Shown in pieces: positions 1 to 64,000 of a stretch of 64,000 nt of DNA. Origin of the DNA: Apostichopus japonicus (lineage: Eukaryota > Echinodermata > Holothuroidea > Aspidochirotida > Stichopodidae); NCBI RefSeq assembly GCF_037975245.1, contig NC_092574.1:20210213-20274212 (forward strand), written 5' to 3'. The notes below the pieces were generated by a model. The model saw only the letters and a program-made list of their open reading frames with translations. It was not told the origin of the DNA and did not search any database. How positions within the stretch are numbered: position 1 is the stretch's first letter; each line of letters opens with the position of its first letter. The position numbers and the translations under genes were made by a program.

Positions 1-1562
1 CACCGAATGGTGTCTTTGATGAGGAAAGCTTTATCCTTGTTTGTTAGATAGATTGTTATGTGGTATGTTGACTCGGGCATCGTTCCCATGTAGTCTGGAA
101 AATGGGGAGGAAAGGAAAAGAAAGCAAAGAAGAGAAAAAAAAATCATGGGTCTAATTAATCCTTAAAATCTGAAGTTAAGTCTGGAAACTAGTAAGGAAA
201 ATCCTTATTTGAACACTTGTTACTGTTATAGCTACTTATATGAAGTTTCTGTTTTGGCAAAAGAACATTTTTGTTGCCAGAGTGTTCAATTTTGGATGTA
301 TTGGATGTATGACTTAGGCTTACTATACATTAGCCTAACATTACATCCTCATTAGTGTGCAGACTTCATGGTAAACCCATAAAACATGGTTTGGTCTTGA
401 AAAAGTCAGGAATTTGATTTGTTGGAAAGGTTGGGAACCATCCTCAGATCGTTTCAGCATTTAGCTTTGTTTTGCGAAGTTGTTCTTAATGTGCAAGCAT
501 GTGGTTTGTCTCAGACTTGAATTGTAGAAAAACTCAAAGAAATAATTTCTCTCTAAAAGGAGACGAAATCTGTATTATTACAAAAGGTAAAAAAAAAAAT
601 GGTGATTTAAATGTTTCTCCATCAGGATGGAATAGCTGACTTTGAAATATGTTATGAATGCAAAATGTTAAAAAATTCTTGAATTATTAAAATCAACCAC
701 TTATATTACCTTATTATGTTTTCTCATGTAAAGAAAACAGTTGATACAAAACAAGAAAATGGTACAAAAGGTGATTAGTGTTGCCACAAAATTTAAAAGA
801 AGAAAATGTGCCAGGTGCTGAAAGTTATTTCTCTAGAATGTTCAAACCCAGTGTGAGAGGTAACATGTATTATTGGTGGCAGCAAAAGACTTTCACCATG
901 AGTGGCCAATGCTTGACTGTCTAGATTATTTGGAACTATGTTATCAATTTTGACTTATAAGGTTGATGTTTAATTCAAATTATACCTTTGATACCATGAA
1001 AACAAATGATACCACGTATCACAGAATCTTATCCGGTATGCTTAAAGAATAATAAGACTGTTAATAAAAAAGCTTACTAAGCAACAAACTTTATGTGATT
1101 TGCCATTATTTGGTGCCTTTTCTGAAATATGAAACTTTGTTTAAAGTACTTGCATACACTGCCATGTACCTCACGGTCAGTATGTGGGTTCTTGAAGTGG
1201 TGGCAGCACACTAGAATCTAATTTCTTCCCTAATTTTGCGATATTAGCCTATACATCTGGATAAACAAATTTGTAACAACCATGTTTACTTGTAGGTGTA
1301 TATATGTCTATGAGCCTAGAAAATACAGTGTATAAGTGGAAAACAAGTTTATTTGGTCTTTTATTTTATTGGCTTCTTTGATAAAGCACTTCTCCATTCA
1401 TCAAGTACCATACATAACTGGTCTTGCTATCCCATTCTGTATTGTTAGTTGTTAGATTTATTCCCCCATAACCCCATCTTACAACATAAACACCAGTGGT
1501 GTCTGGTGCAAAGGTAGGGTGGGGGGGGGGGAGGATGACCTCACCACCAACTAGCATCAACT
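1..1562. other. Intergenic sequence, no gene recognised
   Basis: AT-rich sequence with no open frame resembling a known protein on either strand and no exon-like block I could recognise. A run of about 12 G lies near 1520-1531. It may hold the 3' untranslated part or an intron of a gene outside the window, but nothing in the sequence shows this. The start of homology to a LINE at about 1563 ends the stretch. Confidence 0.4.
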
Positions 1563-1814
1563 CGGGCTAAAGTTGTCATATGTAGTTTGTTGCCAAGATT
1601 TGACAACAAGGTTCTGTCAGAAAAGATTGTAACTTTGAATGGTTTATTGTATAGTTTGTGTGCCGACTTCGGCTTCACATTTGTTGACATGTGGTCATCT
1701 TTCCAGGGTAGAAGGGATTTGTTCGCCAGGGATGGTTTGCACTTAGCTAATACTGGGGCCTCGTTGTTTGGTAGGATGGTGAATTACTCTGTTGAACAGC
1801 TATGTTTAAACTAA
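1563..1814 (+). pseudogene. LINE ORF1, C-terminal SGNH/GDSL esterase fragment (5'-truncated)
   Basis: The frame reads through 1563-1814 and ends in TAA at 1812-1814. It has two blocks of the SGNH hydrolase fold. One is a VVICSLLPRFDNK strand-loop near its start. The other is RDGLHLANTGASLFGRMV, whose Asp and His fit the catalytic DxxH of the block V motif. The nucleophile Ser block is absent because the copy is truncated. Esterase-type ORF1 proteins are known in CR1/L2-clade LINEs, where they are thought to act in RNP formation or membrane association. The stop lies 13 nt inside the ORF2 start. No ATG is visible for this remnant, so it is probably not expressed as a functional protein. Confidence 0.7.
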
Positions 1815-4750
1815 ATTGGGGGACGATGAAGTCAGGAATTAGTTTGGATAAGGATTATGTTCCTAGTGGAGGCGATTATAGGCGTTTTGAGAGCAAAATA
1901 AGTGATAGTCATAGTTCTAACTTTAGGAGGCATGCTAAGGTACATAGTTTCAGGGATAGGCTGAAGATTGTCTTTACCAATGCTAGAAGTATTCGTAAAA
2001 ATTTTGCTGAATTTACTGTGCTTCTCGAGGATCTGAAACCGGATGTGTTTGGTATCACCGAGTCTTGGTTAAGGGAGGACATTGATAGTGCTGAGGTTTC
2101 TCACCCGGGGTATGTTGTGTATCGTCAGGACAGAAGGGATACTCATAATGGGGTTGGTGGGGGAGTTTTACTGTATGTTAGGGATGACATTGTAAGTGTT
2201 GAGAAATCTCAGTTGCAAGGGTCTTTTGTTAATTCTGTCTGGTGCGAGTTGTCCACAAACAACTCCAAGAGGTCCAGGGACGTTATCACTGTGGGTGTTG
2301 TTTACCGCTCTCCTAACAGCAGCGATGATAATGATGTCGTGCTGTTTGATTCAATTAGAAAGGCTGCTAAAGGTGATATTGTTATAATGGGCGACTTTAA
2401 TTTTCCTGACATTAATTGGATAGATGGTTCTAGTAGTAGGAAAGGTAGTAATTTTCTAGATGTTGTGCAAGATTGCTTTTTACATCAACATGTTACTTTC
2501 CCTACTAGGGGGGATAACATCCTGGATCTTGTTTTGAGTTCTAATCCAAGCAATGTTGTTGATTTGACCGGTCTAGGAAAACTAGGAACTAGTGATCATG
2601 ATATACTAGCTTTTGATGTTGTTTGTAAGGTCGTAAGTTCTATTAGCAAGGAAAAAGTCCCTGATTTTTCGAGATCAGATACAGAGGCAATTGAAACTTT
2701 ACTAAAGGGTACAGATTGGATTAATTTGTTTAGGGATATGAGTGCTTCTCAGTCTTGGATTTGTTTTGCTGATAAATTAAAGGTCATTATGGAAAATCAT
2801 GTTCCGTGGAAGAATCGTCGTCGTAAAAGCAGTATGCCTCACTGGATGAATAAGAAAGTTAGATGTGCAATTAGGCAAAAACGTAGAATGTGGAAGTTGT
2901 TTAGGAGGACTAAATCTGAATCTCTTTTGGCCAAGTTTAAAATTCATCAGCTGAAAGTAGAATGCTTAGTCGCTGATGCAAAATTGAATTTCGAAAAAAG
3001 CATCGCCCTAAAAATTAAGGATAACCCAAAGGCCTTCTTTTCTTATGTCAGGTCTAAGCAGAAAGTTAAAGATGCAATTGTTTCCCTTAGGGCACCACAG
3101 GCTGATAAGATAGTTACTGATAGTCAGGATCTTGCAGATCTTTTGAACGACTATTTTGTGTCGGTTTTCACAAGGGAGGATACGAGTAGTATTCCAGATT
3201 TTCAGGGGGGCAGTGATAGGCCTAAACTGGATACGGTCTTATTTTCGGATGACGTTGTCTTAAAGGAGCTGCTTCGTCTAAATGTTTCTAAAGCTTCTGG
3301 ACCGGATGCAATCCATCCGTATTTGTTGAAGACTTTTGCACACTATTTCTGCGTTCCACTCTCGTTGATTTTTAGTAAATTTATGGATGAAGGTTATGTT
3401 CCTAGGGACTGGAGATGTGCTAATATTACCCCAATTTTCAAGAAGGGTGATAAGACTAAGCCCTGTAATTATAGGCCCGTTAGTCTCACTAGTGTAGTTT
3501 GTAAGGTCATGGAGTCTATTGTTAAAAAGTCTTTGGTCTGTCACTTCAGCAGTCAGTCTTTGATCAGAGAGTCTCAGCATGGCTTTTGTCAAAAAAGGTC
3601 TTGTCTCACTAATATCCTTGAGTTTATGGAAGATGTAACAAGCTCACTAAATAGGCAGAGGTCTGTAGATGTTGTGTTCCTGGATTTCCAGAAGGCCTTT
3701 GATAAAGTTCCCCACCAGCGTCTTTTACTTAGGCTGAAGAGCATGGGTGTCATAGGGAATTTACTGTCTTGGATCGGGAATTGGCTTGGTAATAGGGAAC
3801 AGAGGGTGGTAATTAATGGCTGTGCTTCTTCTTGGCAGAACGTTACTAGTGGGGTTCCACAAGGGTCTGTATTAGGTCCCCTGTTGTTTGTTGCCTATAT
3901 AAATGACATCGACGGAGATATTTTGTGTACAGCTAAGAAGTTTGCTGATGACACCAAATTGTATTCTGAGGTCTCTTCCAAAAGCGATTCTGAGAAATTT
4001 CAAGCGGATTTAGATAAGATTTTTTCCTGGTCTCAGGGGTGGCAAATGCTTTTTAATATTGATAAATGTAAGGTAATGCACATTGGTAGTAGTAACCAAA
4101 AGTTTGCATACAATCTAAATGGTGTGGAGTTACAGGAGGTCTCTGTTGAAAGAGACCTAGGTATCTACATTGACTCGTCTCTGCAACCTTCCAAACATTG
4201 TCTTGAAGCTGCTAAAAGAGGTAATAGGGTTTTAGGTATGATCAAGAGGAACTTCAGTTTTCTGAAAGAGGACATCGTAGTTAGGCTTTATAAGCAGTTG
4301 GTTAGGCCTCATCTGGAGTATGCTGTGCAGGCTTGGAACCCTTATTTTGCTAAGGATAAGGAAGTACTTGAAAAGGTCCAGAGGAGGGCTACTAGGATGA
4401 TTAGTTCCTTAAAGAGGGTTCCTTATTATAGGCGGTTACAACTGTTGAATCTCACTACACTGGAGCTTAGGAGGTTACGTGGGGACTTGATCCAGGTTTT
4501 CAAGATTGTGTATGGTTTCGACAATTTATCCTTTACCGACTTTTTCATGTTTGCAAACAGTAGTTGTACTAGAGGTCATTGTCTTAAACTTCAAAAGTCG
4601 CATAGTAGGATTAATATTCGGCATAACTTTTTTTCTAATAGGGTTGTGAATGAGTGGAATAGTTTGCCTGAGAAAGTTGTACTTGCAAGTAGTGTCAATG
4701 GGTTTAAGAATGCTTTGGACAAGCACTTTAAGCATTGTAATCGGGTCTGA
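1802..4750 (+). CDS. LINE ORF2: AP-endonuclease / reverse transcriptase
   Basis: A 982-aa intact frame. The N-terminal third is an exonuclease-endonuclease-phosphatase domain: NARSI near residue 60, TESW, GDFN at 197-200, and SDH at 264-266, the catalytic His block. The middle is a reverse transcriptase with SGPDAIHPYLLK, NYRPVSLTSV, LDFQKAFDKVPH, SGVPQGSVLGP and the catalytic FADD at 714-717. The C-terminal part has LVRPHLEYAVQAWNP and NEWNSLPE, the usual CR1/L2-type tail. There is no RNase H. Its role is target-primed reverse transcription: the endonuclease nicks DNA and the RT copies the element RNA. The ATG at 1802 overlaps the end of ORF1 by 13 nt in another frame, which suggests coupled reinitiation. 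I saw no internal stop or frameshift. Confidence 0.92.
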   Translation: MFKLNWGTMKSGISLDKDYVPSGGDYRRFESKISDSHSSNFRRHAKVHSFRDRLKIVFTNARSIRKNFAEFTVLLEDLKPDVFGITESWLREDIDSAEVSHPGYVVYRQDRRDTHNGVGGGVLLYVRDDIVSVEKSQLQGSFVNSVWCELSTNNSKRSRDVITVGVVYRSPNSSDDNDVVLFDSIRKAAKGDIVIMGDFNFPDINWIDGSSSRKGSNFLDVVQDCFLHQHVTFPTRGDNILDLVLSSNPSNVVDLTGLGKLGTSDHDILAFDVVCKVVSSISKEKVPDFSRSDTEAIETLLKGTDWINLFRDMSASQSWICFADKLKVIMENHVPWKNRRRKSSMPHWMNKKVRCAIRQKRRMWKLFRRTKSESLLAKFKIHQLKVECLVADAKLNFEKSIALKIKDNPKAFFSYVRSKQKVKDAIVSLRAPQADKIVTDSQDLADLLNDYFVSVFTREDTSSIPDFQGGSDRPKLDTVLFSDDVVLKELLRLNVSKASGPDAIHPYLLKTFAHYFCVPLSLIFSKFMDEGYVPRDWRCANITPIFKKGDKTKPCNYRPVSLTSVVCKVMESIVKKSLVCHFSSQSLIRESQHGFCQKRSCLTNILEFMEDVTSSLNRQRSVDVVFLDFQKAFDKVPHQRLLLRLKSMGVIGNLLSWIGNWLGNREQRVVINGCASSWQNVTSGVPQGSVLGPLLFVAYINDIDGDILCTAKKFADDTKLYSEVSSKSDSEKFQADLDKIFSWSQGWQMLFNIDKCKVMHIGSSNQKFAYNLNGVELQEVSVERDLGIYIDSSLQPSKHCLEAAKRGNRVLGMIKRNFSFLKEDIVVRLYKQLVRPHLEYAVQAWNPYFAKDKEVLEKVQRRATRMISSLKRVPYYRRLQLLNLTTLELRRLRGDLIQVFKIVYGFDNLSFTDFFMFANSSCTRGHCLKLQKSHSRINIRHNFFSNRVVNEWNSLPEKVVLASSVNGFKNALDKHFKHCNRV

Positions 4751-4853
4751 GTGTTTGTGTCTTCAGTTTTTTTCCCTCTCTTTATAGGGTCCTTGATGGG
4801 GACTTAAGTGTCCCTCCTGATCCTTTTTTCTACTAAACTAAAACTAAACCTAC

Positions 4854-6511
4854 CATTGTCTTTCGGGGAATAATGATTCGGCCATTGCTACGGGCGTATA
4901 CACACTACTATGCAACCTCACACAAAACAAATCATGTGTAATTACTAGCAAAAGCTTGCTTTCTAGCAAGTTATAGACCTAAGTTATAGTCTAAAATATA
5001 CCACAGAACGCACCATTTGATGTCTCTTTTTTCTAGGAGGACCCTAGATCCCTCTTATGACCCCAAGAACACACCAGTCCTTTACAAAATCTTGATTTGC
5101 CTATTTCATATATGACGTGATATTTCAATGGTCAGGGGATCCCAGACACCGTGTAGGAGTCATCGTATCGTTTTCACGACAATGATTTTCACGCGACGTT
5201 TCCAACTCTACTGAATTCTCCAGTCTTCTTGAAAATGACTACATACCGTAATGACCTCAAAGTTACCTAAACAAGCACAATGTTGTTCATATTCACCTTT
5301 CAGTGAATCGTCGTCTCTTAATAATATAATTATATATATTAATTTTTCAATATAGAACTGTTAGTTGTAATAATTTTCTGTTCCATGCACTTGAGTTTTT
5401 AGATAAAACGCATTGAAACGGAGGCAGGGTATAGTGTCGTTAGTAGAGGGATTCGGTACGGTGATCACCTATCAGCCCTGGCGAGAAATTTCGTTTGTCA
5501 GGTGCGAACGGATTGTGTTTGTAGCAAAAACAATTGCACAAACCTAATTATTTTTTTATGTTATAAATAGAGATTATACGTAATTATGAAGTGTGGAAAC
5601 TTTGCAAGAACAAAGAAATAAACCAAAACCGATCCCTACAGAAATTATTATTTTATTAAGTATCAGTATTATCTTGCTTTAGAGGGCCTCGGAGATATTA
5701 GCACTTTGCTAGCCGAGTATTTTAACCCTCTTAAACGTGTGTAATAATAATAAAATTTAAAACCCCTCAACGGTCAAGAGAGGAAATGTGCACAGTGTTG
5801 TTTTGTACATAAGGTATAAGTCCCTCTCAACCGTGACTAGTACAGAGACGGCTTGATATTAGCCGAATTTCATGCTTGACCATCACGTGGATAACGTTTG
5901 AAATGCACCCATTCCTTACACTCGAGTTCACCAGGCGCGTCACCACCGTTCGTACTGGTGGGGGGGGGGGGATAAGATGTTAATTCGTAAGGGGGAGGAG
6001 TCTATAAGTGGAGGGGAAAGCCTTCCCCATTGAGAAATTTTGATAAAATGGAGGGTGCTTAGATGAATAAATGGTGCTAGTGCTACTTTTGAAACGATGT
6101 TAAATTTTCGACTGTTCAAGTTGTACTACACATAGGCCACATCATCTATTTATGTACTGTACGTAACTAGGTATTCTGTATTTTTTGTATATTTTTCCCG
6201 GGGAGGTTGATAAAGCCCTCCCCCTTCAGAATTAGACGTCATTCCTGCCATGGAGTTCACTTAACTAAACTATTGATGCGATTTTGCGAGTTCAACTATA
6301 TATCTCTCGTTCTAAAATAAACTAGCTTCAAGATTTGTGAAATTTGAGAGAGAGTTTCGTTTTATACCAGTGTGCCCTCCAACACTGTTTGACTTACTTT
6401 AAATCGTTTTATTGTATCTTACAGATTTTCCTAGCTGTAGTTGAACATTTTTGACAAGGACAGCGGCATCCCTTTTATTAGCAAATCACGGAACCAAAAG
6501 AAAGTGGCACG
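4854..6511. other. Intergenic region upstream of ZMAT2
   Basis: No protein-coding block recognised. It contains a G run near 5958-5971 and AT-rich sequence. The last few hundred bases must include the ZMAT2 promoter and 5' untranslated region, but I could not identify a convincing TATA box. Confidence 0.4.
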
Positions 6512-9500
6512 ATGGCGAATGAACCTGGACCAAGTGTATGCCTTTTACATTTTTTTTCCGTCTAGAACATCAAGTTAACACACGTAATTCGTGTTGCTTC
6601 ACAGTCACAGTTCTACCAGGGCCTAACGTTTAACATTAGGCTACGACCTAATCATATTACTACTACTACTACTACTTGTACTAGGCCTACTGACCGTACT
6701 GTAGCGTATTCTATACTGTTGTAGTGTAGCCTATGTAAAGCTGGGCTTAAGCCGTAGTCTGCCGGTAGTAACATCGTGAAATTTATACAAGTGAAGGAAT
6801 CAATGTTAAACTTAGGAATATGATTCCACAAGTAAATTAGTAACCATTTTGCTATGTGACCGATACCGGATAAATTATTGCCTGATTTTCCCTCTCCCGG
6901 AAACAGTGAGGGACTGATACAGATAGTTTCCACAATAGTGTTAGTTGCATCACATATTTAGCAGAAGGCCGTGGCTATTCTTACGAAGAGTCGTAACAAT
7001 TATTTATAAACTATTCTTACGACAAAGGCAAATTCAAGAGCAGTAAAGTAAATAAAGCAACTGCGCATGTAGTAGGGGTAACCCTAACCCTAAACATAAC
7101 CCTAAACCTCGATCCTAACCCTAACCCTAACCGGAAATTATTGTTACTCCTCGTCGTAAAAATAGTACTCCTGGTCATGAAAATAGCAACTGCGCATGCG
7201 TAGTCGGAAATTATTCTTACGACTAGTCATAAGAATAGCCACTTTGTTAGCAGAAACATCTACATCATTTTAAGTTTCATAAAGTCAATTGTAGTCAGGA
7301 AGCCTTTGCACCGGTGAATAGGTCAGTGGACAGGTTCGTAACATAGGATTTATATCAGAATAGTATGCCAAATGATGTGATATCATATGCATTCATTTCA
7401 TGGAATTCAACATTGATCAGTTAAGCTGTGTATACTGATTGTAATGCTTTGGGTAGGAACTTCTATACCAGTAAGCTTAAACAGCAGATTCTATGTGGTG
7501 TCTGCTCCACAAACTGAATGTAATAAGGTTCAGAACATCGATAATGTATTGAATTTTCTTCATCATATTTTTAGAAGCCAGATGATCATCGACGGAAGTG
7601 GGATCGAGATGAATATGAGAAGATTGCAAGAGAGAGGATTGACAAGGAGCTTGAGGAGTTGGAGGAGAAAGGTACTGAACAGTCCTATCTTAGACTATAT
7701 CATGAATGACATTCCAACTTAATAAATCCATGCATTATTCCAACATTCAGAACCTGTAACTTTACACTGCTGTTATATGTTTGCACTTTTCTTGGGTTCT
7801 TTATAGTGTTGCTGCTTGTACCACTGTCCAGGTATGTAATGTAATAAAAGGCTACCAATTGTCACCCATTAGCCTATGTGCAAGTTCTATTTAATCAAGA
7901 GTTCTTCCATGTAAATGCAGAAAATTTAATAGTAAATTATGCTGTAATTATTTGAATAACCGAGAGTAAATCCTGCAGAGGTGAGATGTCCAATGAAACC
8001 AGTTGGTGATTAGTTATGAAGGTATTGTGTGAAAGTGCTGCTCTTCATTACCAGAATATTCTTAGAAGGTAAACTTGCACAAGTACTCTTCAGTTATATA
8101 GCTAATAGGGTTTATGCTCAGACCCAAACCAAAGTTCGATGATTGTCATTCCCTCATTTGACACAGTACAGTAGTTGTGTTAAATATTAATGGCCACTAA
8201 CCTGTTAGAAGCAATGTTGAGTCTGAGCTCCTTGAAACTATTTCAAATTGGATGTGGTTGGAAGCCTTCGATTCCTCTCAATAAATTTTCAGTCAGACAT
8301 TGTTGATATATGTTTTAGTTATCTCGTTTTAAATTAATACTTTTTCCCCAGCATTCTGTTATCCCATTATTTTATTTTATAACTTATTATTTTAATTTCT
8401 CTATTATTTTGCTCCTTTCCACAGAAAGTAAAAAGAAAGAACCTCCTGTCAAGAGAGAGCTGCTGAAGAGAAGAGAATATAAAGTGGATCTCGAGTCCCA
8501 TCTCGGAAAGAGCACTGTCATCACCAAGACGACCCCTGCCTCTCAAATGGGCGGATATTATTGCAATGTCTGTGACTGTGTCGTGAAAGATTCCATTAAC
8601 TTTTTAGATCACATCAACGGCAAGAAACGTAAGTAGATATGTCGGCTCGTTACACAGAAACTTGGTAGTGTTGAAGTGTTTATCTTGAAATGGTATGAAT
8701 TGTATCTTTAAAGGTACATCACCTGCTGTTGTACTTCCTGTTTCAGTGAGAATTGGGGAGAGACATCTAAGACATTGAGTGTCTATGAGAGTATCCTGTA
8801 TGAGTACTAGATATATTTGGTTTGCTGAATCACAAGGGTCTACTTCATGAGACATGTGGTGAAGTTGGGCTCGGAACAGGGAGCTAAGGTGTTGTAAACT
8901 TGAGATCACCTTAATAATGTTATATACCAGTGGTCCTCAATACTTTGTGTTAAGGGAAAATTGCCCCCCACACAATTTCAGTCCGATCCTCCAAAAGAAA
9001 AATTGTTCCACAATCATTGCACTAATTGGGTTTGCAGGCTGTGAGAACCTTAGACTTGAGGTCCCTACTCACCTGCCCAAATACATGGCTCAATCTATGT
9101 AGAGTGAGTCTTAGATCCTGTCTGGCTCTTTGATCTGACTAGTGGTTTACCCCGGCTTTCATAGAACATTTGTTTTACAGAATCACTGATCATTTCTCTC
9201 TATTGGCATTATAGCATTGCCACTTGCATCTAAGCGTTGCAAATGTGACTTAAGATCTAATGATATTATGTATAGAATCAATTACTACTACTGTAGTAAG
9301 CCGACATGATGTTCACATAATGTACAAATGTATTTATAGGGGAGTCCTATTAACCCGCTTTTTATTTACTTTGTACCTGCCTAGACCAAAGGAACTTGGG
9401 TATGTCCATGAAGGTCGAGAGGTCCTCTTTAGACCAAGTTAAAAAACGGTTTGAATCAAACAAGAGAAAACTAGACGAAAAGAAAAAGGAGTATGATTTT

Positions 9501-10690
9501 GAGGCCAGAATGGATGAGTTAAGAGAAGAGGTAAGTAGTGTTGGACTATTCATACTATTCAGAGGGGTGTGGGTGTGGGGGGGAAGGTCTTTTCTCTCTT
9601 ATCTGCTTGCTTGTACATGTCAGTATTGCTTATTGCAGTGGATGAGTTAAGAAATAAGGTAAGCTGTGTCAGACTATTCTACTATTCAGGGGGGGGAGGG
9701 GTGGGAGATCTTTTCTCTCTTATCTGCTTGCTTGTACTTGTCAGTATTACTTATTGCAGTGGATGAGTTAAGAAATAAGGTAAGCTGTGTCAGACTACTC
9801 TTCTATTCAGAGGGGGAGGGGGGGTGAGTATTTCTTATTGCAGTGGATGAGTTAAGAGAAGAGGTAAGCATTTTCAGACTATTCCTAATATTCAGAGGGG
9901 TGTGGGTAAGCAGTGTCGGACTTATTCACTTAATATTCTTTGTAAGGCAGAAGGGGGGGGGGGGGGAGGTCTTTTCTGTCTTATCTGCTTGTCGGTACAT
10001 GTCAGTATTGCTTATTGCAGTGGAAATAAGCAAATGGGTGAAAATGCAAATCATTTTCATTTTGTTTAACAAACATTTAAGTAACAGTTGACATGTTTGA
10101 CATACCACAAACAAAGTAAGGCAGAGTTAACATTCTGCATTGTATTTTGGATGTAAAGATGGTATGAACATTAATCTTTTATGTATAAACACTCCTTAAA
10201 AGAGAAAATGGGTTTCCACAATAGCCAGGTTGCTGCATAACCTTCCAAAGTGTGTCTAGCAATTTGTGTCTAGCAATTTGGCCAGTTTAGAAAGCATTTT
10301 GGTTTTGAAACCAGACAAGGTATTTCCCTTCATGAAGTTCATATAGACAAAACCTGTCATTAATAGGTTCAAATGTATTATAAATAAAGAGATTGCAAAC
10401 AAAAGCTTTATCCAGACAAGATTTGAAGACAATCAAAACCATTTCTTGTACTGACCTCCAACTGATTAGGGGTCATGACGTCTTGTGTCAATTGCTCAGT
10501 TTCTTTAATGTTCTAAAATCTTGAGTAAGAACTGTTGTATCATTTCGGTTCATCTCAGGAAGAAAAACAGAAAGCTTACCGACGAGAGAAGAGGAAAGAG
10601 AGGAAGAGGCGGGCAGATGATGACATCGATGGAGATCCAGAGATGGCAGCCATGATGGGATTCTCTGGTTTTGGATCCAGTAAAAAGTAA
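6512..10690 (+). CDS. ZMAT2: Zinc finger matrin-type protein 2 (spliceosomal Snu23 homologue)
   Basis: Five coding exons join in phase: 6512-6535, 7575-7671, 8425-8628, 9385-9530 and 10559-10690. They give 200 aa, against 199 in human. The product starts MANEPGPS and continues [16 protein letters not shown]. It has a matrin/U1-type C2H2 finger (Cys87, Cys90, His103, His109, in [20 protein letters not shown]), then [20 protein letters not shown], a basic/acidic helix and the conserved end [11 protein letters not shown]. In other animals it is a component of the U4/U6.U5 tri-snRNP and pre-catalytic spliceosome, positioned near the 5' splice site. All introns use GT..AG. Intron 1 holds a MITE (6967-7246). 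Intron 4 holds tandem copies of the exon 4 edge (9639-10030). Confidence 0.96.
6967..7246. mobile_element. MITE (about 280 bp) in ZMAT2 intron 1, 9-bp target duplication
   Basis: Inverted repeats face each other: GTGGCTATTCTTACGA onward at 6971-6996 against 7217-7242 on the other strand, 23 of 26 matching. The 9-mer TTAGCAGAA sits on both outer sides (6958-6966 and 7247-7255), which is what a target-site duplication would look like. The inside is non-coding and includes telomere-like repeats. A 9-bp duplication is compatible with Mutator-like or Merlin-like transposases, but with no coding sequence the superfamily cannot be fixed. Confidence 0.7.
7079..7132. repeat. Interstitial telomere-like repeat (CCCTAA)n
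   Basis: Several perfect CCCTAA units in two blocks, separated by slightly altered units (AACATAACCCTAAACC). CCCTAA/TTAGGG is the telomere repeat of most deuterostomes. The tract lies wholly inside the MITE at 6967-7246, so it probably arrived with, or grew inside, that element rather than marking a chromosome fusion. Confidence 0.85.
9511..10030 (+). repeat. Tandem copies of the ZMAT2 exon 4 3' edge with splice signals
   Basis: The last 20 nt of exon 4 (TGGATGAGTTAAGAGAAGAG, 9511-9530) recur at 9639-9658, 9760-9779 and 9844-9863, with a truncated form starting at 10021. Each internal copy is preceded by TTATTGCAG and followed by GTAAG, so it resembles a mini-exon flanked by acceptor and donor. 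Between copies are a G-rich segment and a repeated CTTATCTGCTTG block. Spacing is irregular (about 128, 121, 84 and 177 nt). Confidence 0.9.
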
Positions 10691-11851
10691 GCTTGGATGA
10701 GATGGACATTGCAAGCAAAAGTAATAATAATAATTATGAAAGGGAAATCTGAGCTCCTTCCAGTTATCTTTTGCTTGCATATGTATATGTCAAAATTTTC
10801 ATTTTTTTTGTTTTTTTGACTACCCCTTCCCTGTTGAATTCCTGATTCTGTGAATGAAAAAGGCAGGTGTGATACTGTGCACATGGAATGCAAGGTCCAG
10901 TGGCGTTTGATCGTCAGTAGCAGAGCAAGGGTTCAATGGATAACTCAGCTTGTGCAATTTACAACACAGAATTAGTATTCCTTAAGTCACATGTTTAAGT
11001 GAAATTTTAGCCAAAAGTGTCCTTCAAGGTATTGGTAGTAGTATTGGTATTAGAAGTGAATTGGTAGGGTGGGGGGAGGTTGGGAATGGGATGGGATTTA
11101 AGGGATGGTTGTGGCATTTTATTTGGGATATATAGTTCAATAGCAATATGAAAACACATGACCCTCATCTTGTGTAAACTACTCAATATAGTTCTTTTGC
11201 TTTTCCAAGAGAGTTCCTTTGCTATACTAAAATTATAAAACTGGCACACAATGCTAAAAAGATTTCTAAGTCTGTGACACAATTTCCTTTTTCATGAACA
11301 GGAAATGAAGACTGTTTGTAACTTCAGATGTGGCAAGAGAAGAAGCTACACTGGCAAACTTCAGATATCATCAATTGCTGTGTACAGTTCTGAAGATTAT
11401 CTAGAATTTAATTATATTTGGATTTTGGACGATATTTCATGGCAAGACTCGAAATTGATGATTTCGGAAGGACTCAAAGATATTGATGTGATCCAGTGCT
11501 GTTCACATAGGTCTGTCAATTTATAAGAGGAAGAGGGACATCCTACACGGAGGATGCCGGGAAGTGGATAAGAGGATGCTACTACCGTCTCCTCATTGTC
11601 AGTCCTTCTTCATCTTTTGAGATGTAGTCGTGGAGCTGTGGCCCTGTTTTTCGTTTTAATGAATTTACCTCTTCTATTTTAATTTTATGTTTTTACACAT
11701 TAAGGTCAAAAAGGATATTTCTATGGCAAATTTCCTTATCTGTAGAAAAAAAAGAGGGTAAAAACAAGCAATACTTTGATTTTGCCTATCAAAATAATTC
11801 TTATAAACTTCTTATGTCAAATAAATTGTGGTCAGCTTGTGTAGGATATTT
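10691..11851 (+). other. Probable ZMAT2 3' untranslated region
   Basis: Non-coding sequence downstream of the ZMAT2 stop, ending near an AATAAA at 11820-11825 that could be the poly(A) signal. A 73-codon open frame around 11305-11526 has no recognisable features. No other gene seen. Confidence 0.4.
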
Positions 11852-12185
11852 CCAAATTTAACTCAGATGCTACACTTCACTAGATCTACCTCAAACTACA
11901 TAATCTCCCGAAACCTTTGACAAAACTCACAACATAAATCCAGAATACTATGACAGGGTTACCAACTGAAGTAAGTAGAGAAAGGCTCAGGTTGGGGTAT
12001 TGGATAAGAATGTGGGATCCAAATTTAACTCAGATGCTACACTTCACTAGATCTACCTCAAACTACATAAACTCCCGAAACCTTTGACAAAACTCACAAC
12101 ATAAATCCAGAATACTATGACAAGGTTACCAACTGAAGTAAGTAGAGAAAGGCTCAGGTTGGGGTATTGGATAAGAATGTGGGAT
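11852..12185. repeat. Tandem duplication, 2 x 167 bp
   Basis: Copy 1 (11852-12018) and copy 2 (12019-12185) abut directly and differ at only a few positions (for example TAATCTCC against TAAACTCC, GACAGGG against GACAAGG). The near identity implies a recent local duplication just beyond the ZMAT2 poly(A) signal. No coding content. Confidence 0.93.
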
Positions 12186-15100
12186 CTGTAAAAATTTTAT
12201 TGTGGTTTTGGAGGGAGGTGAAGGAAAATGTTGAGGTTGTAATGGTTTGCAAATGAAAGGCATGATAACCTCTAGATTTATTTGTAATATGAAAACAAGT
12301 TTGAGTGTCGGTAAATATTGAGTCAACTCCAGTTCAGAAGTTGACGATACTGTTTCTGAAATTGGAGGCTGTTTATGTTGAACCTGGTGACAAAACCTCA
12401 TTGATTTGGTAACTATTCTGTTTTCATTTATTTACAATAGTTATTCTGGTATATTTGGTTATGCATTTGTCTGTAACTCTAAACCTTATTTGTTAATGTG
12501 ATGCATTCCCATTTACCAAACTATTCCGCCCATCATAGTTAACGAGTGTGCATTAAATGGGGTGAGAAGGCATGAAGGGGGAGTATGGAGGGGGTGACCA
12601 AGAGAAGGCAGTGAATGGGGAGGAAGGAGGGGGTGACCAAGAGAAGGCAGATTTGGGGAAGGAAGGAGGCGGTGGTAATGTTTAACATTGCTTGTAGGTT
12701 GAGTATATCTTGTATATGTTAAGTTATGAATTTGACAAAAACACTGGCAAGGTATTAGAGTAACAGAAGTGATCTGGCAGTGTCCGTATCACCACTTTTT
12801 CTGCCAAGTTTAGGTAGCTCCTGAATGTTGCTGTACTTCTTTAAGTTCTCTCTCTGTTTAGGAGCAAAAGTAACACATTTTTTATGCCGTTTTACGCAAA
12901 AACGTTACTTGAGAGCTGATACTCAGGTTTGTGTTTCTTGTAATATCCTTTTTTCACATTGGTGTAACTATTAAAGAGGGGGTGAGGGAAGGAGTGATTT
13001 GATAGTTGGGGCAGGGGGAGGGTGCAAGGGGATGTTCCCATCTTCCCATGCAGATCACTTTTGCCTATAAGCCTGCACTTACTTGTAAAAATATTTTGTT
13101 CATTTCTGTTATTCTTACTGATGAAATGCATTCCATAGATATTGAATGAATAATAATATATGAGTGTTTGCAGAGGGGTAAATTTCATCTCTGAGTAGGT
13201 GTTTTAAATATCTTCACATCTTATTCTCCAAGTGTCCAATTTTAGAAATAATAGATATGAATACTTAAAAATAAGATAGATATGTTTATCATTGTTTCAG
13301 TTTTTGGAAAGTTTCCTGTTTGCATTTGTGTGAAGCAGAGGTATGGCAGAGGCCCTTTAAATAATTTTGTCTACCCCATCCCCTCCCTCTCTGAAGTGAC
13401 AATTTAGAAAGAATTCAGAAGACTTGCAAAATAGTAAAGCCTCATAGTTTGTGCTTAGTATTTAAGCATTGATTATGTTATGTGTACTATAGCTGTTGTA
13501 AGGAACCAGTTTTCATTGTTGAAATTTGAGTGCACAAAGATTTTCACCTTTATCTCATTTGCTTCGTGTGCACACACTTACGTTACCCCATGGTATCCTT
13601 GGCTTTGATTTAAGATAGTCAAGTGTGGCAGATGTGGGGGGGGGGGAGGGGGAGGGGTGACTGCATGAAAATGGGGTTGATTTGTATATGAATTCTATAA
13701 ATGTTAGGCTATCAATATCTTGGCAGGTGTGGCATAGGTTTGGTGACCCTCTTTCCAGGGCAGGATCCAGGATATTATAAAAGAAGGTGTGGGTTCATTC
13801 AAACCATCTCACATGTAGGGACGACACCTGCGAACCTACCCCAGCAGCAATATTGAAAGTTTTAATTAGGTCTATAATTAAACCTAAACAGTGGCAAGGT
13901 TGTGGTCATAACTACTTTTGGATTCTTGTGGAAGGTTGAAAGTAGAGGGGAGCATAACACATCCCCCTCCCCACCGACCCCCCCCCCCCGAACTCACCAC
14001 CTGGTATCTGCGGCTGCCAAAAGCAGCCAAACAGGAGACATCTAAATTCAAAAGACTCGTTACTTGAAGGAGCAAAAAGTAAACGATACAATTAACCCAT
14101 TTTAATTAGCTTTGACTATCAAAATGACCATAATGCCAAAATGTCATTTCAAATTCTTAGCACTTGTAATTTATCTTTCCAATAATGCAATATCCACCAC
14201 TGCAACCATCTACATGTAGCAAGATAAAATCGTCCGATGAAAAGAAACATATACCAAATTTGCCGTACCGTGTAGATTAATTTGGGTGATAACCAGATAT
14301 ACGACATATTTGCCTACGAATAGTATGTTTTAATTCCACATGAATATCTTACAATGCAAACCTTTTTAATTTGAAGTAGTTTTGTAGTTGTATCAAACAA
14401 GTAAAGCAAAAATAGTAGTGAAATGTACTCTATCAATATATGAACTATTAAATTACAGTAGTATTAATTATTTAGATGAAATTGATACGACTTGCTTTTA
14501 CATACAACACCCAATACTAAATTCAAGCTAGCAAAATTTAATTGCATATATAAACGATTTAATCCTCCTTGTACAACTGAGTTATGATCCAGCGAAAGAT
14601 GTGGGTAGGGGGAGTGGGGATGGGATGTCCAAGCTAAGATCACAGGACTAGGCAAGTTTCTCGTGACTAAAATATAAAGTACATCTGATTATGGGTTAGC
14701 TTACTGTCAGGAGTATATGATAACTGACAAAATCAGTTTTACCCTCCCCCCTCCCACTGATCAAGCCTAATTATTGTACAATGTTTGACTTAATTAATTA
14801 CGGACGTCAAATATCAGTATACAATTGCTGTTTCTTCTCGATAATGTAATAAATCGCCACTCTTGCGTTATTCAGCTTCGTATAGGTTACACATGATGCA
14901 ATAATCCCTCACTCTTACGCTAAACATATAAACTGTGACGGGTATATAGGCGTAATATCAAATAGAAGTCTAGTATGGATGATAATGCAATTAAGGTTTA
15001 AAAAAAATCCGCTCAGTTATGTTTTCTAGGTTACATATGCCATATACATTCACCCCGATTAGTTGATACCTAAAATTGGCTTACTTAAAAAATACTTATC

Positions 15101-15222
15101 ATAAATGAAGTTAAACAATACACAATATGAAGTATTATTAATGACATGTATGTACGTTAATTTGAGCGCAAGTGCTCAACCAATTTGAAACCGCTGTTCC
15201 GACGTTTCTGGGCTGTAAGTTC
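12186..15222. other. Intergenic region between ZMAT2 and the sHSP gene
   Basis: No gene recognised. It contains a short tandem repeat around 12590-12660 in which GTGACCAAGAGAAGGCAG occurs twice within purine-rich sequence. It also has G/C runs near 13640 and 13980, often seen in degraded MITE ends. The last part probably contains the 3' untranslated region of the minus-strand sHSP gene. Confidence 0.4.
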
Positions 15223-16017
15223 TCAATCCTTATTCTCGACATTCGTGTGATCCCCCTGAGCTGTAGACTCGCCTTTGACCTTCGGATCGACCTTTTCCGT
15301 AAATTGATCATTTCCGCTAGAAGGCGCATCACTTGCAGCTGTCTTAGGTTCGTCTTTCACAATCCGCGGTTCCTGTTGAATAGGAATATGTCGCTCATTT
15401 TGGACCTCAGCTTGTTGCAATCTTGGTGCCTCGATGTTCAGAATACCTTCGGCGGTGAGAGTCGAGACAAAGTTAGTGTCATCTACATCCATGGGCAGGT
15501 TGTAAGAATGTGCAAATTGACGATTTACGTAATGGCTATTGTCTCCGCGTTCTTCATGTTTACCTTCAATTTGCAGACATCTCCCAATAATCTTCACTTT
15601 GATTTCCTCTGGTTTAAATACCTCACCAACTTTGAGAGAAACTTTGAATATTTCGTTTCCCTTGCCATCCTCAGGAGAAATCTCTTGTCCAAATCCAGGA
15701 GACTCTGTACAATTTTTCGCTTGTTTCTCACCATGATTTGTCGTGGCATCGGACTTTGCGGGGCTCGGTTCATCCTCGCACCAAAACGATTCTGCAGACA
15801 GATCAGCGATGCGGTTAAGATTCTCAAACATTTGGGAGTGTTTTTCCAAGATTCGACTTAAATTGTGAGGTCCAAAGGAAGGCAACATCGCAGGATGTCC
15901 CCATCCACTGTGCATCCACGGTCTCATGCCCCAATGATCATAACATACGCGCGGAGAAACTTCCTTAGCCAGTCGACGGGCCAGGCGGAAGGTAGGTATC
16001 AGTCGAAATGAAGACAT
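15223..16017 (-). CDS. Small heat-shock protein (alpha-crystallin / HSP20 family)
   Basis: Intronless frame, 264 aa from the chosen Met (MSSFRLIPTF). An in-frame upstream Met at 16116 would add 33 residues, but it lies very close to the expected transcription start, so the internal Met is preferred. The N-terminal part is Trp/His/Pro-rich (HWGMRPWMHSGWGHP). An alpha-crystallin domain covers about 121-198 (EIFKVSLKVGEVFKPEEIKV, then FAHSYNLPMDVD and the conserved AEGILNIEAP). A HIPIQ motif at 210-214 matches the I-x-I tail motif that docks between dimers. A charged tail follows. Family members are ATP-independent holdases that keep unfolding proteins soluble. The TATA box and heat-shock elements upstream support stress induction. 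The exact orthologue is not assigned because animal sHSPs diversify by lineage. Confidence 0.92.
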   Translation of the reverse strand: MSSFRLIPTFRLARRLAKEVSPRVCYDHWGMRPWMHSGWGHPAMLPSFGPHNLSRILEKHSQMFENLNRIADLSAESFWCEDEPSPAKSDATTNHGEKQAKNCTESPGFGQEISPEDGKGNEIFKVSLKVGEVFKPEEIKVKIIGRCLQIEGKHEERGDNSHYVNRQFAHSYNLPMDVDDTNFVSTLTAEGILNIEAPRLQQAEVQNERHIPIQQEPRIVKDEPKTAASDAPSSGNDQFTEKVDPKVKGESTAQGDHTNVENKD

Positions 16018-16163
16018 TATTCTTGTCAAGTTGTCAACCCCTTGGAATCGAAGCAAGAATATTAAAAGTACACACTTTCCAATGGATCGAGTGAGTGTTA
16101 AAATGTAGTGCGACAAGATGGTGCTCTAAACGAATGTTATCCGCAAATTACAGGCACTGCAAT

Positions 16164-16261
16164 TTATATACTAGAGAATTTTCTGGTTCATTCGGTCGTG
16201 TGTGACGTAATACAAAGCAGTTATTGCGAGAAACTTCTACTGAGCTGCTAAACGAAACTTC
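16164..16261 (-). promoter_or_regulatory. sHSP promoter: TATA box and three heat-shock elements
   Basis: Read on the minus strand, a TATATAA box lies at 16164-16170, about 150 bp upstream of the chosen start codon. Just upstream is GAAttTTC (16176-16183), followed by two copies of GAAacTTC (16230-16237 and 16254-16261). GAAnnTTC is the head-to-head pair of nGAAn units bound by heat-shock factor. A TATA box with several such sites within 100 bp is the classic arrangement of inducible hsp genes. Confidence 0.75.
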
Positions 16262-16562
16262 TAATAATTTTAAATAAAATATATTATCATATTACATTAA
16301 TAAAACCACAATTATTAATATAAAAATATTTATTTACTATTTTAATGTATCAAAAGTTATTCATTTGCATCTGTGTCATAAAACAGCATATTTTTGTAGA
16401 CCTTTAATTTTGTTATTTGTTTCTATATGGCAACGTAAAGTTGCGACATTGCACGGTTTGTGTTGTGAATTTTCTTGCATGGTAAGGCATATTGGTATTG
16501 CACTACTACTAGTACACAGTGGTTTGCATATCACATGCGAGTCCATCAGGGCTTTTCACACC

Positions 16563-19500
16563 ATGACAACATATCATGACGAAGTGGAAATTGAAGATTT
16601 CGAATACGATGAAGAAGCAGAGACTTACTACTACCCTTGTCCATGTGGAGACCGATTTGAAATAACGAAGGTTCATAAAATGTCTTGATCTTTCAGTAAT
16701 TAATCACTTACGTAAGCATTGTAATTTGTATCTACGCCTAACCCTACTTTGGCCATATTAGGGAACCTGTTCCACGAAATAATTTCGGCCTACAGACATC
16801 AACTTTGCACAGATTATCTTTGAACACATCATCTTTGCATACATTTACTGACATGCCTTTTAGTTATTAATACAAGTATTGAATATTAAGTTAGAGTTAT
16901 GGTTAGGGAGAAAGAGGTTCAGTGCAGAGGTTACCATTAAGGTCTTATATGAGTTTTAATTATCAAAGAGAAAAGGCTAAATTCTGTGTAGCCCCAACTA
17001 TAGCCAGGAAATCCCAAGTGACTGCAACTGATGGGCTAGACCAGCCACTGGCCATACATACTAGAAATACCATCTGGCTGAGTTGCACATCATGAATTTT
17101 AAAAGGTAATTTGAAAAGTTCACACAGAAAGTGTGAATGCTACTTTAAGAAGTTACCATAAATTTATACATTATCACATGTGTGCATTCCACCACTTTGC
17201 ACGTAGGGGTCTCAAAATTCCACTTTTATTCGATAGTCGAGGAGACGCCCCTCCAATTATGTCCCTTCCCAATTTTGTGGTTCACATTTATAGTAACCAA
17301 CATTGTATCAGGAAAAGTTGGGAGCTATGTAGACTGATCATGCTGATGTTTTGATAGCCTAACTTGTGTATGCATTGAGTTAAAGGAGCTTAAACCATTT
17401 GTTTGGTTATCACTTGGTCAGTATAATTCCTCCTAATGAAAAATAATGATTTGTATAATATCGGATGTAGATGGTGTTTGCTTTTAAGTCTTTGGCCTTA
17501 AATTTTTTGGAAGGCCTTATGTAGGCTAATTACATATTCAAATTGACAAATTCATATTGCAAAAAGTTACCAAAATGTATGTTTTAATGAAGTTTAAAAG
17601 AAAGAAAAGAAACTATACAGGTTAAAATCATAATGTGATTATTTTATTTATATCACAGGATGACTTGGCTAATGGTGAAGATGAGGCTACATGTCCCAGC
17701 TGCTCCTTAGTTGTTAAAGTCATCTATGACATCGTAAGTAAAGATCTTCAAAACCTTACTTTCTTTTTATTATCTACTTGTTGATTTATGTTTCCTTTAA
17801 ATATGATATATTTGGAATTTTTCTTTGTTGCCATTCTGCTGTGCATTTAGAATTTCATCAAAAGGTTTAGGGGCCTTTTCCAAACTCGCCGTTGCGGTAT
17901 GCCGCGGAAGAGCACAGCTCGTGTGCACTCAGGTGTGTCTCATTATTGCAGCAAGCTCAAGTGATCACTCCCGAGCCTTTCCGAAATATTCCACCACAGA
18001 GCTAGCATGCACTTAATCCGATTAGAGTTACAAAGAAAGCACTGCTGCTAGGAGCAGAAACGATCGATACTCTCAGTCCAGGAAGTTATTATACTGTAGT
18101 GATTTACTGAATTTGACCTACTGTTTCGTCAAGAAAGTGTTTCCCCACCTATTGTTGTTTACAACATCGTAACTACAACTATCGTAATACAAGCACCATC
18201 AGTATGCACCTTGTCAAATTCGTAGGCATGCATGAGCCTATCCTAGGCCTACATTGCACAACAACGGCCCACAATAAACTTTCAAGAAAGGAAAACTTTG
18301 ACTTTCTGTTGAAGTTGTCACTTCCTAACAAAAATCGATGTTAATTATTTTTTTAAGTTTATGGCATATATAAAAAGGTCTTAAATGCAACCTCTTGGTA
18401 AAAATTGTTCCGTTTGTACATTTATTGCCCTTATCGAGCACTGAGTTATGGCCAAGTCACGCAGTTCATTGAAAAGCATCTAGCCTAGCATGTGTGAAAT
18501 AGCGTTATGTGCTGCGCGTTTGAATATGGAAGTGTTTCCAGCATATCTCTCGCCGCCTAGCGCTAGTTTCCGTCAAGAAAGGAGTCCGTGGCTTCGGCCT
18601 TAATTATATTTAGACGCTCAATATGTACTGCGCTTGCTGCTTAGTATATGTGCAATGAACGTAATTTTATCAGAGGGCAAACAGATCGAACCTATTATAC
18701 TGTACGCGTGCTTCCCATCGTCGGCATAAATTTTGTCTGGGTGTTTTAACTCCTTTATTCCCAATTGTGATCATATAATTGTTCCCCTGGGGGAAAAATA
18801 TTAACACATTGTAATTACTTAAAATCTGTTCATTTTGTCAATAGGGACCCAAGTATTGACAAATAGGTATTGAAATGAGGTTTTAATTTTTATAATTTTT
18901 AAAAGTGTTGTTTATTGATGCAGCCTGCAGTCTGTCTTATGTGCAAAATAAAGCTATGGCAAGCTCTCTAGTGTATTCCTATCTCGAGTAATGACTTTCT
19001 AAAAACAATGGTCCACATTTGGACCATCTGAAGGGAGGGAGTTAATACCGATAACTTTAAGAAAGCCATTTATAGCGTCCGAATTGACTAGCACATAAAA
19101 CTTTTGGCTAGATAATTTTTTATGTATCTTTTAAAACAACATTCTGTTACGTTTTCATACCATCATAAATCCAACACAACTTTATTATTTTTCACCTTTA
19201 TCGACCAGACTATAAGGACTTCGCAAAAAACAGACCAACTGACACCCATCGTTAATATATTGAACACAATCTTTATTACAAAACATTTCTTAAGACAAAA
19301 CAGCAAGAAAATATAAAGAAATTACAAAAGAGCTAGTCTTCGTCCTTCTGACCTACATCTGTCGTTTATTGCTACACGGAGTTTACCGAAAGCTTCGGTT
19401 GTTTGTGTGCAACCCTGGAACTCCAGCTCTGCCTGCCTTAGAATGGCTTTGACCTTTGAACGGTCCAACTGGAGTTTGGTTACTTTTCCCACACCCGTTA

Positions 19501-22500
19501 CAACTAATCCCCCGTCATAATTACTCTGCAACATCTCATCCGAGCTAAAGAAATGAGGCATCAGCCTGCGAACAAAAGACGTTGCAGTGGATGATCCCAA
19601 AAAGTATTGTTCGTACTTGTCCTTGTCTACAAATATAGCGTTCTGGCTATCCACCGGTATTTTCACCAGATTGCCAAGGAGGGTTCCGTAAAAAGGAGAA
19701 ATCCTCCTAGACGATCTTCCAGTTGGCGTCTCAGGGGAGTTGCAATCTCCGCGGTTAGGTCTGCGAGGTGTACCGTTCTCCGATCCATTCTTGCGGTTCA
19801 CTCTTTGAGTTATCAAATTTTGAAGAGAATCTCCCTGGTGCTTGACCTCAGCAATTGCTTCAAGCATCGCATTAAGTTTTTCCTGAAATGTTTCAGTTAT
19901 GCTACTTTGAAAAAGTTTGAAGTCCGATTTCAGCTCCTGTACGTCTTTCCTTACACTTTGAAGTTCGCTTCTAAGTTCATTGAACTTTTTCGCAGTCTCA
20001 AACTGAACTGCTGGATTGACGTCGTCAAGGCGTTTATCTGCAATGTCCGTTTCCTCAAGGCGAAGACAAGGTGGCTGGGTGTCTGCCGTCGGTGAAACGG
20101 AGCTTCTAACTTCCGACTCTTGTACGTGAGGTGGATGGTTTACCTCTTCGCCACCACGAGAATTTAACAATGTCGATATCGGGGCATCGTCCTCAGCATC
20201 CAACATCGGTTCTTGTTGAACCTCGTGCTCACCTTTAAATGAAAAGGATTGGGAGGGTCAGGAAAAACATATATGTTCCTTGATAAATGGTCTATCTTAC
20301 GAACACTGCATAAAACTAAACATTTATTGACTTGGTGTACATTTGACTTGAGGAGGGGCTAACAAGATATGTTACCTTTTTCATTCATTTTTTTTTATAT
20401 TTCGGTGACAATCGTATTATTAATATGCAAAGCGATGTTTATTTTGGAAGTTACTATATAGTTGTGTGTACACGGAAGTGATCCACGACAGAGGACTATA
20501 CATAAATCTATATGACTAATACGTCATCAGATAAAAATAACGAATGGCTTGGGAATATGAAGAAATGAATGAAGCTATCACATATTAAAGTTTGGTATAG
20601 TAAATCAGGGTAAAAAAAAACAGGGTAGTTGGGGTAAAAAAAAGCCACCCCCACTACAAGTCGTGAGAAATTGAAACACATTTTTGTATGGTGTATGTGA
20701 AAACCATGGTGCCCAAGTCAATTCTGACATACTTTATATATTGTTACTATTCTTTTCCATCAGCGTACCGATACTTTTAGCGCCGATTTTTCCCATACTC
20801 TAAAAATAGCAAATATTTAGGTTCTGAACACTGTCCTTTAACTAATTTATCCCGCCAAAAAATATTAGAACTGATATAGAGGATTTTGTTTCTTGGTTAT
20901 GATAACAAGAGGTGTACCTACATGAATCAGTAATGTAATTACCCGCACGATCTGCCAGTTTTCTCGAATGACGTGGATTTTTTTTTACCCCAGGGTTTTG
21001 TGTCCGTTTGGGGTAAAAAAAGACCAATCCTATTTTCCTCCCAAAATGGTTTTTATTTATCACAGAATGTTAGAACTGCTATATGATTGACACAGGGAGT
21101 ACATCTATGCTCCTCTAATTTCTACCAATATAATAATTTACATTTTTATAACTAACTGTTGCCTGTTCTTAACCCAAGTTATTGCTATGTTAGCCTAGTG
21201 TTATAGCCTAACACAATATATGTCTGTTGCATACGGTTATCTTGTTATATTTAGAGTCCTAAATTATTCTCTACCCTAAGTCCCAACCCCACAGCTGGAT
21301 GTGATACTAATATATAGGTTAAACTTTAAGGAAACGGGTTTTTTTTTACCCCGTCTTACTATATATATTATTTCGAGGATCAGCTGTTCTGAAAAGGATA
21401 TTCTAAGAGTATCTGCTCAATGCTAAAGCCAATGTCATTAAACAATTTAAACATTATGAGAATGATGAAAAGTATGAACCTACCATCTATGGCTTTGATC
21501 ACTGCCTTATAAACTCGTCCTGATGATCGCCACCTCACCAGGGCTGTCACACCGATACTTAGCTTACTTCGGTGGGGTTTTAGCACACATTTTGCCCGGA
21601 CAGTGGATTCTCGCCCACGATCCCTTGCGGGTTCCATCCAGCAAACTACAACGGAAGTGTTGGCTGTGATTTTGGGAGCCATAATGTCACAGTAGCAATA
21701 TGGAATAGAGTAGATCCAAATGAAAAAGGCAACGAGTCGTTTTCGCCGAGTGGTAGGTGCAATATAGGGACACTATCGTCGCGAATACTTTTTTAAACCA
21801 ATTTTAAACCGCATCAAAGCGCAAACATGGGCCAATAGCTGCACTGCTCTAGTTCAACGCACAATTGCGCGCGGGGGATCAAACAGCAAATACAATAGGG
21901 CCGTTTAGGGTGTAATAAATTTGTTTTGTCTGGGGATTATCGGCAGGGTGAATGAAGTTAATAGGGAATAAATTGTGCAGAAAGCTATTATACCGTTCAA
22001 TCTCGGAGAGTCACTATATCAATACATCAGTTTCAGTCAAGACCAAACTTTTCCGATATCAATTTAATGAAAGTTCAGCGTTATATGCAGCTACCAAACT
22101 TCTGAATATTTCCTAATCAAAATGGACGCAGAAAGTGATTGTTCACTTGATTCGTGGCTCGATGCTCGATTTGATTACGAAGACAAGGAAAACTGTCCAG
22201 AAGAATTTCCGACGTTGACCTCGATATGGACACAAGAGAGCAGAATAAGTGTAAGTTCATAATCCATTTTGATTCCGACCAAGCATTGAAGAAGCCCCTC
22301 CCCAGTTTTTTTTTTCAGCACGCCCTGTATAAATACTGTATAACACATTAAGTTTCTTATTTCAGAAATATAAATACTGAGGGAAAATTATACTTAAAAG
22401 AATCTAAACTAAGAAGAACAACATATGCAAAGTCCGCCGAAATACCGTTTTTTTTTCTAAGTTAATATACATTAAAGTGTGTGGCGGAAGGAAAAAATCG

Positions 22501-25500
22501 CAGAAGTAGTACACATACTGCATAGTGTTTCTTAACATAGAAAGCCTATATTTATAGTATAGGCCCTATCCAAAAATCATTTTGATAGACCGAACGCCGT
22601 TTAGTATTATCTGCTGCCCATTAGTTTTTTAATAAATTACGTCCTATATGAGTGAAAAATTTAAGTGTTTCATGGTTGTAAATGAATTATTACTAGCAAT
22701 GCTTTGGAATAATGTAAGTTTCAGTATAAACTAAATAACGTACTAACGTTGATCAAGGTGGTAGTTAAAGGCTATACACTGTAAGCTACTGTATGTAACG
22801 CCACGTCGCATTACACTAACTTTTGGTTATAAAGAGCTCGCACTCGTATCTCTAAGTGACGAAAAATGTAAACGCTCTTATTATTTTTTTTTATATCTTT
22901 TTTCTTCTGGTTGTACCGTACGGCAACCTGTGTAAAACTGAAAGTAGTTCGGCGCATTTTTTTGTAGATTTGGAAAAATATGTTTGTAAGCGTATTAAAA
23001 AATATTGATTCACGGTGAAAATGCTAAATGAAGATGGCTAATTTTTTTTTCGTTTTCCGTCTTCAGATACCTCTGCCTGAGGTGAAAACACCACCAAAGG
23101 TAAAATTACAACACCGACAGGACCCTAGGCATAACAGCGGGAGGAAACCGTTCAGGCTTACGTTTCCCCACCTCGTTCCTACCGTGAATGAATTTATCGG
23201 AGACAACGGATTTACAGCACACGAAAGACGACGATCAACGACTGGCAGAAGTTGCGGAACGTCCCTCGAACAACTTCGACAACACGTTGTGTGTACTTCA
23301 AAGTGCCCTAACGAAGTAAGTGGAGTTACTCTCCGACGATTAATGGAGCCACCCTCGAAACTCAGGAACTCTCGCAAGCGGTACAAAGGGCTGGTGAAGG
23401 CAAAAGTTGCGGCGAAGAGGAACGATGTTCGGAAAACTAATGCAGACGGGCACTACTATGCTGCTAGGATCCGCTACCGATTGGAGTTTGGAAGGGAATT
23501 CGAGGAAAACACCGTTGTTATGTCTGCCGATTGCATGAACAAGGTTCACATTGGTGGGTTAGCAGTCAGCAGATACCATCAGATTCGACGGATTTTCCCT
23601 AACGATGACCGACCAAACGTGCCTGACCATGATTTCCCGATCAGCAAAGGCTACAAAATTACGCCATCTGGTTACATGGTCCTGAAAAGCAAGCCGGGTT
23701 TCAAGAAGACCACACAAGACAAACTGGGCCGTGAGGTTTATCAGTTTCCCAGGACTGGACCTGCTTTTGTTTTCAACCGTGTCACCAACTTCCGTAAAGT
23801 AAACATTCAAAGTCACGTGAATGACATGGACAACATTTTGAGTAGAGAAGGTGAAGGGAAGACAATGGTGATCTTGTCGGTAGATGGAGGGCCAGACTGG
23901 AACCCAAAGTCGTGGACCGTCCAGCTGTATTTGCAGAGACTTTTTAAGCGAAGGGACCTGGATTTGCTTTGTGTGTCGACGTACGGCCCTGGACTTTCTG
24001 CTCTTAACATGATAGAGCATCTATGGTCCCCATTGTCGGACAAACTCTCGGCAGTATGTCTTCCAGCTGTCTTGCAGGGAGAAGAAGTCCCGCCCGCTCT
24101 TCAAACAGGACAGACCGAAAAGCAGAAGGAGGAAAAAGAGGTCATCGTCTTTGATACGGCAATGGATCGATGCGGAGAGTACTGGAAAGGCACGACATAT
24201 GACGGGTACGAAATTGACGTCATACCGGAGTATTGTAATGGTCAGGATTTTCCTTGGGCGGATTACGACACAGTACATGCTGCACTTCAGAACCCAACTA
24301 GGAAAAGTATGAGGAACCACCCTGACATCCTAAGTGAACTTAAATTCATTGCAGCCCATTGTGATCGTCGGTTGGGTGAATTTACGCTAATTAAATGCAT
24401 GGAAAGGTCATGTACTCACTGCAGCCAGCATCCTGTAAGAAACGCACATGCGATGGAGAAGATCTTGGGACAGGGAATGCCTACACCAACCATGGACGAA
24501 TCCCTTCAAACACCATCCCCACATTTTTTTACTTATATGGAGGCGCTGCAAAGACCATGGCAGACAGCAGATGAGGAGATGCAACTCTACAAGTCTCTCA
24601 AACTGGGCCGATGTTCTGAATGTAGATACGTATTTACTTCGAAGAAGGATAGGAATCAGCATGTCTCCATTCTCCACAGCTGAATGTTTGTGATGTAGAT
24701 AATATATCCTCAATTTATATCATACCATATATTATAATTTTTCACCCCCACCCCGTCTGATAGGCTATGACTGTTCATATTTAATACCGTAATTAATTAT
24801 TATTGTGGAAGCATAAATTAATAAATGTCGATGATTTTAACAATAACCTTTTTCCTTATGTGTTTACAAGTGAAGTGATAAACCAAATAAACGAAACGAA
24901 ACAATCAAAGAATTCGTGTTCGACCTAATATATCATCTGTCAAGTTTGTCATAGTCTGTGTTGCAATCCTCTTCAGTAAACTGACAAGTGATATTTAATT
25001 GAAACATAACACGCTGCATCAGTTAGTTGGTAGCTTAGAATGTATAGTTTTTAAAGCCTAAAGGTATGCTGTATTATATATTATTGCTGTATTATATATA
25101 TGCCAGAAATTCAAATATGGTCACCTTTGGTCAAATTCTTTAACTGTTTTTATTATCACCTCGGAGGAAATTTACCTCACTGGAACATTCAGTCATCTTG
25201 TGTGTTCATTTATAATGTCTGAGAACAATTTGGAGAGTAAAGACATTGAGGTAAATATCTTTTAAAACTTCTAGCAATTCAAGCACGCTATAATTTGGGG
25301 CCTATATACAGGATATTGAATTGAGGGGCCCCCGAGTTGAAAGAGTTTACTGTGAAGAAAATGAGTGCGCGGTATCGTAGACATTTATTTTGCATATAGG
25401 TTTCAATAATAAACGATTCACGTGTCATGATATCGCTACTAAGAAACAAGTATAGTAGAGCAGTCAAAGCTAACACCGCAGTTTGCCAAATTTCCTTTAG

Positions 25501-26592
25501 TCTTAAACACCGTTTCCACTATTATTCACGTGTAACGGGCCACATGTACTTAGGTCTCCTGCTAAATATGATTAAGTATTCATTGATTATAACACAAAGT
25601 AGTTACAGTTCGAAATTCGAAGTTTCGTCGAACACCACACACGCGCGGCACGAGTGTTAACAGTACATATGGGTGTATGTACTGTAGGCAACGTTGTCGA
25701 ACTCCTTCAGCTACTGTACTCTGTTCACTGGCGAATCGATTAAAGCGTTTAATCAGGGAGTTGTTATGGAACAACTACCCGCAAAACAACTCCCTGATTT
25801 AATAAAGATTTCGGTTTGTTTTTCAGGGTATTAAATATCAAATGGCATGTGAAATAACATAAAAAAGAAGCAAGCAAAAAAACAAGTAAGCCAGGTTGTG
25901 TTTATTTCTCTCTCCGAACAAAATAAACTTGCATTGCAGGACCGGGTTTCACTCTGCTGAACACAATAGGCATAGGCTAGGCCTACTCATTCAATCCACG
26001 ATAAGCCGTTCTATTCAGTGCAGGCTGTCCATTGTGCCAGCAGACAATGCTCTGTCCGCTGACTACCTAATTAATCTTCGGGACTTATCGGTCAAAGCCT
26101 AGTGATGTCATTCAGAATATTCATAGCCTCCGCGGAAATTCGGCTCTCCGCGGCATACCGCAACGGCGAGTTTGGAAAAGGCCCCTTATGTAGAATGGTG
26201 TTTTCTGTGACCAAAGCGTGTTAAACAAAAGCATTTTCAGTTGAATTGGCACGATGACATCATCCACCCAGCTGTTGCCAGATGCCTGCACAAAATGCCA
26301 CCAAATTTGAAAAATCCATATCTTTGCCATCAAACATGCTATCAGGATGTGATTTTGACCGACAGATACAAAAAATCTGTAGTATTTATATTAAGCAATC
26401 AACTTCAGCCTCTGGAATATCCCTTTGAGTTACCCAGTGACATTGAAAAAGTCCATTTTCAAATGCTAAGGAAATGTTCATGCTAACATTGCAACTTTAC
26501 TATATCTCATCTATTTCTCCAATTAGGATGATTTCATGGAGGGGGAGACAGTGCCAGCTGTCGGACAGAGAGATGTAGAGGTTGCCACGTGA
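16563..26592 (+). CDS. DPH3: DPH3, CSL zinc-finger protein of diphthamide synthesis
   Basis: Three coding exons, all in phase 0: 16563-16670, 17659-17733 and 26527-26592. They give 82 aa, the same length as human. The product begins [20 protein letters not shown]. It has the four zinc/iron-binding cysteines in [13 protein letters not shown] and [13 protein letters not shown], and ends in [19 protein letters not shown]3 is the electron donor for the DPH1/DPH2 radical step of diphthamide formation on eEF2, and is linked to Elongator tRNA modification. Exon 1 uses a weak donor (AAG/GTTCAT). Intron 2 is 8.8 kb because an 8.3-kb DNA transposon sits in it on the same strand as drawn; without it the intron would be about 0.47 kb. 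The longer open frame upstream of 16563 is 5' leader. Confidence 0.95.
17870..17908 (+). repeat. Left terminal inverted repeat of the Zator-like element
   Basis: 39 bp, exactly complementary to 26147-26185, with TTA immediately outside at 17867-17869. It ends in the GC-rich TATGCCGCGGA. After one indel the arms share AGAGC, so weak similarity extends a little further in. Confidence 0.95.
17909..19321. other. Left non-coding part of the transposon
   Basis: Subterminal region with no recognisable coding block. It presumably includes transposase binding sites and the 3' untranslated region of the minus-strand BEN gene. On the minus strand an AATAAA signal lies at 19272-19277, 45 nt past that gene's stop codon. 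Confidence 0.6.
19322..21682 (-). CDS. Transposon-borne BEN-domain protein with Tudor-like N-terminus
   Basis: Two exons on the minus strand, 21682-21484 and 20232-19322, join in phase 1 across a GTAGG..AAAG intron to give 369 aa. Exon 1 encodes [10 protein letters not shown] and a Tudor/chromo-barrel-like strand pattern ([20 protein letters not shown]). Residues about 143-210 form a heptad coiled coil ([19 protein letters not shown]). A basic Ser/Pro linker follows, then a BEN domain at about 250-367 ([48 protein letters not shown]). BEN domains bind DNA or chromatin proteins and are known in animal repressors, some DNA viruses and transposon proteins. The gene lies back to back with the transposase gene inside shared TIRs, so a role as transposition accessory or chromatin-targeting partner is inferred. 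It is not related to the Myb-like partner of Harbinger elements as far as I can see. Confidence 0.85.
20596..21363. repeat. Nested repeat with GGGGTAAAAAAAA inverted ends in the BEN-gene intron
   Basis: The left end reads TATAGTAAATCAGGGTAAAA (20596 onward). The right end (about 21336-21363) read on the minus strand gives TATAGTAAGACGGGGTAAAA. Further copies of GGGGTAAAAAAA or its complement occur at about 20631, 20978 and 21009. The arrangement suggests a MITE of about 770 bp inserted in the intron. A duplicated TA or TATA at each side is possible but cannot be separated from the surrounding AT-rich sequence. Confidence 0.5.
21683..22121. promoter_or_regulatory. Shared divergent promoter region of the two transposon genes
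   Basis: 439 bp between the start codons of the minus-strand BEN gene and the plus-strand transposase gene. It is locally more GC-rich, with CpG-containing stretches such as CGCACAATTGCGCGCGGGGG around 21858-21880. No clear TATA box was identified for either side. A divergent arrangement would allow joint expression. Confidence 0.5.
22122..24683 (+). CDS. DDE transposase, Zator/ISAzo13-like, with C-terminal C2H2 finger
   Basis: Two exons, 22122-22250 and 23067-24683, join in phase 0 across GTAAGT..TTCAG to give 581 aa. Exon 1 encodes an acidic start, [20 protein letters not shown]. The candidate catalytic residues are D198 ([15 protein letters not shown]), D316 ([11 protein letters not shown]) and E360 ([15 protein letters not shown]), giving DD43E. 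The D-G-G-x-x-x-N-P-x-x-W stretch and the IEH-x-x-x-S block are like bacterial ISAzo13 (transposase 36) proteins, the family from which eukaryotic Zator is derived. A Cys/His cluster ([12 protein letters not shown], about 487-498) and a C-terminal finger (C559, C562, H575, H580) could bind zinc and DNA. AATAAA signals lie at 24820 and 24886. Expected role: cutting at the TIRs and inserting at TTA. No stops or frameshifts were seen. Tc1/mariner is the main alternative. Confidence 0.85.
25062..25304 (+). repeat. Dispersed repeat, copy A (partner at 63290-63520)
   Basis: Clear similarity to the minus strand of 63290-63520, including the shared blocks TTCAAATATGGTCA, CATTCAGTCATCTTGTGTGT, TGTCTGAGAACAATTTGGAG, AAAACTTCTAGCAATT and TATAATTTGGGGCCTATA. 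Copy A lies inside the Zator-like transposon. A short open frame exists in the other copy but has no family features I know. Confidence 0.85.
25751..25799. repeat. 15-bp perfect inverted repeat (hairpin), AATCAGGGAGTTGTT
   Basis: AATCAGGGAGTTGTT (25751-25765) is followed after 19 nt by its exact complement (25785-25799). A related palindrome, ATCAGGGAGTT..AACTCCCTGAT, is at 48393-48422, so this is a small family rather than chance. Confidence 0.85.
26147..26185 (-). repeat. Right terminal inverted repeat of the Zator-like element
   Basis: Exact complement of 17870-17908, ending GGCCCC, followed by TTA at 26186-26188. Confidence 0.95.
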
Positions 26593-29509
26593 CAAGATCT
26601 ACACAGAATGATCACTGCTAGCTTCTAATGAATGAAGATGAAGAAATATCTCTCAGGGTCATGCCTTGGTTTAAATCTTGATGAAGTGTTCAGGAAACTC
26701 GGTGCAGACACTGCTACATTGCAAGTTACTGTACCTGTGTGAATATTCATATCCATATGCAGTCTCATGCAAAGTTTGAATTTGGATTTTGTAATATTGC
26801 CTTTACTGTACAACATCTTTGAACATATATTCTTTGAAGTGCTATGCTGTAATGTATAGTATGTTGATGCCAGGGATAAGAGAAACACAAACTTATATTT
26901 ATTCATAGTTTTGATATATTTTAACAAACTTTTAATTAGAATAGCCATTGTTGCAGGTAGTTATGTACATTATAGTGGAGAGGCAGGCAGCTGAACACAT
27001 GGAGGAACCTTTCTAAAGGAAAGTGTATGTACTGTATGACTTTACTGTAAGGAATGAGGTACATGAAACCCGTACAAGTTAATGGAGTCAATGGACAGAA
27101 CTTACATGACTACAAATACCTTACTGTACATAATAAACATATATGAACAGCAAGTTCATTTTAAGATTTGTGTGTTAACAAAGTCTATGTAATGTGTTAT
27201 TTAATATTGAAAGTCTTTAAAGGGAAATCAATAGATGGTTTGAAGAGTTTTAAAGTAATCTCAATTGTTTTATCTATAAGCTTTTATCCTTCATAGCTTA
27301 TTCTATTGCTTACATTTAAAAGGTTTCAGTTTATATGGTGAAGGATGATTTGACATCAAAATTTTCTTGAGTATTTACGGGACCCTGTAGTGAAGAAGTA
27401 CTCAAGCTATACACAATGTCAATAGCTGGTTCCGCTAGCTGGGACAATTTCACAGTACTATTGGTACTCTATACTGTCCTCCCATTCCGTGCTTCACAGC
27501 ACTCATACTAACAGTATGAACAGTTTCTAACCTTTTATGTGATAGAAACATGATATTCATATGGCTCATACTGACAGTACAATTGCTTTGAAGTGGGACA
27601 TGAAAGTACAGTGTTGAAAACATTTTCCCAACTAAGTGGCTGGTTCCATGAATAAGTGCTGTGTGTGAGGGTTCTGTGAGGCATGTGCTTGCTATTGTAG
27701 AATTGTTAGTCAGTTAGAGGAGAGTGTTTTAGTGTGCATCAGTTCTTAGCCCCTTGAAGCTCCAAGAGTAAGTGCATTGCAAAATATGTGGCTGATTTTC
27801 AAATCACATATTATTATTAAATATATTTGTACAAGTAGCATACAGGTATGGATATTATTTAGCATTAAAATCAAGCTGAAAACATAACTTGCTCAACATA
27901 AAGTAATTAGTTTGACGTCAATTGCGATAAATTTCATGACTTACTGTATTTTAACATTCCTGCCGAACTCATAAGCACATTTACAGATAGCCAAATAACG
28001 TAGTATATACTCATTATTGTTAAAATGTTATCTGTGTCACTATACATACACATATAAACAGGGAGAGTTTCTCCTACATCTTTTTTGATATCCACTCGCC
28101 CTCCCCACACTCTCTATGAAATCCAGCAAAAACTGCTTGTTTGAATTAGAAAATTTCATGGTGATTTAGGAATAGGCCTTTACTTCTCAATTAGGGTAGT
28201 TTTATATAAATCATGTAATATCTGTGATACTACTGTAGTTTCAATGATGCATGGAGTGCAATATGTATTATGCATGATAACTGGGTGGAATAAAAGTTAA
28301 AGACAATTGTTATTTTGTACGCTATAGTGTTTTTATTTCTGTCGCCCTGGGGTACCCTTATGCTTCCTGTACTGTAAAGTGACTTAAACCATTGTCATCT
28401 CCTTTTAAACAAGATTTAAGTAAATTTTTTTAAGGAAATTGATTCGTCAGTTTTAGCTATTAATCAGGAAGATGGAGGGAAGAGGTATAAAAATAAACAG
28501 AAGCCCTAATACATATGGGCAAGACATAACAGTAAATGTGAAAGGATCAAATATGGTAGGAAATTGGCACCCCACTGTGAATTTCATTGGAATATATGGA
28601 GTTTGATGATAATGTACTGGGAGTGAGCTTTCTTACTCTGCCATTTTTGTCAACTTCTTTACTATTTTACACACTAGGAGCCACCAAATGAAAACTCTCT
28701 ACCAAAGTCTGCCAGTCTATTGAGAAAAAAAATATATTCAAAGAACATATTTTTTAGAGATATACATAGTTAACATCTTAGCTAACAAACTGTTCACAGT
28801 AAACAAAAGAGACCAGAGAAGCAATATAAGAGATGATTTTATGATTTATTATGATTCCTCTTGAATTACACAGAGTCATATAGACTGTCATACAGTATAT
28901 TGGATGTAAGCAGTACTATATATAAGACATACTGAATCTGATCTCAAAAAAGTTCAAATTATGGAAGTAGATATACCAAACTTCCAGGGTTTGTCTAGCA
29001 ATGATGTAAGTAGTAGTAACAAGAGATGAAACCTATTGCAATTTAAGAGCTTTCAACCTTTAACTCCAATTTACTTACCCTCTCCCCCTTCAAATTAGGA
29101 CGAATATTTCAAATTCCTACGTATACCAATCACTGTATGTTAGTATATGAGAAAAATATGAAACAATTGTTACACTTAACAGAGCTATCAAATATTAATT
29201 CCAATTTCATCTGTACCCTACAACTCCTCCCATGCTATCCACCCCTCCCCCCTCTCAATAAAACATAACCATGCAAACTGTCAACACTCGGTATATCTAA
29301 ACAAATCAAAGTTGAATTCCTTGATCAATTAAAATCTTGTTTCTTATCATTATTTCTTTACAATGTATTGATTCCTTCATTCATAGTCATGTTTAAAGAA
29401 AGTCACCTCAAATGTTTATAACACCTCTTTATGTCGTCCAAACATGAAACCATATCATGTATTCCATAATTTTGAAACATGGCAGCTGTGAGGCTTTGTC
29501 TTAATTGCA
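26593..29509. other. Convergent 3' region of DPH3 and AIMP1
   Basis: No coding blocks recognised. Plus-strand poly(A) signals at 27132-27137 and 28289-28294 could end DPH3 transcripts. A minus-strand AATAAA (plus-strand 28855-28860) could end AIMP1. If the distal signals are used, the two transcripts would come close to or overlap each other tail to tail. Confidence 0.45.
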
Positions 29510-32487
29510 TTATTTAATTCCAGAGTTCTTCATGGATGGTGCAGTAACCACACCCTTCCCTTCCACTTTAAATGGTGCTCCTTTGTACGTAGCTACTTTC
29601 TCTGCATTGGTGTTGAGGTCTGGCTGGATCTGCTCAAATATCTTCTTCTTTGGGTTCATCTGAGCTGGGAACTCTTCACTCACTTCAAAATGAATTAAAA
29701 TGTAAAAATTGGAGGGTGTTCACGATTTCTAAAAATCATCATGAACGAGCTACCAGTGGGAATATAGATAGATGAGACTAATTGAACATTTTACTACTGG
29801 ATGAGCTTGAGGAAGTTTGTTCAAACATGGACACATTACAAAATTCCTGAAAGGAAACTGAAAAGGATTGCCGTTATATGAAAGAAAGAAAGAATTGAAC
29901 TCACTTGGATATCCATCAAAGCTAACCCTATCACCAGGCACTGACCCCAGAGGGGGGTCTAGGATCTCCACCTTATCTGGACTACTGGCACACATGACCA
30001 TAGCCTGGCTCAAGATACCCCTCATCTTGGCAGGTTTTAAGTTACAGCACAGTACCACCATTTTATTTTCCATCTGACAAGAAAAAAGATACATAGAGGA
30101 AACAGCAAGAGCTAAGAATGGAAAAAAAACAAAAAGAGCCCAACAGGCACTATGGTTCCTTGCATAGTGGAATATTAAAATGCTATCTGTCATCATCTAA
30201 TTTTTACACCCACATGTACCAGCTATTAATATACAACTTATTCCAAGTTTGGATACAATCTGATTTAAGGTTGTGGAGCAATTTTAAAATTTTGGTCCCT
30301 CCCAAAACAAAAACAAATTGCCCCCATAAACGTTTGCGCCTAAATGGTCCCAAACAAAGTGGCTCAAAAATATATTTTCCACCCCCCCCCCAAAACAATT
30401 TGAACCCCCAAATATGTGGGCCCAAATGGTCTCAAACATAATGGGCTCCACAAATTCAGGCCCAAAGAATGTGTCCCAAAATGCATTTGAGGTGGAAATA
30501 AAATTTGGGTCCACCTAGCCCAAAAATGTTTCCGGAATTTGTTGGCGCCCAGATGGCCTACATGTACCAGCTATTAACCAACAACTGTATACCAAGTTTG
30601 CCTACAATCCAACTTATGGCTGCAGAATTATTGCAATGTAAAGAAAATGTGGGCCCAATGGTCCAAAATTATTGGGATCCACAAATTTGGGCCCCAAAAA
30701 TGTGTCCCAAAATGCATTCCATGGATATTCCATGGGAGTATGGAAGGGAGGGGGAGGTGTGATACTCAAAGCAAAGGAAATAATTCAAAACTCTTCTGGA
30801 ACAAAATTATTGGAACTAATTTGTTCTTTAGTCATTGGAATGCCATACCTGTTCAATGGGGATATGCTTCACCAATCCAGACACCACTGTACGAGGATTC
30901 GCTTCCCCACAGTCAACTTCTTCTACATAGAGGGCATCAGCATCTGGATGATGCTTCACTGCTTTTATCTGACCCACCCTCAGGTCAAGCAATGATACGT
31001 CCACCACAACTTCTATTGCAGGGGTTCCCTTTTTGCCACCTCCACCACCTTTTTCGTTAATAAACAAAACAAACTTTTGAATATTAGCTCAAGGTTTGAA
31101 TATGGAGTAACCAGATTCATTCTGGAATCTACTGCAATATATGCCAATTAATTATGTTTACAAATAACCAGTGAACCACACTGATGAATCTTGTTTTTAT
31201 ACCATCATAGACTGTAGTCATCAATGGTATACAAGCGACATGTCATGTAACGCAGTGATAACGATACTAATATTATTCTTTCTGACTACTTTAAGTTTTT
31301 ATGACTGATACAAGAAACAAGAGAAATTAAATAGTAGATTCTACCTTTCTTTTCTCCTTTAGGTTTCTTCTCCTTCTTTCCTGCTTTCTTCTGTTCTTCT
31401 CCTGCTTGGACCTCTGTCTGCTTAACCTCTGATGGCACCTGGTTCGGTTTGGGAACATCATCAATCTTGGACTGGTCACCCGCCAAAGGCAAGGAAGATT
31501 TCAAAGGTACTTGAATTTGAATCACTGCCAAAAACAATCAAGTTTTATACTTAAGAAACTTATAAATTTGTATCATTCCCAGATGGGGAATTTGTGCTTT
31601 TGGGTCCAGTTCTTCTCCCATCCCATAGGATTTCCAATAAGAGTGATGTACTAGTTACACTTCAAACAATTGTTTCATAAATTCATACTTAACTACCTGA
31701 ATAAAATTAGTAGGTTGCAATGAACACCATGTATTGAGAAAGACTAGTTTCATCATATATATAATCTTGTTTGTGACCAAACAATGCTCTAGATGTACGA
31801 GTATCAGACATCAATCAAAAATCATTTTACATTGGTATCTATGGCAACAGTGACAATACGAAGGATGGAACAAATTCGGAGGAGACCAACTGATCATGTA
31901 ATTCAACAATTATGAAATTGTCATATCTGTTTAACGTGAGCAGAAAAATATTTTCCGTTTTTGTTGCCACTAAAGCATATCCAGCAAGTTTGGAGTTACT
32001 GTATTTAGTCCCAAAAAAAGAAAGGACCAGTTTGTCAATGGGCCTACCCTCTACTTTTTTTAAATATCAGTCCTGCTTACCCTACACAGACCTGTCACCA
32101 CAGTATGACGTGAGATAGTCACTGCTTTGGTATTTGCAAGTTCACTAACTGATCATACTTACAACCATTTCTTGCCTCCAGTATGGCCAACTTTTCCTTC
32201 AGAGTGTCGACTTCTGACAGCAATTTAGCATTTTCTGTAGCAAGACGTCTCTCTGGACCTTCAATAAACGAGAAAAGCCATAACAAAATTGACAACAAAT
32301 TACTTTTCCTTACAGATTAGTACTGAAATATTGCCCATTTCATCCTTTTCTAAAAAATATTCTCATGCATACATTTACCTGCAGCCTGTTTCAGCTCTTG
32401 AAGTTGGCTCTTCAGTTTTGAAATCATCTGATCAGCTATATGAGATCTTTGCTCCAATCTTTGCAGCACCTCTGGTGAAGCAGCCAT
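29510..32487 (-). CDS. AIMP1: AIMP1 (p43/EMAP-II), multi-tRNA-synthetase complex protein
   Basis: Six coding exons on the minus strand: 32487-32379, 32258-32163, 31524-31345, 31048-30849, 30073-29905 and 29682-29510. They join in phase to 308 aa, against 312 in human. The N-terminal 68 residues form a leucine-rich coiled coil ([20 protein letters not shown]) that in other animals binds the synthetase complex. A Lys-rich linker ([15 protein letters not shown]) follows. From about residue 147 there is an EMAP-II/Trbp111 tRNA-binding OB fold ([57 protein letters not shown]). The EMAP-II C-terminal extension ends in NSGIK, as in vertebrates. It acts as a cytosolic scaffold and tRNA-binding protein. 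A 5' non-coding exon is likely, since an acceptor-like TTAG lies just upstream of the start codon. The gene faces MRPL22 head to head. Confidence 0.96.
30220..30725. repeat. Diverged direct duplication inside AIMP1 intron 4
   Basis: Two related blocks about 348 bp apart. ATGTACCAGCTATTAA and CCAAGTTTG..TACAATC occur near 30215-30265 and 30563-30612. GGGCCCAAA/TGTGTCCCAAAATGCATT-type text occurs near 30418-30490 and 30650-30725. A C run lies at about 30382-30391. It is non-coding and looks like an aged local duplication of a repeat unit. Confidence 0.7.
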
Positions 32488-33316
32488 GATGAGACGGCAA
32501 CCGCTTCTCAACCTAAGTAATCCACAAAAACAAAATATGTAATGGAGAACAACTGTCAAACTGGGGTCATAATGTGCCTGTCGCATGAACTAGACCTGGA
32601 CTTTGGGATGAGTCCTACCTCTGAAGTCATTTAAGAGGCCACCCTACCAGTGTATCATTTAATAACCTCTTTTACACCAAAACATACTTCCTACTTTTTC
32701 CTAGGTGAAAGCCTGTTTAATGTTACTTGCTAGTGTTACTGTAGTGTTAGACATACTGTACACTCCCGTAGGCCCTAAGCATACAATACCTCTACTGAGG
32801 CTAGTTATGCGAAACAGACAATATGCAATATGCCCTAGTTTTCATAAGCTACCGAAAACAAAATACCACATACATTTACTCCAAAATATGTAACAGTTGG
32901 TTCCTTCCTTTCTCTACCTTACAATAAACAGCCAAATGATACTAATAAGGTAAAATTGTTCGTTACACGTGCCGAAAAATCGTTTGCACGTGCCGTTTCA
33001 GTTGTCACCTCTCTAACTAATCTCTAGAGTCTAAGTCTCAATGTTGGTGATTCAAACCCCCATTCAGTATCTGTAACATTTGTTCCTGTAACTTGTACAG
33101 ATCATTTTTGAAACATTTACTCCGGTCAACAGAGGGAACATTATTAGCTTCAAAACTTCTGAGTTGGAAATTATACCTTGGATAGAAGAACTGAAATACT
33201 AGGCAAAACTCGGTTGAATGTACCAAGTTTTAGCGATCAATGTGTCGTGTGAGTTGTTTTACATCCGTGTTACCTATAGACTCAACTCTTCGAGTAGTTG
33301 TCTGTGTTACGGAGAC
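32488..33316. promoter_or_regulatory. Divergent AIMP1/MRPL22 promoter region
   Basis: About 830 bp separate the two start codons, and the genes are transcribed away from each other. No TATA box or other clear element identified. It contains CACGTGCC twice near 32967-32993, which are E-box-like. It may include a 5' untranslated exon of AIMP1. Confidence 0.5.
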
Positions 33317-36300
33317 ATGGCGAACCCAACCCTCAGGACAGTCCATTTTGTATCCCCGGTACTTCGGGGTTTTCGACAGATACATTTTTCAAGATTCTCA
33401 TCTCTAACATGCAAAACAATTGGTTCCCTTACTTGCGAAAAAGAAAGGTTGGTGTTCTGGTATCTCTCTAAGAGCAATCCCCATGTTTAGTCTTTCGCTG
33501 TCGCAGTCCTAGGTTTATAGGCCTAGCCTATACTTTAGTAGCGCGGTAGGCTACCGTTTAAAATTTATGCCCAAGTTGGGATGATGGCAATACTGTAGGC
33601 TAAGTATGGGCCTAGTATTCATGGATTGATCTACATATTCTAGAAAAGAAAAAGAGCTATTAGCACCGTAATGGGAGGTACATTTATTGTAATTAGACCC
33701 TCTATAAATCTGAGTGGGATGGTCCTTCAATTACCCATAAGGCCATAATCCCTCTAATGGAGGACTACTGTACATGAGTGCAAGCATTGTCACTCTGCAT
33801 AATGCATGGCACCACCATACACTTGTTAACAACATATCACCAGTTATTTACACTGATTTCCTGATGGTAGGTTAAATAGCCGTAGTTCCATCCTTGTTTT
33901 CCTAACAATCAGGTAAATTTGGTACAATCATGATGCCTGTTTCACCCACTGTCAACTTAGTTATAAACAATTGATGCGACCTTTATTTTACCGATGATTC
34001 GGTAAATAGCTGCCACCATTTCCTAAGTTTAAAGTTGAACTTCTTTGCCTGGCATTATGCACCGTGTGTAAGTGTGTCTAAGCTCTGTTGGCATCAGTCA
34101 GTCACAGATATATTGTAAAAACTTCCTGCACCTCAGATTTATATTTGGGCTCAAATTGTATGGTCTCTGAAAATTTATCTCTGCCAGAGATATAATAATG
34201 TACATTATATGTATAACATGCTCATTGGTTTTAATCTTTCAGTCTCTTGGATATATACCGACCAGTTATTACTGAAGCGAAACATGGTGTTCATACAACA
34301 TCTTGTCGTGGAAAATGGGAGATGAACAACTGTAGGAAGTACCCCCCGCAGGGTCCAGAAGAACCTCGGCGACCAGCGGTGGGTTTTCAGACTACTATAT
34401 AGGACATTAGGTCATATCTGTTGTGCTCAAATGAACTACTTCATGTTTCTTCAAAAGGTCAAAAATCAAAATATAAAGCAGAAAATGTCTAACAGATTCT
34501 CGTTGTAATGATGACACCAAAACTACCTGAAGATGAACTCATAATTTTATGGATTTGCTGTATGCAAGTTTTATATTTCCAATCTAAAAATGTTGCATAG
34601 TTTTGGAAGATTTCCAGGTCTTTGATCATCGACATAAACTGAACATTGAGAGCATTTTATGCTGAGGCTCACATACACACTTGTTCTCAGGAGGCTGATA
34701 AAGAAAACTTTATGTATGGAGAATTTTAGTATACTGTAGACAGAGTGTGAAGAACTTACAGTAACTAAAGGGCTTTCAAATTCACATTTTTAGAATTTCT
34801 ATCTTGTAATTTTCTTTTCAGGAAGTATTTTATGTAAAGAAAGACATCAAACACAGCAAGCGTAAGATGTGGTATGCTGCTTCATTTGTAAGTGCCAAAT
34901 GTGAAATTATACAAGACAAAGAACTTTGCGTTTGCCCTTTATTTGATTGCATTGACAGATTTTACCAACTATTTTAACCAGAAATGAAAATGCCAATAGT
35001 GCAACTCACCTTTTTTAATAATTATCCAGTTACCATCCACAATATTACATTATCATACAGTTTAGATCATGAAACCAAAGCTAAACCTACCAATAGAAGA
35101 AAACAATATATAATTTGAGTTTCATTCTGAAGTTAATAGTGGTTGGAATGTCATCCAGCTCTAATTGTGATGACAATGTCAGTTTTTGTAGTATGTATGC
35201 TGTATATGTTCGATGTGCCTTGGTTAATTACATTCTGCTTGTAGACACACACAAGAGAAGCTTGGACAGATCCCATAGGGTACTGAGACATTGTGGATGC
35301 ATTACACTGAGTAAGAGAAGCATTTTGCTCTTTGCTGGAGGTCTTTAGTGGTCCACACTCAACAGAATGTAAAAGCTAGGAAACATGGATAGATGTGATA
35401 TGTGACAAGTTCATGACTTATATATTAATTGCAAGACGTCTGTTGTTGTTTGTCGAGGTAGGAGTTCAGTCAGTGTCAGCCAAGGTGACAATTTGAGAGG
35501 GTGGTATGAAACAGGCCATGATCCCCCATCCTCTGGTTTCATTATTGTTGTGGGTTTTTCTTAGCATAACTTGATCATTTTGATATGTAATTTGGTCACA
35601 TGTCTTACATAAATTGGTAGAATTTGTTACATAATTCGCTCATTTTGTTACATGATATGCCAAAAGATGCTATATATTTAATGAGCTGCTAACAAGTTGA
35701 TATTCCACTCATGTCCCAAACAGGTCAAAGGTATGATGATCGATGAGGCCCTTGTGCAATTGAGATATATCAACAAGAAGGCAGCGAATATTGTGAGCGA
35801 GGTAAGCAAATATGACATACATCTTCCACACTTTGGTAGTGCAATTAACTTAAAAGCTATTGGCATCAACATTGTCAACCTGGTTTTACAAGAACTCAGT
35901 GTTGTACTTTTAACAGGTACATTTTGAAAAAAAGTGGAGTTTGTTGCCTCTGTTACTGTAGTATTATTGTGCATTGCCCTGAAGAGGAAGTCCAGTCTTT
36001 GACTTCAACCAAACTGTAATACTGTTTGTTTATACACGTTAAGGGTTCACCAACACCAGTTGTAATTTTTTTTAATTATCATAGTCCTACAATTGATTTA
36101 GGTGTGATTCAGTGTATTTTCCATCCCCTTGAAGACGTCATAATCATCGGGTGGTTGTGTTTTCGTGGGCTTGCCAAAGTTCAAACCAGAGTGTATGGCT
36201 TTAAGCATTGGCATTGTCTGTTCTTACCAATTACAGGCTCTCTTGGAAGCTCAAGAAGAAGCAGTGAAGACCCACAACGTGGAGTACAAGAGTAACCTTC

Positions 36301-37153
36301 ATATAGGTCAGTTGTAGTGACTGGCAGGGGGATTGGGGGGGGGTGGGAAATTCTGTTATGGGGGAAATGCCCTTGATCATGTAACCAGAGAGTCCAAGTC
36401 ATTGTTTATGTTCTACTGGATAAAGGCAGTGTCATATTAGAAGCAATGGCACCTGCCATCGGGAAGATTGTGAGTTCGAGCAGTTAGGTTGCTTTTCTTC
36501 ATCTTCTAGGTTCAATCCATGGTTTCCTGTCAGAAGTGTGGTCGTGATAAAACAATTGCACTGATCTAAAACTTAATAATTGGATGACCTCGTAACTGAA
36601 GCATAATAAACTAAATCCATCTTGTTGTCCAGACAAGCACATATGGTGCTTTGTTCATACAAGAACTTTCTACCAAACTGTTTGTTATGAACTATCCTTA
36701 AATAGAAACTGTTTCCCCACTCTACCTCACCATTTCACTTTCACTTGACCGATTTTCCTGGTTATTTCACAAGCTTAGTTGTGTTTTTTCATAACCTACT
36801 GTTTGCATGCCTTACTTTAGATACCATCCCTGTTAACTACCATTCCTTTCTTGTTCCTCTTTGTGTTATGTTATAACCAAGACTTCAATATCCATGCAGA
36901 GAGTATCACAAAGTATTTCTATCAGTTTTCTTTTTATATTTCAGCTGCTTCTTTTGCTACGAGAGCCAAGTCAGACCATGCCATTCGATACCATGCCAAG
37001 GGAAGAAACAGCGTCCTAGATTTAGTCTACTGTCATTACTTTGTCTGCCTCAAGGAAGGCCCGCCTCCAGAAGAGCAGAAATTCACTGGTTACGATCAGG
37101 CAGAAGACTACGTGAAGCTGTTGAGAGAGAGAAAAATCTTAGGATCCTTGTAA
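33317..37153 (+). CDS. MRPL22: Mitochondrial ribosomal protein uL22m
   Basis: Six coding exons: 33317-33447, 34243-34378, 34822-34887, 35724-35801, 36237-36306 and 36945-37153. They join in phase to 229 aa, against 206 in human. The start MANPTLRTVHFVSPVLRGFR is Arg/Ser-rich without acids, as expected of a mitochondrial targeting peptide. The body has PPQGPEEPRRPA, KHSKRKMWYAASFVKGM and IDEALVQLRYINKKAANIV. It then has LLEAQEEAVKTHNVEYKSNL and the uL22 hairpin-to-C-terminal block RYHAKGRNSVLDLVYCHYFV, ending in LRERKILGSL. uL22m lines the peptide exit tunnel of the mitoribosome large subunit. All introns use GT..AG. The first donor is GTTGGT, which is weak. I saw no disabling change. Confidence 0.95.
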
Positions 37154-39140
37154 GAAAGATAAATCCAAGAGGTGGACGGAACCAAAAACTTCATATTTTT
37201 CTTGTAAGTAAGACAGGGGTTGTCACCAGGGCCTTTAATGGCTAGTGAGACCTTCTGGTAACAGATATGTGACGATAGTTTTTTGCTTCTTATGAATCTG
37301 TGAAACCATGTTTTAATTTGGAAAGCAAAAAGCTATATTTGATTGCATGATTTTTAGATGGTCATTATTGCCTTCTTAGACCAGTATGTACTAGTTGCTA
37401 GTGCAGTACTTTGAAAAGGATTATAAACATCCTAATAACAACTAAAATTCATGCTTTAAAGCAGTGGTCTGCAAACTGTTAAGCCCACAACCCAGAAGCT
37501 TCCATGAGGACTGAGCCACAATCCACCGACTCTCACCCCTCAACGTTGATGCTCAGAACTTGGACATCAGCAAGCTCTGGAGACATTCCATGGGCTACCA
37601 GCAAGCTCTGGAAACATTCACTGGCTATCGATAAAATGTTCTCAACCCTCTCTTGGGTCTCACCCTTGAGAGATGCGTAAAGTGTGCTAGCTTGTTGTTT
37701 GTGTGATTAGCCAAAACTCTGGCCAAATTAAAATGTAGCTCTAGGAATAGAAAAATTTGACCAACCATGGCTTAAACTTCTGTAGTTTGCCATATCATTA
37801 TGGGATATAGAAGCCCATCCCTAAATAACAGTAAGCTTCATTCTGTTTATGACTCAGATCAAGCTTGGGAACTAGCAAGAACTGTTGTGTACAATATTAA
37901 TATCATCAACCTTGGAGATGTCAAATTTGTTGACAGTCCCCCCACCCCCCAAAAATATATATATTAACAACTGAAGAGAAGAAAAAACAAGACCTTTATT
38001 ACTTTTGTGTGTTTTCTTTTTTTGTTAGAATGTTTATTTGATAATTATAATGTAAATGAGATGGGTTTTTGCATCAGCAGGTCTAGAATGTTCTAAGTTC
38101 TTTAACATGAAGTAATGTTAATACCGCCAATGGTGTCAGTGACAACACTGTCTTGCATGCACACATTGCAAGTGAAATGTTCCACCTTCTAGTGGCAAAA
38201 AATAGCATTACATTATTTGTCAAAATGGCTGTTCCCTGATATGTGATAGCTTTGGAGCAGAGCAAGAATTGCCATAATATTTGGGACTTGATCTTCACAG
38301 ATCTTATCTCCATAACTTCACCTAATTTATGATACATGGATATGGTTTTACTTTACATCATTTTATTTCCTGGGTGCCATAAGTGTGAAAACCTAACAAA
38401 AGGGTTCTTTAGTTGATATTGCAAGAGTTTTACTATTTGTTAACTTCTTGGTTTGTTTCTCTCATTACCTTTCTATGTCACATATTTTTTTCCCTTCGAA
38501 ATTCCATGTTTGACTTCAAGAATGAAAATTTTCACTGACTCACAGATGCCTTAATAATAACCATGATTGCTGTATAATTGCTCCATGTGCCGTGATAAAG
38601 TCCGCTAACACATTTCTTCATAAATTCATCGCAAGAATTTGAACCGAAAACCCCCCCAAAATGGAAATTTAAGGCACCGCTTCCTTTGAATCTATGCAAT
38701 TTCACTTACTGTATGTAGATACTGGGGGTGGAGTCACCTGCTGGTGTATAGGTCATGTTTTCTAGCAGATTCTAGCAGATTGACAGACTTATTGTATGAT
38801 GACAACACACGAAATGTACAGTCACCCCCGATTGATGGATGTTTTTTATGCATTGTACAGATTTCAAGATTTTCATCTCTATTGTATGTTAAAATACAAT
38901 AAACCTGGGATATCTGGCCAGTTATTTCATTCTTGTTGTGGTAAAAGAATTTCTTGTTGTTTTTACAGTTTTCTCTCTTTTTCTAGTATTTCTGAGTTGT
39001 TCTGTTATAGTGGGAGGTTGGAGTCATGGTAGTATCAGGCTAGATATGGTAGTGTTAGGTGGCATAGCACTGCTGGTGGGTGGGAACTTAACAAACGCAG
39101 GAAGGATGATCCTCCATTTTGTATTGTGGTGATTACCATC
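37154..39140. other. Region downstream of MRPL22
   Basis: No coding block recognised. It presumably includes the MRPL22 3' untranslated region. Around 37462-37771 is a possible old hAT-type MITE: it starts GCAGTGGTCTGCAAACT and ends near TTTGACCAACCATG, with only weak 8-bp flanking similarity. An AATAAA occurs near 38899. Confidence 0.4.
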
Positions 39141-40240
39141 GTGGCAACATAAGTGTTAAATTGTGACTAATTTGGCGTACGATTGTATGAAATGTGATAA
39201 TGTTGTATTATACAATGTCATCGGATAACACTAGTGTTAAAGAGTGACAAATATGATGTATGATTGTGTGGAATTTTGATTAGTATTGCTGTAGTATTAT
39301 GCAATGTCATCGGGTAACACTTGTGTAATTGTGACTAATTCAATGTAAGATTGTATGAAATGTTGTGATAATGTTGTATTATACAATGTCATCGGATAAC
39401 ACTAGTGTTAAAGAGTGACAAATATGATGTATGATTGTGTGGAATTTTGATTAGTATTGCTGTAGTATTATACAATGTCATCGGGTAACACTTGTGTAAT
39501 TGTGACTAATTCAGTGTATGATTGTATGAAATGTTGATTAGTTGTTGTATCATAAAATGCTATTGGAGTAACACAGGTGTTATAGTGACTGATTCGATAT
39601 TAATATTACATTGTAATTATCATTATAATACAGTACCACAGAGGTAAAAATAGTGTTATCGTGACTGAATCTGTTTTAGACTATTTTTTACATTGGGAAT
39701 ATTACTGCTGTCATCAAAGAAAAACACTAGTGTTATTGTGACTAATTCAATAATAAGATCATATAAATTAGGATGATCATTTCTGTTGTATAATACAGTG
39801 CCATTGAGGTAATTGTGAGGCCTTATTGTGAATGATTCGATATTTAGATTATATGATACGTTGTGGTTAGTATCGTTGTTATACGACACAGTGCCATGGC
39901 GGTAACACTGGTGTAACGTGACTGAATTTGTGTTAAGTTTCTATGTTACATTGTGATTATCATTGTTGATGTATGATATAGTGCAATCTATGTAACACTA
40001 GTTATTGTGACTGATTCCTGCTTGTACGATATGATGTGATTAATGCTGTTAGTGTATGGTGTAAGACCATAGAGGTAACAACTTGGTGCTATAGTGACTG
40101 ATTCGGTGACATTCATTCTTATACACTCAGAGGTGTGATTGTGACTGATTAACGATGTGATTTATGCTGTTAGTGTATGGTGTAACACCATGGAGGTAAC
40201 AGCTATTGTGACAGAGATTCAATGTTATGATTATATGGTT
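39140..40240. repeat. Degenerate satellite, units of about 80 bp
   Basis: Repeated text of the form GTGACTAATTCAATGT, ATGATTGTATGAAATGT, GTATTATACAATGTCATC, GG(A/G)TAACACT(A/T)GTGTTA. In the first part, pairs of units form a near-exact higher-order repeat of about 170-190 bp (39165-39530). Later units, to about 40240, are more diverged. No coding content. Confidence 0.85.
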
Positions 40241-43200
40241 TTGTGTCATGATGTATTCATTTCATTCATTGATTGCTATCTTCACAACGTCGATACAAAG
40301 TAAGTTATGTACATTTTAATAGTTTAAAACAAATATAATGATATGCTATTGGGGTATTGGTACATTGTTAACCTATGGGTTTGATATCACCAAATACTGA
40401 TATGTTTTACTTCATATTTTCCCCATTCTCTGGGGTTATCTCGCATCGTGGTTAATTTGGTGGTCATGATTGAAGTAAGTCTTTCTTCGCTATGAAATCA
40501 TTCCTTCAAAATGATTTGCAAGTTGACATTTTCGTGATTGTATTTGAGTAATTCTTGCAAAATAATAGCAATTTTTGTATTTTCAAGATTTCTCTCACTC
40601 ATAATTCTTTTTATTTTGAAAAAGAAGATTTTGCTCTTTTTTTTTTGGGGGGGGGGGGTTCGTAATGTTCGTACATAGAATTATGAAGCTTTTGACATTA
40701 CTTTGCGCCAGTGATTGAACAAGTTATTAAAGTTTCCTAAGGAGAGATATTAAAGCAAGGAGTTGATCGATGTATCTGTACATGTGCTTCCAGTTAACTT
40801 TACATTTACTGAACATTACATTTACATCTTGTCGTTAAATTTTGTGGATGACTGAAATTTCATGCGAGTGGAAAATCGTATCCATTTTCTCTATGAATGA
40901 AAAGAGGAGAACTTATATATATAGAAATATTTAGGAGCCGAGAACAATGAACGTGACTTCAGTTTATCTGCCAGATATAAAACTTGTTATTTTTGTTGGT
41001 TTTCTAAATATATTTCTCTAAATAGTAAAGTTCGGTAGCGTTAATGTGTTGCTTTATGTGATGGATTACATACATATAATATTCACACAATATTTTATGA
41101 TTAATTTTATTAGCTTATTTTACTATAAAGCAGGTAGTGGGGTCGTTGGGACCGACTACTCATGTAGGTAGGATGAGAGCATTCTCTCAATCTCTTCCAT
41201 ATCTAAACGCAAGATGGGTGCTAATGAGTATACTTTTTCAATTTGTGTGTGAGGTTGAACAGGGGCACGAGTGTTCTCAGATGTTTTCTTAAAAACGTCC
41301 GAATATTGTATCACCACAGATTTTTTGCCAAAGTTAGCTATAACATTTATTAAATTTATGTAATAACAAATATTAAAATTAGCGCTAACATTTATTAAAA
41401 TTTAGCAACAATTTTAGTTATCTCAAACAGATCATACAATTGACAGTTCAAGAAAGTTCGAAACAAGGGTTCAAAGAAGAAACAGCTTGGAAACCCTTCA
41501 ACTTCAAGGCATGAGATGATCTATTCGACGTCATGACTGACGATATACCAACCAGTAGAGTTAAGATCTGTGTACCTGATCGTGCAAGCTTGCAAATTAA
41601 AATGTCGATGTTGACACATGTAATATATTTAATATATGCATTACTTCTGCATTACTTATGCATTACTTCTGCTTAATGACTTACCGTCTGTTGTGCTCTT
41701 TTGTTTTGCTTTTCTTGGTAGCCCCTTTAGTTTTTCATTCCCTATTACCGACATAAAGGTAAAAACAACCGGGTTGTTATTAGTGTTAGACGGATCGACT
41801 TACATAGTAATTAACCATGATTGGCTATGTGGTAATAGATGTTTCATTCACCGCTCCATATTTCCTCACTGACAAGATGTCATCGATTATCTGAAGTTAC
41901 ACGACCATCATCTTGTGGCAAAAGTCATTTTGTGTGGAAGGCACAACGAGCACACAGTCAGCAAATTAAAAGGAATTGCGAATCCACACAATAACATACC
42001 CATATACAGGGTCAATTGTCATAAAATACCAGAAATCCGTATTTGGCTGTTTTCTACTTAAGTTGGCCGCCACGATAGTGGCCGGTTTTGCGTCACATAT
42101 AAACCTTGTTTGTTAAATCGAAGTTTTCAAAAACTGATAACTTGTGCCTCGGGCCCGCTCTTCGGAGAATTCCTGGATCTTTCGAAACTATATCAAAATG
42201 CTGCTCTAGATAACGTATATATTAGGGGGTTTTCTTATCACTATACCAGAGACCACTCCTCATTACATTAAACTTGTTCAGATATTAGTTTTTATGTATC
42301 GACCTTATTCGCCGTGATCCATACAATTCGTTACAGCCTATATTATCGTTCATAACTGGCGCTGAAGTATACTACCAGGTTGTCAGCAAGCTGTAAATGA
42401 CATACATCTGTTGGGTATAAGAGCGTTGTGCTTGCTCACTTTTTGGAAGGTGGAATACTGCCACTCCCTGATGCGGTAACCTTCAGAACTTACCTACTTG
42501 TTCGAGTAAAATGCGTTAGGTCGCGTTTCGTTCGTTGGGACGTAGACGCTGTGTTAGAGCATTATGAATGCGTTAGTTGGGCCACTGTATGATTGGAACA
42601 GCAATAAATTAAGAAAATATATCTTGTTGACTGATATATTAACAGTAGGGAACTAGTTCATGTGTACCGACGAAATGTTCCAAATGTATATAGGGAGGAT
42701 GAGGGAGGGGAAACTATAGTATCCACTGAGTAAGAGATCTAGGGTGAAGCATTCTATCATCAAGATTGGAGATGGAAACCTTGCCTGTCTTGTATACCTG
42801 CACTGAATGCTAGGCCAATGAAGCGATTTACGGTCAAGTATGAAACCACATTGGTTCCATACCAAATAGTTTACTATAGCTTGAATGCTACACAGAAAGT
42901 AAACAAGGTAAAACAAAAGTAGTTAACCATTTGCGTTACCGGGAAAGGCGGTATAAATGCAATGAGTGACAGAAGCTGCTGTTAAATTCCTCGAGCATGC
43001 AGCTAAGATTAAAATTATCGAACTGCTCCGAGGTTCGACACAAGTCTGAGATGGGGAGGGGAGGGGGTGTAGGAGTGAGATCAATGTTCGTTGGTGTTCA
43101 AAGTACCGTACCGCCTGGGGTGGTGCCGGGGTTCCTCCGTTTCGGTCGTCGTTCGTGCATGGGGTCATTCATACTGGTGGTCCTTCCTTCTACATGGAGC

Positions 43201-46200
43201 ACAGCTTCAACTCTCATCCACCATTAAATTGGTGGGCCGTTATATATATCAAAACCTTGGTCCTAGTCATAATCAAAATCCCAGTAGCTTGGCAGGCAAT
43301 TCCATATATAGTGCTTGACAAATATTAAAGGACACAGTGAAATTCGGTAGAATTTCAGCCCGTGATACGTAATCATAATCGAGTTCTAGACAAAAGGGGA
43401 AAATGAGAGCTGAAAATGTTTTTTATATAGTTGTCCCAGTTTTCAAAATATGCTATCGTGTTATGATATCCTGTTCTATAGTAGATCATTCCCGAAATCC
43501 AACTTTCACTGAATATATCATGCATGTGATATCCATACAACGTGAGCTGTCAAATCATAGGACTATAGCCTATATAAAGACAACCCCACTCACACCACAA
43601 TCCATCCACAGAATTCCACTTCACACTTATAATGATTTATGATTCTTTACAAAAAACAAAATGTGGCTAAAATTTTGTTAACCTTTTTCTACCTCGTTGA
43701 ACGGCAATCTTCATGAAAAAGAACGCACCGTCCCCAGCCGGAGGCGTTTTATTTGTTCACTCTTCCTATACTGCTACCGCATGCCCATAATCTCTTACCG
43801 ACCTATGTGTAGCCCAAGGGTTTGAGGTGGAAAATACCGCTAAATTCAGTTTCCCGTTAGGATTGCCTTTCAGGTTTTTACACTGTTAGCAACCCGAATT
43901 TGCTAAGAAAACTTTATCCACTTGAGCTGTGCTTATATATAAACATGGAGCTACTTATCTCATAGAAATCGTTACCAGTAATGAGTCGTTTCTATCCAAC
44001 GAGGAATTGGAGTATGTTTGTCAATAATCTTATATCAAAGCCTATACATCCGTATATAGGCCTATATACGCTCTTTACATGCGGGGCACGACTATCCCAT
44101 TCATAAATCAAGCGGTACGATTGGGTTTTTCAAGCACCTTAGAAAAATCGATCCCTTTGCATTCATTCATTTTGGTGGTGTTACATAGGTTCTCTGATCT
44201 CTGCCTGTCGGCGTTTGCGGTCCAAACGTAATATTGCGAAAGTTGGTAGACTCCTTCTGTCGTTGTTATAATGGGTTAGATATAACCCAGTGGAAACTGT
44301 ACTTTTTGGTGGTCGGTTCATCGTAATATCGTGGAAGATATACTACAACCTTTGTAAGTGGCTTTTCGGAACTTTTTCACTATCCTGGGGAATCGTTGGA
44401 CTTTTTTTTCTCGGTCACAGTTGCCAAATGGGACTTAATTTGACCTTGTGAGAACTGATACGTTTGTTAGCTGTGCTCGAAATTCAGTAACTCAGCTGTT
44501 ACACCAGGGAAATATTTTGCTCGGCAATTGTCTAGCTATACGAGTTTGAAAACTAGAAGGGCGCTTCTTCATTTATTGCGGTTTGGCACTTGATACGGGA
44601 GCTGGAGATTTGTTTGGAAAGCTTAGCCTCCGAACAACCTGAGATGATGTTTCTACAGATGTCGTAGTGGTAAAACTGTAAGTGGATTACACAGTAATCT
44701 GTCCGTTTGTATGTCTGTCTGGTGAGTTTGGAGGACAAGGAAAGAATAACGAAATTCATTGAAGTGAACCAACTAGAACGATCTTTCAAGGACCCTCTAT
44801 ACTATATAGGTTCAATGAGTGTAATTGTCTGCTGCTGTATATAGGCCTGAGTGAGACTGTTGTATCCTGATAGAAGCAGGGCAAAAAAGGGAGAAAAACC
44901 GAGGTAAGATGTATGCCAAAACTTTGTAATAAGAAATTCTACTTTCTTTTAAGTTTTTCTGAGGATAGGCCTACAAATCAGTATACAATGTATATAGCAT
45001 AATTGAATAATACTGTGCTTCGTACATATACAGACATTCATAAAATAATATGTTGTTGTGCATGATGCGAGGGTAAACTTAGCCTGCGTTTGACAGATAG
45101 TAGAGGACAACTAAAACAACGGAAGGGAAAATGAATTAGGTCCTATTTAGGTAGGTGTTTGCATCTCGCCATAACGTCATAAAGTTTGTACCCTGCTGGA
45201 TATTTCTAATTTTTTTTTATAAATCTCAGATGGGTGGGCGTTGTGTGTATATGAGAGTATGGTGGGGTGGGATGGGGGGGGGGAGGTTGGGGATGTCTAG
45301 CCCACCGATTTCAAGTTCTACATTTCTGACTTTCTCTTTGAAACTTTCAGTTCCAGACTCAACCATCTGACTGATGTTTTAAGCCTTTGTTATAGTCTTG
45401 TCTTACCAACAAAAAAACAAAAAACGGAAAAGAAAAATCGGTCATGTTATCAGTCACAAATAAATTCTAAGCCTGACATTAGGGATGTCAGTCATCCTAC
45501 TGTTTTCCCAGACTCTGGTGATGCTGACATTTTGAGATATGTTATCATTTTCTAAATTGGGCTAAAGTAAACGTATTTATCAGCTTAAACCACAACGGTA
45601 CGTATGTTATGTACAGAACAAAAGGAAAGGTGCACAGTGATAGGTAGTCATGCGTAGCTTCACCGAGCTATGACCCCATCAACAAAGAAAAAAGAAAAAA
45701 AAAGAGGCAAAAAGGTACGGCCTTCTTTGAACCCAAATGGAACTCCAAAGTAATTCATTTTTAAGTCATCTATTCCTCAACAGCTTAGTTCATGAATATA
45801 TGTACAAAACAACGTCACTTTCGGTATTGGTTGATGAAGCATTTCAGTCAACTTTCAACCCCAGAGCTACTGTACTCGTCTCTGCTTCATTACCCTTGTC
45901 TAATTTTACTTCCATATAGTTACACTAACAGTATTTCTATATTCGAGTTAGTATTCTAAAGTATACGAATCGGACTCTGCAATCAGCCTGTTATATGCAT
46001 TCAAATTTGAAGATAATAACAACCTTCGCCCAGAATTTAATATGCAAATTAGATTAGATTTGTCTACATATACTACGGAATTATTGAAGGCATATATCTA
46101 ATCCTATATAACTTCATGATGATATGATCCAATGTTGATAATGTTTTAAGAACTATAGAGCAGATTAATTAATGCTCATGTTTTTGTGTGAACTCTATGT

Positions 46201-46908
46201 TTCATCTGCAACCACTGCCATATAAAGCAGCGTTTCGCCCTTTGACCCATATATCACTTCTTTATACGTTTTCTCAACTCAGAGAATGTTCTCAAGATAT
46301 TGTCACAATCGTTCTATATACGTCGCACAGACAATTTGAAATCCAATTAGACAAGTCAAGTTCTATGAAGTTATCAATTGTGTTGTGATGGATGTTTTGT
46401 ATCTCAATGTATCAAGACTTGATCAACATCGTGAGCCAAAAGGTTGCTTTAAGTAGGTCGTACAATCCGACAGGGCAATCGAGGGCAGTTGAATTAACAG
46501 ACAGTATGAGAGGGCCTGTATGTATAAATAAGACTCCTTGAACTGTTATGGAGTGGGAAACCTCAAGCCTGCGGTTACATGCTGGTATTTTCACGCAACC
46601 CCCTAACCCTCTCCACTCCGTTTCCAGAGACGTGAAATCTGGTTCATCTAGACGCTTTGATATTTTGATATTTGGGTCATTTCTTAGCATGCTTTAGCTG
46701 TCTGGGTTTTCGTCATCTCTTGAAGTCCTCATAGACTCAAGTCCGCGTTCTCCACTGTTTTATTAGGTCATCGCAAACTGTACGGTACTTGATGTGGCTC
46801 GCCACATCATCATGACTAGAAACCTGAACATTTCCCAGATGTTGACGGTGCGAAAGTGACTAATGCTAATTAATATGTACTGGATGACTAATGTCTTAAC
46901 TCCCAGCA
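40241..46908. other. Non-coding region, no gene recognised
   Basis: About 6.7 kb without a recognisable protein or RNA gene on either strand. Open frames are short and have no family features. Contains T/G runs near 40640-40660 and a G run near 45275. I cannot exclude small lineage-specific exons or untranslated regions. Confidence 0.4.
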
Positions 46909-46928
46909 TATATATATATATATATACA

Positions 46929-46962
<34 letters not shown>
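46909..46962. repeat. (TA)n microsatellite with a central interruption
   Basis: Alternating TA broken once by CAG near 46927. It is self-complementary and prone to slippage and cruciform formation. Confidence 0.95.
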
Positions 46963-46967
<5 letters not shown>

Positions 46968-48390
46968 TCTCTGGTTCGCCCACCTAGGCCCAATATGGGC
47001 TATGTATGAACCCTGTTTGGTTAGCCCAGTTGTTTTTCAACTCTTCAAGTAACCGATAGCGTGTAAAATTAATTAATAAGGCATCAAATCACGCTGTATA
47101 TAAAATGTCATTACCATTTCATATCCTCGGTACAGAGCTTTGATATAGCCTATACACACATATTGGCTTCGAATCGCCATACAGACTGGCTTTATTGTCC
47201 AATGGTCGATTGTCGAAGAACGGAAGCAGTCGTAACAATAGACTATATTATATTTGAGACTGTATACAGAAACTTTAATTACTATGTATACCAAATGGAC
47301 ACGCGACCTCTGGAGAAACTTTGACCTTGACTGTTTACAATATTATATCAGTGTTTATTGATCGTGGTATTGATAAAGTAAATAAGTTTTTTTGGTCCAT
47401 TCATTATACAATAAATTCGTGATTACGTTATGTACAAATAGGGTCTGTGCAATAGCCTTTGCAATATTCTTTCTTCTTATAATCAACACAGTCGCGATGT
47501 TGCAGGCAATGCTTTGGTATTCAAACAAAAACAGTTAGCCATCAAAGGCCTTCCAGTTATCGATACGTGTTTAATTACAAACCAATCGTGTCCTTTATAT
47601 AGACGTAGTGCAAGAATGGTGACGTCAGCAGAGTACAGCTTGTTGAACTTTGAACATGGCTGATCATTTATTTGACTTCCTATATATAGCGGTCTTTGGA
47701 GGAAGCAATGATAGCCTTTAGCAATAAGAGCGAAGATGCGCGATGTGCCCCCCCCCCCTCCCCGTGAGCGAGGAAGCGCGAGGTGGGTTTAGGGTGCGAA
47801 AATGCGCGATGTTGGCTTCTTGTAGGATAAGGGTGGAATGATTTGGAGCCATGAGGAGATAACAGCACTTGCCGTTAAACTTGATCGTAGTATAGTAATA
47901 TACAATACTCTTGATTGTATAGACAGCTCATATAGGGCCCGTGGAGTAATCCCGGTGTAACCCCCCCCCCACCCATATATCCCATCCCATTGTCACTACC
48001 TCATGGCAATGGAACTACAAACGTCGAAGAATGGCGAGGATTTACGAAGCTAACGATATAAAGATGATGAACAAAACAAATCAAGCACGGAAAACTGATA
48101 GGGAAACTATATACACACATTTTATTGAAATTTTCTATTTTAAGAAAGAGACCCAAAAGTTTTGCTCTTTTGAAAGAGATCAAAGTTGGTATCGGTTTTA
48201 AATCACTTGTGCATGATCAGAAAATATGTATAGCTTATATGGGAAACAGGTATACCTTTGAGACTGTGAATAGAATACAAGTCTGTGTGTAGACTTAATA
48301 TGAAAGCTGCAGCTTGCGGACATCAACCAATACCGGTATTTATCATTTCTCAGATTTGAAAGCAAACCACTGTTTATTCAATTCTTAATT
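46963..48390. other. Non-coding region
   Basis: No gene recognised. A C run at about 47750-47758 and another near 47961-47970. Short open frames here look random. Confidence 0.4.
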
Positions 48391-48392
48391 CT

Positions 48393-48422
48393 ATCAGGGA
48401 GTTTCCATAACAACTCCCTGAT
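48393..48422. repeat. Palindrome related to the 25751 hairpin
   Basis: ATCAGGGAGTT (48393-48403) and its complement (48412-48422) are separated by 8 nt. The same arms and the TTCCATAAC-type loop sequence occur in the 25751-25799 hairpin in inverted form. Confidence 0.8.
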
Positions 48423-48609
48423 TCTATAGCTTCTTTATAAGAGGGGTCTTCATCTGTCTGCAGAATGTGAGCCTTTTCTGCAGGTTCATATAGTAAAACC
48501 TAGACTCCTGCAGGCTATCATAATTTCACTGTCTTTCTGGGTAACTTTGCCGAGAATCAATTATTTCTATGCTTCGTGAAAAAAAAAAGATGCAACAGGT
48601 CTTAAAGTG

Positions 48610-48775
48610 ATTTGTAGGTCATGGATAAGAAAAGTGATGAAAGATAATCAGAACAAATAAAGAGATGTTGTGTTATCTTATGAAAACGTTAAGAACAATA
48701 ATGGATAAGAACAGCGATGAAACATAATCAGAAGAAATAAAGAAATCTTGTGTTATCTTATGAAACCGTTAAGAT
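48610..48775. repeat. Tandem duplication, about 82-bp unit
   Basis: ATGGATAAGAAAAGTGATGA at 48619 recurs as ATGGATAAGAACAGCGATGA at 48701. The following text (AATCAGAA.AAATAAAGA.AT.TTGTGTTATCTTATGAAA) is also repeated. Several substitutions separate the units. Confidence 0.85.
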
Positions 48776-48779
48776 TAAA

Positions 48780-48835
48780 CTTGTCACACTTACGTGTCAC
48801 ACGTGTCAAACGTGTCACACGTGTCACACTTATAT
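48780..48835. repeat. Short tandem array of ACACGTGTC-type units
   Basis: Consecutive 9-mers close to ACACGTGTC, four or five in a row, containing the palindrome CACGTG. It is either a simple minisatellite or a cluster of E-box-like sites. No nearby gene gives it a function. Confidence 0.7.
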
Positions 48836-49499
48836 GTACTGTCACTATAAATAATTGAATGAAAATATGATGAATGTGATTTAAGAAAGGCGCCCTTCAT
48901 GGGGCGGATGTAGGATTTTAAAATGGAGGGGGAATGACCCTGGGATCCTGCTCACCCCCCCCCCCTCCGAAAAAAACAATAAATTTATAACGTGAAATGG
49001 TGAATTCTGAGGAATATTTAAGCTATTAGTTAGGTCTGTATTTTGGTATATACGAAAGAATGTGCTTGTCATGTATCTTGTCTAAATTAACCAGGTTCGT
49101 GTTAGGAATTTAAGGCAATTTTTGAGCTATCTTGTAAAATATGAAATCCAATAGAAGCTATTAGCCTATATAGAGCGTTTAAAGATTGACTCAACAAAAA
49201 CACAAAGTTGATTCAAAATACATGCCGCAGGCTTCGGGGCCTTGTAAAGGACTGGTCAGATAGATTCGTGGGGCAGGAAGGTGCTATTTAATGGATCGAG
49301 AGATTCCCTAATTTAACAATTTCTATATAGCACACAAATTTAAAAGAAATCTTTGCCGTAATAAATGTCATCTTGCAAACATTCGAAGGAAATTCGGAAG
49401 GGGTGAAAGTTGTCTATTGTCAGTTTCAGAGTATAGGCCTGTAATATGTTTGGTTCCTTGCCGGAACGGATGGAATCTATGTGATGGTGATGGCATTCG

Positions 49500-49520
49500 A
49501 GTGTGTGTGTGTGTGTGCGT
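49500..49520. repeat. (GT)n microsatellite
   Basis: A short GT tract with one GC step. Confidence 0.85.
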
Positions 49521-49549
49521 GTAAGTAGGTATATATGTCTGTGAAACTT

Positions 49550-49805
49550 GCTTGTAAACACGGTAACTGGTGGATTACTTCATACTTGGTATATTTGATC
49601 AGTATAATTGGGTACAAGAACATTATTGGTTTCTGTGAAGTTCAAAGGTCATTCAGGGTCAACAGAGGTCAAAGTCTGAAAAATTTGTGAACACGATAAC
49701 ACAAAAAGAACATCTTTGTTGAACTTCATACATGGTATACAAATCCAGCTTGGTGAGCCTACAGGAACCCTATTAGTCAAAGTCTGAAAATATAACTCAA
49801 GAAGT
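49550..49805. repeat. Diverged tandem repeat with AGGTCA/AACTTCATAC motifs
   Basis: Two related units of about 115-135 bp. Each contains GT(A/G)AACACG(G/A)TAAC, then ACTTCATAC(T/A)TGGTAT, then TCAAAGTCTGAAAA. AAAGGTCATTCAGGGTCAAC with a further AGGTCA follows in unit 1. Looks like a member of a dispersed minisatellite class. Non-coding. Confidence 0.65.
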
Positions 49806-52800
49806 TTACGAAAAAAGAAAGAGAAAGTCAATCATGGGAAGAAGTGGTATTATGTTCACTCCTAAGAGAGATAATGCGATACCCCTACCCTTTCACTTCC
49901 CTCTCCTTCTGCCTCTCCCTCTCCCTCTCACACCCCAAAATGAACATGTTTTACTTCACATTTTCAGTTGTAAGTCCAGTAACTTTTGCAATGCCCTGTA
50001 ATTGCAAAATATCAATAAATGCTTGAAGAATGTCTTCAAGCAAACTGTGTCTTCAGGTATGTCTTCAAGTGCATCTTCGTACTCATAGTACTGAACAGTT
50101 CTGTCCCGTTTCTTGTATTCAAATTAGGCTATATATCCCCCGCCTGCATAAGAAAGCGTATATGCTGTGTACCTAGAATCTGTTAGAAATGTTGAGATAT
50201 TTGATATTTACGAAATAAAATAACGAACTTTTTTCAAAAGTTTTAAACATCACCTGTGGCATTAATCTGGACTATGTAAATGAATAATGTAATTACGAAG
50301 ACAACCTTCTTCATGAAGAAGGGGCTGACAGGGGAATGGACGGGTTTAGTCCGGGTTGCGAACAAACTTTTGATCTGTAAAATTATGCGTTGGCCTGTAT
50401 TAGGTATGACAATATTGGTTTAATTTAATGACAAGAAAAGTGCAGTAAATGTTGTGCACTAGTTTGTATAGGATCTTTGCATTCATTGTTCTCATTAAGA
50501 AAGTCACCCAAGATCGTGCAAGATCGTGCTCACGAACACCAAACGAAGTGTTCCGGTCTCAACCCCCCCCCCCCCCCCAAGTCTCGTTGAAGGCATGGTA
50601 CAGCTTAATACGATGGAAATTCAACAAAGTAATTGTGAAATTCGCTGCCAGAGACCATTATTACTGGACAATGTTTCATGGCAGTTATACTTACACCCAT
50701 CGTGATAATGAAAAGTTAATGAATCACTTTGTTCGCTGCTGATGTTACGTTACGGTATATACCGTACGCGAGCAAAACAATAACCAGATAACGAAATCAA
50801 CAGGGGTTATCGTAGCAGTATTCAATCCAGCAATTTAAACAGTCTTTTGTTGTGAACAATGTAGAAGAATGTGACAATGAAGATGGTCTAGTGAGTGTAT
50901 GTTTACTATGGACGTGCTATAATGACAATCGATACGAGACCCGGTAGGGCGTACCAGGAAGGTACGTTTACATCTCATTCAGGGGTTTGACACGCTCACG
51001 AGAGCTCTGATGGCCTTTTCGAGAGAAAAAAATGATAGAAAGTCACCTATAATGTTCAAACTTCAAAAAGCGTTTTAAGACGACTTACAGACCACCTGGG
51101 CCTCTCTTAGATGTTTATTTGTCTAATTGAACCCTTAATGAAAGTATGATGTTAAGTGTCAAAACATCCAGGAAAATACTTTACAAAAACTCAAAAAACT
51201 TTGGAGCAATACTGATCATATTTAGCACCTGTATGTACAAGGCACTTCCGGCCCTCTCGGCCATGAGGCATAGAGGTGATATCTGTAACAAAAACGACAA
51301 GACAAATATGCGTATCATTTGCGTACAGTCAGGACCGGTGCTAGGCAAAATCATATTTTGACTTCGTAAAGACGGAAGAAACATTAAATCTTCACTAGGC
51401 TAAAAAGCTGACCAAACGACCAGAAGTTATTGGAAGCGAACCCTCAATGTGCTCAACTTAAGAACACAGTACTAGCTAACACAGTGAATTAAACTATATG
51501 GAAAGGGTGTGCCACAATAATATCCCACATAGGGCCTATAAATATATGCACGTTTCATAAATCAAATGAAATCCGCCCCTATTTTTTTTACAGCATAATC
51601 ATGCAGGGGGTCATTAACCAATGAACCTAACCTAATTTTTGGTAGTTTTCGGTCATTTATACGAATATATGACAAGTTAATTATACCTGCATGGAGCAAA
51701 ATTGTTAGTAATAAAATATGAATAGAGAAAAGTATACGAGCTAAGCGCATGACTAATTGTCAATAGGTAATTGGCAGTAAAAAAAACGCAAAAAAAATCG
51801 CGATGAATATTTAATTACTCTTTCTTCTTGTGGATATTTTTTTATACCTGAACTTACTGTATTTATCAGAATTTGCAGGTATTTAAAAAGCCTGTGGGTT
51901 ATTTTGTGTTAATGTAGGGTATAGTTCATTGCCTTTAATTAACACGTTTTAAGTGTTGTTGTTATAATATCAATAGAAAAGGGAACTATCTTTTATCTGT
52001 GTAGTCTAAGAGAGTAAAGATAGCGCCAGATACACAACCGTGCATATATACGCATTCACTATTTTTCAGGTGTAGAGCGATATCGAATTCGACTAGCATT
52101 TTGATTGAGACCGACTAAGTGACTTGCCGAGCAACAATATGAAAAGTAAACCAACAAAAGTGGCAGTTTGTTTCATGTTGTTCTTGGCTGGGACAACGGG
52201 GGATGGGGGTGAGGGGGTGAAATTCCCCCGGCAGATGAAGCACTTGGAGACATTTATTGTTCTTTCGCTTTCTTAAAAAGAGAAACTTCCAGAAGCAGTG
52301 ACATTTGTTTGCCTTTATTTTAGCCAAATATGGGAAATGTAGATGGAAGGGAGAAACAGAGGGAACGATTTAATTATATTCTTCTTCAGTTTTGCTTTAT
52401 GCCCATGACGGCATAAGACCCACGATTGAATTGGCTCCAATTTGAAAACGGCATCGATTTGTGACCGACTTTTGATTTTCGCTAAGTTGGGGGTGGGGAT
52501 GGGGAGGGGTGTGACACCCACACACACCCCGTATGTACGCCCCTGTATAAAGCGTAAATAATTATGAATACAAGTCTATATATACATATCAATGCCACGC
52601 TGCAGTAGTTCTATATCAAGTGATATTGGTTCCCATGCGCTATATCCTCCGGTAGGACAAACGTCTAAAATTAGAATTGTTCAGAAACGGAGTCGATTTT
52701 GGCATTTGCATGGGTCGTGACAGAGAGGGAGAAAGTAGCATATGATTTCATGGTATGAGAATAGTCAGTCTTTGCATGGGTACAGGGGATAATTTTGTTC

Positions 52801-55392
52801 AGGTACACCCTCCTACATGGTTCTCTGTTAAACAACATGGAACTGTCTTAGGAATGTTATGTTTTTGCACGATGAGATCGGACAGGGAAGGGTACAGGTT
52901 GGGATGATACGTGGAGTAGGAGAATCCATACCCTAATATCTAGTGTTATTCTGGATTGGCTAAGATTGGGGGATTACGCGATTCTCTAGACGCATGCATC
53001 CTTCACTTCTCCGTCACAACGATTTCCGTGGAACGCCGTCATCATCGATTGTATATGAACGATTGTATATCACTAATTTATATACCGTTGGCTCTTATAG
53101 TGGGTACCTAAAATATGAATATCGCCTCTCTGATATAGGACCCTATATACTAACATAGGATCGGTTAGCAAACAGTGTACCTCATCGACCAATTCCATGA
53201 CCGTTAAGTGTATATGTCTGTCGTACCAAAAGACATTGTCTGCACAGTAGGTGCCAAGCCGTAACCATGGTATCACTCTAACCTTTTATCAACTTGTCTA
53301 CACCATAAAAAGTTTACCCGTTTAACTAAAAAGCGACGACCCCGAATCATAAATATTGTCACCAATTGTATAATATATGCCTATATAGTAGATTCCTCAA
53401 AATCTTATAACAATGGCCACCCAAGCACGGTTATGGAGGAAATTATTCTCGGAGTAACGTTTTGTGATGTCACAGATCAGGAAGGTGCAAGGTGGCCATC
53501 GAAATTGTAACAAACGAGTTAAAATCGCCTCTCTACCGTGTAAGTATAAGACTTCTCCAGACATTTCTTTGTATAGCAAGATTGCTCTTTTCACACTTGT
53601 AAGTGTTCTGTGTTGTGATACTCCGGAACAAATATAACAATACAATAAAACACGTTTAATATAGCTCCAGGGCGCTTCTTTTCTCGACATAAAGAAAAGA
53701 AAGGAGGAAAATCGGTTGAATAACTTTGGCGCAATTTAAAGGGTTTGATTGACTGTCGGATTTAGGGCTACGGCACGCTGTGAGTTCGGGATTACGTTTT
53801 AATGAGACGATTGCAGAATGGATTCGGGTCATGGCTTGGATGAAAAGATATGTGATTGAACGTTAATGTAATCTTAAAGGGTGTTTAGAATACAGGTGCA
53901 CGACAAGCCCTCCGGCAGGAGGTTCCTTGGTATCATGAGGATAAGACGGGAGGAAAAAGAGAGGAAAAGGAAAGAGGTATAGCGCAGTTTTCTATTGCTT
54001 CTGAGAGCAGGGAGTTAAACTTGCTATGATAATTACTACCTAGTAACGAGCCTTCGGCATCATTCACAAACATGAGCAAATACAAAGACAATAGACAAAG
54101 TTATTTTTGTTGATTGAATCAATAACTACTCCCTATAGGCTATGCGCACATAATATGCATTCACTGCACCATTTTACAGCAGGGGGAAGTGTAACAGGGT
54201 CATTACTGCTTCACGCTAGTGTCCTATACAGTTTTCTTGTTAGAGTTACGTACAAAGGCTTGAAGACATTGCCTCTAAATATAATCTATTCAAGTTAAAA
54301 GATTAAAACATATGCCTCAAAATTCTAGCCGGTGTTGAAAAATACTTACAGGTTTCAACGGTGCTTTATTGAATATTCTGATTTTCCGAACTATTGCAAG
54401 TTATTAAAAAGTGTAGTAAATGAGAGACAATAACATGTTTCATAGCCCAGACTGGTGTCGCAGTAATATTTAAATTACAATTGCACATAGTGAGCAAGTT
54501 TACGCTAATACTTATTATTAACTGAGGCCGATGACGTAATACGTAGACTCACTGCAGTAAGTCAAACAATGTACACTATCTCTATCATTATTAAAGCATA
54601 ACGCATGTAGAGTCGAGGTTGAGCCTATCAATTCAATATGTCATCAACAATCTCAGAAGTCAAACACTTCACATTATAAATGTATATAAAGCTAACGCGT
54701 GCCAAGTTTTCCAGAGTTAAAACACTTCAGTTGTCCAAAATGCGCAATGTAGTATATTGACAGACAGTAAACAGACATAAGATGACACACACACACAGAC
54801 GCAAAATTGTAGGTAAATATGAGAATTTTTGGTTCTTGAACTTCTTGCTTTATGCGTGTATTTTACGTCATATTCACTGAAAGTACTATCATTCTTCCCA
54901 TCATATTTGGTAAAATATTTGGTTCAATTTTCGGCTGTTCGAAAACGTCAAGTTGAATACCTATAAGAACGATATTGAGTTTGAACATTAACAAATTCAG
55001 TGAGGCTTTCAACAGCCTCCGAGTAGACGACTTATACGAAACCTGAAATGTCTCGTTGAATTTAGTCGTTTCTTGTTTTGGCCTTAATTTGAATGAATAA
55101 TTCACAAAATGAAAGATGAAGGGACTTGAGAACTCTTGAAATCATCAAGAGCAGCCGTAAGACATCCCGAAGAGCTCTAAAAGTCACTCAAGTTGTCTCG
55201 CGATGAATAATTTGGTGAGAAGCAAATCAGTTTATATATTTCCTATGATTGACCTTGTACGTGATTCACAACTAACTTACTCAGGAATGACGGAATCGAA
55301 GGATATGGAACATGTCCTCTCGATTTTTTTGTCTTTATTGAATACTTAAAGGCAGACTCCAATTTTAAAGGCATAAAGTTATAATATATAGC

Positions 55393-55395
<3 letters not shown>
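49806..55395. other. Non-coding region, no gene recognised
   Basis: About 5.6 kb without recognisable coding or RNA genes. A C run of about 17 lies at 50562-50578. Short open frames show no conserved features. Confidence 0.4.

Positions 55396-55449
<54 letters not shown>
55396..55449. repeat. (TA)n microsatellite
   Basis: About 27 uninterrupted TA units. Confidence 0.95.
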
Positions 55450-55452
<3 letters not shown>

Positions 55453-56990
55453 GTAGAAACAGAAAAGTGAAAGGTCTCTTCCTAACCGGATGACCACAAC
55501 GTATTCGTTATTTGAAAACAAATAGTCTTGATCTCTTTAACATGGTAATTGAATTTGTTGATATAGCAAGCTGTGTCCTTTGTTAATGTATCAAAAAATG
55601 TCCCCCCCCCCTCCCTCCCGGTACAGTTCTTATGATCTATTCATGTCTGGGGAGCTAATGGCATCCTACTGAGGCGTCCTCTACATTCAACCGATTTTGC
55701 ATTCTTTGCTACGAAAAAAAGAGATTATAATAAATAAAAAAAACATCTTTGGACGTAGATTCATCTTGCAAGGTTTTGTCCTGTCAGCCATACAAACTTA
55801 TCTGGACTAATTTAAAAATGGTGTAAGTTGATCGCTTCTTTGTGTTGAGGTTTATCTGCGAATCACCAAGATGCCCCATGTGAGTAACCAGAAACCTGAA
55901 CAATTATGCTAGAGCAGTAAACTGCTTATTGGAAAGAACTGCTGGGAATGTTGGCAAGAAAAAGTCAGAGCGATCCTGCATGAAGTTCTAGAATATTAAG
56001 ATTACTTTAAGGTCTCGACCCAAATATAGAATTATGAAAGAGGCTATAATAAAGTCTAGGATACGACAACAGCTTCTTATATTGATTTGCTAGTATTGGA
56101 TGGCTTAGCCTGTCATACAGATAATGACTCGAAGAAGAGAGGGAAACGATCTCTTTACTTCGCCCTAACTGCTCAGTTTCCCTCCTTATTTCGCTTTTCA
56201 TGCACGTTGTTACCATGCGCGTGGATTTGGGCCGCTTGTTTTAGCCAATACTCGAGAAAACTCAGAGAAGAGGGTACACAAGTAATCGGTCAGATCATTT
56301 CTTCTTTATTCCATGTCTCCCCAACCCCCCCCCCCCCCCACCCCTCCTACCGAATATCACCCTTTTACAAACCTGTTCTTCCCATCCCGTCAACCCTCAG
56401 CCTCGCAGATACTACACTGTCTCTTTCCACAACCTTAACTTAACACCCCCCCCCCCTTCCAGTTTCTCCCCTGTTTACATTTCATACTTTCTTTCCCACG
56501 GCGTCTTCTTTCTCCAGCCATGCCCCGTTCAACCTCATAACAAATACCTCATCTACGTTTCCATTTTTCAATTTCTTTAATTCTGTGCTTCAACTGTTCC
56601 ACTAGATAAAATAAAGAGCACTCGGATTTTCAAAGGTTTTCATATATAATCGCCTCGTACCAGATACATACTTTACTGCATGTTGTGTGTACAGTATTGA
56701 GAACCAGCGAGCTCGGACCATACTCGAACATCTTCCCGTATGAACGCAAATCGGTCCGTGATATTTCTGTCATTCGCAATCATTCACCGTTCTTATCTTT
56801 GGACAAACATTCTTGATCTCTCGTAAATTTTTGGTGACCTGACGAGGTGAAATCTATCAAAACAGACGGTGTTGCACGCCTAAGTGATCCTGAATTCCTT
56901 GTTACTTCAGACTTAGTCCGAACGTAGTATGGCTGAGATGTACAGGTAACACCAAAATGCAGATTGTACTTTTGCGTTCCTTAGCAACCT
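55450..56990. other. Non-coding region with C-rich runs
   Basis: No gene recognised. C runs near 55602-55611, 56325-56339 and 56444-56456 within pyrimidine-rich sequence. Confidence 0.4.
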
Positions 56991-56994
56991 GCGT

Positions 56995-57299
56995 GTGTAT
57001 ATATCATGCGGACTGTCGTTCGTGGTGCCTTTAAGAGGAGGACATCATGATGATTGTAGTTCCTCCTCTCATCAATAGGATATGGATGATACCGACTGCA
57101 GTTCGTCTTGCATTTCAGGAGGATATCATTCTGAATTTCTGATTGCAGTTTGTCAAGAATTATGGAGGATTTAAAAGCGACTACAATTCGTCCTGCCCTC
57201 ATGTTGATTGCAGTATACCTCCTGTATTCACACACAACTGTAATTTGGCAAATGTTTTGGAGGCGATCGTTCGGACTGCAGATCGCCGATACTTTCAGA

Positions 57300-57357
<58 letters not shown>

Positions 57358-57700
57358 TGTCGATTTCTGTTCGTTCTGCAATCAAGAGGATATCCCACTG
57401 ACTGCAATTGTTCAAAGCATGTTAGGATGATATCACGTGGACTGTAGTTAGTTGTGCATTCAAGAGGACATCATAACTTAATTCATTTTGAATTTAAAAG
57501 AAATATCATACTGATCGAAGTTTGTCGTGCATTCAGTATAGGACACACACTGACTGAAAGTGTTCAAGCAATTAGCTGGATTAATTATATTAATTATTAA
57601 TTATTAATTAGCTGGATATCATAATAGTATGATTTTATTCAGCGGATATGATATTGACTGCAGCCGTCTTGTATTTATTTGGAATAGACATCAACGTAAT
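56995..57700. repeat. Degenerate tandem repeat, about 50-bp unit
   Basis: The phrase AGGAGGATATCAT, then GACTGCAGTTCGTC, then TGCATTCA recurs in altered form a dozen or so times, for example near 57030, 57115, 57190, 57380, 57430 and 57650. An (AT)24 tract has expanded inside it at 57308-57355. It is non-coding; short frames across it are interrupted and low-complexity. Confidence 0.7.
57308..57355. repeat. (AT)n microsatellite
   Basis: About 24 AT units, preceded by eight A residues. Confidence 0.95.
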
Positions 57701-59385
57701 TACATGGCCACGATAAATATGTTTTATGATCAAGAAAAAGTATAAGAAACAAAATAAGCACTTAGGGTATAGGCAACAAAATAAGCACTAAGGGAAGCCT
57801 ACAATATATTTACATGGTTGTTATGTAACTTGCATATACAATTATGGACGGATTTTGTCTGATCATGCTACCATCCAATTAACTGTACATTTTGAGTGAG
57901 GCAAAATACTGTATACTTGGGACGTTCATACGGGAGGACGGGCACCTTTTAGTTAATCGAGTGACTTGGCGGGAATGTTTTGCGTATACAGTTGTAAACA
58001 GTAACGTGTTACACGAAACGCATCTACCACCTTTAAGTTTCTCTTTGAGAGCTTTTGAACCATACGTAGTACTGTTTGTTCCTAATGAAGTAATATGAGT
58101 TCAGTATGATGTTGCTACATATACCCATTCTGAGAAAAAAGTCCCTGACGTCGTGATAATTGCAGTATATCGCGTGGTTTAGTGCGTTGTCAATATGGCA
58201 GCTAGTTTCTATTACGGTATTGATTAATCACAACTTAAATATTAATCTATGTGCAACATATTTTCAAGATGACACAGTTTGAAGTCATATGATCGAGCCA
58301 GTAATGCGATAAGGGGGTCATAAGAGTGTAAAGTTGCACTGTTCTCGTTCCTCTTATAGCTCGGCCTGGTGGCACTTATTGGTGATCGAAACATCACCAA
58401 CATAATAAAACAGAACGTTGTGGCTGGAAGTGTAGCTGAAAGGGGTTTTGTTGCTTCAGTTGCAGAATAAAACCTTTTCTGTAACTGGAGCTATGCGTCC
58501 AACTTTCAGTTCAAGCAAAAATAAAATAAAAACAGCCTCAACGTGGTTAACTTACTTCAACCCAGGGGAGGGGGGGGGGGAGTATACAAATGAATAAATA
58601 TATTGAAACAGTCTCCGAGAGACACATGCAGACGGTACATAGAAGTCTTAGATTAGTCTAGTATATACACGACTCTAAGATGTTCGTATGGTTTAATATA
58701 CTATAATAAGTTTCTGTATATATTTATTAATTATTAAGTAAATTTCTGTATGTATATATTTAGGAAATTTAAAACAAACGCGCTTATACTCCTCTACATA
58801 AATTTCATTTTTGTATTATGATAACGTGCATTGGTGTGATATCTTATGGTTATGTATAGACATACTGAATCGTGTTATATATGTTATTCTGTTTCCCCCA
58901 CGAGACATTATAAGATATACCTACCAGTTGCGCTGCTGGATATGTGTAGGCAGTTCGGTCACATAACTAACACCGAAATAACGTTTTAATTATGTACGAC
59001 ATTAACATTAAAAATCCTAGACATAGAATGAATAATGATGTGTGCTTATATAGTACCGTACCGATCACTCCTTCAAATTTAGCTTATGTGCTTTGGTCAC
59101 GGATGATTGGTCTAGCCTCCCAACTGAACGAGCCTAGGGAGATAATTTCTATACTGGAAATGTCAACCCCCTAACGGCTATATGAATAATTCGATCGGTT
59201 GTAGGGCCATAAATATCATCAGAAAATTGGAAAATTATTGATATAATTGATTTTCCTCAAGCCTTAATTCATTCACGGTTGGATTTTTATTTTGTCTGAA
59301 GGGATAATACTCGTGCTCGTAAATAATGAGATAAATAGGTTGATGATTGTAACCCTGTAGTTATTTACCAGGATGCAGTAGATTT
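57701..59385. other. Non-coding region
   Basis: No gene recognised. A G run lies near 58568-58580. Open frames are short and without family features. Confidence 0.4.
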
Positions 59386-59640
59386 ATGTATGTATGTATG
59401 TATGTATTTTAGATCCTCCTGCAAGCAGGAACTCGCGAAGAAGCCATCATTGGCATACCAAAGCCGCAAGGTGACCGAAGTCAGTCTCTTAGATTCATAT
59501 TTTAACGTCCATGATTATGAATTGTCAATTGTCAACAACTCTTGTAACTGGACGACTTATAAATTAATCTTGGGAGTGACTCGAACTCGGGACCTTATGA
59601 TTGGAAGGCACCGGCGTCAACCACTGAGCTAACACTCCCT
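59386..59640 (-). mobile_element. tRNA-derived SINE, about 250 bp
   Basis: On the minus strand the head (59639-59572, 68 nt) is tRNA-like. A 7-bp acceptor stem pairs GGGAGTG with CACTCCC. There is an A-box TTAGCTCAGTGG (plus-strand 59621-59632) and a B-box GAGTTCGAGTC (59578-59588), the two internal Pol III promoter boxes. A unique body of about 165 nt follows, then a tail of ATAC repeats (59386-59407), the usual SINE 3' simple repeat. The D arm is imperfect, so this is not a working tRNA gene. Mobilisation would depend on a partner LINE. No clear target duplication seen. Confidence 0.75.
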
Positions 59641-62138
59641 AATGTCTATATGTTGTCTGGATATTGAACCTGTAATTAGTTTTGAGTATTTACTTCGCTC
59701 CTCTTCAATACCTGTCTGCAATCTACATATGCACTTCCCCCATCTACTTGAGCTTCACGACAACCCCCTTTGCCCTTATATTAATCCCACTTCCGGGACA
59801 CCGCCCACTTTCACCCTTCTTTCAGATCTATACCCATCGGAAGTAGACTACGCATTTATTTCTACGGACATTTCATCCAAGATATATTCATTTCGTTTGT
59901 CACATTATAGTGAACGTGTTTTGGAATTAATTTCGCACGCTCATAATTCCCCCCAAACCAATACGTTTTTGAAGGATTTCATCAGTTGAAAATGGTATGT
60001 TATACGTTGATTTGAAAGGCCTGAAGAGACAGTGTAGTGAAGGGATCTGCAACGTCAGGGCCCGAGGTCAATTAAGGGGCCAAAATTATTTGGAAGAAAC
60101 TGAAATTGTGGGTATTTTTCGCCCGAAATAAGCATAAAAGTCTTGAACGTGAATTATTTAAAAAGGTGCAAAATAATTATAACACCATTTTGCAAAGTAA
60201 GCACCCTTAATCATATAATAGACTCCTTTTCCATGCCGCAACATCCTCCACTGGAGGGCCGCCAAGACGACGGAGGTGATCACAAAGCAACACAAGTTTG
60301 AATACTAAGGATTTAATGAATAGACCACACATGCAAAACACCTAACGACGCTATGCTAAATCATGGAGCTATCTGTTTATAGCTCCATGGCTAAACGTAC
60401 ACGAATTTTATCTCCCTCTCACCTTCCTGTCAAGAGTGTTCACGTCACACTCTTGGGTGTTCCGCATTTTGTACCCGTCGTGTCTTCAGTTCTCTTCGTG
60501 AGTAGTTTTTGCCAAAACTCACGCAGTTACATTTGACCTCCGTAATCAAAATGGACGCGCTTCATTTACAGAGGTCATGACCCCTTAACCAGGGTAGGCC
60601 AGCGTAAATCACCAAATGTGTCAACATAGGGAGAAGATTAATTTTGTATTTTGGATTCTACTTGTCGATTTCAACAAGCAGGTACTACCTAGGTCAGTAT
60701 AGGTTAAATTTCGCATAGAATTACGGAGATCTCATCTAATATCTGAGTTTTTATAACGTTGGAGGACATGATGGGCAGGTGTGCCTAATGACAGGGGAGA
60801 GGGGTGGGAGGGGGGGGGGGGTAAGAGAAGGCTTCATTTTCGCATAATTCTTTTCTCTCAATATTATGCAATGAATTACACAACATACTCTCATTTGACA
60901 ACCATCGTCAATCACCATTTATCAACAAAGTAAACACCTAGTAGTCGCTGATTAACCATTCGTTGTATGAACATATTGTTTAATAAAAAACTTTAAAAAA
61001 AACTCGGTTACTTACTCAGTGCGACGCTTTAAAGTCTTTTTTTTCCGCTCTACCCTGTCACAGAAATTGTAAGTATACCCTGAAGTATAATTCTTCGATC
61101 CATTATTGGATCGATATTGTGTGACTTTAAGCTTGACGTAAGCACCCAGAGATTGCAGACATGCAGCTGAGAAACGTATAAATGAGTACTCCTTTTCCAG
61201 TCCTCCAGTGTTCCTTTCATATTGATGAATAACGTTAGTTTGTAGCATAAACAAACAAAGCTATAGTACAGTATTATGGTGCAACTCTTCCTCTTATACA
61301 TATTGGAATTAGTGCCCGACCTGTCATCTCGAACACCAGGTGTTCAGATGTCATTGTGTTACATTTGGTGGTATAAGTGCGTTATACTGTATCTACCCGT
61401 ATATACCTAGCGCATCGATACCTCGCAAATATATAATCATTGGCGCTTGCAAGGGGGTACGGTGGGAAGAGGTACATACAGTGCCCCTCTAAATGTTCGC
61501 TAAACCCCCACCACCAAATGAATTTGTCATGTCCACAAAAACATAGGCAGGATAGGACACTCCTCTTTGACATCTACTGACTAGTTTTACTAGTTTCTAC
61601 TTTCGTCTACCTCCACATTCTGCTGATTTAGAGCTGAAAAAAAGTTCTGGAAACGATGTAAACCGCAGTTTCAGGGAGGGGGGAGAGGGTCCACCCACTT
61701 GACCTCCACAAGAGGTCCAATGACGTGCCTTAATAGACACACCGACATGACTTGCCTCTATTTCATCTCATACTTTGCTAATAAGTTTGATGCCCCCCCC
61801 CCCACCCCATATAGGCCCTGATTCTTATGAAAGTTTCTCTTTACGATGTATAACTTGTACATGAAGAAGAGGTCACGGTTCATAACAGATTGCTTACACT
61901 TTATGAAAATGTTAGTTTGTGAATCACCTGATTTCCATTTCAAATGAATCTCATTTGCATTTAATTCCTGGATGGTTCCCACTGTCGTCTGCTGCAAGGG
62001 TAATATGATATAGGCGTAAAGGGTTATATCTGACAGTTCTACGCCAACTGCATGCCACAATGTTAAAGAGGGTGTCACATCACTGTGTGTGTGTTTATTC
62101 GATGTTGGTATAAGCAATATGCTTATATACCTATACCG
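59641..62138. other. Non-coding region with a doubtful open frame
   Basis: The frame at 59642-59989 (115 aa) contains YPSEVDYAFISTD, faintly like the end of an endonuclease/exonuclease/phosphatase domain, but nothing else supports it. Otherwise no gene recognised. A G run lies near 60811-60822 and a C run near 61794-61803. Confidence 0.35.
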
Positions 62139-63289
<1,151 letters not shown>

Positions 63290-63520
63290 ATAGGCCCCAA
63301 ATTATAACATGCTATAATTGCTAGAAGTTTTCGAAAAGTTCTTTCCTGCAGGTCTTTACTCTCCAAATTGTTCTCAGACATATTTAAGGAACACACAAGA
63401 TGACTGAATGTCCCATTGAGGAAAATTTCCTCTAAGGCTGTAATAAAATCAGTCACAATTTTGACCAACGTTGACCATATTTGAATATCTAGCATATTTT
63501 GGGCCAATACAGCATAACTT
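63290..63520 (-). repeat. Dispersed repeat, copy B (partner at 25062-25304)
   Basis: Minus strand matches the repeat inside the transposon at 25062-25304 over about 215 bp with scattered differences. It keeps a 92-codon open frame (63507-63229) that includes [13 protein letters not shown]. Copy A shares part of that text but diverges with indels, so coding function is doubtful. Confidence 0.85.
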
Positions 63521-63832
63521 AAAGATCAATTCTGCCCCCAAAGTATGCTGGAATCATAAGATATTGGTGGATCATGCTCAAACAACCACTTGATCATTGA
63601 TTTCAAATGTATAGTTTCACGATAGCCTATGTTCAGGACTATAGTGTTGGGCTGAGTTCCACGAAATAATTATACGTGTACTTTATAGCACGGTGAATGT
63701 ACTTACCTGGGAAACAACACTGCTGTATATATTTCATTGATGTAATGTCAGCATTTGAATATCTTTCTGAATTATGTTAACATAATTGTTGCAGGACCAT
63801 AGAGTTCGCCACATTCCGGTAGCATAATTTCA

Positions 63833-64000
63833 GGTGCGGATCCAGAGGGGGGGGGTCCAGGGGGTCCGGACCCCCCTGCTCTTGGCCAAAAAAAAAGGAG
63901 AAAAAAAAAGAGAGAAAAAATAATTAAATTAAACGCCAATTTTAAACATGTAGGACGTCAGAAGGGCGGTTATCCTTACAAGTCAGCCAGGTGTGTCTTT
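63833..64000. mobile_element. Possible MITE end, cut by the window edge
   Basis: The text CAGGTGCGGATCCAG followed by G runs, the palindrome GGGGTCCGGACCCC and a poly-A stretch resembles the ends of hAT-type non-autonomous elements common in invertebrates. The other end is outside the window, so the call is tentative. Confidence 0.4.

Follow-up and report, generated by a model that had tools for sequence, protein, structure and literature searches.

The sea cucumber Apostichopus japonicus carries an intact DNA transposon whose two genes encode a predicted transposase and a predicted BEN-domain protein, and we think it probable that this is a cut-and-paste element of the ISAzo13/Zator kind working as a two-protein system. 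The element occupies 8316 bp (positions 17870–26185) of the window, the 64,000-nucleotide stretch of contig NC_092574.1 analysed here, and lies inside an intron of a DPH3-like gene. Its terminal inverted repeats (TIRs; 17870–17908 on the forward strand and 26147–26185 on the reverse strand) are identical at 39 of 39 bp, or over 40 bp if the flanking A and T are counted; the 40-bp arms lie 8238 nt apart. They are flanked by TTA target-site duplications (17867–17869 and 26186–26188). Repeat comparison and the sequence itself thus confirm the perfect 39-bp repeats bounded by TTA that the initial annotation had described. The first 18 TIR bases, with up to 3 mismatches allowed, occur twice in the window compared with an expectation of 0.05, and chance or an assembly artefact can be ruled out because ends carrying these TIRs are found repeatedly across the genome. 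The host exon upstream of the insertion (17659–17733, forward strand) matches the Pfam CSL zinc finger PF05207 at 28.5 bits, slightly below the cut-off of 29.2. The following exon (26527–26592, forward strand), which ends in a stop codon read from the sequence, we take to belong to DPH3; both exons lie outside the element.

The two genes lie head to head, with 439 bp between their start codons, and both spliced frames are open and have GT–AG introns, in agreement with the divergent spliced pair originally proposed. The transposase (581 amino acids) is encoded on the forward strand by exon 1 (22122–22250) and exon 2 (23067–24683), separated by a phase 0 intron (22251–23066). Exon 2 encodes an RNase H-like DD43E domain, with the DDE core of the IS630–Tc1–mariner group, and a C-terminal C2H2-like finger; the predicted catalytic codons, converted by hand from protein positions, are those of D198 (23529–23531), D316 (23883–23885) and E360 (24015–24017). 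The NCBIfam model for ISAzo13 (NF033519) matched the transposases of the window (E = 6.9e-8) and of a related family, B (E = 1.1e-10), both below its equivalog cut-off of 200 bits, and did not match that of a third family, D. A check against the Pfam ISAzo13 model, suggested at the outset, held in part: the family B transposase scores 27.5 bits against PF07592, above the curated cut-off of 26.9, but the window copy reaches 22.2 bits and family D gave no match. ISAzo13 is the sole transposase family in Pfam and NCBIfam matched by the transposases of the window family (A) and family B. Structure models of the transposase found their best solved folds in Mos1 mariner and retroviral integrases; a PDB profile search returned nothing useful (best E = 1.4).

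The BEN gene lies on the reverse strand. Exon 1 (21484–21682) contains the start codon and a conserved N-terminal domain, and is followed by a phase 1 intron (20233–21483) and by exon 2 (19322–20232), which encodes a predicted coiled coil, the BEN domain and the stop codon. The BEN domain spans residues 285–361 of 369 (19349–19579, coordinates converted by hand). Against Pfam PF10523 the window protein scores 15.4 bits, below the curated cut-off of 23.2, and four non-BEN Pfam families gave better E-values; the family C homologue scores 23.2 bits, exactly at the cut-off, and the BEN exons of families B and D gave no match. A PDB profile search with 13 family and related BEN sequences identified BEND6 (E = 3.8e-5), and structure models of the family C homologue support a BEN fold. 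For the N-terminal domain, structure prediction gave no confident model. We regard the predicted identities of both proteins (an ISAzo13/Zator-kind DD43E transposase and a BEN-domain protein) as settled, because of the NCBIfam ISAzo13 match, the relatives that score at or above the Pfam cut-offs, the PDB BEN profile and the structure models. The BEN protein is probably a DNA-binding protein. Coiled coils occur in some host BEN proteins; BANP, NACC1, Insv, BEND3 and BEND6 share the BEN fold with the protein of the element, but are transcription or chromatin factors of their hosts, whereas this one is encoded by a transposon.

Zator is a eukaryotic superfamily related to bacterial ISAzo13/TP36, and it has in common with the window element an ISAzo13-family transposase, a 3-bp target duplication and TIRs; the second, BEN-domain gene belongs to the window element. 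The initial assignment to a Zator-like superfamily is supported by ISAzo13-family homology and the 3-bp duplication, the pair of features named for Zator (PMC10045372, partial text). In the open-access listings and passages that we read, we found no description of a Zator element with a BEN domain, nor of a BEN gene in any eukaryotic (including animal) DNA transposon.

At least four diverged families (A–D) are present across the genome, with transposase identity down to 38%, and each has at least one copy with both genes between paired ends. The claim that the BEN gene is part of the conserved element is therefore upheld; copies with the BEN gene outside the element, named beforehand as evidence against it, were looked for genome-wide, and the search did not refute it. 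Ends of the window type occur at 15 places, those of family B in 115 forward and 115 reverse matches and those of family C at 42 (1 control match). Ends read from complete copies share GGG at bases 1–3 and (C/A)AAA at bases 12–15. In 8 of 8 complete copies read from families A, B and D the two TWA duplications match, as they do in 37 of the 38 family B pairs listed, one of which is the B copy already among the eight. Neither of the two complete family C copies has a matching duplication (TAA on the left, TTA on the right). An empty site carries a single TTA. A 1447-bp internal-deletion derivative, approximately 99% identical to the window copy, has its own TTA duplication and supports the recent activity suggested earlier. 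The DNA read around two decayed copies of family A on C17 and around the copy at C16:29.44M contained no ends that we could find. A genome-wide search with PF07592 returned nothing at E ≤ 0.001, missing even the family B copy whose protein scores above the cut-off, and none in 14 control genomes; the equivalent PF10523 search does not list the BEN gene of the window. Alignments found no relatives of either protein in a viral contig collection and none of the transposase in bacterial and archaeal genome contigs, and a plasmid tblastn search gave one meaningless match (E = 5).

A BEN gene accompanies the transposase at 9 of 17 loci, in one case through a weak match, and the eight loci without a detected BEN gene are all degraded or fragmentary. 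Relatives for which none was detected include C17:16.37M and C17:25.05M (family B, with longer transposase remains) and C17:20.70M (family D); genome-wide searches with three BEN queries listed none within 10 kb of these three loci. Homologues of BEN exon 1 are found in families B and D, besides a weak match at C16:29.44M that reached E = 8e-4 in a small set and is absent from the genome-wide lists. The introns of both genes have identical positions and phases in families A and B (the latter read by eye). Both genes appear constrained (dN/dS by a simple method), the BEN gene to a similar extent as the transposase, with BEN values just modestly below 1 and one family C pair at 1.11 from 10 changes. 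The few BEN-only copies seen (C19:14826612–14829780, C2:22.885M, C16:30.08M and C7:7.46M) are mostly damaged; one is complete between its ends. Certain motifs are more frequent at the ends than in the interior: CCGCGGA for family A, AATGAGC/ATGAGCA for family B and CGTTCAA for family D. We make no claim about end motifs because no BEN target motif common to the families was found there.

The analysis establishes the structure of the element, that it has moved in the past and inserts into TWA, and that the gene pair has kept its head-to-head arrangement and its introns. Conservation and constraint are consistent with an independently evolved two-component system. In such a system the transposase would cut at the GGG...CCC ends and insert into TWA. 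The BEN protein, with its predicted coiled coil, C-terminal BEN domain and conserved N-terminal domain, is most likely the transposon's own end-binding partner; it would bind the ends as a multimer, contact the transposase and assist in its recruitment, import or synapsis, a role filled in Harbinger by the Myb-like protein, and we infer that it would be needed. Several observations weigh against this model: the eight transposase loci at which no BEN gene was detected, the exon 1 match at C16:29.44M that the genome-wide lists lack, the BEN-only copies, the failure to find a BEN target motif common to the families, the low Pfam score of the window BEN protein, the N-terminal domain without a confident model and BEN dN/dS values that are just modestly below 1. 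Harbinger prefers TWA targets and ends that start with GG, and the TWA duplication, the 39-bp TIRs and the second DNA-binding protein would all suit membership of that superfamily. PIF/Harbinger elements have two genes, a 3-bp duplication and TIRs of 25–50 bp (PMC9179366, partial text), a resemblance in workings rather than membership, in which a DDE transposase is likewise paired with a DNA-binding partner. We give membership almost no credence and reject it on the transposase: Harbinger pairs with IS5-like elements (PMC5718144, partial text), whereas ISAzo13 is the only transposase family that the A and B transposases match, the best folds are those of mariner and retroviral integrases, and the partner carries a BEN domain instead of Myb/SANT. 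KolobokP is likewise an animal DNA transposon that encodes a DDD/E transposase and a further protein, but it differs in its TTAA targets, Kolobok transposase and His-Me endonuclease partner (PMC9587614, partial text). Tn3-family TnpA reads its terminal inverted repeat through a BEN-like fold, DBD1 (PMC9579193, partial text); there the fold is built into one bacterial transposase, whereas here BEN is a separate protein beside a transposase of a different family.

The BEN protein could instead be a self-encoded regulator rather than a cofactor of transposition. Bound to the promoter region that the two genes share or to the ends, it might repress or insulate the element or bring in chromatin factors of the host, and thereby keep copy number low or conceal the element from silencing. 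This reading, plausible but clearly the less probable, draws on the link of host BEN proteins to chromatin silencing and gene repression (PMC9579193, partial text), on the divergent genes with their 439-bp spacing and on the BEN-only derivatives, one complete between its ends, as a repressor-making deletion would leave. However, those copies are few and mostly damaged, and the BEN gene persists across families with 38–44% transposase identity, where a mere repressor would, we infer, be retained more loosely. Quite improbable, in our view, is that the BEN gene was captured from a host and rides along as a passenger, contributing nothing to transposition. BEN genes are abundant in the genome (27 matches above the Pfam cut-off), the family A BEN domain is 31% identical both to a BEN gene on C1 and to that of family D, and a weakly supported BEN-domain tree that did not separate the transposon families from the C1 gene is compatible with repeated capture. 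Against this, diverged families keep the place and orientation of the BEN gene and its homologous N-terminal exon, the intron phase is identical in A and B, and constraint resembles that on the transposase.

Dependence on a second protein of their own is known for few eukaryotic DNA transposons, Harbinger being the textbook case. If the two-protein reading is true, a second, unrelated superfamily converged on the plan of a 3-bp target and two genes with a different DNA-binding domain, and would show what such partners do. Intact copies of families A and B are complete enough for direct testing. BEN proteins are known from animals and from some DNA viruses; the element offers a possible source for them and a link to the BEN-like domain with which Tn3 reads its ends. 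A bolder version, which we regard as improbable, is that the pair is an independently evolved, obligate two-protein system in which BEN reads the transposon ends. BEN would then be in essence a domain for reading such ends, part of the transposase in Tn3 but free-standing here, and some transcription and chromatin factors of animals that carry a BEN domain would descend from partner genes of this kind.

The transposon at positions 17870-26185 of the window is an intronic insertion in a DPH3-like gene, whose exon preceding the element gives a CSL zinc finger match of 28.5 bits, just below the cut-off of 29.2. As the initial annotation described, perfect 39-bp inverted repeats with TTA on each side enclose two divergent spliced genes. 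These encode a transposase of 581 aa (+ strand) and a BEN protein of 369 aa (- strand), with two exons apiece, GT–AG introns and 439 bp between the two start codons. The transposase C terminus (window 24396-24683) carries a CxxxxCxxC motif and a C2H2-like finger that are kept in families A (that of the window copy), B and D, which are diverged relatives of one another; Pfam names the finger weakly, in family D alone. Elsewhere, window 1796-4747 is an open frame of 984 aa containing endonuclease and reverse transcriptase domains, and belongs to a non-LTR retrotransposon.

The pair of transposase and BEN genes is conserved among the relatives of this element in the same genome, which spans 671.6 Mb in 35 contigs and has the window at C14:20210213-20274212. 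A transposase search gave 36 matches that merged into 17 loci, and the family D protein as query yielded no further loci; a BEN gene or exon stands beside the transposase at 9 of the 17, head to head in every case. These are three family A loci (the window, C17:25.27M and C17:16.68M (contig and Mb position), the latter two with transposase fragments 72% and 93% identical), one of family B (C2:8.99M, 43%), two of family C (C17:15.45M and C17:21.75M), two of family D (C19:4.06M and C2:26.58M, 39%) and C16:29.44M, where exon 1 was the sole BEN sequence detected (E = 8 × 10−4 in a small set; absent from the genome-wide BEN lists). Aligning the three intact transposases places B and D at 44% and 38% identity to the window protein. 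Every one of the four families has at least one two-gene copy enclosed by paired ends (the window copy in A, C2:8.99M in B, C17:15.45M in C and the two copies in D), which supports the annotation's reading that the BEN gene belongs to the conserved element. The eight loci at which no BEN gene was found are damaged or fragmentary. No BEN sequence was found beside C17:25.05M, C17:16.37M, C14:6.44M, C17:20.70M or C16:31.51M in flanks read to about 1.5 kb, or beside the weak transposase matches C20:8.02M, C17:24.93M and C17:24.25M in genome-wide BEN searches. Among the matches listed in three such searches, none falls within 10 kb of any of the eight, the closest being 15 kb from C17:24.25M.

Nine of the 17 transposase loci are on C17, all within about 10 Mb (15.45-25.28 Mb) of a contig that makes up 5.5% of the genome (binomial P = 8 × 10−8); old copies may accumulate there because recombination is low or the region is sex-linked. 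The genome has 27 BEN matches above the Pfam cut-off, 13 with a 119-aa open frame, on many contigs. They include a second BEN-coding repeat, for example at C14:17.45M (L070), C10:8.73M (L071) and C16:29.39M (L073), possibly a second mobile element carrying a BEN gene; the L070 domain shares only 15-21% identity with each of six other BEN domains.

The complete copies that we read have ends starting with GGG and CAAA at bases 12-15 (AAAA at some family A ends). Matching TWA (TTA or TAA) flanks occur in 5 of 5 copies of family A, 1 of 1 of B and 2 of 2 of D. Both complete copies of family C (C17:15450259-15456860 and C19:14826612-14829780) are flanked by TAA at the left end and TTA at the right, which is no direct TWA duplication; alternatively, the former has TTAA at either side. 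The family B listing, which covers 100 of 226 ends, was selected for TWA itself and not for left–right matching; every end in it is an exact TWA joined to the terminal inverted repeat. Among these ends there are 38 pairs, 37 with matching TWA (20 TTA, 17 TAA) and 1 mismatched (P = 1.4 × 10−10, assuming independent copies), and 24 ends lack a partner among those listed; some copies, such as like-spaced ones on C11 and C16, look like segmental duplicates. An empty relative of the C10 insertion site is found at C2:7368108-7368304 (97% identity over 197 nt), with a single TTA. It belongs to one duplicated host locus (C10:11332945, C11:5539311, C11:8750892, C15:9028425 and C2:7368108), of which four copies carry a same-site insertion (about 3.8, 7.0, 7.0 and 13.6 kb) and one is empty; the C10 copy showed two family A ends and each C11 copy a single one, with none detected at the other loci.

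Recent activity, proposed from the window alone, is supported by a 1,447-bp copy on C19 that joins the left and right ends of the window's transposon (98.8% identity over 801 bp and 99.2% over 649 bp) within its own TTA duplication; it is a recent deletion derivative that moved. Older copies, with about 89-93% identity, lie on C8, C16 and C10; these retain both ends together with a segment immediately 3′ of the BEN stop codon. Family B multiplied in short form: 24 of the 38 pairs among the ends listed span 2.35-2.49 kb, and one is the full 7,960-bp copy.

Families A and B share, by eye, the positions and phases of the transposase intron (phase 0, before (I/V)PLP(E/D)VK) and the BEN intron (phase 1, at G|GTGA); the corresponding regions are uninterrupted reading frame in the family C BEN gene and the family D transposase. 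Between the window copy and two decayed family A copies, the transposase has dN/dS values of 0.49 and 0.53 (P = 0.0005 and 0.003 against neutrality) and BEN has values of 0.60 and 0.47 (P = 0.03 and 0.006), in simple binomial tests of comparisons that share ancestry and are not independent; the decayed copies compared with each other give 0.94 and 0.86. For family C BEN, comparing C7 with four copies yields 0.44, 0.32, 0.50 and 1.11, this final value based on just 10 changes, and the family D transposase gives 0.30 from 19 changes.

A search of the open-access literature, with Zator's original description and Repbase outside its scope, found no paper on a Zator element with a BEN domain. The sole match for BEN domain, transposase and DNA transposon concerns lateral transfer in Lepidoptera; the passages retrieved for BEN domain and transposable element concern Tn3 and bracovirus genes in Lepidoptera; and adding terminal inverted repeats to BEN domain and transposon gave only Tn3 and the Lepidoptera lateral-transfer work.

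The main rival explanation for the BEN protein is that it regulates its own element. The complete 3.2-kb family C derivative at C19:14826612-14829780 (L051), with a nearly open BEN gene and no transposase match in the genome-wide search, would fit as a repressor-making copy. In the preferred reading, the coiled-coil BEN protein is probably a partner of the transposase, a role with parallels in two known systems. According to a passage of PMC9179366, Harbinger's Myb-like protein binds both the ends and the transposase, and lets the two proteins enter the nucleus together, whereas the candidate partner here is a BEN protein; in Tn3, a passage of PMC9579193 describes the BEN-like domain of the transposase as a key determinant of terminal-repeat recognition, whereas here BEN is in a separate protein. 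A coiled-coil BEN protein retained next to the transposase over such a long time is best explained by a partner role of this sort.
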